64,000 nt of DNA from Stenotrophomonas maltophilia (GTDB lineage: Bacteria; Pseudomonadota; Gammaproteobacteria; Xanthomonadales; Xanthomonadaceae), in assembly GCF_023518235.1 (NCBI RefSeq), contig NZ_CP090423.1, forward strand, positions 2,294,001 to 2,358,000, in the 5' to 3' direction. Positions 1 to 64,000 of this stretch are shown here, one piece after another; position 1 is the first letter of the stretch; each line of letters opens with the position of its first letter. Under the pieces are notes generated by a model. It was not told where the DNA came from. It did not search any database and saw nothing but the letters and a program-made list of their open reading frames with translations. The position numbers and the translations under genes are program-made.

Positions 1-43
1 ACAGGGCCACGTGGACGCCGCACTGGCGAGGTTCGGCGCATGA
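1..43 (+). CDS. kdsC: 3-deoxy-D-manno-octulosonate 8-phosphate phosphatase, C-terminal end (partial)
   Basis: Only the last 13 codons of an open frame (phase starting at base 2, ending QGHVDAALARFGA) lie in the window. The TGA stop at 41-43 overlaps the lptC start in an ATGA. The identification rests mainly on context: in Xanthomonadaceae kdsC, which makes free Kdo for lipid A, sits directly upstream of lptC. The overlap implies translational coupling of Kdo synthesis with LPS export. The tail alone is too short to prove the family. Confidence 0.6.
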   Translation, partial: QGHVDAALARFGA

Positions 44-615
44 ACCTGCCGACACTGAACTGGCGCACCGTGCTGGGCATCGGCCTGCTGCTGGCGGCGC
101 TGCTCAGCAGCTGGGCCGCCCTGCGCAACCGCGACAAGGGCCCGGCCAACGACAGCCAGGAACTGGGCGTGGACTACGTGCTGCACGATTTCCAGATCGT
201 GGCACTGGATGACCAGGGCAAGGAATCGACCACCCTGCGGGCGCCGCTGCTGGAGCGCCAGCGCGGTGACCAGACCATCTCCATCGCAACCCCGTTGTTC
301 GAGATGCCCGACAAGGATGGCAAGCACTGGACCCTGCGTGCCGAAACCGGTTGGCTCAGCGCCAAGGGCGATGAAATGAAGCTGCGCGGCAACGTCGCCG
401 GCGACAGCCCGGCCGGCCCGGGCGTGGTGCCCACCACCTTCCGCACCGACCACCTGGACGTGTTCCCCAAGGACAGCCGCGCCCGCACCGATGCCCTGGT
501 CACCATGACCCGTCCGGGCATGGAACAGTCCGGTGTGGGTTTCGAGGTGGATTCGAAGAACAACACGTATCATTTCCTCAGCCAGTCCAAGGGCCGTTAC
601 ACGCCCCGACGCTGA
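40..615 (+). CDS. lptC: LPS export ABC transporter periplasmic protein LptC
   Basis: LptC is the bitopic inner-membrane subunit that passes LPS from the LptBFG extractor to the periplasmic bridge protein LptA. The 191-residue product has a short cytoplasmic start, one hydrophobic anchor at about residues 9-27, then a polar beta-rich periplasmic domain of the OstA/LptC type (repeated L-R-G-N-V-like strands near residue 115). Length matches the family. The start is the ATG overlapping the preceding stop. lptA and lptB follow, and LptF/G are not in this window. Confidence 0.93.
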   Translation: MNLPTLNWRTVLGIGLLLAALLSSWAALRNRDKGPANDSQELGVDYVLHDFQIVALDDQGKESTTLRAPLLERQRGDQTISIATPLFEMPDKDGKHWTLRAETGWLSAKGDEMKLRGNVAGDSPAGPGVVPTTFRTDHLDVFPKDSRARTDALVTMTRPGMEQSGVGFEVDSKNNTYHFLSQSKGRYTPRR

Positions 616-716
616 TTCCGCCGCCCGCCTGCGACGTCTCCGGACCGGCGCGAGGCGGACAGCCCACCCACCCGCCCCCGGTCCGCCGGGAGGCCCCACC
701 GGTAGAACGGACCCCG

Positions 717-1232
717 ATGAAGATTCCCTTTGCAGCCGTACTCGCGCTCGGTCTTCTTGTGCCCAGCGCTGCCTTCGCCAAGTCCACCGACCGCAACGAA
801 GACATGCACATCGATTCCGGCGCACAGTCGGGCATGCTCACCGGCGACGGCAAGACCGTGCTGTCGCAGGGCGTGATCATCACCCAGGGCACGCTGGACC
901 TGCGCTCGTCCGAGGCCGAGATCTACCTCAAGGACGGTGAAGCGGTACGCGTGGTGTTCACCGGCAAGCAGGCCAAGATGAAGCAGCAGCTCGATGACGG
1001 CACCTGGATGGACGCGCTGGCCGACCGCATCGACTACGACATCAAGACCGAGATCATTACCCTGACCGGCAACTACAAGGTCACCAGCGCGCGCGGCACC
1101 AATGCCGGCCAGCGCATGGTGTACAACACCCGCAGCGGCGAGATGAACTCCGGTGGCGACGGCAGCCGCGTGCGTACCGTCATCCCGCCCAAGAACAAGA
1201 CGCCGGCGGCGCCGGCCGGGAGCAAGAAGTAA
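717..1232 (+). CDS. lptA: LPS transport periplasmic bridge protein LptA
   Basis: LptA polymerises into the beta-jellyroll bridge carrying LPS across the periplasm to LptD/E. The 171-residue precursor has a clear signal peptide ([21 protein letters not shown], cut after about residue 21). The OstA-like domain contains strands such as [15 protein letters not shown], and the tail is basic and Pro/Ala-rich. A 101-bp gap separates it from lptC, so it may have its own ribosome loading. Its TAA shares the final A with the lptB ATG, implying coupled translation. Confidence 0.93.
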
Positions 1233-1951
1233 TGCTCGTCGCCCAGGGCCTGCGCAAGAAGTACAAGCAGCGCGAAGTCGTCAAGGACTTCGGGCTGACC
1301 CTCGACGCCGGCGAAGTGGTCGGCCTGCTGGGCCCCAACGGTGCCGGCAAGACCACCTGCTTCTACATGATCGTCGGCCTGGTCGCCGCCGATGCCGGCA
1401 GCATCGTGCTCGACGGCAAGGACATCACCGGCGACCCGATGTACACCCGCGCCAAGCAGGGCGTGGGCTACCTGCCGCAGGAACCGTCGGTGTTCCGCAA
1501 GCTGACCGTGGCCGACAACATCCGCCTGGTGCTGGAACTGCGCGAAGACCTGGATTCGGCCGGCCGCGAGCGCGAATTGAACAGCCTGCTCGACGAGCTG
1601 CAGCTGGGCCACGTCGCCGACCAGCTCGGCGCCAGCCTGTCCGGTGGCGAGCGCCGCCGTTGCGAGATCGCCCGCGCCCTGGCCGCACAGCCGCGCCTGA
1701 TCCTGCTCGATGAACCGTTCGCCGGTGTCGACCCGATCTCGGTCGGCGAGATCCAGCGCATCGTCACCCATCTCAAGCAGCGCGGCATCGGTGTGTTGAT
1801 CACCGACCACAACGTGCGCGAGACCTTGGGAATCTGTGACCGCGCGTATATCCTCGCCGAGGGCAGCGTGCTCGCGCAGGGGTCGCCGGAGGCGATCCTG
1901 GACAACGCCGACGTACGTCGCGTTTACCTTGGGGATTCCTTCAAGCTGTGA
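1232..1951 (+). CDS. lptB: LPS export ABC transporter ATP-binding protein LptB
   Basis: LptB is the cytoplasmic ATPase powering LPS extraction by LptFG. The 239-residue protein has Walker [10 protein letters not shown] at residues 34-42, a Q-loop near [10 protein letters not shown], the ABC signature LSGGE near residue 137, Walker [11 protein letters not shown] and the switch histidine in ITDHNVRET. All are intact and the length is typical. The ATG overlaps the lptA stop. Gene order lptC-lptA-lptB-rpoN is the standard proteobacterial arrangement. Confidence 0.96.
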
Positions 1952-1991
1952 TCGCAGGCGCCGGGTCCCTTTCCTTCCGTTCGGCACAGGC

Positions 1992-3413
1992 ATGAAGACT
2001 CGGCTGCAGACATCGTTGGGACAGCACCTGGTGCTCACGCCCCAGTTGCAGCAGGCGATCAAGCTGCTGCAGATGTCCACCACCGAGCTGGAGCTGGAGA
2101 TCGCCCAGGCGGTGGAAAGCAATCCGCTGCTGGACTGGGCCGACGGCAGCGACGGCAGCGACGGCAACGAGGGCAGCGACGGCAGCGACAGCGAGGCCCC
2201 GGCCGAACGCAGCGACAGCGGCGACGACTGGGCGCCGGCCGAGCTGGACTGGAGTGCCGCCGGCAGCGGCGGCAGCTTCGATGACGATGACGACACCGGC
2301 AGCGCCGCCGAGCGCGTGGCCGAAATCGAAACCCTGGCCGACCATCTGCTGTGGCAGCTGCACCTGTCGCATCTGTCGGCGCGTGACCGCAGCATCGGCG
2401 CGGCGCTGATCGATGCACTGGACGACGACGGCTACCTGCGCGAGCCGCTGGCAACCATCGCCGAAACCCTGCTGCCGGCGATCCATGCCGACGAGGATGA
2501 GATCCTGGCGGTACTGCACCGCATCCAGCGTTTCGATCCGGTGGGCGCGGCCGCGCGTACGCTGGGCGAATGCCTGCAGCTACAGCTGGAGGTGCTGGAC
2601 GAGGACACGCCCGGCCTGGCGCTGGCGCGGCAGATTGCCGCAGGCCCGCTGGAACGACTGCCGCGTAGTGGCGTGTCCGGGCTTGCCCACGAACTCAAGC
2701 AGCCGCTGGCCGAGGTCGAGACCGCCGTGGCCCTGTTGCGCTCGCTGGACCCACGCCCGGGCACGCAGATCGCGCCGCTGTCGCAGGACACCTACGTGGT
2801 GCCGGACGTCGTGGTGTGGCGGCAGAACGGTGTCTGGCGCGCGGCATTGGCCGGGCATGCCGGGCCGAAGGTGGTGATCCACCGTGGCTATGAACAGTTG
2901 ATCCGCCGCTGTGGCGACGCCGATGCAGGCTATCTGCGCGCCCAGCTGCAGGAAGCGCGCTGGCTGCTCAAGGGCCTGCAGCAGCGTGGCGAGACCCTGC
3001 TGCGGGTAGTGCGCAGCCTGATCCTGCAACAGGCCGGATTCCTCGAGTTCGGCGAACAGGCGCTGCGCCCGCTGACCCTGCGCGAGATCGCCGCCGAACT
3101 GGGCCTGCACGAATCGACGGTGTCGCGCGCGATCGCCCGCAAGCATGTGCGCACCCCGCGCGGCACCCTGCCGCTGCGTGCCTTCTTCGCCTCCGGCATC
3201 GATACCGACGGCGGCGGCGAGGCCTCCAGCACCGCCATCCAGGCGATGATCCGGCGCCTGATCGACGATGAGAACCCGCGCAAGCCGCTTTCTGACGCCA
3301 AGCTGGCTGACCTGCTCAAATCGTCGGGAATTCCAGTAGCGCGGCGCACCGTGGCGAAGTATCGTGAAGCCATGAACATCTCCGCCTCGCACGAAAGGGT
3401 CAGAATCGCTTGA
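1992..3413 (+). CDS. rpoN: RNA polymerase sigma-54 factor RpoN
   Basis: Sigma-54 directs RNA polymerase to -24/-12 promoters and needs AAA+ activators. The 473-residue product starts with the glutamine-rich activator-interaction region (MKTRLQTSLGQHLVLTPQLQ). An acidic low-complexity linker follows at about residues 50-105, then core-binding and DNA-binding domains ending with the invariant RpoN box ARRTVAKYRE near the C-terminus. The reading frame is open further upstream, but the ATG at 1992 is chosen because homologues begin at this motif. Only 40 bp separate it from lptB. Confidence 0.96.
   Translation: MKTRLQTSLGQHLVLTPQLQQAIKLLQMSTTELELEIAQAVESNPLLDWADGSDGSDGNEGSDGSDSEAPAERSDSGDDWAPAELDWSAAGSGGSFDDDDDTGSAAERVAEIETLADHLLWQLHLSHLSARDRSIGAALIDALDDDGYLREPLATIAETLLPAIHADEDEILAVLHRIQRFDPVGAAARTLGECLQLQLEVLDEDTPGLALARQIAAGPLERLPRSGVSGLAHELKQPLAEVETAVALLRSLDPRPGTQIAPLSQDTYVVPDVVVWRQNGVWRAALAGHAGPKVVIHRGYEQLIRRCGDADAGYLRAQLQEARWLLKGLQQRGETLLRVVRSLILQQAGFLEFGEQALRPLTLREIAAELGLHESTVSRAIARKHVRTPRGTLPLRAFFASGIDTDGGGEASSTAIQAMIRRLIDDENPRKPLSDAKLADLLKSSGIPVARRTVAKYREAMNISASHERVRIA
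2142..2186 (+). repeat. In-frame 9-nt tandem repeat in the rpoN acidic linker
   Basis: Five 9-nt units (GACGGCAGC with point variants GACGGCAAC and GAGGGCAGC) encode Asp-Gly-Ser-type tripeptides in region II of RpoN. Being a multiple of three, gain or loss of a unit would change linker length without breaking the frame. The acidic, variable nature of this region is known for sigma-54; repeat-length variation here is an inference. Confidence 0.85.
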
Positions 3414-3471
3414 CGCACCGCCGCGCCCGGCGGAGAGGTTCATTGGCACATCCGAACACAGGAGAAACCCG

Positions 3472-3789
3472 ATGCGCATCGAAACGTTTGGCAAAGACGT
3501 CGAAGTCACCCCGGCCCTGCAGTCCTATGTAGAGGAGAAGCTGGCCCGGATCGGAAAACACTTCGACCAGCACTGCGAAGCGCGGGTGACCCTCAAGCTG
3601 CAGAAGACCGAGCACCACGTCGACGCCAGCCTCAACATTCCGGGGCAGACCCTGCACGCCGAGGCCGGCGGCCAGACCATGTATGCCGCGATCGACGTGC
3701 TTGCGGACAAGCTTGACCGTCTGGTGATCAAGCACAAGGAGAAAAAACAGCAGCACGCACCGCTGCCGGTGGGCGACAATGGCGGCTGA
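3472..3789 (+). CDS. hpf: Ribosome hibernation-promoting factor, short form
   Basis: This 105-residue protein belongs to the HPF/RaiA (sigma-54 modulation protein) family, which binds the 30S decoding region and inactivates ribosomes in stationary phase. It begins MRIETFGKDVEVTPALQSYVE and has the family's beta-alpha-beta fold pattern, ending with a basic KHKEKKQQ segment. There is no C-terminal dimerisation domain, so it is a short HPF. An AGGAGAAACCC ribosome-binding stretch precedes the ATG. The rpoN-hpf-ptsN order is conserved in proteobacteria. Confidence 0.93.
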   Translation: MRIETFGKDVEVTPALQSYVEEKLARIGKHFDQHCEARVTLKLQKTEHHVDASLNIPGQTLHAEAGGQTMYAAIDVLADKLDRLVIKHKEKKQQHAPLPVGDNGG

Positions 3790-3810
3790 TCGCCACCGTT
3801 TCCCGCAGAC

Positions 3811-4263
3811 ATGCCCCTGAATGACCTCCTGGCGGCCGTGCAGACCCAGCTCTGCACGGCCACCGACCGCGACAGCGTCCTGCAGGCCGCCGCCGGGTTG
3901 CTGGCCTGCCGCCAGGCCAACGCCGAACAGATCTACCTGAACCTGTGCCAGCGTGAAGCGCTGGGCAGCACGGCGATCGGTCACGGCATCGCCATCCCCC
4001 ACGGCCGCGCGCCGACCCTGGACCGCCCACGCGGCGCCCTGCTGCGGTTGGCCACCCCGGTCGACTTCGGCGGCGACGAACCGGTCGACCTGGTATTTGC
4101 GATCGCCGTCCCCGCCCATTACACGCACCAGCACCTGATGCTGCTGTCCGAGCTGGCCGAACTGTTCTCCGCGCCGGCCATCCGCCAGGCGCTGCGTGAC
4201 GCCGGCGACGCCCGGGCGCTGCGCCAGGCGCTGGACCTGCCCCCACCTGCGAGCGCCGCATGA
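3811..4263 (+). CDS. ptsN: PTS IIA-like nitrogen regulatory protein PtsN (EIIA-Ntr)
   Basis: EIIA-Ntr is a phosphocarrier acting in regulation (nitrogen/carbon balance, potassium transport) rather than sugar uptake. The 150-residue protein carries the phosphorylatable histidine in GIAIPHGR (His64). No permease domains are attached. It overlaps hprK by 4 bp (ATGA), indicating coupled translation. A dedicated ptsO/ptsP pair is not in the window, so it may be fed by the EI/HPr pair at 6.9-9.0 kb; that link is inferred. Confidence 0.92.
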
Positions 4264-5210
4264 ATACCAGCATCACCGCACGCGAACTGTTCGAACAGCA
4301 GCGCGAGCGGCTCGGCCTGCGCTGGGCCGCCGGCCAGTCCGGCGAAAAGCGCGAGCTGGAGGCCGGCAATACGGTCTCGCGGCGCCCGTCGCTGGCCGGC
4401 TACCTCAATGCGATCTACCCCAACAAGGTGCAGATCCTGGGCACCGAAGAGCTGTCCTGGCTGGATGCGCTGGAACCGCGCCAGCGCTGGGAAACGATCG
4501 AGAAGATCATGCAGTCGCATCCGCTGGCGCTGGTGCTGACCCGCAACCAGCCCTGTCCGGAAGACCTGCGCGCCGCCGCCGATGAATCCGGCACGCCGCT
4601 GTGGCTGTCACCCAAGCGCGGCCACGAGCTGCTCAACCATCTGTCCTACCACCTGGCGCGCACGCTGGCGCCACGGGTGATCCTGCATGGCGTGTTCATG
4701 GAGATCTACTCCATCGGCGTGCTGATCACCGGTGAGGCAGGCTCGGGCAAGAGCGAGCTGGCGCTGGAGCTGCTCAGCCGTGGCCACCGGCTGGTGGCCG
4801 ACGACGCCCCCGAGTTCACCCAGATCGCCCCCGACGTGCTTGATGGCACCTGCCCTGAGCTGCTGCAGGACCTGCTGGAAGTGCGCGGTCTGGGCGTGCT
4901 GAACGTGCGCGAGATGTTCGGCGACACGGCTGTAAAGAAGAACAAGTACCTTCGGTTGATCGTCCACCTGACCAAGCCGATGACCGAACCCACGCCGCAC
5001 GGCTACGAACGCCTGACCGGTGATTCGGGCACCCGCCATGTGCTGGACCTGGACGTGCCGCTGATCACCCTGCCGGTGATGCCGGGCCGCAACCTGGCCG
5101 TGCTGACCGAGGCGGCCACCCGTCTGCACATCCTGCGTACCAAGGGCATCGACCCGGCGGCGATGTTCATCGCCCGCCACAGCAACCTGCTGGAACGGCG
5201 AACGCCCTGA
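4260..5210 (+). CDS. hprK: HPr kinase/phosphorylase
   Basis: HprK phosphorylates, and by phosphorolysis dephosphorylates, HPr on Ser46. The 316-residue protein has the family's N-terminal domain, then the catalytic domain with HG in [10 protein letters not shown] (about residue 142), Walker A GEAGSGKS at residues 158-165, the DDAPEF segment and the C-terminal signature in [17 protein letters not shown]. It lies between ptsN and rapZ. The HPr at 6932 keeps the target serine, so the kinase and its substrate are encoded within 2 kb. Confidence 0.95.
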
Positions 5211-5241
5211 CCCCCTGCCCTGCCCTGCCAAGAGCCTGTCC

Positions 5242-6126
5242 ATGAGCACCGTCACTCCCACCGCCCCGACCCTGATCATCGTCAGCGGCCTGTCCGGCTC
5301 GGGTAAATCCGTCGCCCTGAAGACCTTCGAGGACCAGGACTACTACTGCTCGGACAACCTGCCGATCCACCTGTTGCCGGACTTCGTGCGCAGCCTGCTG
5401 GACAACCACGACGGCCGCGCGCCGCGCCGCTTGGCGGTGGGTATCGACGTGCGCGGCCAGGCCGACCTGAGCCAGCTGGGCGACTGGCGGCAGCTGGCCA
5501 CCGACGCCGGCGTTGAAGTGAAGGTGCTGTTCTTCGAGGCCAGCGACGAGACCGTCCTCAAGCGCTATGCCGACACCCGCCGCCGGCATCCGCTGAGCCA
5601 GCTCGGACTTTCCCTGCCCGAGGCGATCGCCCGCGAACGCGAACTGACCGCGCCGCTGCGGCGCGAAGCCGACGCGGTGATCGATACCAGCAGCCTCAAT
5701 GTGCATCAGCTGCGCCGTCGCATCATCACCGAGTTCGCGATGGGCCATGCCACCAGTCTGTCGCTGTTGTTCGAATCGTTTGCCTACAAGCGTGGCGTGC
5801 CGGCCGAAGCAGACTTCGTATTCGACGCACGGGTGCTGCCCAACCCGCACTGGGATCCCGACCTGCGCGCGCTCAGCGGGCGCGAACCCGGCGTGCGCGA
5901 CTACCTGGAGGCGCAGCCGGATGTGCAGCGCTATCTGGCCCAGCTGATGGATTTTCTCGATACCTGGCTGCCGAAGCTGGGCGACGGCACCCGCAGCTAC
6001 GTGACCGTGGCCTTCGGCTGCACCGGTGGCAAGCACCGCTCGGTGTTCCTGGCCGAGCGCATGGCGCGGCATGCGCGCGAGATGGGCTGGGAAGACGTGG
6101 CGACCTATCACCGCGAACAGGATTGA
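5242..6126 (+). CDS. rapZ: RNase adapter protein RapZ
   Basis: RapZ (YvcJ/YhbJ) is an NTP-binding protein; in enterics it delivers the sRNA GlmZ to RNase E and so controls GlmS. The 294-residue product has Walker A GLSGSGKS at residues 16-23 and the conserved C-terminal block [18 protein letters not shown]. It is the last gene of the rpoN-hpf-ptsN-hprK-rapZ run. Whether GlmZ-like sRNAs exist in this species is not visible here. Confidence 0.95.
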
Positions 6127-6214
6127 GGGCGTCGGCCGGGCTGCGCCCGGCACCCGCTGGTGGTGCCGGCCGCTGGCCGGCAACAGCAACAGCAACAGCA
6201 GCATTTGGTGGGAT

Positions 6215-6316
6215 GGCGGGGCGGGCCAGCAAGCGGGGGACGCTGCAAGTACATCCCTGTAAGCTCGGTCGCCGCATCCATGCGGCTCACGCCCCCGCTT
6301 GCTGCCCCACCCCGCC
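6215..6316 (+). repeat. 102-bp palindromic element, copy 1
   Basis: Two 25-nt arms (6215-6239 and 6292-6316) are inverted repeats with two mismatches (arm core CAGCAAGCGGGGG). They enclose a 52-nt core that contains its own hairpin around GCCGCATCCATGCGGC. The element at 18194-18295 has the same total length, arm length and core layout in the opposite orientation. Confidence 0.8.
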
Positions 6317-6363
6317 TTCGACAGATTCCCGCCATCTGTCGGGACGGCGTTCTGCCGCTGATG

Positions 6364-6387
6364 GTAGGTGTCGACCTTGGTCGACAC
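6364..6387 (+). repeat. SMAG (GTAG-headed) short palindromic repeat
   Basis: The 24-bp unit begins GTAG and continues as a palindrome around GTGTCGACC-TTGGTCGACAC. This matches the GTAG-headed palindromes known to occur in very large numbers in S. maltophilia. A related hairpin without the GTAG head follows at about 6390-6412. Confidence 0.85.
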
Positions 6388-6429
6388 GGTGGATCCACAC
6401 CATGCGTGGATGGATCGGAACCCAGGGGT

Positions 6430-6468
6430 GGGTCAGAGCCCATTTCCCGTGGAAAAGGGATCCGGCCC
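6430..6468. repeat. GGGTC-type 39-bp hairpin repeat
   Basis: The left arm begins GGGTCAGAGCCCATTTCC and the right arm is GGAAAAGGGATCCGGCCC around a 3-nt loop. Four of 18 pairs are mismatched. The same arm-loop layout and total length recur at 59209-59247, with related hairpins at 10647 and 18122. Confidence 0.7.
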
Positions 6469-6546
6469 CGGCATCGCTGAATACGGGACACAGTGCCCCT
6501 CTCCTGCTGCTATCGCCGATTCACCTTGACCTGTTAACGTGCAGTA

Positions 6547-6939
6547 ATGACCTGTGGCATTCTCCTCGTAACACACCCTGGGGTCGGGACCGCCCTGCTT
6601 GATGTGGCGACCCGGCTCCTGCGGCAATTGCCGCTGAAGACCGAAGCTTTCGAAGTACCGTTCGACGCAGACCTGGACGCCCTGCTCCCGCTCGCCTCGG
6701 CCGCCCTGCGGCGGGTCGATGGTGGTGCAGGCGTGCTGATCCTGACCGACCTGTACGGTGCCAGCCCCGCCAATCTTGCCGGGCAGCTGGCCCGGCTGGG
6801 GACCCCGGTTCGCCGGGTGTCGGCGCTGAGCCTGCCGATGTTGCTGCGGGTGATGAATTATCCGGAACAGGGACTGGATCAACTGCCCGCCACAGCCGCG
6901 GCGGGTACCCGTAATGGAGCGATAGTCGACGATGCTTGA
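6547..6939 (+). CDS. PTS EIIA component, mannose/fructose family
   Basis: This 130-residue stand-alone EIIA of the mannose class has the phosphorylatable His10 in LLVTHPGVG and the LTDLYGASPAN segment typical of the fold. No IIB, IIC or IID partner is nearby. As in other Xanthomonadaceae and betaproteobacteria, the EIIA-Man/HPr/EI trio next to hprK and ptsN is more likely regulatory than a sugar importer (inference). It overlaps ptsH by 8 bp. Confidence 0.9.
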   Translation: MTCGILLVTHPGVGTALLDVATRLLRQLPLKTEAFEVPFDADLDALLPLASAALRRVDGGAGVLILTDLYGASPANLAGQLARLGTPVRRVSALSLPMLLRVMNYPEQGLDQLPATAAAGTRNGAIVDDA

Positions 6940-7201
6940 ACGAGAACTCACCGTGAGCAACCGCCTGGGCCTGCATGCCCGGGCCACCGCCAAGCTGGTG
7001 CAGACCCTGGCGCCTTTCCGCTGCAACGTGACCATGGCCGCCAAGGGCCGTGAGATCAACGCCAAGAGCATCATGGGCGTGATGCTGCTGGCCGCCGGCC
7101 AGGGCACTCCGGTTACCGTGCGCATCACCGGCGAGGACGAGTCGGCCGCGATGGATGCGGTGGTGGACCTGTTCGAACGCCGCTTCGACGAGGACAGCTG
7201 A
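6932..7201 (+). CDS. ptsH: Phosphocarrier protein HPr
   Basis: HPr relays phosphate from enzyme I to EIIA domains. In the 89-residue product the catalytic His15 lies in NRLGLHARAT, and the HprK target Ser46 lies in INAKSIMGVM. Both key residues are intact, so it can serve as phosphocarrier and as regulatory substrate. It overlaps the EIIA gene upstream, and ptsI starts 2 nt after its stop. Confidence 0.95.
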   Translation: MLERELTVSNRLGLHARATAKLVQTLAPFRCNVTMAAKGREINAKSIMGVMLLAAGQGTPVTVRITGEDESAAMDAVVDLFERRFDEDS

Positions 7202-7203
7202 GC

Positions 7204-8973
7204 GTGCCACGCGCGCGCGCCGGCCAGCCTTCTTCCGGCCTGCGGCCGGTACAGCTGTTGGCCGGCCACGGCGCCGCACGCGGCACGGCGATGGGCCGCG
7301 CCCGGGTGCGCCTGCCGCATGCGCTGGAGGTAGCCGAACAACGGGTGGCGCCCAGCCAGGTGGAGGCCGAACTGGCCCGCCTGCACCACGCAGTGGCCGC
7401 CGCGCGCACCGAAATGCACGAGCTGCGCCAGCGCCTGCACGGTGCCCTGAGCCAGGAAGTGGGCGAATTCCTCGACCTGCACGCCCTGCTGCTGGACGAC
7501 CCCGAGCTGCTGCACGGGCTGGATGAGCTGATCCGCAGCGGTCCGTACAGCGCCGGCTATGCCCTGCGCGTGCAGCGCGACCGCCTGGCCAAGGTCTTCG
7601 ATGGCATGGACGATGCCTATCTGAAGAGCCGCATGGACGATCTGGACCACGTGATCGGCCGCATCCATGCCTTCCTGCAACCCGAGCGCGCGCCGGTGGT
7701 GAAGGGCCTGGCCGGCGAGATCCTGGTCTGCGACAACATCGCCCCGTCCGAGCTGGCCCAGCTGCAGGCACAGGGCGTGGTCGGCATCGTCACGGCGGCC
7801 GGCAGCGCGCTGTCACACAGCGCCATCCTGGCGCGCAGCCTGCATCTGCCGTTGATCGTGAACGTGCCGCAGCTGCTGAGCCGCGTCGCCGATGGCGATG
7901 TGCTGATCATCGATGGCGCCGACGGCAGCATCACCGCCAACCCGCTGGCCGACAACCTGCGCGACTACCGCGCGCGCCTGAAGGAACACGCACGCGAACA
8001 GCGCGAGCTCGGGCGCCTGCGCAGCAAGCCCAGCCGCACCCGCGACCAGGTCGACATCGCCCTGCTGGCCAATGCCGAATCGCTGGAAGATGTGACCCAG
8101 GCCCATGCGCTGGGCGCCCAGGGCCTGGGCCTGTACCGCACCGAATTCCTGTTCCTGCAGCGTAACGAGCTGCCGGACGAGGAAGAACAGTTCCAGACCT
8201 ACCGCGACGCCGCGCTGGGCATGAGCGGGCGGCCGGTGACCATCCGTACGCTGGACCTGGGTGCGGACAAGGCCGACCGCACTGGCCTGACCCTGAGCAA
8301 CGAGGAGAATCCGGCGCTGGGCCTGCGTGGCGTACGCCTGTCGCTGGCGCGGCCGAAGGTAGCCGATACCCAGCTGCGTGCGATCCTGCGTGCATCGGCC
8401 TACGGCAAGCTGCGCGTGCTGCTGCCGATGATCAGCACCCGCGAGGAACTGCTGGCGGTGCGCCGGCGCATGCTGAAGCTGACCGAGCAGCTGCGCGGCG
8501 AAGGCCACATGGTGTCCGAGCATGTGCCGCTGGGCGCGATGATCGAAGTACCCGCCGCCGCGCTGGCGCTGGAGAGTTTCATCGATCTGGTCGACTTCCT
8601 GTCGGTTGGCACCAACGATCTGGTGCAGTACCTGCTGGCCGCCGACCGCAACAACGAAGCGCTCGGCGAGTTGTATTCGCCCCTGCACCCGGCGGTGCTG
8701 CGCCTGCTGCAGATGGTGATCGAGACCGGCGCGCGCCATCGCATTCCGGTAGCGGTGTGTGGCGAGATGGCCGGCGATGCACGGATGACGCCCCTGCTGC
8801 TGGCGCTGGGCCTGACCGAGTTCAGCCTGCATCCGGGCACCCTGCTGGAAGTGCGCCGCGCGATCCGCGAGGCTGATCTGGCCACGCTGCGCGCGCGCGC
8901 ACCGAAGTTGCTGGCCGCCCGCGACCGCCGTGCCATCGAGCGCTGGCTGGCGCTGGTGGCCGACACGCCCTGA
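7204..8973 (+). CDS. ptsI: Phosphoenolpyruvate-protein phosphotransferase (enzyme I)
   Basis: Enzyme I autophosphorylates from PEP and charges HPr. The 589-residue protein has the HPr-binding N-terminal domain, the active histidine in GSALSHSAIL (His205), and the PEP-binding barrel with GLYRTEFLF, SVGTNDLVQYLLAADR and the catalytic-cysteine segment VAVCGEMAGD. The start is taken as the GTG at 7204, 2 nt after ptsH; an internal start such as Met30 is possible because the first residues are Arg/Gly-rich and less conserved. Confidence 0.95.
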   Translation: MPRARAGQPSSGLRPVQLLAGHGAARGTAMGRARVRLPHALEVAEQRVAPSQVEAELARLHHAVAAARTEMHELRQRLHGALSQEVGEFLDLHALLLDDPELLHGLDELIRSGPYSAGYALRVQRDRLAKVFDGMDDAYLKSRMDDLDHVIGRIHAFLQPERAPVVKGLAGEILVCDNIAPSELAQLQAQGVVGIVTAAGSALSHSAILARSLHLPLIVNVPQLLSRVADGDVLIIDGADGSITANPLADNLRDYRARLKEHAREQRELGRLRSKPSRTRDQVDIALLANAESLEDVTQAHALGAQGLGLYRTEFLFLQRNELPDEEEQFQTYRDAALGMSGRPVTIRTLDLGADKADRTGLTLSNEENPALGLRGVRLSLARPKVADTQLRAILRASAYGKLRVLLPMISTREELLAVRRRMLKLTEQLRGEGHMVSEHVPLGAMIEVPAAALALESFIDLVDFLSVGTNDLVQYLLAADRNNEALGELYSPLHPAVLRLLQMVIETGARHRIPVAVCGEMAGDARMTPLLLALGLTEFSLHPGTLLEVRRAIREADLATLRARAPKLLAARDRRAIERWLALVADTP

Positions 8974-8992
8974 TTTCCGCGCTACGCGCCCG

Positions 8993-9007
8993 CCGGGCAT
9001 GGCCCGG
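8993..9007. repeat. Small GCCGGGCATGGCCCGG palindrome
   Basis: The 15-bp palindrome CCGGGCATGGCCCGG lies 20 bp after the ptsI stop. The same sequence recurs just after tag (16987-17003), and degraded forms occur at about 26668 and 37530. Placement behind stop codons suggests an mRNA 3'-end hairpin or a dispersed repeat. Confidence 0.6.
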
Positions 9008-9246
9008 AGGAATATGTGGACCTCGCTGACCGCTGGCCCGACGCAGATTCGATCCGCAGAAACTGCCCCTTGTTGTTCAAGGGGCGCGTCGACAGGCGGG
9101 GGATGAGGTTGAATGCGTGGCCCCCGGTGGCCGCAGGCCAGCGGGGTATGCGCTGAAACATCCCCTTGCGATAATGACGCGCTGAACACCCCTGTTGCCG
9201 CATCCTTGCCGGGATCGCGGCTTTTCTTATCCCCGCGGGAGCTGCG

Positions 9247-10608
9247 ATGGCTGAAGCTGTACGCCACGACAAGACTGCGCGCCAACTGCGGATGCTGTCC
9301 GATGCACTGGACAGTGGCCGCCTGGGTCCGGTGCGCCGCCTGGTCAACACTCTGGCTCCGGCCGAGATCGGCAACCTGCTCGAATCGCTGCCGCCCGGCA
9401 AGCGCGAGGTGGTGTGGGGCCTGGTCGATCCGGAAGATGACGGCGAGGTGCTGGTCCACGTCGGCGACGACGTGCGCGAGAGCCTGCTGGCCGACATGGA
9501 CCCGGACGAGATCATCGCCGCGGTCGAAGACCTCGACATCGACGATCTGGCCGACCTGGTCGAAGACCTGCCGGACACGGTCATCGACGAGGTCCTCAAG
9601 TCGATGGACCGGGAGAACCGCGAGCGCCTGGAACAGGTGCTGTCCTATCCCGAGGACAGCGCCGGGCGCCTGATGAACCCGGACGTGGTGACCGTGCGCG
9701 CCGACGTCAACGTCGACGTGGTGCTGCGCTACCTGCGCCTGCGCGGTGAACTGCCTGACCACACCGATCATCTGTTCGTGGTCAGCCGCCGCCATCAGTA
9801 CCTGGGCCGGGTGTCACTGGCGGCACTGGTGACCCACGAGGACACCACCCCGATCAACCGCCTGATCGACGACGAGCAGCCGGCCATCGACGTCGGCGAG
9901 AGCGATCAGGAAGTCGCCCGCCAGTTCTCCGACCATGACTGGATCTCCGCGCCGGTGGTGGACGACAACAACATCCTGATCGGCCGCATCACCATCGATG
10001 ACGTGGTCGACATCATCCGCGGCCAGGCCGAGCACCAGGCGCTGGGCGCCGCCGGTCTGGACGAGGACGAGGATCTGTTCAGCCCGGTCTGGCGCGCGAT
10101 GCGCCGCCGCCTGATGTGGCTGTCGGTGAATCTGTGTACCGCCTTCCTGGCCTCCAGCGTGGTCGGCCATTTCGAAGGCACCATCGACAAGCTGGTGGCG
10201 CTGGCGGTGCTGATGCCGATCGTGGCCGGCCTTGGTGGCAACGCCGGTACCCAGGTGCTGGCACTGATGGTGCGCGGCCTGGCGCTGGGCCAGGTGGGCG
10301 CCTCCAACGCCCGCACCCTGCTGTGGAAAGAAGTCCGGGTCGCGCTGTTGAACGGCGTGATGCTCGGTTCGGTGCTGGGCCTGATCGTGCTGGCCTGGTT
10401 CCACTCGCCGGGGCTGTCGGCGGTGATCGCCATCGCACTGACCTGCAACCTGCTGTTCGCCGCGCTGGCCGGCGTGCTGGTACCGCTGACCCTGAAGCGC
10501 TTCGGTTTCGACCCAGCGCTGGCCAGTGGCATCTTCCTCACCGCCGTGACCGACTCGATGGGGTTCTTCACCTTCCTCGGCCTGGCCACCCTGGTGCTGC
10601 TGCACTGA
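9247..10608 (+). CDS. mgtE: Magnesium transporter MgtE
   Basis: MgtE is a Mg2+-gated Mg2+ channel of the inner membrane. The 453-residue product has an N-terminal MgtE-N superhelix with acidic repeats (DPDEIIAAVEDLDIDDLADLV, first half of the protein). Two CBS domains follow (about residues 140-265), then five membrane helices from about residue 285 with the pore signature VAGLGGNAGTQ. All parts are present and the length is normal. It is monocistronic, with 270 bp of non-coding DNA upstream. Confidence 0.95.
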   Translation: MAEAVRHDKTARQLRMLSDALDSGRLGPVRRLVNTLAPAEIGNLLESLPPGKREVVWGLVDPEDDGEVLVHVGDDVRESLLADMDPDEIIAAVEDLDIDDLADLVEDLPDTVIDEVLKSMDRENRERLEQVLSYPEDSAGRLMNPDVVTVRADVNVDVVLRYLRLRGELPDHTDHLFVVSRRHQYLGRVSLAALVTHEDTTPINRLIDDEQPAIDVGESDQEVARQFSDHDWISAPVVDDNNILIGRITIDDVVDIIRGQAEHQALGAAGLDEDEDLFSPVWRAMRRRLMWLSVNLCTAFLASSVVGHFEGTIDKLVALAVLMPIVAGLGGNAGTQVLALMVRGLALGQVGASNARTLLWKEVRVALLNGVMLGSVLGLIVLAWFHSPGLSAVIAIALTCNLLFAALAGVLVPLTLKRFGFDPALASGIFLTAVTDSMGFFTFLGLATLVLLH

Positions 10609-10646
10609 TCCCTGCAGGGTCAGATCCCCGACCTGCTCCAAACCCA

Positions 10647-10679
10647 GGGTCCGATCCCCGCTGCGCGGGGCTCTGACCC
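10647..10679. repeat. GGGTC-type hairpin repeat after mgtE
   Basis: Arms GGGTCCGATCCCCG (10647-10660) and CGGGGCTCTGACCC (10666-10679) pair with two mismatches around a 5-nt loop. A half copy, GGGTCAGATCCCC, lies at 10617-10630. It belongs to the same family as 6430, 18122 and 59209 and may end the mgtE transcript, although no T-run follows. Confidence 0.6.
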
Positions 10680-10699
10680 GACCCCCACTGGATCCTCTC

Positions 10700-10966
10700 A
10701 TGGCAACCACGATCGAAAACTACTTCCAGCCCGGCTGGCGCGACCAGCAGCACACCTGCCCGGCCTGCGAATGGAAAGGCAGCTCGCGCGCCATGGAAAT
10801 GGAACTGGACGAGGATGCCACCGAGTACGACTGCCCGGTCTGCGAGAACCCGCTGCTGGTGGTCCTGCACCCGGACCTGGCGCAGGTGCAGGCCGCGGCC
10901 GCCGACGGCAATGCCGAAGCCCAGGAACAGCTGGAGATCATCGCCAGCTTTCCACGCCCGCAGTGA
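10700..10966 (+). CDS. Small zinc-ribbon protein of unknown function
   Basis: The 88-residue protein has two CPxC knuckles (Cys20/Cys23 and Cys45/Cys48) spaced as in a zinc ribbon, an acidic intervening stretch, and a helical C-terminus (AQVQAAAADGNAEAQEQLEII). No enzyme motif is visible. The metal-binding call is from motif spacing; the function is not recognised. It may be a nucleic-acid- or protein-binding adaptor. Confidence 0.75.
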   Translation: MATTIENYFQPGWRDQQHTCPACEWKGSSRAMEMELDEDATEYDCPVCENPLLVVLHPDLAQVQAAAADGNAEAQEQLEIIASFPRPQ

Positions 10967-11035
10967 CGCGGCGCACGATGCCGCGCTGACGGCAGCGGAC
11001 TACCATGCAGTGACCTCGCCGCTTCGGGAAGCCGC

Positions 11036-11833
11036 ATGCTCCGTTCAATCTCGCGCTGGCTGCCAGCGCTGGCCGTTCTGATGTTGACCGGCTGCACCTC
11101 GATGCCGGACAGCGCGCGTGGACATTTCGAGGCGCGCGCGGTGAAGGTGGACGGCGAAACGGCCTACTACCAGGTGTTCGTTCCGGCGGCCTCGGCGCGC
11201 ACACCCGGCTCGCTGCCGGTGGTGCTGTTCCTGCACGGATCCGGCGAGCGCGGCGGCGATGGCGTCAAGCAGACCCACGCTGGACTGGGGCCGTACCTGC
11301 GTGCGCATGCGGCCGATTTTCCGGCGCTGGCGGTGTTTCCGCAGGTGCCGGGACGCGAGGAATGGAGCGGACGCAACAACCGCGTGGCGCTGGCCGCGCT
11401 GGACGCCGCCATTGCCGAGTTCGGCGCCGACCCGGCGCGCCAGTACCTGACCGGCATGTCGATGGGCGGCTATGGCAGCTGGAACATCGCGCTGGACGAC
11501 CCACGCCGCTTCGCGGCGATCGTGCCGGTATGCGGCGCGGTACTGGCCCCGCGTGCGGTGCGCCCGACCCTGTTCGTCGAACAGGTCGCCCACGAGGCCG
11601 ACCCGTACGCGACCATCGCTCAACGCCTGCGGCACACCCCGATCTGGATCTTCCACGGCGCGCTGGACGACGTGGTGCCGCCTGCCGATGACCGTCGCCT
11701 GCACACCGCCTTCCAGGCCGCCGGCGCGCGCGACGTGCGCTACACCGAATACCCCGACGGCAACCACAACGCTTGGGACGCCACCTACGCCGACCCGGCG
11801 ATGTGGGCGTGGTTGTTCGCGCAGAAGCGCTGA
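11036..11833 (+). CDS. Lipoprotein alpha/beta-hydrolase (PHB-depolymerase/esterase-like)
   Basis: The 265-residue precursor has a lipobox-type signal peptide ending MLTGC, so it is probably an acylated envelope protein. The hydrolase fold shows the oxyanion segment LFLHGSGERGG, the nucleophile elbow GMSMGG (Ser142), an acid residue in GALDDVVPP and a histidine in DGNHNAW. This is the pattern of secreted esterases or peptidase-like hydrolases related to polyhydroxybutyrate depolymerases. The substrate cannot be deduced. Confidence 0.85.
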   Translation: MLRSISRWLPALAVLMLTGCTSMPDSARGHFEARAVKVDGETAYYQVFVPAASARTPGSLPVVLFLHGSGERGGDGVKQTHAGLGPYLRAHAADFPALAVFPQVPGREEWSGRNNRVALAALDAAIAEFGADPARQYLTGMSMGGYGSWNIALDDPRRFAAIVPVCGAVLAPRAVRPTLFVEQVAHEADPYATIAQRLRHTPIWIFHGALDDVVPPADDRRLHTAFQAAGARDVRYTEYPDGNHNAWDATYADPAMWAWLFAQKR

Positions 11834-11846
11834 GCCACCGCTTCCG

Positions 11847-11938
11847 GTAGATGCCAACCTTGGTTGGCACACGCTGCCTGGTAGATGCCAACCTTGGTTG
11901 GCACACGCTGCCTGGTAGATGCCAACCTTGGTTGGCAC
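11847..11938 (+). repeat. Three tandem SMAG repeats, 34-bp period
   Basis: Three identical 24-bp GTAG-headed palindromes (GTAGATGCCAACCTTGGT plus TGGCAC) start at 11847, 11881 and 11915. The 10-bp spacer ACGCTGCCTG is identical both times, giving an exact 34-bp period. They precede the RAYT gene, and inverted copies follow it. Confidence 0.95.
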
Positions 11939-12003
11939 AGACCTACCCAAAACCAGACCATTCCCCGATGTTCACAGCTGGCAGGCACGCCCATGCTTGC
12001 TCC

Positions 12004-12495
12004 ATGCAAAACACCAGACTCCTGATCGGCCGCAATTCCAGCGTCGGCCTCAGCTACATCCTCACCACAGTTGTGACCGGTCGCGCTCCCCTGTTTGCCA
12101 TCGACGCCGTCGCCGTCCTCGCGATCCAGGAATTCCAACAACTCGATCGGGAAGGTTTCACCCACTCAATCGCGCACGTGGTCATGCCCGACCACATCCA
12201 CTGGCTGGTCGAACTGCGCGCGGGGACACTGGAAACCATCATGAAGCGTTTCAAGTCGCGCACAGCCCTGCAGGCAAACCGGTTGCTGGGGCGAGTCGGT
12301 CGCTTCTGGCAGGCCTGCTATCACGATCATGCGATCCGCTCTGACGAATCGTTGCACCAGCATGCGATGTACCTGATGGGAAATCCGATCAGGGCCGGAC
12401 TGACGACTCGGCTGGGGCAGTATCCCCATGCATGGTGCGAATGGGAGCTCGGGGCCTTGTGTGAGCGGCCAGATGACGTGAGCACCGGTGGATAG
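12004..12495 (+). CDS. REP-associated tyrosine transposase (RAYT, Y1/IS200-like)
   Basis: The 163-residue product is a single-domain Y1 transposase: HUH pair in MPDHIHWLVEL, nucleophile-type tyrosine in MYLMGNPIRAGL, and the strand LTTVVTGRAPLF near the N-terminus. RAYTs are domesticated IS200-like enzymes that process and spread REP palindromes. Here SMAG repeats flank it head-to-head: three direct copies upstream and two inverted copies downstream, one beginning at the stop codon. All catalytic motifs look intact. Confidence 0.93.
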   Translation: MQNTRLLIGRNSSVGLSYILTTVVTGRAPLFAIDAVAVLAIQEFQQLDREGFTHSIAHVVMPDHIHWLVELRAGTLETIMKRFKSRTALQANRLLGRVGRFWQACYHDHAIRSDESLHQHAMYLMGNPIRAGLTTRLGQYPHAWCEWELGALCERPDDVSTGG

Positions 12496-12553
12496 TGCCA
12501 ACCAAGGTTGGCATCTACCCAAGCAGTGGGGGTCAACCAAGGTTGACACCTAC
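12495..12553 (-). repeat. Two inverted SMAG repeats downstream of the RAYT gene
   Basis: Two reverse-orientation units lie at 12495-12518 (reads GTAGATGCCAACCTTGGTTG on the minus strand) and about 12530-12553 (GTAGGTGTCAACCTTGGTTG). With the three upstream direct copies they make the REP-RAYT-REP arrangement seen for active or recently active RAYT loci. Confidence 0.92.
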
Positions 12554-12564
12554 CAAGCGGGGGA

Positions 12565-13515
12565 TCAGCCCAGCAGGGTTTCCAGCACGGCCATGCGCAC
12601 GGCGACGCCGTTGGCGACCTGGCGCAGCACCCACGACTGCGGGCCGTCGGCCACCTCGTCGGTCACTTCCACGCCGCGGTTGATCGGGCCGGGGTGCAGC
12701 ACCGCCGCATCCTTGCCGGCACGTGCCAGGCGCGCGTTGGTCAGGCCGTACTGCGCGTGGTACTGCTCCAGCGACGGCACCAGGCCTTCTTCCATGCGTT
12801 CGCGCTGCAGGCGCAGCATCATCAGCGCATCGACGCCTTCCAGCATCGCGTCGAAGTCATCGCCAACCACGCAGCCCTTCAGGGTCTCATCGTCGGGCAG
12901 CAGCGACTGCGGGCCGCATACGCGGATCTCACCCACGCCCAGCGTGCGCAGCGCGTGCAGGTCGGTGCGGGCCACGCGCGAGTGCTTCACGTCGCCGACG
13001 ATCACCACCTTCAGCTTCGAGAAATCCGGGCCCTTGGCCTGGCGCAGGGTCAGCATGTCCAGCAGGCCTTGGGTCGGGTGCGAACTGCGGCCGTCGCCGG
13101 CGTTGATCAACGCCGTGCCCTCGCCCGCCGCCTCGGCCAGTGCGGCCACGGCGCCGTCATCGGGGTGGCGCACCACGAAGCCGCGCACGCCCATCGCTTC
13201 CAGGTTGCGCAGCGTGTCGCAGGCGGTTTCGCCCTTGCGCGTGGACGAAGTGGAGGCGTCGAAGTTCAGCACGTCGGCGCCCAGCCGCTGCGCCGCCAGC
13301 TGGAACGAGCTGCGGGTGCGCGTGGACGGCTCGAAGAACAGCGTGCACACCGCCGAACCGGCCAGCACGTGGCGCTTGTTGCCGACGCGGCCGACTGCGG
13401 CATCGCGGATCTGCCCGGCACGGTCGAGCAGCTGCAGCAGGGTTTCGCGCGGCAGGCCCTCAAGGGTCAGCAGGTGGCGCAGGCGTCCGGAGGCATCGAG
13501 TTGCTGGGCGGTCAT
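12565..13515 (-). CDS. pyrB: Aspartate carbamoyltransferase catalytic subunit
   Basis: PyrB condenses carbamoyl phosphate and aspartate in the first committed step of pyrimidine synthesis. The 316-residue protein has the carbamoyl-phosphate motif FEPSTRTRSSF, the VVRHPDDGAV and HPTQGLLDMLT segments, and the C-terminal HPGPINRGVE. No pyrI regulatory subunit or fused dihydroorotase is adjacent. ruvX and yqgE precede it on the same strand with short spacing, suggesting one transcript. Confidence 0.95.
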   Translation of the reverse strand: MTAQQLDASGRLRHLLTLEGLPRETLLQLLDRAGQIRDAAVGRVGNKRHVLAGSAVCTLFFEPSTRTRSSFQLAAQRLGADVLNFDASTSSTRKGETACDTLRNLEAMGVRGFVVRHPDDGAVAALAEAAGEGTALINAGDGRSSHPTQGLLDMLTLRQAKGPDFSKLKVVIVGDVKHSRVARTDLHALRTLGVGEIRVCGPQSLLPDDETLKGCVVGDDFDAMLEGVDALMMLRLQRERMEEGLVPSLEQYHAQYGLTNARLARAGKDAAVLHPGPINRGVEVTDEVADGPQSWVLRQVANGVAVRMAVLETLLG

Positions 13516-13531
13516 GGCGGGAGTCGTGCAG

Positions 13532-13999
13532 TCAGGGAATGGGAGTGGCGTCGTCCGGTGACGACAGCCAGCGGTCGATGATCACCGCCGCGGCCACCGC
13601 ATCGAGGGCGGCCGCGTCACGGCGGCGCCTGCGCCCTTCGGCGCGCTCGACAGCGAAGCGGCGGGCAGCCTCGACCGAGCTGGAGCGCTCGTCGATCATC
13701 ACCACCGGCAGCTTGAAACGTTCCCGCAGCTGGCGGGCAAAGCCCTGCGCGCGCTTGCGGTTGGGCTGATCCTGGCCATCGAGGGTGAGCGGGTCGCCCA
13801 CCACCAGGCCATCGGGCTTCCATTCCTTGAGCAGCCGTTCGATCGCGGTCCAGTCCGGACCGTTGCCATGCACATCAACCACGGCCACCGCGCGCGCATG
13901 CGCGGCGAAAGCACTGCCGATGGCCACGCCGATCCGCCGCGAGCCCACATCGAAGCCGAGTACGGTGCCATCACGGCGGATGACGGCCGGCTCAGACAT
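13532..13999 (-). CDS. ruvX: Holliday junction resolvase-like RuvX (YqgF)
   Basis: This 155-residue RNase H-fold protein begins with the family motif [14 protein letters not shown] and has the [11 protein letters not shown] and [11 protein letters not shown] segments containing conserved acidic residues. The family is implicated in pre-16S rRNA 5'-end processing. It overlaps yqgE by 8 bp and lies 16 bp from pyrB, the usual yqgE-ruvX-pyrB order. Confidence 0.94.
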
Positions 14000-14558
14000 G
14001 GCCGCTGTAGTCCGTCAGCCGGAACAGGTCCACGCCGATGCGCGAGGCCGCGCCCTGCCAGCGCTGCTCCAGCGGCAGCTGGAACACCAGTTCGGCATCG
14101 GCCGGCACGGTCAGCCAGCTGTTCTCGGCCAGCTCGCTTTCCAGCTGGCCAGCGCCCCACCCCGCACAACCGAGGGTGACCACGGCGTTGGCCGGGCCTT
14201 CGCCACGTGCCATCGCTTCAAGGATGTCGCGCGAGGTGGTCAGGTAAAGGCCTTCGCCCACGATCAGGCTGGAATCCCATGCCCGTGCGTCGTCGTGGAT
14301 GACGAAGCCGCGTTCGGGATGCACCGGGCCGCCGTTGAGCACCATGCGTGCCTGCAGATCGCCATCACCGGTGCTGATGTCCATCTGCGCGAGCACTTCG
14401 CCCAGGGTGTACTCGGACGGCTGGTTGACCAGCACGCCCATCGCCCCGTTCTCGTCGTGCTGGCAGATCAGCGCGACGCTGCGGGCAAAGGTCGCGTCGA
14501 GCAGCGACGGCAGCGCGACGAGCAGGTGATCGGCAAGGGAGGTCGGCGTTACAGGCAT
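13992..14558 (-). CDS. yqgE: YqgE/AlgH family protein (UPF0301)
   Basis: The 188-residue UPF0301 protein has [40 protein letters not shown] family blocks near the N-terminus and the [14 protein letters not shown] segment in the middle. AlgH was linked to alginate regulation in Pseudomonas, but the biochemical role is unclear. It is first in the yqgE-ruvX-pyrB run, divergent from the membrane-protein gene at 14639. Confidence 0.92.
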
Positions 14559-14638
14559 GGCCCCATTCTACCCGCTGGGGCCGGGACGCGGGCGCGAAGG
14601 GATCGGCTAGGATGGCGCCCTTGCAAGGAGGTTGGACA

Positions 14639-16435
14639 ATGCAACAGGAAGTGCCGTTGGCCCGGGGCACGCGCCGCATGATCGTGCTGATCGCGCTGCT
14701 GCAGGGCCTGGCGTTGTATGCGATGCAGGAACTGGCCGAGCGCTGGCAGGTCCGCGATGGCGTCTGGCGCTACTGCGCGTATGCGTGGCTGCTGACCATT
14801 CCCACCGCACTGGCCCTGACCGTGGTCGAGGTGAAGGACCGCCGCCTCTGGCAGCATGCCGGGCTGGCGTCGCTGCTGGTACTCGGGCTGGGGGCCTGGG
14901 CCGCCTGGAATCTACAGGGAGCCTCCGGACTCAACCCCACACCGGTGCTGATGCCGCTGTCCGTTTGCCTGGGCATCGGCGTCTTCATTGCGCTGCCGTG
15001 GTGGCAGTTCCGCCTGCAGCAGGGGCACTGGAATGCCAGCTACACGGCCCTGTTCGAGCACGCCTGGCAGAACGGGCTCACGCTGGCGCTGGCGGGCGCG
15101 TTCACCGGGTTGACCTGGGCCTTGCTGTGGCTGTGCGCCGCATTGTTCAGCCTGCTGCGCGTGGATTTTTTCCAGCAGTTGTTCCTGCACCCGGCCTTTG
15201 TGGCCCTGGCGACCGGACTGCTGGCCGGGTTCGGCCTGTTGATCGGCCGCACCCAGCACCGTGCCATCCAGATCACCCGCCAGGTGCTGTTTGCCGTCTG
15301 CCGCGGGTTGCTGCCGCTGCTGGCGCTGATTGCGCTGCTGTTCGTCTCTGCGCTGCCGTTCACCGGCCTGGCGCCGCTGTGGGGCACCCGTTCTGCGGCC
15401 AGCCTGCTGCTGGCCATGGCCCTGCTGCTGGTCGCGTTCGCCAACGCGGTCTACCAGCACGACAGCGATACTGCGGTGTATCCGCGCGGGGTGCGCCGCC
15501 TGGTGGACGCCGGCCTGCTGACTCTGCCGGTGTACGCGGCGCTGGCGCTGTTTGCCATCGGTCTGCGCCTGGGCCAGCACGGCATGACCGTGGATCGGTT
15601 CTGGGGCCTGGCGACCGCACTGCTGGTGGCAGGCTACGCGCTGGGATATGCGCTGGCCGTGCTGCGCCGGCAGGGCCGCTGGCTGCAGGGCCTGGAAGCG
15701 GTCAACCGTTGGATGTGCGGGCTGGTGCTGGCGATGGCGATACTCGGCAGCTCGCCGCTGATCGACCCCATCCGGCTGACCCTGGCCAGCCAGGTACCGC
15801 GGTTCACCGCGCAGCCCGACCAGATCACCGGTGGCGATGCCAGCATGCTGCGCTTCCAGCTGGGGATACGCGGCGTGCGCGCGCTGAACAATCTGCAGCA
15901 GCAGCCGGGCGTCATCGCCGACCCGCACGCGCGCAGCGTGCTGGCCGAGGCATTGCCGCGTCCCACCGGAGGACACGATGTGCCTGCGCCCTCCGCCCCA
16001 CGTTCGCTGGACCAGCTGCACGCACGCATCATCGTGGCCAAGGGCAGCCCGATGCCTGCCGACGACTGGTGGCAGGCGCTGCTGCATGCCCGCCGGATCG
16101 GTGCCGATGGCTGCCTGGACATCGATGAGGAATGCATCTCGGTGCGTCGTGATCTCGACCAGGACGGCGAAGACGAGGTGCTGCTGTGCCGGATTTCGCC
16201 CTATCTGCCGCCCGACTGCACATTGCACGTGCGGCACGAGGGTGCATGGCATTCGGCGGGAAGCGTATCGTTCCCACGACACAGCAGCGCACAGGCGCAG
16301 ACGCTGACCCGTGCACTGCGCGGCGGCGGGCTGGAAACACGGCCATCACGCTGGCCCGAAATGCGCCTGGAGGGCATTCCGGCACAGCTTTCCCTTGATG
16401 AAGACGAAGGCCGCGAGGAGGCGGCTGCACCATGA
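14639..16435 (+). CDS. DUF4153 family inner-membrane protein
   Basis: The 598-residue protein has about a dozen hydrophobic helices over its first 390 residues, then a soluble C-terminal region with an acidic DIDEECISVRRDLDQDGEDE segment. The start at 14639 is preferred over an upstream in-frame ATG (14612) because AAGGAGG lies 7 nt before it. The domain is common in enterobacteria and xanthomonads and has no firm function. The stop overlaps the tag start (ATGA), so the two are probably cotranslated. Confidence 0.85.
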   Translation: MQQEVPLARGTRRMIVLIALLQGLALYAMQELAERWQVRDGVWRYCAYAWLLTIPTALALTVVEVKDRRLWQHAGLASLLVLGLGAWAAWNLQGASGLNPTPVLMPLSVCLGIGVFIALPWWQFRLQQGHWNASYTALFEHAWQNGLTLALAGAFTGLTWALLWLCAALFSLLRVDFFQQLFLHPAFVALATGLLAGFGLLIGRTQHRAIQITRQVLFAVCRGLLPLLALIALLFVSALPFTGLAPLWGTRSAASLLLAMALLLVAFANAVYQHDSDTAVYPRGVRRLVDAGLLTLPVYAALALFAIGLRLGQHGMTVDRFWGLATALLVAGYALGYALAVLRRQGRWLQGLEAVNRWMCGLVLAMAILGSSPLIDPIRLTLASQVPRFTAQPDQITGGDASMLRFQLGIRGVRALNNLQQQPGVIADPHARSVLAEALPRPTGGHDVPAPSAPRSLDQLHARIIVAKGSPMPADDWWQALLHARRIGADGCLDIDEECISVRRDLDQDGEDEVLLCRISPYLPPDCTLHVRHEGAWHSAGSVSFPRHSSAQAQTLTRALRGGGLETRPSRWPEMRLEGIPAQLSLDEDEGREEAAAP

Positions 16436-16977
16436 GTGGATACTGCCTCATCGCCCCGGGCCATCCGGTGCACGACTACTACCACGCCAACGAGTACGGC
16501 TTCCCGCAGCGTGACGAGCGCGAACTGTTCGAGCGGCTGGTGCTGGAGATCAACCAGGCCGGGCTGAGCTGGGAGACGATCCTGAAGAAGCGCGAGGGTT
16601 TCCGCGCGGCCTACGACGGTTTCGACGTGGACCGCGTGGCCGCCTATGCCGAGCAGGACATCGAGCGGCTGCTGTCCGATGCCGGCATCATCCGCAACCG
16701 GCTGAAGGTACTGGCCGCGATCCACAACGCGCAGGTGATCCAGCAGCTGCGGGCCAGCCACGGCAGCTTTGCCGGCTGGCTGGACGCGCACCATCCGCGC
16801 AGCAAGGCCGACTGGGTGAAGCTGTTCAAGAAGACGTTCCGCTTCACCGGTGGCGAGATCACCGGCGAATTCCTGATGAGCCTGGGCTACCTGCCCGGCG
16901 CGCATGCCGAGGACTGCCCGGTGCAGGCGCGGCTGCTGAAGCTGTCGCCGCCGTGGGTGCAGGTGGCTGGCCGCTGA
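16432..16977 (+). CDS. tag: DNA-3-methyladenine glycosylase I
   Basis: Tag excises 3-methyladenine in base-excision repair. The 181-residue product contains the family segments YHANEYGFPQRDERELFERL and EINQAGLSWETILKKR (catalytic-region glutamate). The zinc ligands expected for Tag appear as Cys5 with a histidine near residue 13-18, and the C-terminal HAEDC. The DUF4153 gene overlaps its start, an unexplained but tight pairing. Confidence 0.93.
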   Translation: MSGYCLIAPGHPVHDYYHANEYGFPQRDERELFERLVLEINQAGLSWETILKKREGFRAAYDGFDVDRVAAYAEQDIERLLSDAGIIRNRLKVLAAIHNAQVIQQLRASHGSFAGWLDAHHPRSKADWVKLFKKTFRFTGGEITGEFLMSLGYLPGAHAEDCPVQARLLKLSPPWVQVAGR

Positions 16978-16986
16978 GGCAAATCC

Positions 16987-17003
16987 GCCGGGCATGGCCC
17001 GGC
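16987..17003. repeat. Small GCCGGGCATGGCCCGGC palindrome
   Basis: The perfect 17-nt palindromic sequence (one central base) follows the tag stop by 9 bp, between convergent genes. It is identical in core to the one at 8993 and could act as a bidirectional 3'-end hairpin. Confidence 0.65.
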
Positions 17004-17011
17004 GAACGCGA

Positions 17012-17719
17012 TCACACCCCCATGTAACGGCCAGGGCGGTGGTTGAACATCAGCACCAGGCTGAGCACCACCGCGCCGATGGCCGAGTACAGCACTTTCG
17101 ACGGCGACAACACGAAGAACGCGGCCACCATCAGGCAGGCGTCGTAGGACATCTGCACCTTGCCCGCGCTCCAGCCACGGGTGCGCTGCAGGTACACCGC
17201 CAGGATGCCGATGCCGCCGAGGCTGGCGCGGTGGCGGATGAAGAACAGGATGCCCAGGCCGGACAGCGCGCCACCGACGATCGCCGAATACAGCGGGTGG
17301 ATGTGCGAGAAGTCGATCCAGCGCGGCAGCAGGTCGGTCAGTACGCCACAGGCGGTGACCGCGGCAAAGGTCTTCAGGGTGAATTCCCAGCCCATGCGCC
17401 GCACCGCCACCCAGTAGAACGGCAGGTTGACCAGCACGAACACCACGCCGAAGTTCCAGTCCAGCGCGTAGTGCAGCAGGAAGGCCATGCCGGCCATGCC
17501 GCCGATCATCAGCCCGCTCTTGGCAAAGATGGCCAGCCCCAGCGAGGCCACCATGGTGGCCAACACCATGCCCTGCACATCCTCGGCGATCGAGTGGCGC
17601 AAGGCTTTTTCATCGGCGGTGGTACCGGCGCTGTCCGGCGGCGGGGTCAGCGGACCGGCGGTGACCAGGTGGCCGTCAGCGTCGTCGCACGGCGCGGGGC
17701 CATGGGAGGGAAGGGACAT
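17012..17719 (-). CDS. YitT family membrane protein
   Basis: The 235-residue inner-membrane protein has a polar, Pro-rich N-terminus of about 45 residues, then five or six hydrophobic helices (for example MVLATMVASLGLAIFAKSGL and SAIVGGALSGLGILFFI). The GLMIGGMAGMAF and ASLGGIGILAV blocks fit the YitT/DUF161 family. The C-terminal DUF2179 domain of Gram-positive members is absent. Its substrate is unknown. It is convergent with tag. Confidence 0.85.
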   Translation of the reverse strand: MSLPSHGPAPCDDADGHLVTAGPLTPPPDSAGTTADEKALRHSIAEDVQGMVLATMVASLGLAIFAKSGLMIGGMAGMAFLLHYALDWNFGVVFVLVNLPFYWVAVRRMGWEFTLKTFAAVTACGVLTDLLPRWIDFSHIHPLYSAIVGGALSGLGILFFIRHRASLGGIGILAVYLQRTRGWSAGKVQMSYDACLMVAAFFVLSPSKVLYSAIGAVVLSLVLMFNHRPGRYMGV

Positions 17720-17830
17720 ACGGGCGGGGGAACAGCAGGTGGGGAGCGGTATTAGACACGATCTGCATGACAGTTGCAGATGAAATCGTTCAGCTGAATG
17801 CGCCCCACCCCATCCTGTCCCGGCCGCCGA

Positions 17831-18043
17831 TCAGCCTTTCCCGGCCAGATGATGCGCCACCAGCGCGTTGGCGTGGCCGTGGCCCAAGCCGTGCTCGCTC
17901 TTCAGGAAGCTGACCAGCTCCATGTGCTTGCGCCCTTTCTGCTTCGACAGCAGGCCGAACCAGTGCGCCACCGGCTGGCCGTAGGTCTTCTCGATGGAGG
18001 GGAAGTACGAGGCCGGGCCTTTCGGCTTGGTGTCAGTGCTCAT
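17831..18043 (-). CDS. DUF4287 domain protein
   Basis: This 70-residue basic protein matches the DUF4287 pattern (SYFPSIEKTYGQPVAHWFG, then HMELVSFLKSEHGLGHGHANALVAHH). Related proteins occur alone or as part of DUF5655-type small proteins. No catalytic residues are apparent. It is a stand-alone cytoplasmic protein of unknown role, upstream of a 340-bp repeat-rich gap. Confidence 0.8.
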   Translation of the reverse strand: MSTDTKPKGPASYFPSIEKTYGQPVAHWFGLLSKQKGRKHMELVSFLKSEHGLGHGHANALVAHHLAGKG

Positions 18044-18121
18044 GTGCAGCTCCGGTTGAAGTCATTCATTCGACGAACCACAGTCCCTGAAATCGACATC
18101 CCCACACCTCTACACAGAATG

Positions 18122-18158
18122 GGGTCGGAGCCCGTCGCGCAGCAACGGGATCCGACCC
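18122..18158. repeat. GGGTC-type hairpin repeat
   Basis: Arms GGGTCGGAGCCCGT and ACGGGATCCGACCC pair with one mismatch around a 9-nt loop. The ends match the family members at 6430, 10647 and 59209, while the inner stem differs. Confidence 0.7.
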
Positions 18159-18193
18159 CCGCTTCGCCCGACAGACCGCAGCCAGCTGTCGAA

Positions 18194-18295
18194 GGCGGGA
18201 TGGGTCCGATTGCAGGGGTGTCCGCGGCATGGATGCCGCGGCCAAGCCCCCATGGACGGGTTTACGGCGTCCCCTGCAACCGGACCCACCCCGCC
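18194..18295 (-). repeat. 102-bp palindromic element, copy 2
   Basis: The 25-nt arms (18194-18218 and 18271-18295) are inverted with two mismatches (arm core GGGTCCG...TTGCAGGGG). Read on the minus strand, the 52-nt core aligns without gaps to the core of the copy at 6215-6316, sharing ACGC at its start, TCC, GCT, GG and GGCATCCATGCC-like inner hairpin positions. The arms themselves are mostly different in sequence. Confidence 0.8.
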
Positions 18296-18385
18296 CCCCC
18301 AAGGGATAGCCAGCATTTGAAGTTGACGTGGCCGTTGACGTTGTTTCGGCAGGTGCCGGGCGCAGCCCGGCCGTATCATTCGCGC

Positions 18386-19282
18386 ATGCCCCGTGAAAAC
18401 CTCAACGACCTGCAGGCCTTCGTCCACGTCGCCCGCGAGGGCAGCTTCACCCGGGCGGCCGCGCAGCTGGGCGTTTCCCAGTCCGCGCTCAGCCATGCCA
18501 TGCGCGGGCTGGAACAGCGCCTGGGTGTGCGCCTGCTGACCCGCACCACGCGCAGCGTATCCACCACCGAAGCCGGCGCCCGCCTGCTCGACACACTGGT
18601 TCCGCGCCTGGCCGAGATCGAGGACGGGCTGGCCGCGCTGGCCGAATACCGCGAGCGCCCGGCCGGCACCATCCGCATCAACGCGACCGGCCATGCCGCC
18701 GAGTACATCGCCTGGCCGCGACTGGCGCCCCTGCTGCAGCAGTACCCGGACCTGAAGGTGGAACTGACCGCCGACTACGGCCTGGCCGACATCGTCGCCG
18801 AGCGCTACGACATCGGCATCCGTCTGGGCGAGCGGCTGGCCCGGGACATGATCGCCGTGCCGGTCAGCCCACCGCTGCGCATGCGCGTGGTCGGTGCGCC
18901 CAGCTATTTCCGCCAGCACGCGGTGCCGCAGCATCCGGACGAGCTGGCCGCGCACAACTGCGTCACTCTGCGCCTGCCGACCCACGGTGGGCTGATGCCC
19001 TGGGATTTCGGCAAGGACGGCAATGAACTGAGCGTACGCGTCAGTGGCCAGTGGATCTTCAACAGCATGGGCATGACCCGCGCCGCCGCACTGGCCGGCA
19101 GCGGCCTGGCCTGGCTGCCGGAGGACCAGGTACAACCGATGCTTGATGATGGACGGCTGCTGTCGGTGCTGGACAATTGGTGCCCGCACTTCGATGGGTA
19201 CTACGCGTACTACCCGTCCCGCCGGCATGTAACGGTGGCGATGCGCACGGTGCTGGATGCGCTGCGCGGGCCAATGGGGTGA
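18386..19282 (+). CDS. LysR-family transcriptional regulator
   Basis: The 298-residue protein has an N-terminal winged HTH (LNDLQAFVHVAREGSFTRAA followed by LGVSQSALSHAMRGLEQRLG) and a periplasmic-binding-protein-like effector domain. The ATG at 18386 is chosen because the family starts here; the open frame upstream covers the palindromic repeat. It is convergent with the aldo/keto reductase at 19341, so a regulatory link is possible but not shown by divergent spacing. Confidence 0.9.
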   Translation: MPRENLNDLQAFVHVAREGSFTRAAAQLGVSQSALSHAMRGLEQRLGVRLLTRTTRSVSTTEAGARLLDTLVPRLAEIEDGLAALAEYRERPAGTIRINATGHAAEYIAWPRLAPLLQQYPDLKVELTADYGLADIVAERYDIGIRLGERLARDMIAVPVSPPLRMRVVGAPSYFRQHAVPQHPDELAAHNCVTLRLPTHGGLMPWDFGKDGNELSVRVSGQWIFNSMGMTRAAALAGSGLAWLPEDQVQPMLDDGRLLSVLDNWCPHFDGYYAYYPSRRHVTVAMRTVLDALRGPMG

Positions 19283-19294
19283 GGGTCAAGGAGT

Positions 19295-19318
19295 GCGGAC
19301 CAACGGTCCGCACCCACC
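19295..19318 (-). repeat. SMAG-like palindrome between convergent genes
   Basis: The minus strand reads GTGGGTGCGGACCGTTGGTC then CGCAC, a SMAG-style stem with GTGG instead of GTAG. A near-identical relative with GCCGACC arms is at 54025-54050. Its position between convergent stops suggests a 3'-end hairpin. Confidence 0.7.
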
Positions 19319-19340
19319 ACACTCTGCACCCACCGGGCGG

Positions 19341-20399
<1,059 letters not shown>

Positions 20400-20435
20400 T
20401 CATGACTGGAATTCATCAATCAGCCGCGGTGCCCG

Positions 20436-21113
20436 TCATTCCATCGCCTGCAGGGTATCGGCGCATCCCGCCAGTTCCACCATCATCCTGCCAGCATTGC
20501 GGAACGTCGGATCCCGCGGCACCCACCGCGCGAACCAGCGCTGCTCGCCGTCCACCACAGACTCGAAAATCCACGATGAGCCATCAAGTCCAGCGCTCGA
20601 ATCTTCGCCCTGCAGCAGCGCAAACGCGCTGGCAATGGCCTTCCATTCTTCCGCACTCAGCGCGCGCGGTGGAGGACACGCCCCGCCCTTGATGAGGGTG
20701 GCTGGGCCGTCGGACGGCGATGCGGGAATCTCGAAATCGCGTGCACTGCGCCCGACGATCCACGCCTGGCCCGCTGCGTTGCGCTGCGCGCGTATGACCA
20801 CACCCGGGAAGAACGCGGGTTCCCAGACGAAGCGATACGCCTGGACCGGTACGCTGCCGCAGCGGAACGACGGCTCCGGCAAGCCATCGAGATCCCGCAA
20901 CCGGTCGCGGTATGACGCCCTTGCAAACCCGGTGAAATCGATGAACGGAAGCGGGTCCCTGCTGCGCCTCTGTGCAGGCGGTGGCAGTAGATACCAGGCA
21001 TGCGCCTGCGGATCGTCGCAGTCCCCGGCCGGGGCGGCGGACTCGGGAGTACGCGCACAACCGACCTGCAACAGCACGGCCATTGCCAACATCACGCGCG
21101 CCGTTTCACGCAT
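20436..21113 (-). CDS. Putative lipoprotein of unknown function
   Basis: The 225-residue precursor starts MRETARVMLAMAVLLQVGC, a lipobox-type signal, so it is probably membrane-anchored. The mature part has no recognised domain; it is moderately Trp/Arg-rich with cysteines at FRCGSV, KGGACPP and ELAGCADT that could form disulfides. The start at 21113 is chosen because it creates the signal peptide; the frame is open further upstream. It lies downstream of pilU on the same strand but 86 bp away. Confidence 0.7.
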   Translation of the reverse strand: MRETARVMLAMAVLLQVGCARTPESAAPAGDCDDPQAHAWYLLPPPAQRRSRDPLPFIDFTGFARASYRDRLRDLDGLPEPSFRCGSVPVQAYRFVWEPAFFPGVVIRAQRNAAGQAWIVGRSARDFEIPASPSDGPATLIKGGACPPPRALSAEEWKAIASAFALLQGEDSSAGLDGSSWIFESVVDGEQRWFARWVPRDPTFRNAGRMMVELAGCADTLQAME

Positions 21114-21199
21114 GCACACCTTCCTGGCAGGTTCACGCCGGAATACAGCCGGCGTTGTGGTCATCACGAAGCAGAAGGCGCCCGCAGGCGCCCTGGCGG

Positions 21200-22342
21200 T
21201 CACCGGATCTCGGAAATCTCCACGCCGTCCAGCCCCTGCGACAGGGTGCGCGCGTCGCCGCCCTGGCTGAGCTTGATGCGCAGGCGTACCTCGTTCTGCG
21301 AATCGGCGTAGCGCAATGCGTCCTCGTAGCTGATCTCGCCGGCCTGGTACAGCTCGAACAGGCTCTGGTCGAAGGTCTTCATGCCCAGCTGGACCGAATC
21401 CTTCATCACTTCCTTCAGCTTGTGGATCTCGCCATCGCGGATGTAATCCTGCACCAGCGGCGTGCCCAGCAGGATCTCCATCGCCACCTTGCGCGAACGA
21501 CCATCGGGCGAAGGCACCAGCTGCTGCGCCACCACACCCTTGAGGTTCAGCGAAAGATCCATCAGCAGCTGGTTGCGGCGGTCTTCCGGGAAGAAGTTGA
21601 TGATGCGGTCCATCGCCTGGTTGGCGTTGTTGGCATGCAGCGTGCACAGCACCAGATGGCCGGTTTCGGCGAAGGCGATGGCATGGTCCATGCCCTCGCG
21701 GGTGCGCACCTCGCCGATCATGATCACGTCCGGCGCCTGGCGCAGGGTGTTCTTCAACGCCGCTTCCCAGCTGTCGGTATCAATGCCCACTTCGCGCTGG
21801 GTGATGATGCAGCCTTCGTGCTTGTGCACGAATTCGATCGGGTCTTCGATGGTGATGATATGGCCGGTCGAATTATGGTTGCGATAGCCGATCATCGCCG
21901 CCAGCGACGTCGACTTGCCGGTACCGGTAGCACCGACGAACAGGATGATGCCGCGCTTGGTCATCGCCAGCGTCTTGATGATCGGCGGCAGGCTCAGCTC
22001 TTCCACGGTCGGGATGCGCGTCTCGATGCGACGCAGCACCATGCCGACCTGGTTGCGCTGGTAGAAGCAGCTGACACGGAAGCGGCCGACACCGGACAGG
22101 CCGATGGCGAAGTTGCACTCGTGGGTCTTCTCGAACTCCTCGCGCTGCGCCGGGGTCATCACATTGAGGACCAGGTCGCGGCTCTGCTGCGGCGTCAGCG
22201 GCGTCTGCGTGATCGGCGAGATCTTGCCGTTGACCTTCATCGCCGGCGGCATGCCGGCGGTGATGAACAGGTCCGAGGCGCGCTGGTGCGCCATCAGCTT
22301 GAGGAACGAAGTGAAATCGATGGTGGTCGCGGTGGTGTTCAC
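21200..22342 (-). CDS. pilU: Type IV pilus retraction ATPase paralogue PilU
   Basis: PilU is a hexameric secretion-type ATPase that assists PilT-driven pilus retraction. The product (380 residues from the GTG at 22342) has Walker A GATGTGKST, the Asp box IITIEDPIEFVH, Walker B DVIMIGEVRTREGM and the His box TLHANNANQAMDRI. The GTG is preceded by GGGAG at good spacing; an ATG at 22363 would add seven residues. It lies 99 bp downstream of pilT on the same strand. Confidence 0.94.
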   Translation of the reverse strand: MNTTATTIDFTSFLKLMAHQRASDLFITAGMPPAMKVNGKISPITQTPLTPQQSRDLVLNVMTPAQREEFEKTHECNFAIGLSGVGRFRVSCFYQRNQVGMVLRRIETRIPTVEELSLPPIIKTLAMTKRGIILFVGATGTGKSTSLAAMIGYRNHNSTGHIITIEDPIEFVHKHEGCIITQREVGIDTDSWEAALKNTLRQAPDVIMIGEVRTREGMDHAIAFAETGHLVLCTLHANNANQAMDRIINFFPEDRRNQLLMDLSLNLKGVVAQQLVPSPDGRSRKVAMEILLGTPLVQDYIRDGEIHKLKEVMKDSVQLGMKTFDQSLFELYQAGEISYEDALRYADSQNEVRLRIKLSQGGDARTLSQGLDGVEISEIR

Positions 22343-22441
22343 GGCGGGCTCCCAATGGGGCATGGACCAGGAAACGGTCGGTGGAGGAAACAGCACGGCA
22401 ACGGCGGCGCGGTGGCGCACGCCGCCCGTGGTCGTCCCGCC

Positions 22442-23479
22442 TTACTCGAACAGGCGCTTGTCCTTGGCGTACTCGCGGGCCTGATTGCGGGTGATCAGGC
22501 TGCGCTTGACCAGGTCCTGCAGGTGCTGGTCCAGGGTCATCATGCCGTACTGCTGGCCGGTCTGGATGGCCGAGTACATCTGCGCCACCTTGTCCTCGCG
22601 GATCAGGTTGCGGATGGCCGGGGTGCCCACCATGATTTCCCACGCTGCGGTACGACCGCCGCCGACCTTCTTCAGCAGCGCCTGCGAGATCACCGCGCGC
22701 AGCGATTCGGACAGCATCGAGCGCACCATCGGCTTCTCGCCGGCCGGGAACACGTCGATGATGCGGTCGATGGTCTTGGCCGCCGAACTGGTGTGCAGGG
22801 TGCCAAACACCAGGTGGCCGGTTTCCGCGGCGGTCAGCGCCAGGCGGATGGTTTCCAGGTCACGCAGTTCGCCGACCAGGATGATGTCCGGGTCTTCGCG
22901 CAGCGCCGAACGCAACGCTTCGTTGAAGCCGTGCGTATCGCGATGCACTTCGCGCTGGTTGATCAGGCACTTCTGCGAGGTGTGCACGAATTCGATCGGA
23001 TCCTCGACGGTGAGGATGTGGCCGTATTCGTTCTTGTTGATGTAGTCGATCATCGCCGCCAGCGTGGTCGACTTGCCCGAGCCGGTCGGACCGGTCACCA
23101 GGATCAGGCCCTGCGGCTGCTGGATCACCTCGCGGAACAGCGGCGGGCAGGCCAGGTCCTCAAGCGTGAGCACCTCGGAGGGAATGGTACGGAACACCGC
23201 ACCGGCACCACGGTTCTGGTTGAACGCGTTCACTCGGAAGCGCGCCAGCGACGGGATCTCGAACGAGAAATCCACTTCGAGGAATTCTTCGTAATCGCGG
23301 CGCTGCTTGTCGGACATGATGTCGTACACCAGCGCATGGACCTGCTTGTGGTCCAGGGCTGGAATGTTGATCCGGCGCACGTCGCCGTCCACGCGGATCA
23401 TCGGCGGCAGGCCTGCGGACAGGTGCAGGTCGGACGCTTTGTTCTTTACGGAAAACGCCAGCAGTTCGGCGATATCCAT
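22442..23479 (-). CDS. pilT: Type IV pilus twitching motility ATPase PilT
   Basis: PilT powers pilus retraction and twitching. The 345-residue protein begins MDIAELLAFSVKNKASDLHLSAG and contains Walker A GPTGSGKST, LTVEDPIEFVH, the AIRNLIRE segment diagnostic of PilT, and TLHTSSAAKTIDRI. A TATACT -10-like hexamer lies at 23534-23539 on the minus strand upstream, but its -35 is poor. yggS diverges from it, as in Pseudomonas and Xanthomonas. Confidence 0.96.
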   Translation of the reverse strand: MDIAELLAFSVKNKASDLHLSAGLPPMIRVDGDVRRINIPALDHKQVHALVYDIMSDKQRRDYEEFLEVDFSFEIPSLARFRVNAFNQNRGAGAVFRTIPSEVLTLEDLACPPLFREVIQQPQGLILVTGPTGSGKSTTLAAMIDYINKNEYGHILTVEDPIEFVHTSQKCLINQREVHRDTHGFNEALRSALREDPDIILVGELRDLETIRLALTAAETGHLVFGTLHTSSAAKTIDRIIDVFPAGEKPMVRSMLSESLRAVISQALLKKVGGGRTAAWEIMVGTPAIRNLIREDKVAQMYSAIQTGQQYGMMTLDQHLQDLVKRSLITRNQAREYAKDKRLFE

Positions 23480-23566
23480 GAGCGGCTACTCCCCAATAAC
23501 GGCTTCGACTGGAAGGATCTTTCCCCGGGCGGCAGTATAGCCTCCTGATTCAATGGAACGCGTTAC

Positions 23567-24244
23567 GTGGCCACTCCCCTGCCCCAGATCCTGAGCAACC
23601 TGCATGCCGCCGCCGCAGCGGCCGGCCGGCCCGACCCGCGCCTGCTGGCGGTGTCCAAGACCCAACCGGCCGAAGCCGTGGCCGCGCTGGCCGACCAGGG
23701 CCAGCAGGCGTTCGGCGAGAATTACGTGCAGGAAGCGCTGGCCAAGATGCAGGCGCTGCAGCACCTGGCGCTGGAATGGCACCTGATCGGCCATCTGCAG
23801 TCGAACAAGGCCGACGCTGTCGCCGCCCACTTCGACTGGGTGCAGAGCGTGGACCGGCCCAAGCTGGTGACCGCGCTGGCACGGCACCGCCCCGAGACGC
23901 GTGGCCCGCTGAACGTGCTGATCCAGGTCAACATCGACGACGAATCCAGCAAGCACGGCTGCGCACCGGAGGACGTGGCGGCACTGGCCACCGCGATTGC
24001 CGCCGAACCCCGCCTGCGCCTGCGTGGCCTGATGGCCATTCCCGCGCCGTGGCCCGAGGCCGAGCGCCGCCGCGACGCGTTCGTGCGCATGCGCACACTT
24101 TTCCAGTCACTGGCTGCCCAGCACCCGCAGCTGGACACGCTGTCGATGGGCATGAGCAGTGACTACGCCGAAGCCATCGCCGAGGGCGCCACCCTGGTGC
24201 GCATCGGCACCGCCCTGTTCGGCGCACGCCCGCGCCCGGCCTGA
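23567..24244 (+). CDS. yggS: PLP homeostasis protein YggS/PROSC
   Basis: YggS binds pyridoxal phosphate and balances amino-acid and B6 metabolism. The 225-residue product has the PLP lysine in LLAVSKTQPA (Lys31), then FGENYVQEALAKM, EWHLIGHLQSNKA and the C-terminal LSMGMSSDYAEAI with phosphate-binding residues. The start is the GTG at 23567. The next gene, proC, is 18 bp downstream on the same strand, a conserved pair. Confidence 0.95.
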   Translation: MATPLPQILSNLHAAAAAAGRPDPRLLAVSKTQPAEAVAALADQGQQAFGENYVQEALAKMQALQHLALEWHLIGHLQSNKADAVAAHFDWVQSVDRPKLVTALARHRPETRGPLNVLIQVNIDDESSKHGCAPEDVAALATAIAAEPRLRLRGLMAIPAPWPEAERRRDAFVRMRTLFQSLAAQHPQLDTLSMGMSSDYAEAIAEGATLVRIGTALFGARPRPA

Positions 24245-24262
24245 CATTCGAAGGAGACCTCC

Positions 24263-25084
24263 ATGGCAACTGATTCCATCACCTTCATCGGCGGCGGCAA
24301 CATGGCGCGCAGCCTGATCGCCGGCCTGATCCGCCAGGGCGTGCCTGCTGCGCGCATCCATGTGGCCGAGCCGGTGGCGGCCTTGCGCCAGGCGCTGGCC
24401 GCCGACTTCGGCGTGCGGGTGCACGACAACGCCGCCGACGCGGCCGCGCAGGGCAGCACCTGGCTGCTGGCGGTCAAGCCGCAGGTGCTGCGCGAGGTCT
24501 GCCAGTCGCTGCAGGCGCTGGCGCAGGACAACCGCCCGCTGGTGGTTTCGATTGCCGCCGGCATCACCAGCGCGCAGCTGCAGCGCTGGCTGGGTGGCCA
24601 GCTGCCGGTGGTGCGTGCGATGCCCAACACCCCTGCCCTGCTTGGCGCCGGCGTCACCGGCCTGTTCGCCACGCCGGCGGTGGATGCGGCGCAGCACGGC
24701 CAGGCCGAACAGATGCTGGCCAGTGCCGGGCGCACCGTGTGGATCGACAACGAAGCGCTGATGGATTCGGTCACCGCGGTCTCCGGCAGCGGCCCAGCCT
24801 ATGTGTTCCTGCTGGCCGAAGCGATGGAAGCGGCGGGCATCGCCCAGGGACTGCCGGCCGAGGCGGCACGCACGCTGGTGGTGCAGACCCTGCTGGGCGC
24901 CTCGCGCATGCTCGATGAGGCCGGCGAAAGCCCCTCGGAACTACGCCGCCGCGTCACTTCGCCGAACGGCACCACGCAGGCCGCGATCGAGAGCTTCCAG
25001 GCCGGAGGTTTCGAGGCGCTGGTGGACAACGCCCTGCGCGCCGCGCAGGTGCGTGGGCAGGAACTGTCTGCGGCCAATGATTGA
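24263..25084 (+). CDS. proC: Pyrroline-5-carboxylate reductase
   Basis: ProC performs the last step of proline synthesis, reducing pyrroline-5-carboxylate with NADPH. The 273-residue protein has the N-terminal nucleotide-binding motif FIGGGNMARSLIAGL and the C-terminal signature in VTSPNGTTQAAIESF. A strong GAAGGAGA ribosome-binding stretch precedes the ATG. It forms an operon with yggS and is convergent with a LysR gene 6 bp away. Confidence 0.95.
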   Translation: MATDSITFIGGGNMARSLIAGLIRQGVPAARIHVAEPVAALRQALAADFGVRVHDNAADAAAQGSTWLLAVKPQVLREVCQSLQALAQDNRPLVVSIAAGITSAQLQRWLGGQLPVVRAMPNTPALLGAGVTGLFATPAVDAAQHGQAEQMLASAGRTVWIDNEALMDSVTAVSGSGPAYVFLLAEAMEAAGIAQGLPAEAARTLVVQTLLGASRMLDEAGESPSELRRRVTSPNGTTQAAIESFQAGGFEALVDNALRAAQVRGQELSAAND

Positions 25085-25090
25085 CCCGAT

Positions 25091-25966
25091 CTACCGCCCC
25101 AAGGTGGTCATGACGAAATCCACGAAGCACTGCAATCGCGGGCGCGGCCTGCGGTCGGGCAGGTAGATCAGATGCATCGGCCGCGGTTCGGGCAGGTAGT
25201 CGCGCAGCAGCGGCTTCAGGCGCCCGGCGGCGATATCGCCCGCCAGCAGCGCGGTCGGTTGCAGCACCAGTCCCGCTCCGGCCACGGCCGCTTCGCGCAA
25301 CGCGAACCCATCATTGCAGGTCAGCCGCGCTTCCCAGTCGACCAGCTCGCCATTGGCCAGCTGCCAGCCATGGCCACCGCGCCAGGCCAGATGACTCAGG
25401 CAATCGTGCCCTTCCAGATCGGCAGGTGTGCGCGGGGTGCCGCGCCGGCGCAGGTACGACGGCGCCGCGCACAGGCTCATCGCATACGGCGGCAGCGGCC
25501 GCGCCACCACCTCCTGCGACGGCAGCGGACCCACCCGGATCGCCACATCGAACCCATCCTCGATCAGGTCCACGCGCCGGTTGCTCAGATCCAGCTCGAT
25601 GTTCAACTGCGGCTGCGCGCGCAACAGCCCGGCCAGTCGCGGCGCCAGTACGCAGCTGCCCCAGGTGGTCGGCGCGCTGACCCGCAGCAGGCCGCGCGGC
25701 TGCACCTGCAGGCCGGCCACATCGGCCTCGGCCTGCTGCACCTGCTCCAGCACCTGCCGGCACCCGGCCAGGTAGGCGCTACCGGCTTCGGTCAGGCGCT
25801 GGCGGCGGGTGTTCCGTTGCAGCAACGCGGTGCCCAGGTGTGCTTCCAGCTGCTGGATGTATTTGCCCACCATCACCGCCGACACCTGCAGCTGCTCGGC
25901 GGCACCGGCAAAGCTGCCGCACTCGGCCACGGCGACAAACGCGTGCATGCAGCGCAAGGTATCCAT
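25091..25966 (-). CDS. LysR-family transcriptional regulator
   Basis: The 291-residue protein (start at MDTLRCMHAF, 25966) has a LysR HTH (FAGAAEQLQVSAVMVGKYIQQLE) and an effector domain ending near PRPRLQCFVDFVMTTL. It is divergent from the short-chain dehydrogenase at 26064 across 97 bp containing a LysR-type palindrome. By the usual rule for LysR genes it probably regulates that dehydrogenase and itself. Confidence 0.9.
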   Translation of the reverse strand: MDTLRCMHAFVAVAECGSFAGAAEQLQVSAVMVGKYIQQLEAHLGTALLQRNTRRQRLTEAGSAYLAGCRQVLEQVQQAEADVAGLQVQPRGLLRVSAPTTWGSCVLAPRLAGLLRAQPQLNIELDLSNRRVDLIEDGFDVAIRVGPLPSQEVVARPLPPYAMSLCAAPSYLRRRGTPRTPADLEGHDCLSHLAWRGGHGWQLANGELVDWEARLTCNDGFALREAAVAGAGLVLQPTALLAGDIAAGRLKPLLRDYLPEPRPMHLIYLPDRRPRPRLQCFVDFVMTTLGR

Positions 25967-25968
25967 TA

Positions 25969-25983
25969 CTAACCCACCGTTAG
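25969..25983. promoter_or_regulatory. Candidate LysR operator CTAAC-N5-GTTAG
   Basis: A 15-bp interrupted palindrome fitting the LysR T-N11-A rule lies 2 bp upstream of the regulator start, and a half-site CCTAACC follows at about 26011. It sits between the LysR gene and the dehydrogenase it may control. Being so close to the regulator start, it could mediate autoregulation. Confidence 0.55.
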
Positions 25984-26063
25984 GAATCTGCGAAGCATAC
26001 GCCACTTACCTAACCTGGCTGTGACGGCGCAGACTGCGCCCATCCCACTCGCAAGGAACGGCC

Positions 26064-26666
26064 ATGAAGATCCTCCTCGTCGGCGCGAACGGCACCCTCG
26101 GCCAGGCAGTCGCGCGCCAGCTCGGCCAGCAGCACCAGATCCTGTCTGCCGGCCGCCACAGCGGCGAACTGCGCGTCGACCTGACCGACGATGCCAGCGT
26201 CGCTGATCTGTTCGCGCGCACCGGTACGGTCGATGCGGTGATTTCCACCACCGGCGCAGTGCACTTCGGCCCGCTGCAGGAGATGACGCCAGCGCAGTTC
26301 AACCTTGGCCTGCAGGACAAGCTGCTGGGGCAGGTGCGATTGGCGCTGGCCGCGCAGCATCACCTCAGCGCCGGCGGCTCGATCACCCTGACCAGCGGCA
26401 TCATCAGTGCTCATCCGATCCGCGATGGCGTCAACGCCACGGCGGTGAATGCCGCACTGGAAGGCTTCGTGCGTGCCGCCGCGCTGGAGCTGCTGCCGCG
26501 CGGCCTGCGTATCAACGTGATCAGCCCCAACGTGCTGGTCGAGTCGATGGCCGACTACGCGCCCTATTTCCCCGGTTTCGAACCGGTCAGCGCGCAGCGC
26601 GCGGCACTGGGTTACCAGCGCGCGGTGGAAGGTATCCAGAGCGGCGAGACCCTCACCGTCTGGTGA
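26064..26666 (+). CDS. Short-chain dehydrogenase/reductase
   Basis: This 200-residue SDR has a truncated-looking N-terminal glycine pattern LLVGANGTLGQAVARQL that still fits a Rossmann dinucleotide site. The region near SGIISAHPIRDGVNATAVNAALEGFVRAA lacks a canonical YxxxK, with VNAAL at the usual Tyr-Lys position. It may therefore be an atypical SDR with altered chemistry or a binding role. AAGGA precedes the ATG. It is the likely target of the divergent LysR gene. Confidence 0.82.
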   Translation: MKILLVGANGTLGQAVARQLGQQHQILSAGRHSGELRVDLTDDASVADLFARTGTVDAVISTTGAVHFGPLQEMTPAQFNLGLQDKLLGQVRLALAAQHHLSAGGSITLTSGIISAHPIRDGVNATAVNAALEGFVRAAALELLPRGLRINVISPNVLVESMADYAPYFPGFEPVSAQRAALGYQRAVEGIQSGETLTVW

Positions 26667-26708
26667 TCCGCCGGGCATGGCGCTAACGGGAACCGGCCTC
26701 TTCTTCGC

Positions 26709-27143
26709 TCATTCCCAGCGCATCGGGCCGTCGCCGCGTTCGCCGAGGATGTCTTCGGGGTTGGCCAGCCGGCAGCGCTTCAGCGACAGGCAACCGCAGC
26801 CGATGCAGCCGGTCAGTTCATCGCGCAGCAGCTGCAGCATATGGATGCGCTGTTCCAGTTCGGTGCGCCAGCGTGCGGACAGCTTGGCCCAGTCGGCCTT
26901 GGTCGGTGTCCGTCCCTCGGGCAGGCTCTCGAATGCCCGCGCGACCGCCTCCAGCGGCATGCCCACCCGCTGCGCCACACGGATCACCGCCAGCCGGCGC
27001 AGCACGTCGCGGTTGTAGCGGCGCTGGTTGCCGGAGGTGCGCAGGCTGCTGATCAGGCCCTTGCGCTCGTAGAAGTGCAACGCGGAAATGGCCACGCCAC
27101 TGCGCTGGGAAACCTCTCCCACGCTCAATTCCTGGGATGCCAT
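26709..27143 (-). CDS. soxR: Redox-sensitive transcriptional activator SoxR
   Basis: SoxR is a MerR-family dimer whose [2Fe-2S] cluster senses redox-cycling compounds. The 144-residue protein has a MerR HTH ([21 protein letters not shown]), a dimerisation helix, and the cluster ligands Cys113, Cys116, Cys118 and Cys124 with canonical spacing. It is divergent from an MFS gene with a SoxR box between them. There is no soxS here, as is usual outside enterics. Confidence 0.95.
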
Positions 27144-27146
27144 GCC

Positions 27147-27177
27147 TTGACCTCAACTACGGTTGAGGTGTCATGCT
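27147..27177 (+). promoter_or_regulatory. SoxR box inside a long-spacer promoter
   Basis: The 18-bp palindrome CCTCAACTACGGTTGAGG (27151-27168) has perfect CCTCAA/TTGAGG arms matching the SoxR consensus. It overlaps a possible -35 TTGACC (27147-27152) and -10-like CATGCT (27172-27177) with a 19-bp spacer, the over-long spacing typical of MerR/SoxR-activated promoters. The -10 is weak, and the exact promoter is inferred. Confidence 0.85.
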
Positions 27178-27223
27178 GCTATCTTCGCCGCTCGTTGACA
27201 AGCGCGGCCCGCCCCTGCCTGGT

Positions 27224-28594
27224 ATGAACACAACACTCTCGCCCGCCGACACGCACCCGCCGGCCGCCATGTCGATCCTGTCCTCCCGCTACCGCGCCAC
27301 CACCCTCGGCATGGTGGCGCTGGTTGCACTGCATGCGTTCGAGGCGCTGGCGGTGGCCGCAGCGATGCCGACCGTGGCCGAGGCGCTGGACGGCCTGCGC
27401 CTGTACGCGCTGGCCTTTGGCGGCACGCTGGCCACCAGCGTGATCGGCATGACCCTGGCCGGGCGCTGGGTTGACCGCCATGGGCCGGCGCGCCCGCTGT
27501 GGTACGGCCTGGCCTGCTTCGTGCTGGGCCTGCTGCTGGCCGGCTTCGCGATGCGCATGGGCGTGCTGGTGGCCGGGCGCCTGCTGCAGGGCCTGGGCGC
27601 CGGTGCGATCTCGGTATCGCTGTACGTGATGGTGGGCCGCAGCTACCCCGAACACCTGCGACCGAAGGTATTCGCGGCGTTCTCCGCCGGCTGGGTAGTG
27701 CCGTCGATGATCGGCCCGGCACTGAGCGGCCTGATCGTGCAGCACCTTGGCTGGCGCTGGGTGTTCCTGGCGGTGCCGTTGCTGGCGGTTCCGGCGGCCC
27801 TGCTGCTGCGCCCGGCGCTGGCACGCATGCAGCCCAGTCCTGCCGGCAGCGCCGATGATGGAGGCGGCAAGGTGGTGCGCTGGGCCAGCGGTGCCTCGCT
27901 GGCGGCGTTGTTGCTGTATTTCGGCGGCCAGCAGCAGGGATCAGCGGCCCTGCTCTGCATCGGCGTGGCGATGCTGGCGCTGCTGTTCTGCGTGCACCGT
28001 CTGCTGCCGGCCGGCACATTGATGCTGCGCCGTGGCCTGCCCAGCGTGATTGCGCTGCGTGGCATCGCGGCTGCAGCGTTCTTTGCCTGCGAGGCCTATC
28101 TGCCGCTGCTGCTGCAGCGCGAACGCGGGCTGTCGCCCAGCTGGGCCGGCGCCGTGCTCAGCCTCGGTGCGCTGGGCTGGTTCGCCGGTTCATGGCTGCA
28201 GGGCCACCAGCAGCGCGGCTGGTCGCGCCAGCAGCTGCTGCGCACGGGTACGTCATTGATGACCGTCGGCATCGCCGCCACGCTGGCGGTGCTGTTCAAC
28301 GTGGTGCCCCTGCCGGTGTCGCTGCTTGGCTGGGCCGTGACCGGCTTCGGCATGGGCATGATCTACGCCAGCCTGTCGGTGCTGACGCTTTCGCTGTCGG
28401 CGCCGCATGAGCAAGGTGCCAACACTTCCGCGCTGCAACTCAGCGAGGCATTGTCGGTGACCACCGCGCTGGCGGTCTCCGGCGCGCTGTTCGCGTTGTT
28501 CGTGGACAGCGCACCGCACACCGGTTACCTGCTGTGCCTGGCGATCACCTTCGGCCTGGCGGTGCTGGCCACGCTGATCGCAAGACGGGTGTAG
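27224..28594 (+). CDS. mfsA: MFS efflux transporter MfsA, SoxR target
   Basis: This major facilitator of about 456 residues has roughly 14 hydrophobic segments and motif-A-like GRWVDRHGPARP after helix 2. In S. maltophilia a SoxR-controlled MFS pump, MfsA, next to soxR is reported to protect against paraquat; the gene order and SoxR box here match it. The start at 27224 is chosen because the earlier in-frame ATG (27173) lies in the promoter; a later start at MSILSSRY (27269) is also possible. Confidence 0.88.
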   Translation: MNTTLSPADTHPPAAMSILSSRYRATTLGMVALVALHAFEALAVAAAMPTVAEALDGLRLYALAFGGTLATSVIGMTLAGRWVDRHGPARPLWYGLACFVLGLLLAGFAMRMGVLVAGRLLQGLGAGAISVSLYVMVGRSYPEHLRPKVFAAFSAGWVVPSMIGPALSGLIVQHLGWRWVFLAVPLLAVPAALLLRPALARMQPSPAGSADDGGGKVVRWASGASLAALLLYFGGQQQGSAALLCIGVAMLALLFCVHRLLPAGTLMLRRGLPSVIALRGIAAAAFFACEAYLPLLLQRERGLSPSWAGAVLSLGALGWFAGSWLQGHQQRGWSRQQLLRTGTSLMTVGIAATLAVLFNVVPLPVSLLGWAVTGFGMGMIYASLSVLTLSLSAPHEQGANTSALQLSEALSVTTALAVSGALFALFVDSAPHTGYLLCLAITFGLAVLATLIARRV

Positions 28595-28653
28595 CGCCGC
28601 CGGACGTGGTCCTGCGCTACCGGAAGGCGAGCCACGCCCAGCGAACGCAGCGG

Positions 28654-30678
28654 TCAGGGTGTGCTGGCGGCGCCTACATCATCAATGTCCCGATGCAGGA
28701 TGCGGCGCACTTCAAGCACCGCCTGCGGCGTCTCCTGCACGCTGTGCCCGGAGATGATCACCTTCTCCGACAGCGCGCCCGGCAGGTGCGCACTCCAGTA
28801 CGGCACCAGCCCATCGTCGGACTTCTGCACCGGCAATTCCGGCTTGCGCTGGGCGATGATCGAGTGGTACTTCAGGCCGGCCTCGATCGGCAGCTGTGCG
28901 GCCGCCTTCACGAACGGATCGCTGGCCTTGAGGTTGTCGATGCTGTTGGGGATCTTCGGCTTGGCTGTGCCGTCGACCTGCTGTTCGGCCTGCGCCAGCG
29001 CCAGGAACACATCCTCGAACTTGCCGAGGATGGTCAGCGGCAGGCGCACCAGGCGGCCGATCAGGCGCCCGACCTTGTTGCCGGCAATATCGGTGCCCTG
29101 GTGCGGTGCAGCGATGAAGATCGCACGCTCCACGTTCGGCTGCGCCTTGAAATGCAGCAGCGGCCCCAGCTTGTTCTGCACGCGCTTCAGGCGCTCGCCC
29201 TTCAGGTCGTAGTTGGCCAGCAGGTCATTCCACAGCACGTCTCCGGAATCACTGACCAGCAGGCGCGCGAGCACGCCGCCCATGCTGTGGCCGATATAGA
29301 CCATGTCCTTTGATGCACGCGTGCTGCCGTTGGGATCGAAATGCTTCAGCGTGTCGTTGAACGCATTGGCGATCTCGTAGCGGTTCAGTGCGATCGGCGC
29401 ATTGGTCGGGTAATAGACCTGCCACACCTGGAACTGCTGGCGCAGCTCGGGGTCGCCCATGATCTCGTTGGCCAGGTTCACCCACGCTTCGGGGCTGCTG
29501 GCCAGGCCGTGCAGCATGAAGATGATGCGGCGGTTCGGGTCCCACGGCTGCATCAGGTAGATATGCGGTTCGCCGATGCCCTCGCTCATGCCGAACAGGG
29601 TGCGCAGCGACTGCCGGGCGAAGCCACTCTGCGCCAGCCACAGGCCGTAGGCAGCGGTGAAGTTGCCGGCCAGCGGCACCTGTTCGCCATGCAGGGTGAT
29701 GCGCTCGGTGGCTTCGGGCGAATAAGCATCCAGCTCGACCCGGCGCGTGCGCATCACATCGTCCAGGTTGCTGCCCTCGAAGCGCAGCAGCGCGGTGACA
29801 TTGATCGAAGACATCTCGCTGAACTCGGGTACCGAGTCGTCATGCCGATGGCGGCGACCGCGGCGCGAATCGTCTTGGTCATCCGGCGCGCTATCGGCCT
29901 TGGGGCCATCGGGTGCGATCACCGGTGCCACCAGCTTCGGCGGATCCATCACCATCACCAGCTCGGCACCGAAGCCGTCGCGGCGATAGGTGCTGCGCAG
30001 GCCAACGAAGCTCACCGTGCCGGCCGGCACCAGCTGCGCCGGGATGCTCTTCAGGTTCAACTGCTGATAGTTGGAGGCCAATGACCAGCTGCCGACCGAG
30101 AGCGGCTTCGTATAGTCCTCGCCGGCCAATGCCGCCGCACGCGCGCGCACGAACAGCACCACCGCGGCCTTCTCGGCCGCATAGTTGTAGTAGTCGCGCA
30201 CCTGGGTCTGCCGATCCTCGAAGGCGCGGTCGGACGGTGATCGGCCGCTGTAGAACAGGTAGGCATACGCGTAACGCGCCGCTTCCAGCCAGGCATCCAG
30301 CGCCGCGTCGCTCATCGGTGGATCGCCGGCGGCGGTCTTCTTCGGGGTCAGTGCCAGCGCCGCCTTCACCCACAGCTCGGACAGCGCCGACAGCCGCTGC
30401 TCGACGTTGAGGTCATCGGTCATCAGCAGCGTGCTGCGGCAGACCAGGAAGTCCTTCTCGCACTGCGATTCATCCAGGCCCGCCGCGCTGAGCGTCTCGC
30501 GCGCGGCGGGGCTGAGCTTGCCGGTGTTGAGTACGTCGGCACGCTTGTTGACCAGCGAATCGCTGGAGGTGACCTGCTTGACGGTGACCATCGCACAGCC
30601 ACTGCTGCCCAGCAGCAGGAAGGCGGCGAACAACGCCGGCAGCAGGCGCTGCCAGCGGAAGGGGAAGAATGGTGTCAT
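28654..30678 (-). CDS. Lipoprotein with alpha/beta-hydrolase domain
   Basis: The 674-residue precursor has a signal ending LLLGSSGCAMV (lipobox-like). A long N-terminal region of about 400 residues carries an acidic/basic linker (DDQDDSRRGRRHRHDDS), and the C-terminal lipase-like hydrolase has MLHGLASSPEAW as oxyanion region and VYIGHSMGGVLARL with the serine nucleophile. Its ATG overlaps the stop of the upstream DUF4105 gene (TAATG), so the pair is translationally coupled. It is probably an envelope esterase or lipase; the substrate is unknown. Confidence 0.82.
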   Translation of the reverse strand: MTPFFPFRWQRLLPALFAAFLLLGSSGCAMVTVKQVTSSDSLVNKRADVLNTGKLSPAARETLSAAGLDESQCEKDFLVCRSTLLMTDDLNVEQRLSALSELWVKAALALTPKKTAAGDPPMSDAALDAWLEAARYAYAYLFYSGRSPSDRAFEDRQTQVRDYYNYAAEKAAVVLFVRARAAALAGEDYTKPLSVGSWSLASNYQQLNLKSIPAQLVPAGTVSFVGLRSTYRRDGFGAELVMVMDPPKLVAPVIAPDGPKADSAPDDQDDSRRGRRHRHDDSVPEFSEMSSINVTALLRFEGSNLDDVMRTRRVELDAYSPEATERITLHGEQVPLAGNFTAAYGLWLAQSGFARQSLRTLFGMSEGIGEPHIYLMQPWDPNRRIIFMLHGLASSPEAWVNLANEIMGDPELRQQFQVWQVYYPTNAPIALNRYEIANAFNDTLKHFDPNGSTRASKDMVYIGHSMGGVLARLLVSDSGDVLWNDLLANYDLKGERLKRVQNKLGPLLHFKAQPNVERAIFIAAPHQGTDIAGNKVGRLIGRLVRLPLTILGKFEDVFLALAQAEQQVDGTAKPKIPNSIDNLKASDPFVKAAAQLPIEAGLKYHSIIAQRKPELPVQKSDDGLVPYWSAHLPGALSEKVIISGHSVQETPQAVLEVRRILHRDIDDVGAASTP

Positions 30679-31694
30679 TACTGCGGGTCCTGCTCGGTGC
30701 CGGGCACGCCCTGGCGGATCACGGTGGAGAAATGAGCGCCGTCGCCCAGGTCCAGCGCACGCTGGGTGATGCGGGCCTTGTCATGCAGTTCGGCATACGT
30801 CACCCCCGGGGTCAGCGCGCCGACCTCCTGCGCGTACTCGGCCAGATAGCCGGACAGGAGCAGGCGGTAGTCCAGCGGCAGACGCGGCGCGATATGCCGG
30901 GCCAGGTCGAAGACGATGGTGGTGCAGTTGCTGGTCAGCGTGTTGTAGAAGCCCGGCTTCGCATCCAGCTCGCGCGCCTGCGCGATGTAGGCCGCGAACA
31001 GTTCCTTCAGCTGCGCGCGGTCCATGCCATGCAGGCGGTACAGGTAGACATCCTCGCCACGCGCGTTGGTGCGGGTGCGGATGATGTCGGTCTCCTCCGA
31101 GGCGACCAGGGTCATCTCGAATTTGCGGAAGAAGCCGCCCAGCGCCGAGAACGATTCACCGCGTTCCTTGCGGATCTCCAGCGAGAACACCACATGGCGA
31201 CCGTCGTCGAAGCCGAACGAGATCAGCGTGTGGGCAATGGCCGGGCCCATCCAGTACGACAGCACCAGGTCGGCCGAGCGCAGCTGGTCAAGATCGTACT
31301 CGCGGCGCACCCAGCGCGCGTCGTAGTCGGTCTCGCTGCGCCAGGTGAAGTCACGCACGTTGTCCAGCACCACATGGCGGCCGTCGAAAGACACCACATG
31401 CAGGCGCTGGGCAACATCGTCGGCCCATACCCGGTCCTGGCGCGGGGTCAGCAGCAGCCACCACAGCCCGGCCAGCGCCAGCGATGCGCCGAACGCCAGG
31501 CCCAGGCGGCGCGTGCCGTGGCCGCGCGCCACCTGCCACGCGGCCCACAGGGCGGGCAGCAGCCACAGCATCGCCACGCCCGTGGCCAGCCAGCCCGGCC
31601 CTGGCAGCTGATAGGCCAGCAGGCCGGTCACCCACAACGCCGCCAGCGCCATGGCACTTCCTGTCATCCAACGTCCTGCGGCGTTCACTGGCAT
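30678..31694 (-). CDS. DUF4105 (Lnb N-terminal-like) membrane protein
   Basis: The 338-residue product (start MPVNAAGRW at 31694; starts at 31718 or 31730 are possible) has about three N-terminal membrane helices. A periplasmic domain matches DUF4105, with the NTLTSNCTTIVFDLARH segment holding a conserved Asn-Cys-Thr that resembles a papain-like/Lnb catalytic cysteine site. It is coupled to the lipoprotein hydrolase downstream. A joint role in envelope lipid or lipoprotein turnover is an inference. Confidence 0.8.
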   Translation of the reverse strand: MPVNAAGRWMTGSAMALAALWVTGLLAYQLPGPGWLATGVAMLWLLPALWAAWQVARGHGTRRLGLAFGASLALAGLWWLLLTPRQDRVWADDVAQRLHVVSFDGRHVVLDNVRDFTWRSETDYDARWVRREYDLDQLRSADLVLSYWMGPAIAHTLISFGFDDGRHVVFSLEIRKERGESFSALGGFFRKFEMTLVASEETDIIRTRTNARGEDVYLYRLHGMDRAQLKELFAAYIAQARELDAKPGFYNTLTSNCTTIVFDLARHIAPRLPLDYRLLLSGYLAEYAQEVGALTPGVTYAELHDKARITQRALDLGDGAHFSTVIRQGVPGTEQDPQ

Positions 31695-31812
31695 CCTGTG
31701 GCGGTCTTGAAGCCGCATAGTTAGCCACAAGCCGGCTCAGCGTGGCATCTACGGCCCGTTCAGGCCGGCCGGCGCAGGGTCTTGGACCACGTTCCACCAC
31801 ACAGGATCAACA

Positions 31813-32217
31813 ATGGGCATTACGTCCGTGGCCGGTGTTCCGGTCCACCCCCGGCACCGCGCCACCTGCCACTGCGGCGCGGTCGAACTGCTGCTCGATC
31901 TGCCCGATGGCATCGTCGACCCGCGCCGCTGCGACTGCTCGATGTGCCGCCGCCGTGGCGCCATCGCCGCCAGCGTCACCCGCGCAGGCCTGCAGGTGGT
32001 GCGCGGGCAGAACCACCTGCAGCGGTACCAGTTCAATACCCACGTGGCCGAGCACTACTTCTGCGGCGTGTGCGGCATCTACACCCATCATCGCCGGCGC
32101 TCCAACCCCGACCAGTACGGCTACAACGTGGCCTGCCTGGAAGGCATCGACCCGTTCGCGCTGGGCGTGATCCCGGTCAACGACGGGGTCAACCACCCCG
32201 CCGACCGCAACGCCTAG
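31813..32217 (+). CDS. GFA/CENP-V family zinc protein
   Basis: The 134-residue protein has the GFA (glutathione-dependent formaldehyde-activating) zinc-binding pattern: CHCGAV at residues 19-21, CDCSMC at 40-45, and HYFCGVCGIYTHH with Cys84/Cys87. Gene products of this family are usually of unknown substrate, and spontaneous glutathione-formaldehyde chemistry makes the family name unsafe as a function. It is monocistronic. Confidence 0.88.
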   Translation: MGITSVAGVPVHPRHRATCHCGAVELLLDLPDGIVDPRRCDCSMCRRRGAIAASVTRAGLQVVRGQNHLQRYQFNTHVAEHYFCGVCGIYTHHRRRSNPDQYGYNVACLEGIDPFALGVIPVNDGVNHPADRNA

Positions 32218-32387
32218 TGGCGACTGCGCCGCGGCGGTGCGGCGATCTTCTGCCAGGGCGCCATGCCGCTGCGGCCGGCCCGCGCGGGGCGTTTCAGCCA
32301 GGGCCGGCGGGGCATCGCCGGCGGCTCGGCGGCAACCGGGGCGGGCACGGGCCTGCGGCCGGGCCAGAGATGGTCGAGCAGCCACAT
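32214..32387 (-). CDS. Possible small basic Pro/Arg-rich protein
   Basis: A 57-codon frame begins MWLLDHLWPGRRPVP with a good GGAG ribosome-binding site 8 nt upstream and runs to a stop overlapping the end of the GFA gene by 4 bp. The product is basic and rich in Pro, Arg and Trp, with no recognised domain. The start signal is the main support; it could be a chance frame in GC-rich DNA. Confidence 0.4.
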   Translation of the reverse strand: MWLLDHLWPGRRPVPAPVAAEPPAMPRRPWLKRPARAGRSGMAPWQKIAAPPRRSRH

Positions 32388-32478
32388 GGCGGGTCTCCGT
32401 GGGGGACGGGGACGATCAATACTGGGCCCATGGCGGCATGCACGGCGTGATGCGCGGACGACCCCCGGATGACACGCC

Positions 32479-32519
32479 ATTGAGAATCATTTGCATCATG
32501 CGCGATCGGTCCTGATAAT
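32479..32519 (+). promoter_or_regulatory. Fur box over a promoter for the TonB receptor gene
   Basis: ATTGAGAATCATTTGCATCA (32479-32498) matches the Fur consensus in its core GA-AATCATT. It overlaps a -35 TTGCAT (32491-32496), followed 17 bp later by -10 GATAAT (32514-32519), placing initiation about 23 bp before the receptor ATG. Iron-dependent repression is the expected effect. Confidence 0.78.
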
Positions 32520-32548
32520 CCGCGGCGATCTCCTGTGGACCGACCGCC

Positions 32549-34636
32549 ATGCCCGCCCGCCGCACCCTGTTGTCGCTTGCGCTCTGCCTTCCCGCCTGTC
32601 TCACCGCTCCGCTGGCCCTGGCCGATGACGCGCCTGATGCGCGCACCCTGGACCGGCTCAGCGTCGTCGCCGACCGTGCCAGCACCGCGACCAAGACCGA
32701 TACCGCGCTGACCCAGACGCCACAGGCGATCAGCGTGGTCACCCAGCAGCTGTTCACCGATCGCGGCGCGCACAACCTGCAGGAAGTGCTGCGCTACAGC
32801 GCCGGCGTCACCGCCGACGCCTGGGGCCTGGATACCCGCAACGACGCCAGCTCGGTGCGCGGCCTGGACCCGGTGCAGTACCTCGATGGTCTGCGCCGCA
32901 GTTATGGCTTCAGCCCGCTGGCACGACCGGAGATCTACGGCCTGGAACGGGTGGAGGTGCTGCGCGGCCCCTCTTCGGTGCTGTACGGCGCCGGTGCCAC
33001 CGGCGGCATCATCAATGCGATGAGCAAGCGCCCCACCTTCTCCGCGCCCAGCGGCGAGCTCGGCGTGCAGCTCGGCAGCTTCGACCGGCGCCAGCTGCAG
33101 GGCGATCTCAACGGCACGCTGAACGCCGATGGCAGCGTGGCCGGACGCTTCGTCGGGCTGGTACGCGCGTCGAACATGCAGACCGACACGCTCAAGGATG
33201 ATCGCGTCTACCTGGCCCCGTCGATCAGCTGGCGCGGCGAGCGCAGCAACCTCACCCTGCTGGCCAGCTACCAGCATGACAAGACCGGCTCCAGCCAGCA
33301 GTTCCTGCCCCTGGCGGCAACCCTGCTGGCGCCGCCCGGGCGCCGCCTGGATCCATCCACCTTCATCGGCGACCCCGGTTTCGACCGCATCGACTCGCGC
33401 GTCTACAGCCTCACCGCACTGTTCGACCACAGCTTCAACGATGTGCTCAGCCTGCGTTCGGCACTGCGCTACATCGACGGCAGGACCACGCTGCAGCAGA
33501 TGTACGTGGACAGCTACAGCAACCCGGCCGATCCGTTCATCGACGCTGCGCGCCGCGTGGTCAACCGCACTGCCTACGGTACCCGCCCGGACGTGCAGAT
33601 CCTCAGCGCCGACAACGCACTGCAGTTCGACTTCGCCACCGGTGCCTTCCAGCACCTGCTGCTGGCGGGCGTGGATTACAGCCAGTACAAGGAACAGCTG
33701 CAGCGCCTGGATGCCACCGGCACGCCGATCGACATCTACGACCCGGTGTCGGTGGCGCCGACGGTGCGCGGCTGGGAAAGCCAGCCCGACCAGACCTCCA
33801 GCCAGCTGGGCCTGTACGTGCAGGACCAGATCCGCTGGGCCGACCGCGTCTCGCTGGTGCTCGGTGCGCGTCGCGACCATGCGCGCTCCAAAACCGAGGG
33901 CCAGCCCAGCCAGACCGACAACGCCACCACCTATCGCGCCGGCCTGATTGCCGACGTGGGAGCCGGCGTGTCGCCCTACCTGAGCTACAGCGAATCGTTC
34001 CTGCCGGTATCCGGCCAGGACCTGTTCGGCCAGGCCTTCAAGCCGATGCGCGGCCGCCAGGCCGAGGCCGGCATCAAGTGGCAGCCGGCACGCAACCTGC
34101 TGCTGACGATGGCGGCCTATCGCATCACCGAAACCAACCGGCAGACCAACGATCCGGACAACGTGCTGAACGTGGTGCAGACCGGCCAGATCCGCTCCAA
34201 GGGCATCGAGCTGGAAGGCCAGTTCCAGTTCGCCAACGACCTCACCGTCACCGCCGCCGTTGCACGCAACGAAGCCGAAGTCAGCCGCAGCAACTTCGCG
34301 CTGGAAGTGGGCGAGCGCCTGAACGATACGCCGCAGGACCTGGCCTCGGCCTGGGTGTCCAAGGGCTTCCAGCTGGATGATGCCGCACGCCTGCGCCTGG
34401 GCCTGGGCGTGCGCCACGTCGGCAACACGGTCTCGCTGGGCAACGGCGGGCGCATCGTCACCCCCAGCTACACGCTGGCCGATGCACTGCTGGAGGTGCA
34501 GGTAACCGATTGGACGATGGCGTTGAACATCACAAACCTCACCGACAAGCGCTACTACGCACCGTGCCGCACCTTCGGCGACTGCTTCGCCGGCTATCCG
34601 CGCGTGGTCACCGGCACCATCAGCTATCGGTTCTGA
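32549..34636 (+). CDS. TonB-dependent siderophore receptor
   Basis: The 695-residue outer-membrane receptor has a signal peptide ending LAPLALA-like before DDAPDA (about residue 25), and a TonB-box-like stretch LDRLSVVAD. The plug domain holds TPQAISVVTQQ, RGLDPVQYLDG and VLRGPSSVLYGAGATGGIIN. The 22-strand barrel ends GYPRVVTGTISYRF with a terminal Phe. The plug style is that of ferri-siderophore receptors (FhuA/FpvA-like). A Fur box lies upstream. No siderophore synthesis genes are nearby, so it may use xenosiderophores. Confidence 0.93.
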   Translation: MPARRTLLSLALCLPACLTAPLALADDAPDARTLDRLSVVADRASTATKTDTALTQTPQAISVVTQQLFTDRGAHNLQEVLRYSAGVTADAWGLDTRNDASSVRGLDPVQYLDGLRRSYGFSPLARPEIYGLERVEVLRGPSSVLYGAGATGGIINAMSKRPTFSAPSGELGVQLGSFDRRQLQGDLNGTLNADGSVAGRFVGLVRASNMQTDTLKDDRVYLAPSISWRGERSNLTLLASYQHDKTGSSQQFLPLAATLLAPPGRRLDPSTFIGDPGFDRIDSRVYSLTALFDHSFNDVLSLRSALRYIDGRTTLQQMYVDSYSNPADPFIDAARRVVNRTAYGTRPDVQILSADNALQFDFATGAFQHLLLAGVDYSQYKEQLQRLDATGTPIDIYDPVSVAPTVRGWESQPDQTSSQLGLYVQDQIRWADRVSLVLGARRDHARSKTEGQPSQTDNATTYRAGLIADVGAGVSPYLSYSESFLPVSGQDLFGQAFKPMRGRQAEAGIKWQPARNLLLTMAAYRITETNRQTNDPDNVLNVVQTGQIRSKGIELEGQFQFANDLTVTAAVARNEAEVSRSNFALEVGERLNDTPQDLASAWVSKGFQLDDAARLRLGLGVRHVGNTVSLGNGGRIVTPSYTLADALLEVQVTDWTMALNITNLTDKRYYAPCRTFGDCFAGYPRVVTGTISYRF

Positions 34637-34708
34637 GCCGGACGCCTGCAGGCCGGCACCACGGTCCGGCCTGCAGAAGGGCATCTCCCGGTTCGGGGAC
34701 GCGCACTT

Positions 34709-35569
34709 TCAGCCAGCGTTGGCGGTCTCCAGGAAATTGCGCAGCACCGGTGACGGTGCCTCCGGACGCGTGCAGAACTGCAGGGCGAAGCGCGCTGCAT
34801 CGCCTTCCAGCTGGAAATAGACGATTTCTTCCGGACGAAAGCTGGCCATGCTGGCCGGCACGATCGCCACCCCGGCTTCCACCGCCACCAGTGACAGCAC
34901 CGCGTGCATGCCCTGTGCTTCCTGCACCACGTGCGGGGTGAAGCCTGCGGCGGTGCACAGGCCCAGCACCTGCGCATGGAAACCGATGCCTTCGCCCGCT
35001 GGCCAGGATACGAACGGTTCGTCGGCCAGCATCGCCACACTGACCTGCGCTGCGTCGGCCAGTGCGTGTGCACGCGGCAGCGCAATCGCCAGGCGGTCGT
35101 GATCGAAGTCGTGCAGCAGCAGCTCGGCGGCCGGAATCGGTGGAATCAGTAGGCCGACGTCGATGCGCTGCTCCCGCAGCCATTGCTGCTGCTGGCGCGA
35201 GGTGGCTTCGTGCAGATGCAGCTGCACCTGCGGATACTGCTGACGAAAGTGGCGGATCAATCCCGGCAGGCGTCCGTACAGTGCGCTGCCCACGTACCCC
35301 ACACGCAGGCTGCCACAGTGCCCGGCGGCGGCGGCGCGGGTGCGCTGCAACGCCTGCTCGGCCTGCTGCAGGGTGGCCCGCGCTTCCACCAGCAAGGTCT
35401 GCAGGGTGCGGTTGCCGCGCACGATCAGCTCGCTGCCCAACGCGTCTTCCAGACGCCGGATCGCCGCGGTCAGCGGCGGCTGTGACATGTGCAGGCGGGC
35501 CGCAGCGCGGTGGAAGTGCAGTTCTTCGGCCACGGCCACGAACTGGCGGAGCAGGCGCAGGTCGATCAT
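34709..35569 (-). CDS. LysR-family transcriptional regulator
   Basis: The 286-residue protein starts MIDLRLLRQFVAVAEELHFHRAAARLHMSQPPLTAAIRRLE-like, which is the CatR/BenM-type LysR HTH, with an effector domain following. It lies 38 bp downstream of the SDR gene on the same strand, so both are probably in one transcript with the SDR first. An operon rather than divergent layout is less usual for LysR. Confidence 0.9.
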   Translation of the reverse strand: MIDLRLLRQFVAVAEELHFHRAAARLHMSQPPLTAAIRRLEDALGSELIVRGNRTLQTLLVEARATLQQAEQALQRTRAAAAGHCGSLRVGYVGSALYGRLPGLIRHFRQQYPQVQLHLHEATSRQQQQWLREQRIDVGLLIPPIPAAELLLHDFDHDRLAIALPRAHALADAAQVSVAMLADEPFVSWPAGEGIGFHAQVLGLCTAAGFTPHVVQEAQGMHAVLSLVAVEAGVAIVPASMASFRPEEIVYFQLEGDAARFALQFCTRPEAPSPVLRNFLETANAG

Positions 35570-35607
35570 CTGGATGCAGCCGATGGAAACCTGCCTAGCG
35601 TACGCCC

Positions 35608-36489
35608 TCAGCTGCGCACGTCCACGCTGGCGCGGGCGATGGCCGGCCACTGCAACGCCACCGCTTCGATGCTGTCGGCGCTGATCGCGCGCAGATCGCG
35701 TGGGTAGGCCACATGCTCGGCCTCCTGCAGGCGCAGCGCGTGGAACTGCCCGTTGCTCGCGCGCAGCGCCCACCCGCCCTGCAGGCAGCGCGGCGAGGCG
35801 AGGTAGGCCACGCCGTGTGCGACCGCCTCCGGATGCAGTTCATCCGGCTCGCCGTCGATGCCCCACATGCGCGTCTTGGCCACCGGCGACACCGCGTTGA
35901 CCACGATGCCGTGTGTGGCCCCTTCCAGCGCCAGCACATTGACCAGCCCGAGCGCGGCCAGCTTGCCCATCGCATAGGCAGACAGCCCACGCTGTGCGTA
36001 CTGCGGATACAGCGCGCGATCGGAGGTGGTGATGACGATCCGCCCTCCCCCCGCATCGCGCATGGCCGGCCATGCCGCCTGCGCCAGCCACAACGGCGTC
36101 TTCGCCGCCAGGCACAGCATCCGCTCCAATGCCTCGTCCTCAATGGCTTCCAGCGCCTGGTACTCCACCCAACCGGCGTTGTGGATCAGGAAGTCGATAC
36201 GGCCATGCTGCTGCAACAGCGAATGCAGGACAGCGTGACAACCGGCGCGGTCGTCGATCGGTCCGCTTGCGCCCTGCACCGACAGGCCCTGCGCCCGCAG
36301 CATCTCGGCACTGTGCAGGATGCGCTGCGGGTCGCGACCACGGCCATCGGTACCCGCACCCACGTCATGCATCACCACGTGCGCACCGCGCTGGGCCAGC
36401 AGGCGGCTGTAGGCCAGCCCCAGCCCACCGGCGGCACCGGTCACCAGGCCCACCTGGCCCTCAAAGGAAATAGGGGAAATCGGCTGCAT
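35608..36489 (-). CDS. Short-chain dehydrogenase (hydroxyacyl/HSD17B4-like)
   Basis: The 293-residue SDR has GLVTGAAGGLGLAYSRLLAQRGAHVV for NAD(P) binding, FLIHNAGWVEY, the catalytic serine region IVITTSDRALYPQYAQRGL and YAMGK (Tyr-Lys pair). It resembles the dehydrogenase part of peroxisomal multifunctional enzyme type 2. The start at MQPISPISF (36489) is chosen since upstream codons are not conserved-looking. It is coupled to a LysR gene downstream. Confidence 0.87.
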   Translation of the reverse strand: MQPISPISFEGQVGLVTGAAGGLGLAYSRLLAQRGAHVVMHDVGAGTDGRGRDPQRILHSAEMLRAQGLSVQGASGPIDDRAGCHAVLHSLLQQHGRIDFLIHNAGWVEYQALEAIEDEALERMLCLAAKTPLWLAQAAWPAMRDAGGGRIVITTSDRALYPQYAQRGLSAYAMGKLAALGLVNVLALEGATHGIVVNAVSPVAKTRMWGIDGEPDELHPEAVAHGVAYLASPRCLQGGWALRASNGQFHALRLQEAEHVAYPRDLRAISADSIEAVALQWPAIARASVDVRS

Positions 36490-36572
36490 CCGCCCAGCTT
36501 CAACCAGGAGCGACGGCGCTGGCCAATACCGTTGGCCACCCACCACGATACGCCCACGCTATCGCCAGAAGA

Positions 36573-36640
36573 GGGGACGGAGGGGATTAAGTCGCAATCG
36601 CCCATGAAGTGCCAGAAGCGACTTAATCCCCTCCGTCCCC
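36573..36640. repeat. Long inverted repeat with 23-bp perfect arms
   Basis: The arms at 36573-36595 (beginning GGGGACGGAGGGGATTAAG) and 36618-36640 are perfect inverted copies around a 22-nt loop. The sequence starts 5 bp after the end of the EamA gene on the minus strand, where it would form a very stable 3' hairpin. GGGGACGGAGGGG-type palindromes are common REP-like repeats in proteobacteria. It is unrelated in sequence to SMAG. Confidence 0.9.
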
Positions 36641-36645
36641 TTTCT

Positions 36646-37509
36646 TCAGCGGCTGAAGCGGCGGGCGCCGGCCACGCAGATCACCGCGGCCAGCGTCACC
36701 AGCACCATGCCCAGGCTGACCGACTCGTGCAGCAGCAGTGCAGCCAGCGCCAGGCCGAAGAACGGTTGCAGCAGCTGCAACTGGCCGACGGCCGCGATGC
36801 CGCCTTGTGCCAGGCCGCGGTACCAGAACAGGAACCCAAGCAGCATGCTGAACACCGCCACGTACCCCAGCGCCCACCATGCCGAGGCATCCACCGCAGC
36901 AAACGAGACCGGGCGCATCAGTACTGTCAGCGGCAACATCACCGGCAGCGCCAGCAGTAGCGCCCAGCTGATCACCTGCCAGCCACCGAGATGTCGCGCA
37001 AGCCGGCCGCCCTCTGCATAGCCCAGCCCGCACACCACGATCGCCGCCAGCATCAGCAGGTCGGCCTGCAGCGAGGCCTCGATACCGTTGCGGGCCGCGT
37101 AGCCGACCACGCAGGCACTGCCCAGCAGCGAGAACAGCCAGAACGCCGGGCGCGGACGATCACCGCCCCGCAGCACGCCGAACAACGCCGTGCTCAACGG
37201 CAGCAGGCCGAGAAACACGATCGTGTGCGCCGAGGACGCATGGCGCAGGGCCAGCGCGGTCAACAGCGGAAAGCCCACCACCACGCCCAGGCTGACTACC
37301 GCCAGCCCGGGCAGGTCTGCGCGCCGGGGCCAGGGCTGGCGCAGCAGCAGCAAAAGCCCCAGCCCGAGCACGGCGGCGATGCTGGCGCGCGCGGCGGTGA
37401 CGAACCCCGCATCCAGCTGCAGCACCGCCAGGCGAGTGGCCGGCAACGAGCCGGCAAAAATCACCACACCAATGAAGCCATTGACCCACCCACTCGCCGA
37501 CCGTTCCAC
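36646..37509 (-). CDS. EamA/DMT-family transporter
   Basis: The 287-residue inner-membrane protein has ten hydrophobic helices in two EamA repeats (for example GFIGVVIFAGSLPATRLAV and the terminal LGMVLVTLAAVICVAGA). These transporters export amino acids or metabolites. It is divergent from a MocR-type regulator with a strong palindrome between them, and EamA exporters are frequent MocR targets. The substrate is unknown. Confidence 0.88.
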   Translation of the reverse strand: MERSASGWVNGFIGVVIFAGSLPATRLAVLQLDAGFVTAARASIAAVLGLGLLLLLRQPWPRRADLPGLAVVSLGVVVGFPLLTALALRHASSAHTIVFLGLLPLSTALFGVLRGGDRPRPAFWLFSLLGSACVVGYAARNGIEASLQADLLMLAAIVVCGLGYAEGGRLARHLGGWQVISWALLLALPVMLPLTVLMRPVSFAAVDASAWWALGYVAVFSMLLGFLFWYRGLAQGGIAAVGQLQLLQPFFGLALAALLLHESVSLGMVLVTLAAVICVAGARRFSR

Positions 37510-37589
37510 AGCTGTGCTCCCGCAATGCCGGGCGATGCCCGGTGGACGTCCATGGAAGCATCGACCGCCGCATCTCCCCAGCTACAATC

Positions 37590-37615
37590 CAGTACAGTTT
37601 CAAGAAACTGTACTG
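37590..37615. promoter_or_regulatory. Candidate MocR operator, 12-bp perfect arms
   Basis: CAGTACAGTTTC and GAAACTGTACTG are perfect inverted arms separated by AA, centred about 94 bp from the EamA start and 38 bp from the MocR start. The symmetry and place between divergent genes make it the obvious binding site for the regulator. Confidence 0.75.
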
Positions 37616-37640
37616 CTCACACTTCCACTACAGTCCCGCC

Positions 37641-39020
37641 ATGAACCGCCCCCTTACCCGCATCGAATCGGTCATCCACACAGTCCGCAGCCGCATCAGC
37701 GCACGGCTGGACGGGCCGGGCTCGCGTCTGCCCTCGGTGCGCGCGCAGGCGGCGGCGATGGGGGTGTCGGTGTCCACCGTGGTCGAGGCCTACGAGCGCC
37801 TGACAGCGGAAGGCGTGATCGCCGCCCGCGCCGGGTCCGGCTTCTACGTCAGCGGCCCGGTGGCGCCGTTGGCCCTGGCCGAGATGGAACCCCGGCTGGA
37901 CCGTGCGGTGGATCCGCTGTGGGTGTCACGACAATCGCTGGAAACACCCGCCGGCCACCTCAAGCCCGGCTGCGGCTGGATGCCCAGCGCCTGGCTGTAC
38001 CACGATGGCATGCGTCGCGGCCTGCGCCGGCTGGCGCGCGTCGATGCACCGCAGCTGGTCGACTACGCCGGACCGCTCGGGCTGCCCGTCCTGCGCCAGC
38101 TGTTGCAGCGGCGTGCGGCCATGCTGGGCATCGACGCGCCGATGGAGCAGATCCTGCTCACCGAATCGGGCACGCATGCCGTCGACCTGATCTGCCGTTT
38201 CCTGCTCAAGCCCGGCGACTGCGTGCTGGTCGATGACCCCAGCTACTTCAATTACCACGCCCTGCTGAAGGCCCACCAGGTACAGGCGGTGGGTGTGCCG
38301 TACACGCACGCCGGCCCGGATCTGGACGCGTTCGCGCAGGCCCTGCAGGCGCACACACCGCGGCTGTACATCACCAATTCCGGCCTGCACAACCCGACCG
38401 GCGCGATCCTCTCGGCCAGCACCGCGCATCGGCTGTTGGGGCTGGCCGAACGCAGCGAACTGATCATCATCGAAGACGACATCTTTGCCGACTTCGAGCT
38501 GCACCCTGCGCCGCGGCTGGCCGCGCTCGATGGCCTGTCGCGGGTGATCCATGTCGGCAGTTTCTCCAAGACGTTGTCGGCCGCCTCGCGCTGCGGTTAC
38601 ATCGCCGCGCGCCCGGAGTGGATCGAGGCGCTGACTGATCTGAAGCTGGCCACCAGCTTCGGCGGTGGCCACCTGACCGCGCAGCTGATGCACATCGCAT
38701 TGACCGACAGCGGCTATCGCCGCCACATGCAGTCGGTGCGCTCGCGCCTGGCCGATGCGCGCCGGCACACGCTGCGGAAACTGCACGCGCTGGGCATCAC
38801 CGCGTGGCTGCAACCGGAAGCCGGCCTGTTCCTCTGGTGCCAGCTACCCGATGGCCGCGATGCCGCTGCGTTGGCGCGGCAATGCCTGCGCGAGGGCATC
38901 GTGCTGGCACCGGGCAATGCCTTCAGCCAGTCGCAGCGCGCGGCCGACTATCTGCGCTTCAACGTTTCGCAGTGCCAGGACCCACGGATCTGGCAGGTGC
39001 TGGCGCAGGCGCTGCGCTGA
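37641..39020 (+). CDS. MocR/GntR-type PLP-dependent transcriptional regulator
   Basis: The 459-residue protein fuses an N-terminal winged helix (SRLPSVRAQAAAMGVSVSTVVEAYERL) to a fold-type-I aminotransferase-like domain. The domain has NSGLHNPTGAI, the IIIEDDIFADFE aspartate region and the PLP lysine in HVGSFSKTLSAASRCGYI (Lys310). The start is the ATG at 37641, after the palindrome. It should sense an amino compound or PLP form and control the divergent EamA exporter. Its 3' end overlaps the convergent LysR gene by 62 bp. Confidence 0.92.
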   Translation: MNRPLTRIESVIHTVRSRISARLDGPGSRLPSVRAQAAAMGVSVSTVVEAYERLTAEGVIAARAGSGFYVSGPVAPLALAEMEPRLDRAVDPLWVSRQSLETPAGHLKPGCGWMPSAWLYHDGMRRGLRRLARVDAPQLVDYAGPLGLPVLRQLLQRRAAMLGIDAPMEQILLTESGTHAVDLICRFLLKPGDCVLVDDPSYFNYHALLKAHQVQAVGVPYTHAGPDLDAFAQALQAHTPRLYITNSGLHNPTGAILSASTAHRLLGLAERSELIIIEDDIFADFELHPAPRLAALDGLSRVIHVGSFSKTLSAASRCGYIAARPEWIEALTDLKLATSFGGGHLTAQLMHIALTDSGYRRHMQSVRSRLADARRHTLRKLHALGITAWLQPEAGLFLWCQLPDGRDAAALARQCLREGIVLAPGNAFSQSQRAADYLRFNVSQCQDPRIWQVLAQALR

Positions 39021-39903
39021 GCTGGTAATGCGCCACCAGCGCGTCCACCACCACGCGCACGCCCGGCAACTGGCCGCGACGATGCGGCAGCAGCACGCTG
39101 GTGGTCACCTCTCCGGCATGCCACTGCGGCAATACCTGCTGCAGGCGGCCGGCGGCGATGGCCGCCGCACACAGGCTGTGCGGCAACACGGTGATGCCCA
39201 GGCCGGCTTCGGCCGCCGCGATCAGCAGCTGCGATTCGTTGCCGACCATCGCCACCTGCGGTTCCACCTGCACGCTGCGCGCGGCCGGCCCCTGCAGTGT
39301 CCAGCGCGTTGCGTGGCGCGCGGTCAGCAGCCCGGCATGCCCGCGCAGCTGCTCCGGCGCATCCAGCGCAGGCGCGGTGGCCAGGTATGCGGGCGCCGCC
39401 ACCAGCACAATGCGTTCGCTGCCCAGCGCGCGCTGCACCAGACCCGAATCCGGCAAGGGGCCGAAGTGGCTGCGCAGGGCGATGTCGATGCCTTCCTGCG
39501 CCAGGTCGATGAAACGATCACTCACTTCAACTTCGATGCGCAGCCGCGGATAGCGCCGGGCCAGCGCGGGCAGGCAGGCGGCGAGCTCGCCCTGTACCAC
39601 CGGAATCGAAGCGCTGATGCGCACGGTGCCGCTGGGTTCGGCCTGGCGGTCGCGGACGATGGCCTCGGCAGCCTCAACCTCGGACAACGCCGCGCGTGCG
39701 CGTTCGAAGAACTCCTGACCGACCTCGGTCAGCGCAAAGCGACGCGAACTGCGCTGCAGCAGGCGCACCTGCAGATGCTCCTCCAGCAATGCCACACGCT
39801 TGCTCAGGGTCGAGCGCGGCAGGCCCAGATGGCGACCGCCGGCGGCAAAGCCGCCCTGCTCCACGGCAGTCACGAACAGGGCCAGGTCGTTGAGATTGAG
39901 CAT
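38959..39903 (-). CDS. LysR-family transcriptional regulator
   Basis: The 314-residue protein (start MLNLNDLALF at 39903) has a LysR HTH (FAAGGRHLGLPRSTLSKRVALLEE) and effector domain. Its last residues (SAAPAPAPARSVGPGTAKR) are Pro/Ala-rich and overlap the 3' end of the MocR gene in antisense. It is divergent from a glutathione S-transferase gene across two perfect palindromes. Confidence 0.9.
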   Translation of the reverse strand: MLNLNDLALFVTAVEQGGFAAGGRHLGLPRSTLSKRVALLEEHLQVRLLQRSSRRFALTEVGQEFFERARAALSEVEAAEAIVRDRQAEPSGTVRISASIPVVQGELAACLPALARRYPRLRIEVEVSDRFIDLAQEGIDIALRSHFGPLPDSGLVQRALGSERIVLVAAPAYLATAPALDAPEQLRGHAGLLTARHATRWTLQGPAARSVQVEPQVAMVGNESQLLIAAAEAGLGITVLPHSLCAAAIAAGRLQQVLPQWHAGEVTTSVLLPHRRGQLPGVRVVVDALVAHYQLSAAPAPAPARSVGPGTAKR

Positions 39904-39910
39904 GCGCAAC

Positions 39911-39948
39911 GTCCACAGATGTGGACTTCAGGATGCCATTCGAATGGC
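39911..39948. promoter_or_regulatory. Two operator-like palindromes between LysR and GST genes
   Basis: GTCCACAGATGTGGAC (39911-39926, 7-bp arms) and GCCATTCGAATGGC (39935-39948, perfect) lie within the 115-bp divergent gap. The first begins 8 bp from the LysR start. Either could be the LysR recognition site; the second is nearer the GST promoter region. Confidence 0.6.
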
Positions 39949-40018
39949 TTCTGTCGCAATGTCCATGCAGGCACGCTTCCCCTACCCGCCGCACCGCGGC
40001 TTCAACCGGAAACCTGCC

Positions 40019-40717
40019 ATGACCCCGATCCTCTTCTACGGCGTGCCCTCGGGCTGCTCGTTCGGCTCCATCGTTGCCCTGGAATGGCTGCGCCAGCCCT
40101 ACCAGCTGTGCCGCATCGAAATGCCCGGCCAGGTACAGGGCGAAGACTATCGCCGCCTCAATCTGCTTGGAGAAACGCCCACCCTGCGCACCGCCAACGG
40201 TGAACTGATCAGCGAAAGCCTGGCCATCCTCAACCACCTGGCCGCGCGCGGCATCGCCCAGGGCTGGGGATTCGCGCAGGGCACGCCCGGCTTCGACCGC
40301 CTCAACCAGGCGCTGGCCTACCTCAACACCAGCTTCTTTGGCGCCTATGCCCCGCTCTGGCACGCGCTGGAACATGCCGAAGGTGCCGACGGCGAAGCCC
40401 TGCGCCGCTACGGCACGGAAAAAGTACGCCACGTGCATCAGGCGCTTGAGCAGATGATCGGCAACGGCCCCTGGCTGCTGGGCGGACAGCGCAGCCTGGC
40501 CGACGCCTACTTCGCCGGCATCGCCCGCTGGAACGACTACCACCAGGTGGTCGACCGCCGCCACTTCCCGAAGCTGCAGCAGCTGTTCGAACGACTCCAG
40601 GACGATGCCGGCGTGCAGTTCGCGCACGCCATCGAGGCGCAGCGGACGGTAACCAGCAGCGGCGGTTTCCTTGGCGAGGTGCGGTTGCAGGATGTGCTGG
40701 AAGCGGAAGCGGCCTGA
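40019..40717 (+). CDS. Glutathione S-transferase family protein
   Basis: The 232-residue protein begins with a thioredoxin-like GST-N domain (ILFYGVPSGCSFGSIVALEWL) that includes LLGETPTLRTANGELISESLAI for glutathione binding. An all-helical GST-C domain follows with WLLGGQRSLADAYFAG. The catalytic residue is probably Ser or Cys in the PSGCSFGS segment. It is the likely target of the divergent LysR regulator. Typical roles are detoxification of electrophiles or aromatic breakdown. Confidence 0.88.
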   Translation: MTPILFYGVPSGCSFGSIVALEWLRQPYQLCRIEMPGQVQGEDYRRLNLLGETPTLRTANGELISESLAILNHLAARGIAQGWGFAQGTPGFDRLNQALAYLNTSFFGAYAPLWHALEHAEGADGEALRRYGTEKVRHVHQALEQMIGNGPWLLGGQRSLADAYFAGIARWNDYHQVVDRRHFPKLQQLFERLQDDAGVQFAHAIEAQRTVTSSGGFLGEVRLQDVLEAEAA

Positions 40718-40804
40718 GCGATCACCTGCCTGTGCGGCAGCGGCGCGCAATGCCCCTTGCGCGCCGCGCTACAGTGGTATGTCGCCCGTTGCAGGAAACC
40801 GCGC

Positions 40805-41479
40805 ATGTCCATGTTCTCCGATCCGCAGGCGGTAGCCCGCTACGCCGAAGGCCCACTGCGCCAGGTGCCGGGCTTTCTGGCCCTGCAGCAGATGAGCCAG
40901 TTGCTGCTGGCCGAGCGGGTTCCAGCACAGGGCCGCGTGCTGGTGCTCGGCGCCGGTGGCGGGCTGGAGCTGAAGGCCTTTGCCGAGGCGCAACCGGGTT
41001 GGCAACTGCTGGGGGTCGACCCAGCCGCGCCGATGCTGGCCCTGGCCGAGCAGACACTGGGCCCGTTGATATCGCGAGTGCAGCTGTTGGAAGGCTATAT
41101 CGACGATGCGCCGGACATGCGCTTCGACGGTGCCAGCTGCCTGCTGACCCTGCATTTCCTCGATGCCGCGCAGCGCCTGCACACACTGCGTGAACTGCAC
41201 AGGCGCCTGCAACGCGGCGCGCCACTGGTGGTGGCCCACCACAGCGTGCCGCAGGATCCGGCCGGCAAGCGGCGCTGGTTGCAGCGCTATGCAGCCTTCG
41301 CCGAAGCATCCGGCGTGGCACATGCTGATGCGCAGCGCGCGATCGAGGCCATTGCCGAGCGATTGCCACTGCTGGCGCCCGAACAGGAGGTCGCCCTGCT
41401 GCAGGAGGCCGGCTTCGAAGGCGCAGAGCTGTTCTATGCAGGTTTCAGTTTCAAGGGCTGGGTGGCTTATGCGGCTTGA
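40805..41479 (+). CDS. SAM-dependent class I methyltransferase
   Basis: The 224-residue protein has motif I VLVLGAGGGLELKAFAE, motif II-like LLGVDPAAPMLALA, and a post-motif region SCLLTLHFLDAAQRLHTLRELHRRL typical of class I methyltransferases. The start at MSMFSDPQAV (40805) is preferred; the frame is open 48 nt further. The substrate is unknown. It may be cotranscribed with the GST gene 87 bp upstream. Confidence 0.85.
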   Translation: MSMFSDPQAVARYAEGPLRQVPGFLALQQMSQLLLAERVPAQGRVLVLGAGGGLELKAFAEAQPGWQLLGVDPAAPMLALAEQTLGPLISRVQLLEGYIDDAPDMRFDGASCLLTLHFLDAAQRLHTLRELHRRLQRGAPLVVAHHSVPQDPAGKRRWLQRYAAFAEASGVAHADAQRAIEAIAERLPLLAPEQEVALLQEAGFEGAELFYAGFSFKGWVAYAA

Positions 41480-41522
41480 CGCCTTGGCGCAGCCGAGGCC
41501 AGGTTTGGATGCGGCGTCGGCC

Positions 41523-41543
41523 GTCGAGCAAGCTCGACGCTAC
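41523..41543 (-). repeat. SMAG repeat downstream of Smqnr
   Basis: The minus strand reads GTAGCGTCGAGCTTGCTCGA then C, a GTAG-headed palindrome lying between the convergent methyltransferase and Smqnr stops. It could form a 3' hairpin for either mRNA. Confidence 0.85.
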
Positions 41544-41551
41544 GGGTACGC

Positions 41552-42211
41552 TCAGGGCACCACCGTAATGCCGATGCGCTTCATCAACAGCGCCACCTGC
41601 TGCACGTCCAGCGTGGCGCCGCGCAGGTTGGTGCTGCGCAGGTCCAGCTCACCCAGCTCCGAGTTGGTCAGATCGCAGTCGGTGAAGCTGGCGCTGTTCC
41701 AGTCGATGCCCTCGAACTGGCCCCCGGACAGGTCCGAGCCGGCGAAGCTGGCACCGCTCACATTCGCGCCGTCCCAGCAGTTCTCCCACAGCTCGCACTT
41801 TTCCAGCGTCACCCGCGAAAAATTGGCATAGCGCAGGTTCGATTTCTTGATGAACGCACTGCAGAACCAGCTGCGCGTGGTGATCTGGTTCATGAAGCTG
41901 GCGTTGCTGAAGTCCGCGCCCTGCGCGCGGCACTCGCTGATCTCCAGGCCGAGCGCCTTGATGAAGTTGAAATGGCACAGGCTGAGGTCGCAGCTGCGGA
42001 AGCTGGCTTCCTTCAGCGTGGCGCCGTTGAAGCGGCAGCCCAAGCGGCTGTCAGCATCGTAGAAGCTGCAGTTGATGAACTCGGTGGCGGTCAGGTCCAC
42101 GCCGGAAAAATCGCATTCGTGGAACTGCTGGTCGACCACTTTCTGGCCGGTGTACTGGTCCGCGCCGATGCGCAGCCTGCGGTGAACGATGGGGGACATC
42201 AGGGATTCCAT
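41552..42211 (-). CDS. qnr: Qnr-type pentapeptide-repeat protein (SmQnr)
   Basis: SmQnr protects DNA gyrase and topoisomerase IV from quinolones. The 219-residue protein is built of pentapeptide repeats and carries the Qnr blocks ITTRSWFCSAFI, CELWENCWDGANVSG, GSDLSGGQFEGIDW and CDLTNSELGELDLR, which closely resemble QnrB. The start at MESLMSPIV gives exactly the 219-residue Smqnr length I recall. It is divergent from a DeoR regulator. No mobile element borders it, consistent with an intrinsic chromosomal gene. Confidence 0.95.
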   Translation of the reverse strand: MESLMSPIVHRRLRIGADQYTGQKVVDQQFHECDFSGVDLTATEFINCSFYDADSRLGCRFNGATLKEASFRSCDLSLCHFNFIKALGLEISECRAQGADFSNASFMNQITTRSWFCSAFIKKSNLRYANFSRVTLEKCELWENCWDGANVSGASFAGSDLSGGQFEGIDWNSASFTDCDLTNSELGELDLRSTNLRGATLDVQQVALLMKRIGITVVP

Positions 42212-42310
42212 GCCAGAAGCGCGGCCATGATGCCGGGCCACTGCCGCATTCCAAAGCCCTACGCCGGCACGGGCTCACCCGCTCATCGGCCGCGCCATTG
42301 CCCAATGCCT

Positions 42311-42340
42311 GTTGTTGCACGTTCATGCACGAACATGCAC
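42311..42340 (+). promoter_or_regulatory. Candidate SmQnrR operator: three 10-bp direct repeats
   Basis: GTTGTTGCAC, GTTCATGCAC and GAACATGCAC follow each other without gaps in the divergent region, just before the regulator start. DeoR regulators often bind tandem repeats of about 10 bp on one DNA face. The middle units also form a GTTC...GAAC partial palindrome. This is the best visible candidate for repression of Smqnr. Confidence 0.6.
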
Positions 42341-42349
42341 ACTCGTACC

Positions 42350-43126
42350 ATGAGCTCCGAACCCAATTCCCTCCCCGCCGAGCGCACCCGGCTGATCCTC
42401 GAGGAACTGCGCCAGCAGGGCCGCGTGGTGGCCGCCGAGCTGGCGCGTCGTTATGCCGTCTCCGAAGATTCGATCCGCCGCGACCTGCGCGAACTGGCTG
42501 CCCAGGGCCTGTGCCAGCGCGTCTACGGCGGCGCCGTGCTGCCGCCGCCGAAGGAACGCCCGCTGCGCGAGCGGCTCACCCGCGACCGTGGCGACAAGGC
42601 CGAACTGGCCGCGCGCGTCTGTGCCCTGCTGCAACCTGGCCAGCTGGTGCTGCTCGATGCCAGTTCGACCAACCTGGCCATCGCCCAGCAGTTGCCGCCC
42701 GAACTGGCACTGACGGTGATCACCAACGCGCCGCAGATCGCCACCGCCGCCAGCCTGCATGAAGGCACTTCCGTGCAGCTGATCGGCGGCCGCCTGGCCA
42801 GCGGTGGGGGCGCGGTGGGCGCCGAAGCACTGGCCCAGGTGCAGCGCCTGCGTGCCGACGTGTACCTGCCCGGCCCGTGCGCGGTGGACGGCGACACCGG
42901 TGTGTGGGCGATGGATGCCGAAGAAGCCACATTGAAGCGTGCCATGGTGGCCTGCAGCGGCCGTGTCATCGTCGCCGCCACCACCGAGAAGCTCGGCGCC
43001 CGTGGCCACTGGCAGATTGCCAGCCTGGACGAGATCGACGACCTGGTGCTCACCACCAGCGCACCACCGGCCTTGGCCGCGCGCTTCCGCGCCGCCGGCA
43101 TCGCAGTGCACCCCACTCCCCCCTGA
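42350..43126 (+). CDS. smqnrR: DeoR-family regulator SmQnrR
   Basis: The 258-residue regulator has a DeoR HTH (AERTRLILEELRQQGRVVAAELARRYAVSEDSIRRDLRELAAQG) followed by VYGGAV and a sugar-phosphate-sensor-like domain with LLDASSTNLAIAQ. In S. maltophilia, SmQnrR is reported to repress Smqnr and smtcrA. Start choice is uncertain: an ATG at 42335 would lie inside the repeats; 42350 is preferred. smtcrA follows 11 bp downstream. Confidence 0.92.
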   Translation: MSSEPNSLPAERTRLILEELRQQGRVVAAELARRYAVSEDSIRRDLRELAAQGLCQRVYGGAVLPPPKERPLRERLTRDRGDKAELAARVCALLQPGQLVLLDASSTNLAIAQQLPPELALTVITNAPQIATAASLHEGTSVQLIGGRLASGGGAVGAEALAQVQRLRADVYLPGPCAVDGDTGVWAMDAEEATLKRAMVACSGRVIVAATTEKLGARGHWQIASLDEIDDLVLTTSAPPALAARFRAAGIAVHPTPP

Positions 43127-43137
43127 CCGTACCGCTC

Positions 43138-44271
43138 ATGTCCCTTGCCAACCGCGCGCGTGCCGAACAGCACGCGACCCGCGCTGCGTTCTTCATTCCC
43201 GGCTTCGCCACCGCGCTGTGGGCCACCCTGGTGCCGTTCGCCAAGGCACGTACGGAGATCAACGACGCCACATTGGGCCTGGTGCTGCTTTGCCTCGGTG
43301 CCGGTTCGCTGCTGGCGATGCCGTTGTCCGGCGTGCTGGCCGCGCGCCTCGGCTGCCGCCGGGTGATGGTGGCCAGCAGCCTGCTGATCTGCCTGACCGT
43401 GCCCGGGCTGGCACTGGCCGATTCGGCGTGGCTGCTGGGCCTGGTGCTGTTCGTGTTCGGTGCCGCCGTTGGCGCGATGGACTGCACCATGAACGTACAG
43501 GCGGTGATCGTCGAGCGCGAGGCACGGCGCGTGATGATGTCCGGCTTCCACGCCTTCTTCAGCATCGGCGGCTTCCTCGGTGCAGCGATGATGACCCTGC
43601 TGCTTTCCGCACAGCTGCCACCGCTGGCCTCGGTGCTGATCGGTGTGGCTGCAATGCTGCTGGCGATGCTGGTGTCGGCGTCGTACTGGCACAGCGAACG
43701 CATGCCCCACGACACCCCGATGCTGGCGATGCCCCATGGCATCGTGCTGTTCATCGGCGTGCTGGCCTTCATTGCTTTCCTCGGCGAAGGCGCGATGCTG
43801 GACTGGAGCGCGGTGTTCCTCAGCGATGTACGCCGCGTCGATGCGAGCCTGGCCGGCATCGGCTATGTGACCTTCACCCTGACCATGACCGTCGCGCGCC
43901 TGTTCGGCGATGCACTGGTGGCGCGGGTGGGACGCGAACGCGCCATCGTGTTCGGCGGCCTGCTCGCTGCCAGCGGCGTACTGGTGCTCACGCTGGTCAC
44001 GCCCTGGCAGGCCTCACTGGCCGGGTATGTGCTGGTCGGCCTCGGCTGCGCCAACATCGCACCCGCGCTGTTCTCGCTGGCGGGCCACCAGACACGCATG
44101 CCGGGTGCGCTGGCGATCACCGCCGTGTCCACGCTGGGCTTTGCCGGCATTCTTGCCGGCCCGGCACTCATCGGCTTCGCCGCCAACCACTTCGGCCTGA
44201 TCGCTGCATTCATCGGTGTGGCCATCGCACTGCTGCTGGTGGCGGTGTCCACGCGCTGGCTGCGGGTGTAG
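43138..44271 (+). CDS. smtcrA: MFS transporter SmTcrA
   Basis: The 377-residue MFS protein has about 12 helices; residues near GVLAARLGCRRVMVASS form the loop 2-3 motif. It follows the DeoR gene immediately, as described for smtcrA, an efflux gene repressed by SmQnrR and tied to tetracycline/antibiotic export in S. maltophilia (recalled knowledge). The family resemblance is to FucP-like and drug-H+ antiporters. Confidence 0.85.
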   Translation: MSLANRARAEQHATRAAFFIPGFATALWATLVPFAKARTEINDATLGLVLLCLGAGSLLAMPLSGVLAARLGCRRVMVASSLLICLTVPGLALADSAWLLGLVLFVFGAAVGAMDCTMNVQAVIVEREARRVMMSGFHAFFSIGGFLGAAMMTLLLSAQLPPLASVLIGVAAMLLAMLVSASYWHSERMPHDTPMLAMPHGIVLFIGVLAFIAFLGEGAMLDWSAVFLSDVRRVDASLAGIGYVTFTLTMTVARLFGDALVARVGRERAIVFGGLLAASGVLVLTLVTPWQASLAGYVLVGLGCANIAPALFSLAGHQTRMPGALAITAVSTLGFAGILAGPALIGFAANHFGLIAAFIGVAIALLLVAVSTRWLRV

Positions 44272-44280
44272 CGCGCGGCA

Positions 44281-45786
44281 TCAACGGCGCCGGCGCCGCA
44301 GCTTCATCCGCACCCGGCGGTAACCGATCACCGTGGCCGTCGCACACAGCGCGGTGCCGGCCATGCTCAACAGCAGCAGCACGCCCAACCGGGCCGTCTC
44401 CTGCCGCAGCATCGCCGGCAGGTCCCAGCTGTGCAGGAAGTAGAACAGCCAGCGCCCGGCCCGCTCACGATGCCCCAGGGTCAGCAGTGGGTCACCGCTG
44501 GCCAGATCGAAGTAGACGCGCGTTGCTTCGGCATCGCCGAAGTCCGCCACTGCCACCGGGAAGCGGCGCACCGCCGCACCGTTCATCGCCTCCGGCGCAC
44601 GTGGATAGAAATAGGCATCGGCTGCATGCAGCAGCGTGAACCGATGCATCGGCGCGGCGGACATCGCCTGCGCTTTGTGCTGCAGCCATGCCAGCGGCAG
44701 CCACTGCATCAACCGAAGATGCCCTTCGCCCGCGGCCACGATGCGCGTATCGCCCTGCCCGTCCAGCAGCAGCGCGAACAGCTCACCGCCGATGCGCCGC
44801 CACTGGATCTCCACCGGCATGAACGCCCCCTCGTGGGCCGCAGCCAGCAGCGCTGCCGGTTGGCCCAGCGCGCCATTCACCGCCACCGCATCGCCGCGAT
44901 AGTGCGCCGTGTTGATCGCTTCGCGCGTACTGCTGAAGACGCCCAGTGGATTCATCGACATCAGACCACTGAAGATCCAGGTGAACACGAACGCCGCAGC
45001 CGCCAGACCGATCAGATGATGCCAGCGCATCCACGGCTCGACGTACGGCGTCTTCGCACCGGAACGATAGTGCCCACGGAAACGCCAGCGCCACACGCCC
45101 ACCACGATGCCGCTCACTGCCGCCAGCGTGCACAGCGCGGACAGCACGATCACCACCCACGTCCACACCGGGTCCACCGACTGCATGCGCAGGAAGTACA
45201 GCCAGTGCAGCCACGCCCCCACATAGTTCCAGCGCTGCTGCACATGCGGTGCATCCAGTACCACCTCACCGGTGCGCGAAGACACATACAGGTCGCCCGG
45301 CTGCGCACCGCCCACCTCCACCCGGTACAGCGGCCGATGCGCGTCCAGCGCACGCGAATGGGTCCAGCGGTCCTCATCCACGCGCATCGCACCGACGAAG
45401 GCTGGCCCGCCGGCAAACTGCGCCGCCGAGGCTTCGGCGCGCTGTGCCGAGACCGACAGCAGGGCCTGCCCGGTGTGCGCCGACCACGCCCCCACGTGGT
45501 TGCCACTACGCACCACGTAGGCAGGCTCGCCACGCAGCGTGGTCAGCACCACGCTCTCCGGCTCGGCGTGCACTGCTGCCGGCAACGCCGACAAGCCAAG
45601 CAGCCCGTGCGCATCGCCCAGCACAGGCAACGCCGCCAGCCGCTCACCGGGTGTCAGCTTCGGGTAGCCGATGAACAGCATCACCATGCCGCTGACGAAC
45701 CACAGCAGCATCAGCAGGCATCCGCCGATGCCCAGCCAACGGTGCACCAGATAGGTCCAGCGCTTGGCGGTGGATCGCAGCGACAT
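44281..45786 (-). CDS. PepSY-associated TM domain protein
   Basis: The 501-residue membrane protein has an N-terminal helix (GIGGCLLMLLWFVSGMVMLFI), periplasmic PepSY-type segments (SRTGEVVLDAPHVQQRW), and further helices including LIGLAAAAFVFTWIFSGLMSMNP and a final VLLLLSMAGTALCATA. Such proteins are often encoded with TonB receptors and may act as metal reductases or iron-handling components. It is 11 bp downstream of the TonB receptor gene, so they are cotranscribed. Confidence 0.88.
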   Translation of the reverse strand: MSLRSTAKRWTYLVHRWLGIGGCLLMLLWFVSGMVMLFIGYPKLTPGERLAALPVLGDAHGLLGLSALPAAVHAEPESVVLTTLRGEPAYVVRSGNHVGAWSAHTGQALLSVSAQRAEASAAQFAGGPAFVGAMRVDEDRWTHSRALDAHRPLYRVEVGGAQPGDLYVSSRTGEVVLDAPHVQQRWNYVGAWLHWLYFLRMQSVDPVWTWVVIVLSALCTLAAVSGIVVGVWRWRFRGHYRSGAKTPYVEPWMRWHHLIGLAAAAFVFTWIFSGLMSMNPLGVFSSTREAINTAHYRGDAVAVNGALGQPAALLAAAHEGAFMPVEIQWRRIGGELFALLLDGQGDTRIVAAGEGHLRLMQWLPLAWLQHKAQAMSAAPMHRFTLLHAADAYFYPRAPEAMNGAAVRRFPVAVADFGDAEATRVYFDLASGDPLLTLGHRERAGRWLFYFLHSWDLPAMLRQETARLGVLLLLSMAGTALCATATVIGYRRVRMKLRRRRR

Positions 45787-45797
45787 GGCCGGCGTCC

Positions 45798-47936
45798 TCA
45801 GAAGCGATGGTCGAGCGTGAACTCGACGCGGCGGTCCGCGCCCAGCAACCACTGTGTGCTGGTGTAGTACGCGGTGGCGTAATACGCCTTGTCGAACACA
45901 TTGAACAGGCGCGCGCTCACCCGCGTACGCGGTGCCGCCTGCCAGGTCAGCGCCAGGTCGGTGGTGCTGTAGCCGGGCAGCTCCAGGGTGTTGGCGTTGT
46001 CAGCGTAGCGCTTGCCGACGTAACGCACGCCTGCGGCCGCGTTCCAGTCGGGCAGGAACTGCCAGCTCACCCACACATTGGCCAGGCGCTCGGCCACGTT
46101 CGGCGGCACGTTGCCATCACGCGACACCAGCATCGCCGGCGAACCGGTGGTTTCCAGAAAGTCCTCGAACTCGGCCTTCAGCAGCGTGGCGTTGGCATCG
46201 AGCGACCACTGCGGCGCGAAGGCCCAGGTCAACGACGCTTCAATGCCGCGCGAGGTCTGCGCTCCCACCTGCACGCGGCGATCCGGTTGCAGTGGGTCAC
46301 GGCTGAGCAGCCCGGTCTTGCGGATGCGGTACGCCGCCAACGTCCACTCGCCACCGTCGAAGGCCTGCTTCAGGCCCACCTCGATCTGCCGCCCCTTGGC
46401 CAGGTCGAAGGCACCGTTGGCCGGGCTGATCATCAGCAGGCCGCTGACCGGGTCGGCCGCCTGCGAGTACTGCGCATACAGGCTCAACGTCGGCTGCAGC
46501 GCGAACACCGCGCCAGCGCGCCAGCCCGTGCTGTTGTAGGTCTTCGAGAACGCGTTCTGGCCGCTGATCAGATCGGTGCGATCGATGCGCGCGCGGTCAT
46601 GGCGCAGGCCGCCCAGCACCGACCAACGCTCGCTCAGCGTCAGGTGGTCTTCCACGAACAGCGCGTACTGCTCGGCGGCGTTGCGGTAGCGCGGCAGGTT
46701 CGGCGCATCGCTGGCGAACTGGCCCGGCACCGGATGGAACGGATCGACCGGGCCGGAGCTGCCGGCATAGGTGTTGTTGGTGTGCTTGAAGTGCGCGCGG
46801 TTGGCATCCATCCCCACCGCGAAACTGTTGGCAAGACCGCCCACCTCACCCTGCACGCGCAGCGTCGAGGTCAGCCCGGTCTGGTCCTGGTTGTGGGTGA
46901 TCTGGGTGTTGCCCGAGCGGTCAATCAGGCCGGTACGCGGGTTGTAGACATAGGCCTCGGCGTTGCGCCAATCGCGCTGGCTGTCGGTCTGGTAGACGCG
47001 CGTGCGCCATTCCACCTTCGCGCTCGGCGTCCACAGCGCATCGAGCTGGGTCCAGCGGTCACGGAAGCGGATATCACTGTCTTCCACGTTGTAGTTGCGG
47101 TGGCGCAGTGCGTCCAACTGGCGTCCCTCCACCAGCGGCGTGCCGAAGTAGCGCATCGGCTTCTGATGCCCTTGCGCATGGGTAAGCGTCAGCTGCAGGT
47201 CGGTGCGCGGCTGCCACAGCACTGCGCCGGAGAAGGTGGCATCACTGTTGCGCCCACGGTCGATCCAGCCACCGCTGTAGTTGCCACTCAGGTCCAGCCG
47301 GTAGGCCAGCTCGGGCGTCAGCGCGCCCCCACTGCCGAAGCCCAGACGCGCGGTATCTTCACTGCCCACCGTCACGCTGATCTCGTTGTCGATGGCCCCG
47401 CGCGAGGGTTTCTTCGGCACGATGTTGATCACCCCGCCGATCGCACCATCGCCGTGGATCACCGAGGCCGGCCCGCGCAGCACTTCGATGCGCTCGATCG
47501 ACCAGGTATCGAAGGGGAAGGTGATGCCCACGCCGCCGTACTGGCGCAGCCCGTCGTACAGGCGCATCACCGAAGCGCCATCGGTGAAGCCACGGCTGGA
47601 CAGCGCACTCAGGCCGTTGCCCGGGTGCGGCATGGCACTGATCGCACCGGCCCGGCTGATCGCATCGTTGAGGTTGCTGTCGCCGCGCTGCTCCAGCTGT
47701 TCGCGCGAAATCACCGTCAGGCTGGCCGGCGTCTGCAGCACGCTCAGGCCCAGCGCAGAGCCGGCGCTGGCGGTGGCTGACAGCTCGCCGCTGCGGGTAT
47801 CGATCACGCGTACGGTATCCAGCGTGGTCGGTGGTGCCGCATCGGCGGCAAGTACGGGAGCGGTGTTCAGGAGCAACGCGCACATGACAGGCAGCGTCGC
47901 CCGGCGCGGGTGCGCGGCGTTGGGATTCGTTTTCAT
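45798..47936 (-). CDS. TonB-dependent receptor of the siderophore/metal type
   Basis: The 712-residue precursor (start MKTNPNAAH, 47936) has a signal peptide ending APVLA before ADAAPP. A TonB-box-like LDTVRVID follows, then a plug with TPASLTVISREQLEQRG, RGFTDGASVMRLYDG and VLRGPASVIHGDGAIGGVINIVPKKP, and a barrel ending LLGADRRVEFTLDHRF. No Fur box was found in the 129 bp upstream. With DUF2946 upstream and PepSY downstream it forms a metal-uptake-like operon. Confidence 0.9.
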   Translation of the reverse strand: MKTNPNAAHPRRATLPVMCALLLNTAPVLAADAAPPTTLDTVRVIDTRSGELSATASAGSALGLSVLQTPASLTVISREQLEQRGDSNLNDAISRAGAISAMPHPGNGLSALSSRGFTDGASVMRLYDGLRQYGGVGITFPFDTWSIERIEVLRGPASVIHGDGAIGGVINIVPKKPSRGAIDNEISVTVGSEDTARLGFGSGGALTPELAYRLDLSGNYSGGWIDRGRNSDATFSGAVLWQPRTDLQLTLTHAQGHQKPMRYFGTPLVEGRQLDALRHRNYNVEDSDIRFRDRWTQLDALWTPSAKVEWRTRVYQTDSQRDWRNAEAYVYNPRTGLIDRSGNTQITHNQDQTGLTSTLRVQGEVGGLANSFAVGMDANRAHFKHTNNTYAGSSGPVDPFHPVPGQFASDAPNLPRYRNAAEQYALFVEDHLTLSERWSVLGGLRHDRARIDRTDLISGQNAFSKTYNSTGWRAGAVFALQPTLSLYAQYSQAADPVSGLLMISPANGAFDLAKGRQIEVGLKQAFDGGEWTLAAYRIRKTGLLSRDPLQPDRRVQVGAQTSRGIEASLTWAFAPQWSLDANATLLKAEFEDFLETTGSPAMLVSRDGNVPPNVAERLANVWVSWQFLPDWNAAAGVRYVGKRYADNANTLELPGYSTTDLALTWQAAPRTRVSARLFNVFDKAYYATAYYTSTQWLLGADRRVEFTLDHRF

Positions 47937-48065
47937 TTGTTCGCGGCATGCAAGGCCACCCCGCAATGGCAGGGCAGCAATCAGAAAGGGACAAACACGC
48001 GCGTGCGGGCACCGGCCGTGGCCGGCAACCTCATGGAAGGAAGATCAATGCAGCGCGCGTGGGGC

Positions 48066-48503
48066 TCAGGCAGCCATCAAGACCGGCGGCCCACGCGCTC
48101 CCAATGTGCCCCTGACGCGTTGTGGCAACGCCTGCACCGCACCGCGCAGCGCGCGGCACACCGCGGCCATCGGCACCAGCAGCAACAACGCCGCTACCAA
48201 CAACGTGATCAACCGCGCTGCGATCAGGCAGTAATCGCAATCCACGCCCATCTCATGATCGGCATGGGGATCGGCGGGCGGCTTCGTTGCAGCCTCGCCG
48301 TGCGGCATCGCCATCGCGTGATGGTCGTGATGGCCCTCCATCGCGTGCTGCGCATGCTGGGAGTGATCCATCGCCGCCACCGGCACCACCGCGGCCACGT
48401 GCCCGTGCGCCAGCCAGCGGCTCACCAGCGGGGCGAGCAGCACCAGCAGCAGGGCAAGCCAAGCCAGGGCCTGGAACCGGCGGTGGAGGACAGAATGACG
48501 CAC
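48066..48503 (-). CDS. DUF2946 His-rich membrane protein
   Basis: The 145-residue protein (GTG start) has an N-terminal helix and a His/Met-rich stretch at residues 45-80 (DHSQHAQHAMEGHHDHHAMAM). CDYC follows, then a second helix LITLLVAALLLLVPMAAVC. DUF2946 proteins are commonly next to metal receptors, and the His/Met/Cys content suggests copper or another soft metal. The role as a metal sensor, chaperone or carrier is inferred. Confidence 0.87.
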   Translation of the reverse strand: MRHSVLHRRFQALAWLALLLVLLAPLVSRWLAHGHVAAVVPVAAMDHSQHAQHAMEGHHDHHAMAMPHGEAATKPPADPHADHEMGVDCDYCLIAARLITLLVAALLLLVPMAAVCRALRGAVQALPQRVRGTLGARGPPVLMAA

Positions 48504-48624
48504 CCGGCCATTCTACGGGCCCGCAGCCAACCTTGGACCCCGTTCAGGGTTTGCCCCCTGCGACACGGTGACGCAGGCCTGTGCGGCCGGCCAGCTCGAT
48601 GGGCATGCCCTGCCCCAGCGCTCT

Positions 48625-48649
48625 GCAGATCCACGCCATGCGTGGATGC
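48625..48649. repeat. SMAG-like palindrome GCAGATCCACGCCATGCGTGG
   Basis: A GTAG-like head (GCAG) is followed by the stem ATCCACGC-CATGCGTGGAT. A relative lies at about 6390-6412. It sits just beyond the tautomerase stop codon. Confidence 0.65.
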
Positions 48650-48659
48650 TTTTCGCCCA

Positions 48660-49040
48660 TCAACTCACGTACTGGGCCACACCATTACCGAACGACCAGT
48701 TTTCCTTCTTCACTTCCACCAGATTGATGAACACATCTTCGCGGCGGATGCCCACTGCCGCGTGCAGGCCCTCGGCAATGCCCAGGTACAGCGCCTTCTT
48801 CTGCTCCAGCGTGCGCCCTTCGTTCCAGGTGATCTGGATGCAGATGAAATCGTCGGTACGGTCCACGCCCAGGTAGCCGGGGTCGTAGATCAGCGTGCCG
48901 GGCGCGTGTTCCTGGAAGATCTGGAAGCGGTCGTTTTCCGGTACCCCCACCGCGCGCATGGCCTGGTAGATGGTTTCACCGACGCGTTGCAGGTAGTCGG
49001 CGGATTTGCCTTTGCGAAGATCGATGCGGGCGAGCGGCAT
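48660..49040 (-). CDS. Tautomerase family protein
   Basis: The 126-residue protein begins MPLARIDLRKG with proline after the initiator Met, the catalytic base of the 4-oxalocrotonate tautomerase/MIF superfamily. It is about twice a 4-OT monomer, so it is probably a fused-repeat member; RDEDVFINLVEV-like second-half strand and FQIFQEHAPG segments are present. The substrate is unknown. Confidence 0.87.
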   Translation of the reverse strand: MPLARIDLRKGKSADYLQRVGETIYQAMRAVGVPENDRFQIFQEHAPGTLIYDPGYLGVDRTDDFICIQITWNEGRTLEQKKALYLGIAEGLHAAVGIRREDVFINLVEVKKENWSFGNGVAQYVS

Positions 49041-49405
49041 GGCGGGGCTCCAGAGTGGATGGGCGCGGCAATGGGCTGAGACTACGCCTGCCCGAGGTGG
49101 TGGGACAGCGCAGGGATGGAATCCTCTGCTCTCATGGATGGCACATTCGGTAGGGCCACGCCGGATGACGTGATTGCCACGTGGAGACGACCGTCGAGCG
49201 GCGCAATCCGGTTCAGGCGCGGGCGGCGGGTTGCGCCATGGAGGATGGGGCGCACATGGAGCGAGTGCTGGGCTGCACAGATCCGGAAACGCCGGCTCCT
49301 GCCGGGCGTACTTACAACTTTCCTCACTGACTTCCGTGTTTGCACGAATCGATGATCGCCTCGCCGAGGCAGGTTGCCTTGGTCGGGATTGGCGTCTCGA
49401 ATAAA
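49041..49405. other. Non-coding stretch before the structured RNA candidate
   Basis: No gene is supported; the open frames here have no family resemblance and no start signal. A promoter for the structured element downstream could lie here, but no clear -35/-10 pair was found by eye. Confidence 0.5.
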
Positions 49406-49580
49406 CGAACAAGCTTCAAGGCCTGCGAAATCAATCGCAGCTGAGAGAATGCACCGACTGCCGTCAATGGCGGACGGTGCGTGGGGATCGCAAGATCCGC
49501 CAGGCGTTCTTCTCCCTTGAAGCTTGTTTGCCTTGGTACGCCAACCCGCACCGTCCGCCACCTTCGCTTCGGAAGGTGGC
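49406..49580 (+). ncRNA. Candidate structured RNA/leader with competing pairings
   Basis: A 16-bp outer stem (CGAACAAGCTTCAAGG at 49406-49421 with 49515-49530, one G-U) encloses three hairpins: CTGCGA/TCGCAG (49423-49440), an 11-bp stem with one A-A mismatch (49451-49480), and GGATC-GCAA-GATCC with a GNRA loop (49485-49498). The strand 49468-49481 can instead pair perfectly over 14 bp with 49547-49560. That partner runs into a hairpin (49557-49580, 9-bp arms, possible UUCG loop) 23 nt before the next start codon. This looks like a switch or attenuator leader, or a free-standing RNA. The class is not recognised. Confidence 0.6.
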
Positions 49581-49603
49581 TTCATGCCAGTGAGGGTTTC
49601 GCC

Positions 49604-50011
49604 ATGACCAACCGCACCGCCGTCCATCCCCGCCTCTACGCTCTGATCGGCGACATCGCCGCCGACGTGCCCGAGGACCTCGCACGCGAGATCGAGTGCG
49701 CTTTGCACGAACAGCATCTGCCCGTGCAGTCGCCTGCCTTCTTCTCTTGCCTCAATGCCATCAACCGCGCCGACGGCGATGACGGACAACCGTGCAGCAG
49801 CCTCACCCTTTGCGCCAGCAATCACGCCTCGCTCCGCCGCTCGCTGTCCGGGCTCAGTGCATTGCTCGACCTGCTGCAGGCGGGCGATCGAGCGCGCGCC
49901 GAGGGTGGCGCGGGCCAGCAGTTGGGTGCCTTCCACACTGATGGACTGATCGTGGCCGCGCGACAACTGGTGCGCGAGGCGCATCACTGCCTCTCCGGCG
50001 GCGAGGCCTGA
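49604..50011 (+). CDS. Hypothetical protein behind the structured leader
   Basis: The 135-residue protein begins MTNRTAVHPRLYALIGDIAAD and is helical, with several short acidic segments, cysteines at residues near FFSCLNA, PCSSLTLC and HHCL, and no catalytic motif. No family is recognised. The ATG follows the hairpin at 49557-49580 by 23 nt, in a context suggesting control by the upstream RNA. A second unknown gene lies 52 bp downstream. Confidence 0.7.
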   Translation: MTNRTAVHPRLYALIGDIAADVPEDLAREIECALHEQHLPVQSPAFFSCLNAINRADGDDGQPCSSLTLCASNHASLRRSLSGLSALLDLLQAGDRARAEGGAGQQLGAFHTDGLIVAARQLVREAHHCLSGGEA

Positions 50012-50063
50012 CCCGCCCGGATACGCTCCCGCTACAATCGCGCAGGGAGCGCAGGAGGCCGCA

Positions 50064-50627
50064 ATGGACGCCGAACACCTGGAGTACTTCAAGGCCGCAC
50101 TGGAAGGCCGCGCAAGCGTGGGCTGGAACGTGTGGTTTGCCGCCAACCAGCAGGCGCTTTCGCAGCAGTTGAGCCGCCCTGCGCTGCTGCGGTTGAAGTT
50201 CAATCAGCTAGATGAAGCCGAACGCCTGCTGGCCGAGGCAGGCATCGTGCCCGCCAGCACGGCGGGCAAGCGCTACGAGATGTACTGCGCACAGTTCGCA
50301 CTGGACGTGCTGGATGAAAAAGGCCGGCCACTGCCGGCCATCTGGCGCGCGGCGCATGGCGGTGCCATCGGCCTGCTTGCCGATGGCGAACATGAAGCGG
50401 GCCAGGCGAAGCTGCTCGCGGAATTCCGCCGCGTCCGCAAGCGCGGGCTGCAGCAGGCCCACGAATGGTTGGCCGATCTGTGCTTTGAAGGCGAGATGGA
50501 GCTGACCAGCGGCAATGCCGAGGTGGGCCGTAGTCTGTTGGCGGTGGTGGTGCAGGCCGGCAGCGGCCACGACCTGCTGGATGCTACGTCGATGATCGCG
50601 CGGGAGCTATTGGACGAACACGGCTGA
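50064..50627 (+). CDS. Hypothetical helical protein
   Basis: The 187-residue protein (MDAEHLEYFKAALEGRASVGWNVWF-like start) is predicted all-helical, with leucine/alanine-rich segments that might form tetratricopeptide- or Sel1-like helical hairpins (GKLLAEFRRVRKRG, AHEWLADLCFEGEME). A GGGAGCGCAGGAGG ribosome-binding region precedes it. The function is unknown. It is followed by a bidirectional terminator shared with tRNA-Val. Confidence 0.72.
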   Translation: MDAEHLEYFKAALEGRASVGWNVWFAANQQALSQQLSRPALLRLKFNQLDEAERLLAEAGIVPASTAGKRYEMYCAQFALDVLDEKGRPLPAIWRAAHGGAIGLLADGEHEAGQAKLLAEFRRVRKRGLQQAHEWLADLCFEGEMELTSGNAEVGRSLLAVVVQAGSGHDLLDATSMIARELLDEHG

Positions 50628-50639
50628 AACGGTGTGCGC

Positions 50640-50700
50640 ATCCAGCTGATCCTGCTGGATCGCAGGCAACAAAAAAGCCCCCATTGCTGGAGGCTTTTTT
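50640..50700. terminator. Bidirectional intrinsic terminator between hypothetical gene and tRNA-Val
   Basis: A first hairpin ATCCAGC-N7-GCTGGAT lies at 50640-50660. The main terminator at 50671-50700 has AAAAAAGCC and GGCTTTTTT arms, so it ends transcription from both sides: the hypothetical gene on plus, tRNA-Val on minus. Confidence 0.9.
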
Positions 50701-50712
50701 CGTTCTGCAACA

Positions 50713-50787
50713 TGGTGGGCGGTACAGGGATCGAACCTGTGACCCTTGCCGTGTGAAGGCAATGCTCTACCGCTGAGCTAACCGCCC
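50713..50787 (-). tRNA. tRNA-Val (anticodon CAC)
   Basis: The 75-nt tRNA on the minus strand has a GGGCGGT/ACCGCCC acceptor stem, D-arm AGCTCAGCGGTAGAGC, anticodon loop TTCACAC (anticodon CAC, codon GUG), T-arm with GGTTCGATCC, and encoded CCA. No integrase or att-like duplication is adjacent. Confidence 0.97.
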
Positions 50788-50807
50788 GGTGTGTTGCTGA
50801 GCCGCTC

Positions 50808-50835
50808 ATTATAGGGGCTTTTCAGAGGCCGTCAA
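50808..50835 (-). promoter_or_regulatory. Strong sigma-70 promoter for tRNA-Val
   Basis: On the minus strand TTGACG (50830-50835) and TATAAT (50808-50813) are spaced 16 bp, followed by a GC-rich discriminator (GAGCGGC). Initiation at about 50801 leaves a 13-14 nt leader before the tRNA. The GC-rich discriminator is typical of stringently controlled stable-RNA promoters. Confidence 0.9.
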
Positions 50836-50877
50836 CACTTTTTCACATTCGTGTTCACGGGCGTTTTCCGGGGCATG

Positions 50878-50901
50878 CAGCCGAGCATGGCTCGGCTCTA
50901 C
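50878..50901 (-). repeat. SMAG repeat between tRNA-Val promoter and pilZ
   Basis: The minus strand reads GTAGAGCCGAGCCATGCTCG then GCTGC, a GTAG-headed palindrome. It lies 20 bp downstream of the pilZ stop on the minus strand and may form its mRNA 3' end. Confidence 0.87.
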
Positions 50902-50921
50902 AGGAAGGCCCCCGCGCAGCC

Positions 50922-51275
50922 TCACATCGTATGGGTCGGCTTGTCCGAGCTGGTCAGGCCGGCCAGCAGGGTCTCGATCTTGTGGCGCACGCCCTCGCCT
51001 TCGGCACCGTCGGCCAGCTGCACGCCGATGCCGGCGGTGCGGTTGCCCTGCGCGCCGGCCGGGGTCACCCAGATCACCTTGCCGGCCACCGGCAGGCGCT
51101 CGCTGGAATCGGGCAGGGTCAGCAGCAGGAACACCTCGTCGCCCAGGAAGTAGCGCTTGGGCGTGGGCACGAAGATGCCGCCGTTCTTCACGAACGGCAT
51201 GTACGCGCTGTACAGCGCGGCTTTGTCCTTCACAGCCAGGGACAGGATGCCCTGGCGGGCGTTGCTGGCACTCAT
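50922..51275 (-). CDS. pilZ: PilZ domain protein, type IV pilus associated
   Basis: This 117-residue single PilZ domain is of the canonical pilus-biogenesis type (ISLAVKDKAALYSAYMPFVKNGGIFVPTPK). Such PilZ proteins often lack the RxxxR/DxSxxG c-di-GMP residues, and I do not see them here. It works with PilF/PilB-type ATPases and FimX-like proteins in Xanthomonas. Its start overlaps the holB stop by 4 bp, the standard tmk-holB-pilZ order. Confidence 0.93.
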   Translation of the reverse strand: MSASNARQGILSLAVKDKAALYSAYMPFVKNGGIFVPTPKRYFLGDEVFLLLTLPDSSERLPVAGKVIWVTPAGAQGNRTAGIGVQLADGAEGEGVRHKIETLLAGLTSSDKPTHTM

Positions 51276-52228
51276 CGATTTCCCCTTGCGGCAGGCCGCT
51301 CGTTCACCTTGTTCCAGGCCAGCAGCAACTCGACCACGGCAAGGTCTGCACGCACTGTGGTGCGCAGCAGGTCGCGGGTGCGGTTGGCCGCATCGAACCA
51401 GGCTGCAAGCTTGTGCAATCGCTCCGGCGTGGTCAAGGCATCGGTGCTGGCCTGGGCCAGCGCCAGGTCGGCGGCAAAGCGCAGGCGCAGCGCCGCGTTG
51501 TCATCGCCGCACCACTTCTGCGCCAGCTCCACCGCGCCGGTCTTGCCGGTGGCCAGCTGTTCCAGCTCGCGGCCGACCTCGCGGCGCAGGCTCAGGCCGT
51601 CTTCGCGCAGCCAGTTGTCGGCCTGGCCGGGATGGCCGCGCGTGGCCTCCAGCGCTTCGCGTGCCGACGCCTCGCTGTGGCCCTGCTGCTGCAGCCAGGC
51701 CAGCGCTTCGTGCTGCGGCGGCAACTTGAATTCCAGGCGCTGGCAGCGGCTGCGGATGGTCTGCGGCAGGCGCGCCGGGTCGCTGCTGATCAGCCACAGG
51801 TAACGGCCGGGCTGCGGCTCTTCCAGGGTCTTCAGCAGTGCATTGGCGGCCGAGCGGTTGATCGCATCGGCCGGGTCGACGATCACCACCTGTGCCACGC
51901 CGTACTGCGGGGTCAGCGCCAGCTTGTCGGTGATCTCGCGCACCTGTTCGATCACGATCTCGGTGCGCAGCTTGTCGCCGCTCTTGTTGGGAATGAAGCT
52001 GACCAGCTGCAGGTCCGGATGCGTACCCGCCGCGATCAGCTGGCGCGTGCGTGTGGCGTGTGCAGCGTCGCCACGGGCCAGCACGTGGTCGGCCAGCGCC
52101 AGCGCCACCTCGCGCTTGCCCAGCCCGGCCGGGCCGCAGATCAGCAGGCCGTGACCGAGACGATCGGCATCGAGTGCCGCCACGGTCTGGTCGAAGGCGC
52201 GCTGCTGCCACGGCGAAAACGTGCTCAT
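51272..52228 (-). CDS. holB: DNA polymerase III delta-prime subunit
   Basis: HolB is the rigid stator of the clamp-loader. The 318-residue AAA+ protein has GPAGLGKRE (residues 32-40, a degenerate but P-loop-like site), VVIVDPADAINRSAANALLKTLEEPQP (Walker B and sensor region) and RSRCQRLEF. It overlaps tmk and pilZ by 4 bp each, indicating translational coupling. The usual zinc-module cysteines are not evident by eye in the segment CGPAG only. Confidence 0.92.
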   Translation of the reverse strand: MSTFSPWQQRAFDQTVAALDADRLGHGLLICGPAGLGKREVALALADHVLARGDAAHATRTRQLIAAGTHPDLQLVSFIPNKSGDKLRTEIVIEQVREITDKLALTPQYGVAQVVIVDPADAINRSAANALLKTLEEPQPGRYLWLISSDPARLPQTIRSRCQRLEFKLPPQHEALAWLQQQGHSEASAREALEATRGHPGQADNWLREDGLSLRREVGRELEQLATGKTGAVELAQKWCGDDNAALRLRFAADLALAQASTDALTTPERLHKLAAWFDAANRTRDLLRTTVRADLAVVELLLAWNKVNERPAARGNR

Positions 52229-52890
52229 GCGCCCTCCCCGTCCCGCAGCCAGCGCTCGACCTGCGCGACCACATCGGCGGCCACGCGTTCCTGCACCTGG
52301 CCGGCATCGATCAGCGCGAAGCGCTGCGGGTCCTGCTGCGCGCGGCTGCGGAACACTTCGCGCACGCGCTGGAAGAAATCATCCTGTTCGCTTTCGATGC
52401 GGTCCGGCCACAGGTCGCGCCCGTTGGCGCGCGCGCGGCCGACGGCCACGTCCACATCCAGCAGCAGAGTCAGCCCCGGCAGCAGGCCGACCGCACGGCG
52501 CTCAAGGTCGGCAATCCACTGCGGATCGAGGCCACGGCCGCCGCCCTGGTAGGCGTAGCTGGAATCGGTGAAGCGATCACTCAACACATACGCACCGCGC
52601 TGTAATGCCGGCTGGATCACCTGGCGCACATGCTGCGCGCGCGCGGCGAACACCAGCAGCAGTTCGGCTTCGGCGCTGAGCGGCTCGGCGGCGATCTCGG
52701 CATCGGGCTTCAGCACCAGGCCGCGGATGCGCTCGGCCAGCGGCGTACCGCCGGGCTCGCGGGTCAGCACCACTTCGTGGCCGTGGCTGCGCAGGCAGTC
52801 ACGGATGGCATTGATGGCGGTGGTCTTGCCCGCGCCCTCGCCGCCTTCCAGGCTGACGAAACGTGGGTGGCGAAGCAGCGCGGGACTCAT
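52225..52890 (-). CDS. tmk: Thymidylate kinase
   Basis: Tmk phosphorylates dTMP to dTDP. The 221-residue protein has P-loop LEGGEGAGKTT (residues 14-24), the TREPGGTPLAERIR substrate region, DRFTDSSYAYQGGGRGL (DR motif plus LID) and a typical length. It is coupled to mltG and holB by 4-bp overlaps. Confidence 0.96.
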   Translation of the reverse strand: MSPALLRHPRFVSLEGGEGAGKTTAINAIRDCLRSHGHEVVLTREPGGTPLAERIRGLVLKPDAEIAAEPLSAEAELLLVFAARAQHVRQVIQPALQRGAYVLSDRFTDSSYAYQGGGRGLDPQWIADLERRAVGLLPGLTLLLDVDVAVGRARANGRDLWPDRIESEQDDFFQRVREVFRSRAQQDPQRFALIDAGQVQERVAADVVAQVERWLRDGEGA

Positions 52891-53948
52891 TGCGCCGGGG
52901 TCTCCTGGGTACGTTGCTGGCGCAGCTGCTGCAGGTAGCGGGCCACTGCGGCGTTGTGCTGGTCCAGGCTGGGCGAGAACACGTGCGCGCCACTGCCATC
53001 GCCGACGGCGACGAAGTACAGCGCATCGCCCGCAGCGGGCTGCGCGGCCGCCATCAGCGCATCGCGGCTGGGCATGGCGATCGGGGTCGGGGTCAGCCCG
53101 GCACGGGTATAGGTGTTGTAGGGCGTATCGGTGGTCAGGTCGCGGCGGCGGATGTTGCCGTCGTACGCAGCGCCGATGCCGTAGATCACGGTCGGGTCGG
53201 TCTGCAGGCGCATGCCGATCTTCAGGCGGCGCATGAACACCCCGGCAATCTGCGGGCGCTCGCTGGCCAGCGCGGTTTCCTTCTCGATGATCGAGGCCAT
53301 CGTCAGCAGTTCATACGGCGTGTTGATCGGCAGGTCCGGCGCGCGGCTTTCCCAGGCTTCATCCAGCGCCTTTTCCATCGCGGCATGGGCGCGCTTTAGC
53401 ACGTCCAGATCGCTGTCGCCACGCTGATAGACGTAGGTCTCCGGCAGGAAGCGGCCTTCCGGATGCTGGCCACCGAAACCGAGACGCTGCATCAGTGCGG
53501 CGTCATCCAGGCTGTCGGTGGTGTGCACCAGCGGTTCGGCGCGCTTGAGCGCGGCACGCACCTGGCGGATGTTCCAGCCCTCGATGATGGTGAGGCGGTG
53601 CTGCAGCACCTTGCCGGCGCGCATGCGCAGCAGCAGCTCGCGCGGGGTCAGCTCGCCACTGAGCGCGTACTCGCCCACCTTCAGCTTGCCGGCGGCATCG
53701 AGCTGGCGCGCCAGCAGCTGCCACTGGGTGTCCTGGCCTTCATCCACGCCGGCCTCGCGCAGCTTGCGCAGCACGCTGTTCATGCCATCACCGCTGGCGA
53801 TGACCACACTCTCGGCAGAGGGGGTGATCGGGGCGTCGGCGAAGCGGGTCTGCTGGTAGAAGAACCACGCGCCCGCACCGGCCACGACGGCGGCCAGCAC
53901 CACCACCAGCGTTACCACGAACAGACACCCGCGCTTGGCTCCCGCCAT
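52887..53948 (-). CDS. mltG: Endolytic murein transglycosylase MltG
   Basis: MltG cleaves nascent glycan strands and limits their length. The 353-residue protein has one N-terminal membrane helix (about residues 9-31), a LysM-like segment (VIASGDGMNSVLRKLREAGV), and the YceG catalytic domain with glutamate in LLTMASIIEKETALASERPQIAGVF and TPYNTYTRAGLTPTPIAMP near the end. It is fused in translation to tmk by overlap, and pabB lies upstream. Confidence 0.95.
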   Translation of the reverse strand: MAGAKRGCLFVVTLVVVLAAVVAGAGAWFFYQQTRFADAPITPSAESVVIASGDGMNSVLRKLREAGVDEGQDTQWQLLARQLDAAGKLKVGEYALSGELTPRELLLRMRAGKVLQHRLTIIEGWNIRQVRAALKRAEPLVHTTDSLDDAALMQRLGFGGQHPEGRFLPETYVYQRGDSDLDVLKRAHAAMEKALDEAWESRAPDLPINTPYELLTMASIIEKETALASERPQIAGVFMRRLKIGMRLQTDPTVIYGIGAAYDGNIRRRDLTTDTPYNTYTRAGLTPTPIAMPSRDALMAAAQPAAGDALYFVAVGDGSGAHVFSPSLDQHNAAVARYLQQLRQQRTQETPAQ

Positions 53949-54024
53949 GGACTACCTCTGAACTCGATTCCGTCGTGCAGGATACCGTGCCGGTGGTGTG
54001 GGGTCATGACCGGGGCCTGTGCCC

Positions 54025-54050
54025 GTGCCGACCAACGGTCGGCACCCACC
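54025..54050 (-). repeat. SMAG-like palindrome between mltG and pabB
   Basis: The minus strand reads GGTGGGTGCCGACCGTTGGT then CGGCAC, a GTGG-headed stem nearly the same as at 19295. It lies 23 bp downstream of the pabB stop on the minus strand. Confidence 0.75.
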
Positions 54051-54072
54051 ACAACAATGACACCCACCGGTA

Positions 54073-55437
54073 CTACCCCTGCTGGCCCAGCGCGCGCAGC
54101 AGGCCGCGGGCCTTGGCGCGGGTCTCGTCCAGTTCCTTGTCCGGCTCCGAATCCACCACGATGCCGGCGCCGGTGCGGAAGCTCACCTCATGGCCATCCA
54201 CTTCGGCAGTGCGGATCAGGATGTTCAGGTCCAGGTCGCCATCGCGGTTCAGCCAACCGAACGCGCCGGTGTAGGCCCCGCGCGGCACCTGTTCCAGCTC
54301 GCTGATGATCTGCATGCAGCGCACCTTCGGGCAGCCGGTGATGGTGCCGCCCGGGAAGGTGGCGGCAATCACCTCGCCGGGGGTGACCTCCGGGCGCAGG
54401 TGGCCGCTGACGTTGCTGACGATGTGGTGCACATGCGCGTAGCTCTCCACGGTCATCAGCTCATCGACCACCACGGTGCCAGGCTGGCAGATGCGGCCCA
54501 GATCATTGCGCTCCAGGTCGATCAGCATCACGTGCTCGGCACGCTCCTTGGGGTGGCCGACCAGCTCCTGGATGCGCGCGGCATCATCATCGCCTTCGAA
54601 GCGCGGCCGCGTGCCGGCAATCGGCCGGGTCTGCGCATGCCCGGCATGCACGGAGACCAGCCGCTCCGGCGAGGAGCTGACCACGTGGCGGCCGTGTGCG
54701 CTGAACAGGCCAGCAAACGGCGCCGGGTTGGCACGGCGCAGCTGCGCATACAGCGCCTGCGGGCTGACCGGCGCGGCGAACTGCGCGCTCCAGCGCCGCG
54801 ACAGGTTCACCTGGAACACGTCGCCGGCGCGCAGGTAGTCGATCACCCGGCGCACGCCATCGGTGAAGCGCTGCGGCGCGTCTTCGCCGACCGCCTGCGG
54901 CGGCTGCCAGCCCTGCCCGGCTTCGGGCAGCGCGGTCGAAGCCAGTGCCACCAGCGCGTCCAGCAGCGCCTGCTCGCCGGCTTCGGCGATGACGAAGCTG
55001 GCGTCGTTGTGATGGTCATGCAGCACGGCGGCCGGGCAGCGCAGCGCCAGCGCGGTCGGGCGGCCGTCGTCGCGTGCACGTGCCGGCAGCACCGGTTCGA
55101 TCTGGCTGGCCACTTCGTAATCCAGCATCAGCGCCCAGCCGCCACGGAACGGCAGGCTGTGGCTGCCATCATGCGGCAGGCGCTCATGCTGCCAGGCACG
55201 GTCCAGTGCCTGCAGGAACCTGCCGGGCTGCACCACGTCGTGCAGATCGCGCACCTGGCCATCGGCATCCAGCCGCAGGCCATCGCCCTGCGCGGCCAGC
55301 AGCAGGCTCCAGCGTCCCTGGGCGGTGCCCGAGGCGGTGGATTCCATCAGCAGCGGGAAACGCGCCGGGTCGTGCTGCTGCAGGGCCAGCAGGTCGATCG
55401 GGTGCGGTAGCGGGTGGATCAGCGGTGCGTGGGTCAT
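54073..55437 (-). CDS. pabB: Aminodeoxychorismate synthase component I
   Basis: PabB with PabA glutaminase turns chorismate into 4-amino-4-deoxychorismate for folate. The 454-residue protein has the chorismate-binding domain: PFAGLFSAHGRHVVSSSPERLV, ARPIAGTRPRFEGDDD-like TRPIAGTRPR, DLERNDLGR and AATFPGGTITGCPKVRCMQII. The PIAGT motif marks PabB rather than TrpE, which has a lysine-less variant. No pabC or pabA is nearby. It sits between fabF and mltG, where pabC is often found in other genera. Confidence 0.93.
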   Translation of the reverse strand: MTHAPLIHPLPHPIDLLALQQHDPARFPLLMESTASGTAQGRWSLLLAAQGDGLRLDADGQVRDLHDVVQPGRFLQALDRAWQHERLPHDGSHSLPFRGGWALMLDYEVASQIEPVLPARARDDGRPTALALRCPAAVLHDHHNDASFVIAEAGEQALLDALVALASTALPEAGQGWQPPQAVGEDAPQRFTDGVRRVIDYLRAGDVFQVNLSRRWSAQFAAPVSPQALYAQLRRANPAPFAGLFSAHGRHVVSSSPERLVSVHAGHAQTRPIAGTRPRFEGDDDAARIQELVGHPKERAEHVMLIDLERNDLGRICQPGTVVVDELMTVESYAHVHHIVSNVSGHLRPEVTPGEVIAATFPGGTITGCPKVRCMQIISELEQVPRGAYTGAFGWLNRDGDLDLNILIRTAEVDGHEVSFRTGAGIVVDSEPDKELDETRAKARGLLRALGQQG

Positions 55438-55498
55438 GGCGGCCAGTTCGGGGGTTCAGATGCACGGAAGCCGCCTTGCGGCGGCTCCATGGAACGCG

Positions 55499-55522
55499 GA
55501 GTCGAGCATGGCTCGACTCTAC
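55499..55522 (-). repeat. SMAG repeat between pabB and fabF
   Basis: The minus strand reads GTAGAGTCGAGCCATGCTCG then ACTC, a GTAG-headed palindrome 8 bp downstream of the fabF stop. It may define the fabF mRNA 3' end. Confidence 0.87.
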
Positions 55523-55529
55523 AACTCGG

Positions 55530-56792
<1,263 letters not shown>

Positions 56793-56861
56793 TGCTGATT
56801 CTCCTGACCCGAAGGTTCAATCGGGTAACACGGTTTGCTTCGGTGTGATGCTCAAACACAC

Positions 56862-56881
56862 GGGGCCGCAACTGCGGCCCC
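56862..56881 (-). other. Hairpin between acpP and fabF
   Basis: The perfect 20-bp inverted sequence GGGGCCGCAACTGCGGCCCC can form a strong stem in the acpP-fabF transcript. No T-run follows on the minus strand, so it is more likely a stability or partial-termination element that keeps acpP message above fabF (inference). Confidence 0.6.
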
Positions 56882-56934
56882 ATGGGATGCGGTGCGCGGC
56901 GAGCGGAGACCCGCGCGCGCACTGCCGTCTGACA

Positions 56935-57174
56935 TCAGGCCTTGACGTGGGCCTTGATGTAGTCGATGGCGGCCTGCACGGTGCTGATCTTCTCGGCTTC
57001 TTCGTCCGGGATCTCGCACTCGAATTCTTCTTCCAGGGCCATCACCAGCTCGACGGTGTCCAGCGAGTCAGCGCCCAGGTCATCGACGAACGATGCGCTG
57101 TTGGTGACTTCTTCTTCCTTGACGCCAAGCTGTTCGACGACGATTTTCTTGACGCGTTCTTCGATGGTGCTCAT
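56935..57174 (-). CDS. acpP: Acyl carrier protein
   Basis: AcpP carries fatty-acyl intermediates on a phosphopantetheine attached to Ser37 in [13 protein letters not shown]. The 79-residue acidic protein has the canonical start [30 protein letters not shown] precedes the ATG at 57174; the frame is open upstream but not conserved. It is between fabG and fabF, the standard order. Confidence 0.97.
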
Positions 57175-57326
57175 GGGATCTCGCTCCAGATGGAGTTGTG
57201 GTTCAAAAGTGGTCGCCATCAAAGGCGATGGCCGTGGGATAGTGTAGTGGAAACCGGCGCGGCCTTGCATCGCAGCAAAAACCTCAGCAGATCAACCACT
57301 TGCGGCGCAATCCCTGCGCCCCTTGC

Positions 57327-58070
57327 TTACGGCATGTACATGCCACCGTTCACATGGAGGGTTTCGCCGGTGATGTAACCGGCAGCCGGGCTGGCCAGGA
57401 AGGCCACCGCATGGGCGATGTCTTCGGGCGAACCCAGGCGTTCGAGGGCGATGTCGTTGATCAGCGCGGTACGCGCCTCTTCCGGCAACGCCTTGGTCAT
57501 GTCGGTGTCGATGAAGCCCGGTGCGACCACATTGACGGTGACACCGCGCGAACCGATTTCCTTGGCCAGCGACTTGCTGAAGCCGATGATGCCGGCCTTG
57601 GCCGCGGCGTAGTTGGCCTGGCCGGCATTGCCGGTCACGCCCACCACCGATGCGATGTTGATGATGCGGCCCTTGCGCGCCTTCATCATGCCGCGCATGA
57701 CCGCCTTGCTGGTGCGGAACACGCTGGTCAGGTTGGTGTCGATGATCGACGCCCAGTCCTCGTCCTTCATGCGCATCAGCAGGTTGTCGCGGGTGATGCC
57801 GGCATTGTTGACGAGGATCGAGATCGGGCCGAATTCCTTGGCGATGCCATCGAGCACGCTGTCCAGTGCGGCAGCGTCGGTGACGTTCAGCGCGCGGCCG
57901 TGACCGCCGTGGGCGGCCAGGCGCTCACCGATCGCGGCGGCGCCGGATTCGGTGGTGGCGGTGCCGATGACGGTGGCGCCCTGGGCGGCCAGCAGATCGG
58001 CGATGGCGGCACCAATGCCACGGCTGGCACCGGTGACCAGTGCGATTTCACCCTGCAGGGGCTTGCTCAT
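57327..58070 (-). CDS. fabG: 3-oxoacyl-ACP reductase
   Basis: FabG reduces 3-oxoacyl-ACP with NADPH. The 247-residue SDR (start MSKPLQGEIAL, 58070) has TGASRGIG at residues 13-20, NNAGITRDNLLMRM, the catalytic serine in INIASVVG and YAAAK, and the C-terminal GETLHVNGGMYM. It is downstream of fabD by 82 bp. Confidence 0.96.
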   Translation of the reverse strand: MSKPLQGEIALVTGASRGIGAAIADLLAAQGATVIGTATTESGAAAIGERLAAHGGHGRALNVTDAAALDSVLDGIAKEFGPISILVNNAGITRDNLLMRMKDEDWASIIDTNLTSVFRTSKAVMRGMMKARKGRIINIASVVGVTGNAGQANYAAAKAGIIGFSKSLAKEIGSRGVTVNVVAPGFIDTDMTKALPEEARTALINDIALERLGSPEDIAHAVAFLASPAAGYITGETLHVNGGMYMP

Positions 58071-58152
58071 GATGTTTTCCTCAGGCGGGAGCGGCCGCCG
58101 CACCCGGACCGCGTGCAGCGGCCACCGGTACGGTCGGCAGGAACAGGGAAGG

Positions 58153-59097
58153 TCAGGCCGACCATGCCTCGCGGGCGGCTTCGAAGTCGCCCGGCGTGGC
58201 CAGCGAACGGCCGTCGATGGCCTTGTCGATGCGCTTGACCAGGCCGGTCAGCACCTTGCCCGGGCCGCACTCGGCAACCTGGGTGATGCCACGGGCGGCC
58301 AGCGCCTGCACGCAACCGGTCCACTGCACCGGCTGGTACAGCTGCTGCACCAGCGCGGTTCGGATGGCATCGAGGCCGTCATGCACCTTGGCATCGACGT
58401 TCTGTACCACCGGCAGCTGCGGCGCCTGCCAGGACAGCCCCGCCATCACTTCGGCCAGGCGGTTGGCGGCTTCGCGCATCAGCGGGGTGTGCGAGGGCAC
58501 GCTGACGGCCAGCTTGACCGCCTTGCGCACGCCCTTTTCGGCCAGCAGCGCCAGCGCGCGGTCGACCGCCTCGGCGTCGCCACCGATCACGATCTGGCCC
58601 GGCGAATTGAAGTTGGCCGGCACCACCACCTGGCTGCCTGCGGCTTCGGCGCAGACGTCCAGCACCAGCTGGTCTTCGGCACCGAGCACGGCGGCCATGG
58701 CGCCGACACCGGCCGGCGCGGCTTCCTGCATGAGCTGGCCGCGCAGGCGCACCAGGTGGGCGCCGTCGTGCAGGCTCAGCGCGCCGGAAGCGACAAGGGC
58801 GGTGTACTCACCCAGGCTGTGGCCGGCCAGCACCGACGGACGCGGACCGCCGACGGCGTTCCAGGCACGCCACACGCCGATGCTTGCGGCCAGCAGGGCC
58901 GGCTGGGTGTATTCGGTACGGTTGAGCATTTCCTCCGGGCCGCCCTGGGACAGCGCCCACAGGTCGACACCGGCACCGTCGGATGCCTCGGTGAAGGCTT
59001 CACGCACCTGCGGGTGCAGTTCGGCCAGCTCGGCCACCATGCCCACAGACTGCGAGCCCTGGCCGGGGAAGACAAAAGCGAGGGTGGATACGGTCAC
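58153..59097 (-). CDS. fabD: Malonyl-CoA:ACP transacylase
   Basis: FabD loads malonyl groups onto AcpP. The 314-residue protein (GTG start at 59097, family-like VSTLAFVFPGQGSQSVGM) has GHSLGE with Ser94, the PVSVPSHTPLM histidine region and the QQLYQPVQWTGCV segment. An in-frame TTG at 59118 is a less likely start. The kinase-like gene separates it from fabH. Confidence 0.95.
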   Translation of the reverse strand: MTVSTLAFVFPGQGSQSVGMVAELAELHPQVREAFTEASDGAGVDLWALSQGGPEEMLNRTEYTQPALLAASIGVWRAWNAVGGPRPSVLAGHSLGEYTALVASGALSLHDGAHLVRLRGQLMQEAAPAGVGAMAAVLGAEDQLVLDVCAEAAGSQVVVPANFNSPGQIVIGGDAEAVDRALALLAEKGVRKAVKLAVSVPSHTPLMREAANRLAEVMAGLSWQAPQLPVVQNVDAKVHDGLDAIRTALVQQLYQPVQWTGCVQALAARGITQVAECGPGKVLTGLVKRIDKAIDGRSLATPGDFEAAREAWSA

Positions 59098-59208
59098 GCG
59101 GTCATCCGCTTGCTGCAATCGAAGCGGGCCATGATAAGGGCGAATCCGCTGTGTCGTCTGTACGTGCGCGTATGCAGGCGTATGGAGCGCGGCCGGGCAA
59201 GCGCAACC

Positions 59209-59247
59209 GGGTCAGACCCCTTTTCCGCAGGAAAAGGGATCTGACCC
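59209..59247. repeat. GGGTC-type 39-bp hairpin repeat
   Basis: Arms GGGTCAGACCCCTTTTCC (59209-59226) and GGAAAAGGGATCTGACCC (59230-59247) pair with one mismatch around GCA. It is the best-conserved member of the family with 6430, 10647 and 18122. It starts 11 bp downstream of the kinase-like gene on the minus strand. Confidence 0.8.
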
Positions 59248-59257
59248 CTATCATCCA

Positions 59258-60040
59258 TCAGCAGAACAGCTGCAGCACGTCCAGATCGCCGTCGGCGAGG
59301 AAGTCCACGCACAGCCCAACCAGCATCAGCACGCCAGCGGTACTGGCGCCATGGGTGATGAAGATCGAATGGGCCAGTGCGCGCGCTGAACGGCCCAGCT
59401 TCATGCAGACCCGGGCCAAGCTGCGCAGGCGGCCACTGACGGCGTGAACGTGCTCACGCACCGGCGCCTGAACCGCGCCCATCGCCTCGCCCATCATCGC
59501 CTGCAGCTGCTCGGGGCGGTCGGCGTAGTACTTGGCCACGCCGTAGCCGAACATCAGCCAGTCACGGGCCTGCGCTTCGGCCAGATCCATCACTTCCAGC
59601 GGATCTTCCTCGAAGTCGATGAAACCGACCTTTTCCCCATCCCAGGTCAGATTACGCGGCAGCGGCTGGCCGAAGTAGGCGCCGCGCGCGTGTGCCTCGG
59701 CGAGGGACTGCATCGCGGCCATCACCAGGCGGTCGCGCTGTGCGTCGTCGGCCTCGCGCAGGCAGGTATTGAACGAGCTGCCGTTGTCGCCGATCACCAG
59801 CGCGGCATGGCCGCTGCCCAGCACACCGGGCACGTTCACACCCTGCGCCTGCAGCTCAGCCAGGCGACGGGCCTCGGTTTCGCGCGCGGCATCGCCGCCT
59901 CGGTGCGGCGGCGGGCGCAGGGCATCGAGATGAAAACGGCGGGCGATGACATTGAGCAGGCCCAGGGCCAGTGCGCGGCTTCCCTTGCCGTACTGCTTCA
60001 GCCAGGCGCGCTGCCCTTCAATGACGATGGGCTCAACCAT
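59258..60040 (-). CDS. Kinase-like protein within the fab cluster
   Basis: The 260-residue protein resembles lipopolysaccharide-kinase/RIO-type small kinases: a basic N-terminus, a long central helix region, and KVGFIDFEEDPLEVMDLAEAQARDWLMF with an Asp-Phe-Glu like a metal-binding DFG. A clear glycine loop is missing. A perfect AGGAGGT ribosome-binding site precedes the ATG. Its place between fabH and fabD is not a standard one. LPS heptose/Kdo phosphorylation or a protein kinase role is possible; I cannot decide. Confidence 0.75.
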   Translation of the reverse strand: MVEPIVIEGQRAWLKQYGKGSRALALGLLNVIARRFHLDALRPPPHRGGDAARETEARRLAELQAQGVNVPGVLGSGHAALVIGDNGSSFNTCLREADDAQRDRLVMAAMQSLAEAHARGAYFGQPLPRNLTWDGEKVGFIDFEEDPLEVMDLAEAQARDWLMFGYGVAKYYADRPEQLQAMMGEAMGAVQAPVREHVHAVSGRLRSLARVCMKLGRSARALAHSIFITHGASTAGVLMLVGLCVDFLADGDLDVLQLFC

Positions 60041-60058
60041 GACAGGACCTCCTAAACG

Positions 60059-60085
60059 CGTTACGGCCCCAGAGGGGCCGTAACG
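60059..60085 (-). terminator. Hairpin between fabH and the kinase-like gene
   Basis: CGTTACGGCCCC and GGGGCCGTAACG are perfect 12-bp arms with an AGA loop, just after the fabH stop on the minus strand. Only a short CGTTT follows instead of a long U-run, so it is probably a partial terminator or processing/stability element. Confidence 0.65.
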
Positions 60086-60115
60086 ACAGACTTCACGTTG
60101 TCGTAACTTGCACTA

Positions 60116-61093
60116 TCAATAGCGCAGCAGGGCCGAACCCCACGTGAAGCCGCCACCGAAGGCTTCCAGCAGCAGCAGCTGGCCACGCTCGACCTTGCCC
60201 GAGCGCACCGCGGCGTCCAGCGCCAGCGGCACCGAACCGGACGAGGTGTTGCCGTGCTTGTCGACGGTCACCACCACCTGCTCCATCGACATGTCCAGGC
60301 GCTTGGCCGTGGCTTCGATGATGCGCAGGTTGGCCTGGTGCGGAATCAGCCAATCCAGGTCGGATTTGTCCAGGCCATTGGCGGCCAGGGTTTCGTCCAC
60401 GACCGAGTCCAGCGCCTTGACGGCGTACTTGAACACGTCGTTGCCCTTCATGTTGATGGTGCCACCCCCATTGGCGCCGCCCTTGAAGCCGGTCGAGACG
60501 CCCACCGGGTTCCACAGCAGTTCCTTCTTGCTGCCATCGGCATGCAGGTGGGTGCTGAGAATACCGGTTTCCTCGTCGGCCTTGAGCACGACAGCGCCGG
60601 CACCATCGCCGAACAGCACGCAGGTGGTGCGATCGTTCCAGTCGACCATGCGGGTCAGCGTTTCGGTGCCGATCACCAGCACATGCTTGCAGTCGCCGGA
60701 ACGGATGAACTTGTCGGCCACGCCCAACGCGAACACGAAGCCCGAGCAGGCGGCGTTGACGTCAAAGGCAGGGCACCCCGCTACACCGAGCTTGGCCTGG
60801 ATCAGGCACGCGGTGGAGGGGAAAATGAGATCAGGCGTGGTCGTGCCGACCACGATCATGTCGAGCTGCGAAGCATCGATGCCGGCCGCTTCAAGTGCGC
60901 GCAGCGCGGCCTGGTAGCCGAGATCGCTGGTGGTTTCGCCTTCGGCCGCGATGTGCCGTTCACGAATACCGGTGCGCGACTGGATCCACTCATCCGAGGT
61001 TTCGACCATTTTTTCCAGGTCGGCGTTGGTCAGGACTTTTTCCGGCAAATAGCTACCGGTGCCCGCGATCCTCGAGTAGATCCGCTTGCTCAT
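60116..61093 (-). CDS. fabH: 3-oxoacyl-ACP synthase III
   Basis: FabH starts fatty-acid synthesis from acetyl-CoA and malonyl-ACP. The 325-residue protein has the nucleophile Cys116 in AACSG, His in [11 protein letters not shown] and Asn in [11 protein letters not shown]. The start at 61093 is favoured by AGGA spacing over the adjacent ATG at 61096. It follows rpmF by 91 bp with no plsX between. Confidence 0.96.
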
Positions 61094-61147
61094 CATGTTT
61101 CCTGTTGCGCGGGCCGCCGATCACCGGCACGCCCGGGAAAGAAGGCA

Positions 61148-61175
61148 AAGGCCGCTGCCCGGAGGCAGCGGCCTT
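61148..61175 (-). terminator. Intrinsic terminator after rpmF
   Basis: AAGGCCGCTGCC and GGCAGCGGCCTT are perfect 12-bp arms followed on the minus strand by a T-rich TTTGCCTTCTTT run. It should end most yceD-rpmF transcripts before fabH, so fabH probably has additional promoter activity downstream or is read through at a lower level. Confidence 0.85.
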
Positions 61176-61184
61176 CCCGGCACA

Positions 61185-61379
61185 TCAATCTTCTTCGACG
61201 GCCGAGGTCTTGGTCTGGATGACCTTCTTGCCGCGGTAGAAACCGTCAGCAGTGATGTGGTGACGCAGATGCACTTCGCCGGTGGTCGGGTCGGTCGACA
61301 GCTGCTTGGCGCTCAGGGCGTCATGCGAACGGCGCTGGCCGCGACGGGACGGGGTAACACGGGATTTCTGGACAGCCAT
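61185..61379 (-). CDS. rpmF: 50S ribosomal protein L32
   Basis: The 64-residue L32 begins [20 protein letters not shown] and continues [18 protein letters not shown]. It lacks the two CxxC zinc motifs of C+ L32 proteins: no cysteine occurs in the sequence, so it is the C- type. The start at 61379 is the conserved one. It follows yceD on the same strand. Confidence 0.97.
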
Positions 61380-61486
61380 GGGATTGCTCCAAACTCGGTT
61401 CGTTTTGCTTCGTCGTTTCGTCGCACAGGACGCCAGCGCCCAGCACACTTTTCGCTTTCGCCGCAGCCGCCGACGACAACCGGCTG

Positions 61487-61996
61487 CTATTGTTTCTTCA
61501 ATGCCGCCAACGCCGCAAACGGGTTGGCCTTCTTCGTTTCTTCTTCGCTCGGTGCCCAGTCCTTGTCGACTGCTTCACCGTCGGGCGACAGCGGTACCAC
61601 CGGCACCGCCAGCACCAATTCGTCCTCGACCAGATCCAGCGGCTTCAGCTGGCCATCTTCCGGCACCAGCAACGCCTCGTATTCCTCCGGCAGGGACGAT
61701 TCCTCGTCCTCGTCGCGGATCAGGCCAAGCCTCTGAGTCACCTTCACCGGCAACAGGAATCGCTGCATGCTGCGCTGACAGATCAGCGGCAGCGCGGTAT
61801 CGATGGTCAGTTCCACATAGGATACCCGCAAGACGTCGTCGCGACCGAATTCAAGCGAGTAGACACACTCGCCGTCGGTATCGGCGACCAACCCCTGCAG
61901 GCGGGTCAATTCAGCCAGGGAGACCTGGCCGTCGAAGCGCCTTCGCGCTACAACCATCCGCCAGGCATCCAGCGTTTCGGGCACGTTCGCGGACAT
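61487..61996 (-). CDS. yceD: YceD family protein (DUF177)
   Basis: The 169-residue protein matches YceD/DUF177, which is linked to 23S rRNA/50S assembly and is usually encoded with rpmF. It has [20 protein letters not shown] (one Cys of the family pair), an acidic [18 protein letters not shown] and the C-terminal [10 protein letters not shown]. The start at 61996 lies only about ten nucleotides from the -10 of a strong promoter, giving a very short or absent leader. Confidence 0.93.
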
Positions 61997-62006
61997 AAGC
62001 CGCTGA

Positions 62007-62035
62007 ATACTAAGGATCGGGGCTGCGGCTGTCAA
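62007..62035 (-). promoter_or_regulatory. Consensus sigma-70 promoter for yceD-rpmF
   Basis: On the minus strand TTGACA (62030-62035) and TAGTAT (62007-62012) are spaced exactly 17 bp. Only ten nucleotides (TCAGCGGCTT) separate the -10 from the yceD ATG, so the transcript should begin at or within a few bases of the start codon, with no Shine-Dalgarno. Confidence 0.85.
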
Positions 62036-62110
62036 ATGCCCGCCATACAGGGTCTTGCTGCGGGCGCCAGCGACGGGCCAGACTGCCCCGCCCTGCCCCG
62101 GTATTGTCGC

Positions 62111-62680
62111 ATGTCACTGGTCCTGGCCTCCACGTCCCGCTACCGCCGCGAGCTGCTGCAACGGCTGGGGCTGCCCTTTGACTGCGCACGCCCGGAGGTG
62201 GACGAGACCCCCCTGCGCGGTGAGGCACCGCAGGTCCTTGCCGTGCGCCTGGCCGCCGCCAAGGCCGCCGAGGTGGCCGCCCGCCATCCCGGCGCTTGGG
62301 TGATCGGCTCGGACCAGGTGGCGGACCTGAACGGACAGCCGCTGGGCAAGCCTGGGACGGCCGAGGCGGCCTGCGCGCAGCTGGCGGCGATGTCCGGGCA
62401 GACGGTGCGCTTCCATACCGCCATCAGTCTCACCCGTCACGGAGAATCACTGGCCGCGCTCGACATGACCGAGGTGCGCTTCCGCACGCTGGAACGGGCG
62501 GAGATCGCCCGCTATGTGGCCGCTGAACAACCGCTGGACTGCGCCGGCAGCTTCAAATGCGAAGGTCTGGGCATCAGCCTGTTCGAGGCAATCGACAACC
62601 GCGACCCGAGCGCGCTGATCGGCCTGCCGCTGATCGCGCTGTGCCGGTTGCTGCGCAAGGCCGGATTCGCGGTGCCGTAG
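62111..62680 (+). CDS. maf: Maf-like nucleotide pyrophosphatase (YceF type)
   Basis: This 189-residue Maf/Ham1-fold pyrophosphatase hydrolyses non-canonical or modified nucleotides; the YceF subgroup prefers 7-methyl-GTP. It has LVLASTSRYRRELLQRLG, the DET/GSDQ catalytic segments in RPEVDETPLRG and VIGSDQVADLNG, KPGTAEAACAQL, and the FKCEGLGISLFEAI C-terminal signature. It is divergent from yceD, as in many proteobacteria. Confidence 0.94.
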   Translation: MSLVLASTSRYRRELLQRLGLPFDCARPEVDETPLRGEAPQVLAVRLAAAKAAEVAARHPGAWVIGSDQVADLNGQPLGKPGTAEAACAQLAAMSGQTVRFHTAISLTRHGESLAALDMTEVRFRTLERAEIARYVAAEQPLDCAGSFKCEGLGISLFEAIDNRDPSALIGLPLIALCRLLRKAGFAVP

Positions 62681-62745
62681 AGTCGAGCTTGCTCGACTGC
62701 TTCTTCGGCCTCTGCAACAAGCGCAGTCGAGCAAGCTCGACCCTA
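62677..62745. repeat. Inverted pair of SMAG repeats after maf
   Basis: A plus-strand unit (62677-62700, GTAGAGTCGAGCTTGCTCGA then CTGC), starting at the maf stop, faces a minus-strand unit (62723-62745) across 22 bp. The two can fold as separate hairpins or as one long stem, a REPIN-like doublet. It separates convergent maf and the GT39-like gene and may act as a two-way 3' end. Confidence 0.88.
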
Positions 62746-62759
62746 CAGAAGCGTGCGCC

Positions 62760-64000
62760 TCAGCGAACCTCGAACGGCTGCTCCTGCCATTCTTCAACGC
62801 TGCCATCACGCCCGTGCAGGCGCAGGCCCAGCCAATGCCGGCCGGGTTCGAGCGTGGTGGTATCCAGCGTCGAATCGAAACCCACCGCCGGATGTTGCGG
62901 ATCGGTGCTGTCCGGCCAGGTGTGACGCACGTCGAACACGCGTCCATAGCGCGCATCGCCGATGCGGCGGCCATCGACCAGGATCTCCACGCGCTCCAGC
63001 CCGACACCATCCTTGAACGCCCACCCCTTGATCGCCAGCGTGCCGGACACCCGCTGGCCGTTGGCCGGCGAATCCAGCCACGCCATGGCCGGGGTGACGC
63101 AGGGGCCCGGCGCGCGCTGCGCGGGCAGGCGGAACAACAGGAAGCGCTGGAATCCATGATCGCTGCTGACCACACGCGGCGCAGGCAACGGCCCCACCTG
63201 CTCGCAGATGGCGTGGTAGCGCGCCAGCAGATCGCGATAGCGCTGATCGCTGGGTGACAGCACCAGCAGCATCGGCGCACCACGCTGGCCATCGTGCAGC
63301 AGGTTCCACTGTGCCAGCTGCGCGGTCCGCCCGTGCTTGTCGTTGAGCGGATGCGGCAGCACCTCGATATCACCGGTACGCAGCTGGAAGCCCAGTTCGG
63401 CGCCCACCTTGAAGTTGCCCGCCAGGATGCGCGTGCCCTGCGGCATCTGCCGCAGTTCATCGCGCACCGCCACTGCCAGCGGCTGCCAACCGGCGAAGTT
63501 GCGCGGGTAATACTTGCTGCCGGCCAGCTGCTCGCGCAGCGCCGGGGTCGACGCCATCAGGTAGTAACCGAAGGCCAGCACCGCGCCGGCCGCGGCCAGC
63601 CACCACCCGGCACGGCGCAGCCAGCGCGGCCAGCCATTGAGCACCACCGGCACCGCCACCAGCAGTGCCAGGTAGCCCGGCAGCGGCCAGTGGAAGCTGA
63701 TCCGTTCGACATCGGTGAAGAAGCCGAGCACGAAGATGCCCAGCGTCGACACGCCGCCGACCAGGCCGAAGTAACGCCACTGCACGCGCGCACCGCCACC
63801 GCTGCGGGTACCGGCCAGCGCCACCTTCCACATCGCGATGCACAGGATCGGCGTCACCAGCATCGGCTGGATCACCAGGAACCACAGCCCGTTCCACTCG
63901 AAGGCCCAGGGATGGCGCTCGACCACCTGGAACTTCAGGCCGGCATCGTGGTTGTCCGCATTCCACGCCAGCAGCGGCAGCCACGCCAGCACGCCCACCG
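62760..64000 (-). CDS. GT39-like membrane glycosyltransferase, C-terminal part (partial)
   Basis: At least 413 residues continue past the window edge. The visible part has about six hydrophobic helices in its first 160 residues (for example FGLVGGVSTLGIFVLGF). A soluble region follows with FHWPLPGYLALLVAVP, typical of GT39/ArnT-like glycosyltransferases, and a C-terminal beta-rich domain (GTLAIKGWAFKDGVGLERVEILVDG), probably carbohydrate-binding. The first in-frame valine/methionine visible is not a credible start. The true N-terminus lies outside. Confidence 0.82.
   Translation of the reverse strand, partial: VGVLAWLPLLAWNADNHDAGLKFQVVERHPWAFEWNGLWFLVIQPMLVTPILCIAMWKVALAGTRSGGGARVQWRYFGLVGGVSTLGIFVLGFFTDVERISFHWPLPGYLALLVAVPVVLNGWPRWLRRAGWWLAAAGAVLAFGYYLMASTPALREQLAGSKYYPRNFAGWQPLAVAVRDELRQMPQGTRILAGNFKVGAELGFQLRTGDIEVLPHPLNDKHGRTAQLAQWNLLHDGQRGAPMLLVLSPSDQRYRDLLARYHAICEQVGPLPAPRVVSSDHGFQRFLLFRLPAQRAPGPCVTPAMAWLDSPANGQRVSGTLAIKGWAFKDGVGLERVEILVDGRRIGDARYGRVFDVRHTWPDSTDPQHPAVGFDSTLDTTTLEPGRHWLGLRLHGRDGSVEEWQEQPFEVR

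Follow-up and report, generated by a model that had tools for sequence, protein, structure and literature searches.

A chromosomal relative of the phage antisense RNA C4 as a likely self-targeting regulatory module upstream of a small-gene family in Stenotrophomonas

We analysed a 64,000-nucleotide stretch of Stenotrophomonas maltophilia DNA (the window; coordinates without a locus or genome label are window positions), in which positions 49385-50011 likely constitute an autonomous, self-targeting and individually insulated antisense autoregulation module of the C4 type. By its sequence, the folded RNA at the core of this module is related to the antisense RNA C4 of phage P1 but encoded in the chromosome, and the best reading of the whole set of copies is that a module of phage immunity has come to serve a chromosomal gene family.

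The RNA lies in a gene-free gap of ~560 bp, bounded by a tautomerase gene on the - strand, whose start is close to 49040, and by the following ATG at 49604. A sequence-only reading had described here a 16-bp outer stem enclosing three hairpins, one of them closed by a GNRA loop, together with a competitor strand and a final hairpin, and all of these elements are present at accurate coordinates. Folding of 49380-49610, the check that this reading had proposed, gave a minimum free energy of -115.6 kcal/mol on the + strand versus -80.4 (s.d. 4.4) in 200 dinucleotide shuffles, none of which equalled the real fold (z = -8.0); the - strand also reached z = -6.27, so the strand is not provable from the fold alone. 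A cmscan search of the whole window returned two families over their cutoffs, a tRNA and the C4 antisense RNA (RF01695), the latter at 49463-49565 on the + strand (full-length match to model positions 1-87, with 53.4 bits against a cutoff of 45). The RNA belongs to the C4 class by this covariance-model score over the gathering cutoff; the class, which had gone unrecognised, is thus a known one, and a free small RNA had been among the options named at the time. In the phages, C4 is an RNA of ~77 nt released by RNase P. In the P1 operon, the a1/b1 site is located 5' of C4 and a small gene immediately 3', and a second C4 target, not part of the Rfam definition, covers the downstream ribosome-binding site. 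In the window, the a' and b' segments of C4 are complementary to a1 and b1 located upstream on the same strand, which is the complementarity that marks members of the class.

All of the elements were placed on the + strand. The leader target a1 (49406-49421) forms 16 bp, including one G-U, with the C4 specificity segment a' (49515-49530), which is the 3' strand of the outer stem; read from the sequence, this stem would be the antisense part of C4 paired to its leader site. A second long-range pairing, absent from the sequence-only reading, connects b1 (49385-49395, GGGATTGGCGT) with the conserved antisense segment b' (49538-49547, ACGCCAACCC). Between a1 and C4 lies a hairpin at 49423-49440, followed by an anti-C4 hairpin (49451-49480, left strand 49451-49462) that includes the 5' strand of the C4 stem P1 (49468-49481). 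This P1 strand begins with GG and is a perfect 14-nt complement of the P1 3' strand (49547-49560), the former "competitor". C4 also contains an inner hairpin with a GCAA (GNRA) loop at 49485-49498. A further hairpin (49557-49580) overlaps the end of P1 and lies 5' of an SD-like GTGAGGG read from the sequence (49590-49596), after which the small gene (49604-50011) encodes a protein of 135 a.a. that belongs to no known family and is called family 1 here. The C4 P1 fold and the a1b1:a'b' fold are mutually exclusive, in agreement with the competing stems proposed earlier. No sigma-70-type promoter was found at the window copy, and a scan of all copies gave a site with at least 8 of 12 matches in 35% versus 19% in shuffles, a signal too weak to place the transcription start. 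The Rfam model of the leader targets, c4-a1b1 (RF03163), had no match in the window up to E = 1 and is therefore under its gathering cutoff there; the genome's 12 further copies that were scanned also scored too low (listed for two, best 26.4 of 46.7), and the isrK model was not listed at the window copy or at the other scanned copies of the genome. A P1-type c4-icd-ant immunity operon, which would call for a prophage context and an antirepressor gene, was considered and rejected: the neighbours, which encode a TonB receptor, DUF2946, the tautomerase, PilZ, DNA polymerase III delta', thymidylate kinase and YceG, are of the housekeeping kind, and no family in Pfam, NCBIfam or PHROG matched the downstream gene product at E <= 0.001.

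This genome contains 15 C4 matches, 12 of them over the cutoff. When the flanks were read, 13 copies showed the order b1-a1, C4, SD and small ORF, including the more compact copy C780908 (43 bits). The remaining two matches (L013 and L014; G000:C1:2570567 and 1295991) are 116-nt inverted repeats with neither leader nor gene; they match the C4 model weakly, have counterparts of the same length in two other genomes, and are probably an unrelated palindromic repeat. C4 matches occurred in 39 of 61 Stenotrophomonas genomes, with a maximum of 26 per genome, and in 28 of the 149 genomes of a family sample (27 over the cutoff); the 23 C4-bearing family genomes outside the genus had one to four matches each. 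For the comparisons below, we used this genome and six others picked for high copy number, which are hence not a random sample. These seven genomes contain 133 matches (15 here and 118 elsewhere), from which five 116-nt matches of 31-35 bits were excluded, the two of this genome upon reading that they lack leader and gene and the other three by length and score, leaving 128 copies. Across the copies, the gene mostly starts 26-48 nt 3' of C4, and 122 of the 128 have a GG[T/C]GGC or GGTGG motif after C4. Separately, a GC-rich hairpin at L009:1615-1712, with sub-cutoff matches to two unrelated microRNA models, is possibly a repeated extragenic palindrome.

Covariation was evaluated in an alignment of orthologous leaders of the window locus. 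Of 28 such loci, 27 have retained at least one of two neighbours, the tautomerase gene and the gene at 50064 (17 have both), and the removal of L123, where leader and C4 are absent, left 27 loci for the alignment. In the a1:a' helix, 11 of the 14 counted pairs had changed on both sides and 82% of the cells remained paired, which is the opposite of the uncompensated breakage of the outer stem that the sequence-only reading had named as evidence against itself; the recurrence and covariation that it had predicted for homologous loci are both present. The b1:b' pairing is invariant (10 of 10 pairs) and therefore uninformative in this respect. Pairing was retained in 95.7% of cells for the hairpin between a1 and C4 (6 pairs), 100% for the inner hairpin, 99.2% for the hairpin 5' of the SD (9 pairs) and 97.3% for the anti-C4 hairpin (11 pairs, no two-sided changes). 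Over the 128 copies, the anti-C4 hairpin reached -19.5 versus -14.7 kcal/mol in shuffles, and was better than 95% of the shuffles in just 31% of the copies. P1 was 96% paired at the window locus, where a single position lacks pairing in 14 of the 27 loci, and all of its 13 positions are standard pairs in 93-100% of the 128 copies; P1 is thus backed mainly by the Rfam score and the paralogues, whereas a1:a' is backed by real compensation.

We then compared, for each of the 128 C4 copies, the a'b' duplex with its own leader and the duplexes with all leaders of the same genome. The own leader was the best partner in 106 copies, where ~7 would be expected, and 22 copies did not favour it. The longest Watson-Crick run between a' and the own leader had a median of 8 and was at least 8 in 74 of the 128 copies, versus 1.4% of shuffled leaders. 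The 95 nt 3' of C4 gave no cognate signal (own region best in 10 of 128 copies, ~7 expected; the window copy ranks 12th of 13 for its own downstream region), and a C4 target at the ribosome-binding site was rejected on this basis. In 26 loci outside the seven genomes (23 in other genera and 3 in Stenotrophomonas), the own leader ranked first in 6 and the downstream region of the same copy in 5, with ~1 expected; a' is short in these loci, mostly of other genera, which makes the test weak on both sides, and the specificity for leader over downstream region is accordingly shown only for the seven genomes. Reciprocal cross-reactivity (95% threshold) was found in none of 1167 within-genome pairs and in 33 of 6961 pairs between genomes, a rate that predicts 5 or 6 for the within-genome set. 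These counts suggest, at the level of predicted pairing, that the modules of one genome avoid cross-talk, in a comparison that falls short of proof because likely orthologues and copies with weak pairing are among the hits between genomes.

In the autoregulation that we favour, a single transcript would carry the b1-a1 targets, then C4, and then the small gene. C4 would be released from this transcript by RNase P, by analogy with P1 and P7, and would pair in trans with b1-a1 of new transcripts from the same locus. Expression of the small gene would thereby be lowered, most likely through premature termination in the untranslated leader, as for P4 CI/seqA. In a transcript not bound by C4, the own a'b' would be captured by a1b1, leaving P1 unformed and C4 unreleased, and the anti-C4 hairpin would sequester the P1 5' strand as long as a1b1:a'b' is paired. 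Equilibrium folding of 121 of the 128 copies, which is thermodynamic and not co-transcriptional, gave a mean P1 probability of 0.13 with the own leader (<0.5 in 108 copies) and 0.72 when a1b1 was blocked, with 86 of 121 copies crossing from below to above 0.5. When the leader came from a different module in that genome, the mean was also 0.72 (<0.5 in 23 of 121). The SD was unpaired at 0.34 versus 0.29 between the two folds, a rough figure since some of the ORF starts used were in the wrong frame (99 family genes with these starts, versus 105 over three frames). An SD-occlusion switch is unsupported, as the pairing of the SD hardly differs; this near-constancy, together with the absence of a C4 target at the ribosome-binding site, is the reason for preferring leader termination over a block of ribosome binding.

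A further-reaching proposal, which we regard as doubtful, is that each module is an RNA-based bistable memory, in which private a/a' codes are traded as cassettes and the small proteins serve as growth-controlling (toxin-like) effectors. In a cell without C4, each transcript would trap its own a'b', none would be released, and the gene would stay on; in a cell with C4, the RNA would fill a1b1 of new transcripts, whose own C4 would then fold and be released, making the off state self-sustaining. If this is true, the 13-26 modules per genome would represent many independent heritable RNA switches.

It is unlikely that C4 in this set is a free trans-acting small RNA with mainly unlinked mRNA targets, its leader complementarity being a relic of the phage operon or an RNA buffer. 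Such a role has been proposed (PMC5320573) for the multi-copy C4-like RNAs of Acinetobacter baumannii, whose processed C4 parts are strongly expressed, but the concerted change of a1 with a' (11 of 14 pairs) and the preference for the own leader (106 of 128 copies) are features that a relic would not maintain.

The mutually exclusive folds would also fit a purely cis-acting attenuator or ligand riboswitch, whose stems answer a metabolite or transcription/translation without any released RNA, yet this is very improbable: the RNA matches a known antisense RNA, the pairing of the SD is nearly unchanged, and what varies is the a1/a' pair, while C4 itself is the one conserved element that could pass for a ligand-like core. 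No Rfam riboswitch exceeded its cutoff in the window, and no reverse transcriptase was detected by Pfam among nine proteins encoded at 45.8-53.9 kb, as a retron msd would have led one to expect. From the interpretation first given to this fold, the structured RNA with exclusive pairings stands; a retron and a ligand riboswitch are unsupported, the latter being conceivable as an undescribed class, and the class that had not been recognised is C4.

The small gene, which C4 is presumed to regulate, is under purifying selection, with a median dN/dS of 0.26 for the 135-a.a. protein (287 pairs, 25 loci). Family 1 is located behind 105 of the 128 C4 copies and a second family (~82 a.a.) behind 7, and the other 16 copies have another or no recognisable gene. 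It was found in 9 of 200 genomes of the order, 8 of them in Stenotrophomonas. Searches of Pfam, NCBIfam and PHROG gave nothing for the window protein at E <= 0.001, and the best Pfam E-value among its 12 paralogues was 0.0098. Membership in DUF3077, considered from the UniRef name of one homologue, was dropped because no Pfam match was obtained; this search had no match in any genome either and so carries little weight. The structure model of the window protein (pLDDT 70, pTM 0.43) had no PDB match at E <= 0.001, that of a paralogue is helical (pLDDT 80, pTM 0.56), and no PDB sequence relative was convincing (best E 0.058); the models are helical and led to no informative relatives. In L123 and L132, the leader, C4 and the 5' part of the gene are jointly absent at the orthologous position, leaving a 3' remnant of the gene. 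At the C4 copy L201 (G003:C23:89496), an N-terminal part resembling the window protein is fused to an HI1420-type addiction-antidote domain (PF21716). At L093 and L147, two C4 copies of one genome (G005:C1:462731 and 3011321), the genes behind C4 are nearly identical to each other and represent a third family of small proteins (130 a.a.).

The specificity segments vary as a unit. Five a1/a' alleles were distinguished among the 27 loci, and clusterings by a1 only and by a' only agreed with an adjusted Rand index of 0.81, the best of 2000 permutations reaching 0.23. Allele sharing does not depend on the closeness of the genes: alleles were shared in 4 of 15 pairs with at least 90% protein identity and in 30 of 125 pairs with <60% (325 pairs, 26 of the 27 loci, as for protein identity in the Mantel tests below). 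L109 and L110, for instance, encode proteins that are 97% identical, and their 30-nt windows containing a1 and a' are 43% and 53% identical, respectively. In Mantel tests, a1 was correlated with a' (0.81), the spacer (0.79) and the P1 5' strand plus inner hairpin (0.62), versus -0.04 for protein identity, 0.00 for the 5' flank and -0.08 for the 3' leader; locus pairs are not independent in any of these cassette statistics. Protein identity tracked the 5' flank (0.37, p = 0.006) and failed to track the 3' leader (0.16, p = 0.15), so that the cassette is not alone in varying independently of the gene. The simplest reading of these sequences is that a unit of ~130 nt between the invariant b1 and b' is exchanged between strains, and fast coordinated mutation of the paired segments may instead underlie the variation. 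The numerous dispersed copies, the cassette-like exchange and the remnants might recall a mobile or selfish DNA repeat with incidental folding and passenger ORFs, but the uniform layout (gene start mostly 26-48 nt after C4), the compensatory pairing, the purifying selection on the gene and the neighbours kept in 27 of 28 loci make this explanation very improbable.

Twenty-five C4 loci from 23 genomes of other genera were read, and in 8 of them C4 is directly followed by a SymE-like gene, seven by Pfam PF08845 (L054, L056, L058, L059, L061, L070 and L078) and L077 by near identity to L058; a SymE-family gene also occurs as the second gene at L069 and, within Stenotrophomonas, at L046. The SymE gene starts 42-48 nt after C4 at L054, L056, L058, L059, L061, L070, L077, L078 and L046. 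This arrangement suggests that C4 may act there as an RNA antitoxin of SymE-family toxin genes, and it is the one hint that the modules might be type I toxin-antitoxin systems. Among the C4 loci of other genera, L065 has a BRO-N gene and L073 a Rha-type phage regulator gene. Of 20 loci scanned, most of them from other genera, 8 had isrK and/or c4-a1b1 matches over the cutoff just 5' of C4 (c4-a1b1 in 4, isrK in 6). In one locus, L064, two C4 modules are arranged in tandem (1391-1583 and 2259-2457), each with an isrK-model leader.

Previous work places C4 in phage immunity and, for A. baumannii, describes free RNAs without a known target. Here the presumed target adjoins C4, and therefore the RNA-target pairs can be read from the sequence in more than 100 copies. 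The set comprises naturally evolved antisense pairs that share one cell without reciprocal cross-pairing at the threshold used, and its specificity cassette seems to recombine between the invariant b1 and b'. The diversification of antisense specificity thereby becomes testable, and a whole family of RNA regulators with private codes is made available. The C4-module explanation may extend to small RNAs that lie 5' of symE genes. C4, c4-a1b1 and multi-copy C4-like RNAs are already in print; we found no paper on the Stenotrophomonas set, the gene family, the cognate insulation or the cassette exchange, a weak negative as most subscription journals lay outside the search.

Compared with C4 of phages P1 and P7, the modules share the P1 stem and inner hairpins, the a'/b' segments, the upstream a1/b1 site and a small downstream gene; they differ in being chromosomal, in many copies among housekeeping genes, with a family 1 gene rather than icd/ant. 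For P1 C4, PMC12197685 and PMC5320573 describe a block at the ribosome-binding site, whereas no second target was detected at the downstream site here; RNase P release in P1/P7 is quoted in the latter source, and PMC8546580 contains short notes on P1. The c4-a1b1 motif, listed by Weinberg et al. 2010 (PMC2864571) and described in Rfam as "a1, b1 targets of C4 antisense RNA", shares the leader targets 5' of C4, although the scanned copies here miss the Rfam cutoff. In P4 CI with seqA/seqC and in Salmonella Gifsy-1 IsrK (PMC4825925), a processed antisense RNA likewise has an upstream target in the same transcript, processing being presumed in our case; for CI/seqA, the outcome described there is transcription termination, and unlike P4 with its seqC, no downstream seqC-like site was detected in our 128 copies. 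Another small RNA directly 5' of a SymE-type gene is sRNA-Xcc1, which lies upstream of symE in Xanthomonas integron cassettes, where a 2025 study suggests a divergent regulatory mechanism (PMC12444791), and for which Northern and RACE data exist (PMC2996969). In SymE/SymR (PMC1891008), SymR is encoded antisense to its target, unlike C4, which lies 5' of the SymE genes. The A. baumannii Group 1 C4-like small RNAs form a similarly large multi-copy chromosomal set with a variable a', and were proposed to be free small RNAs (PMC5320573); in the Stenotrophomonas modules, by contrast, the cognate site adjoins C4 and most copies carry a gene of one family.
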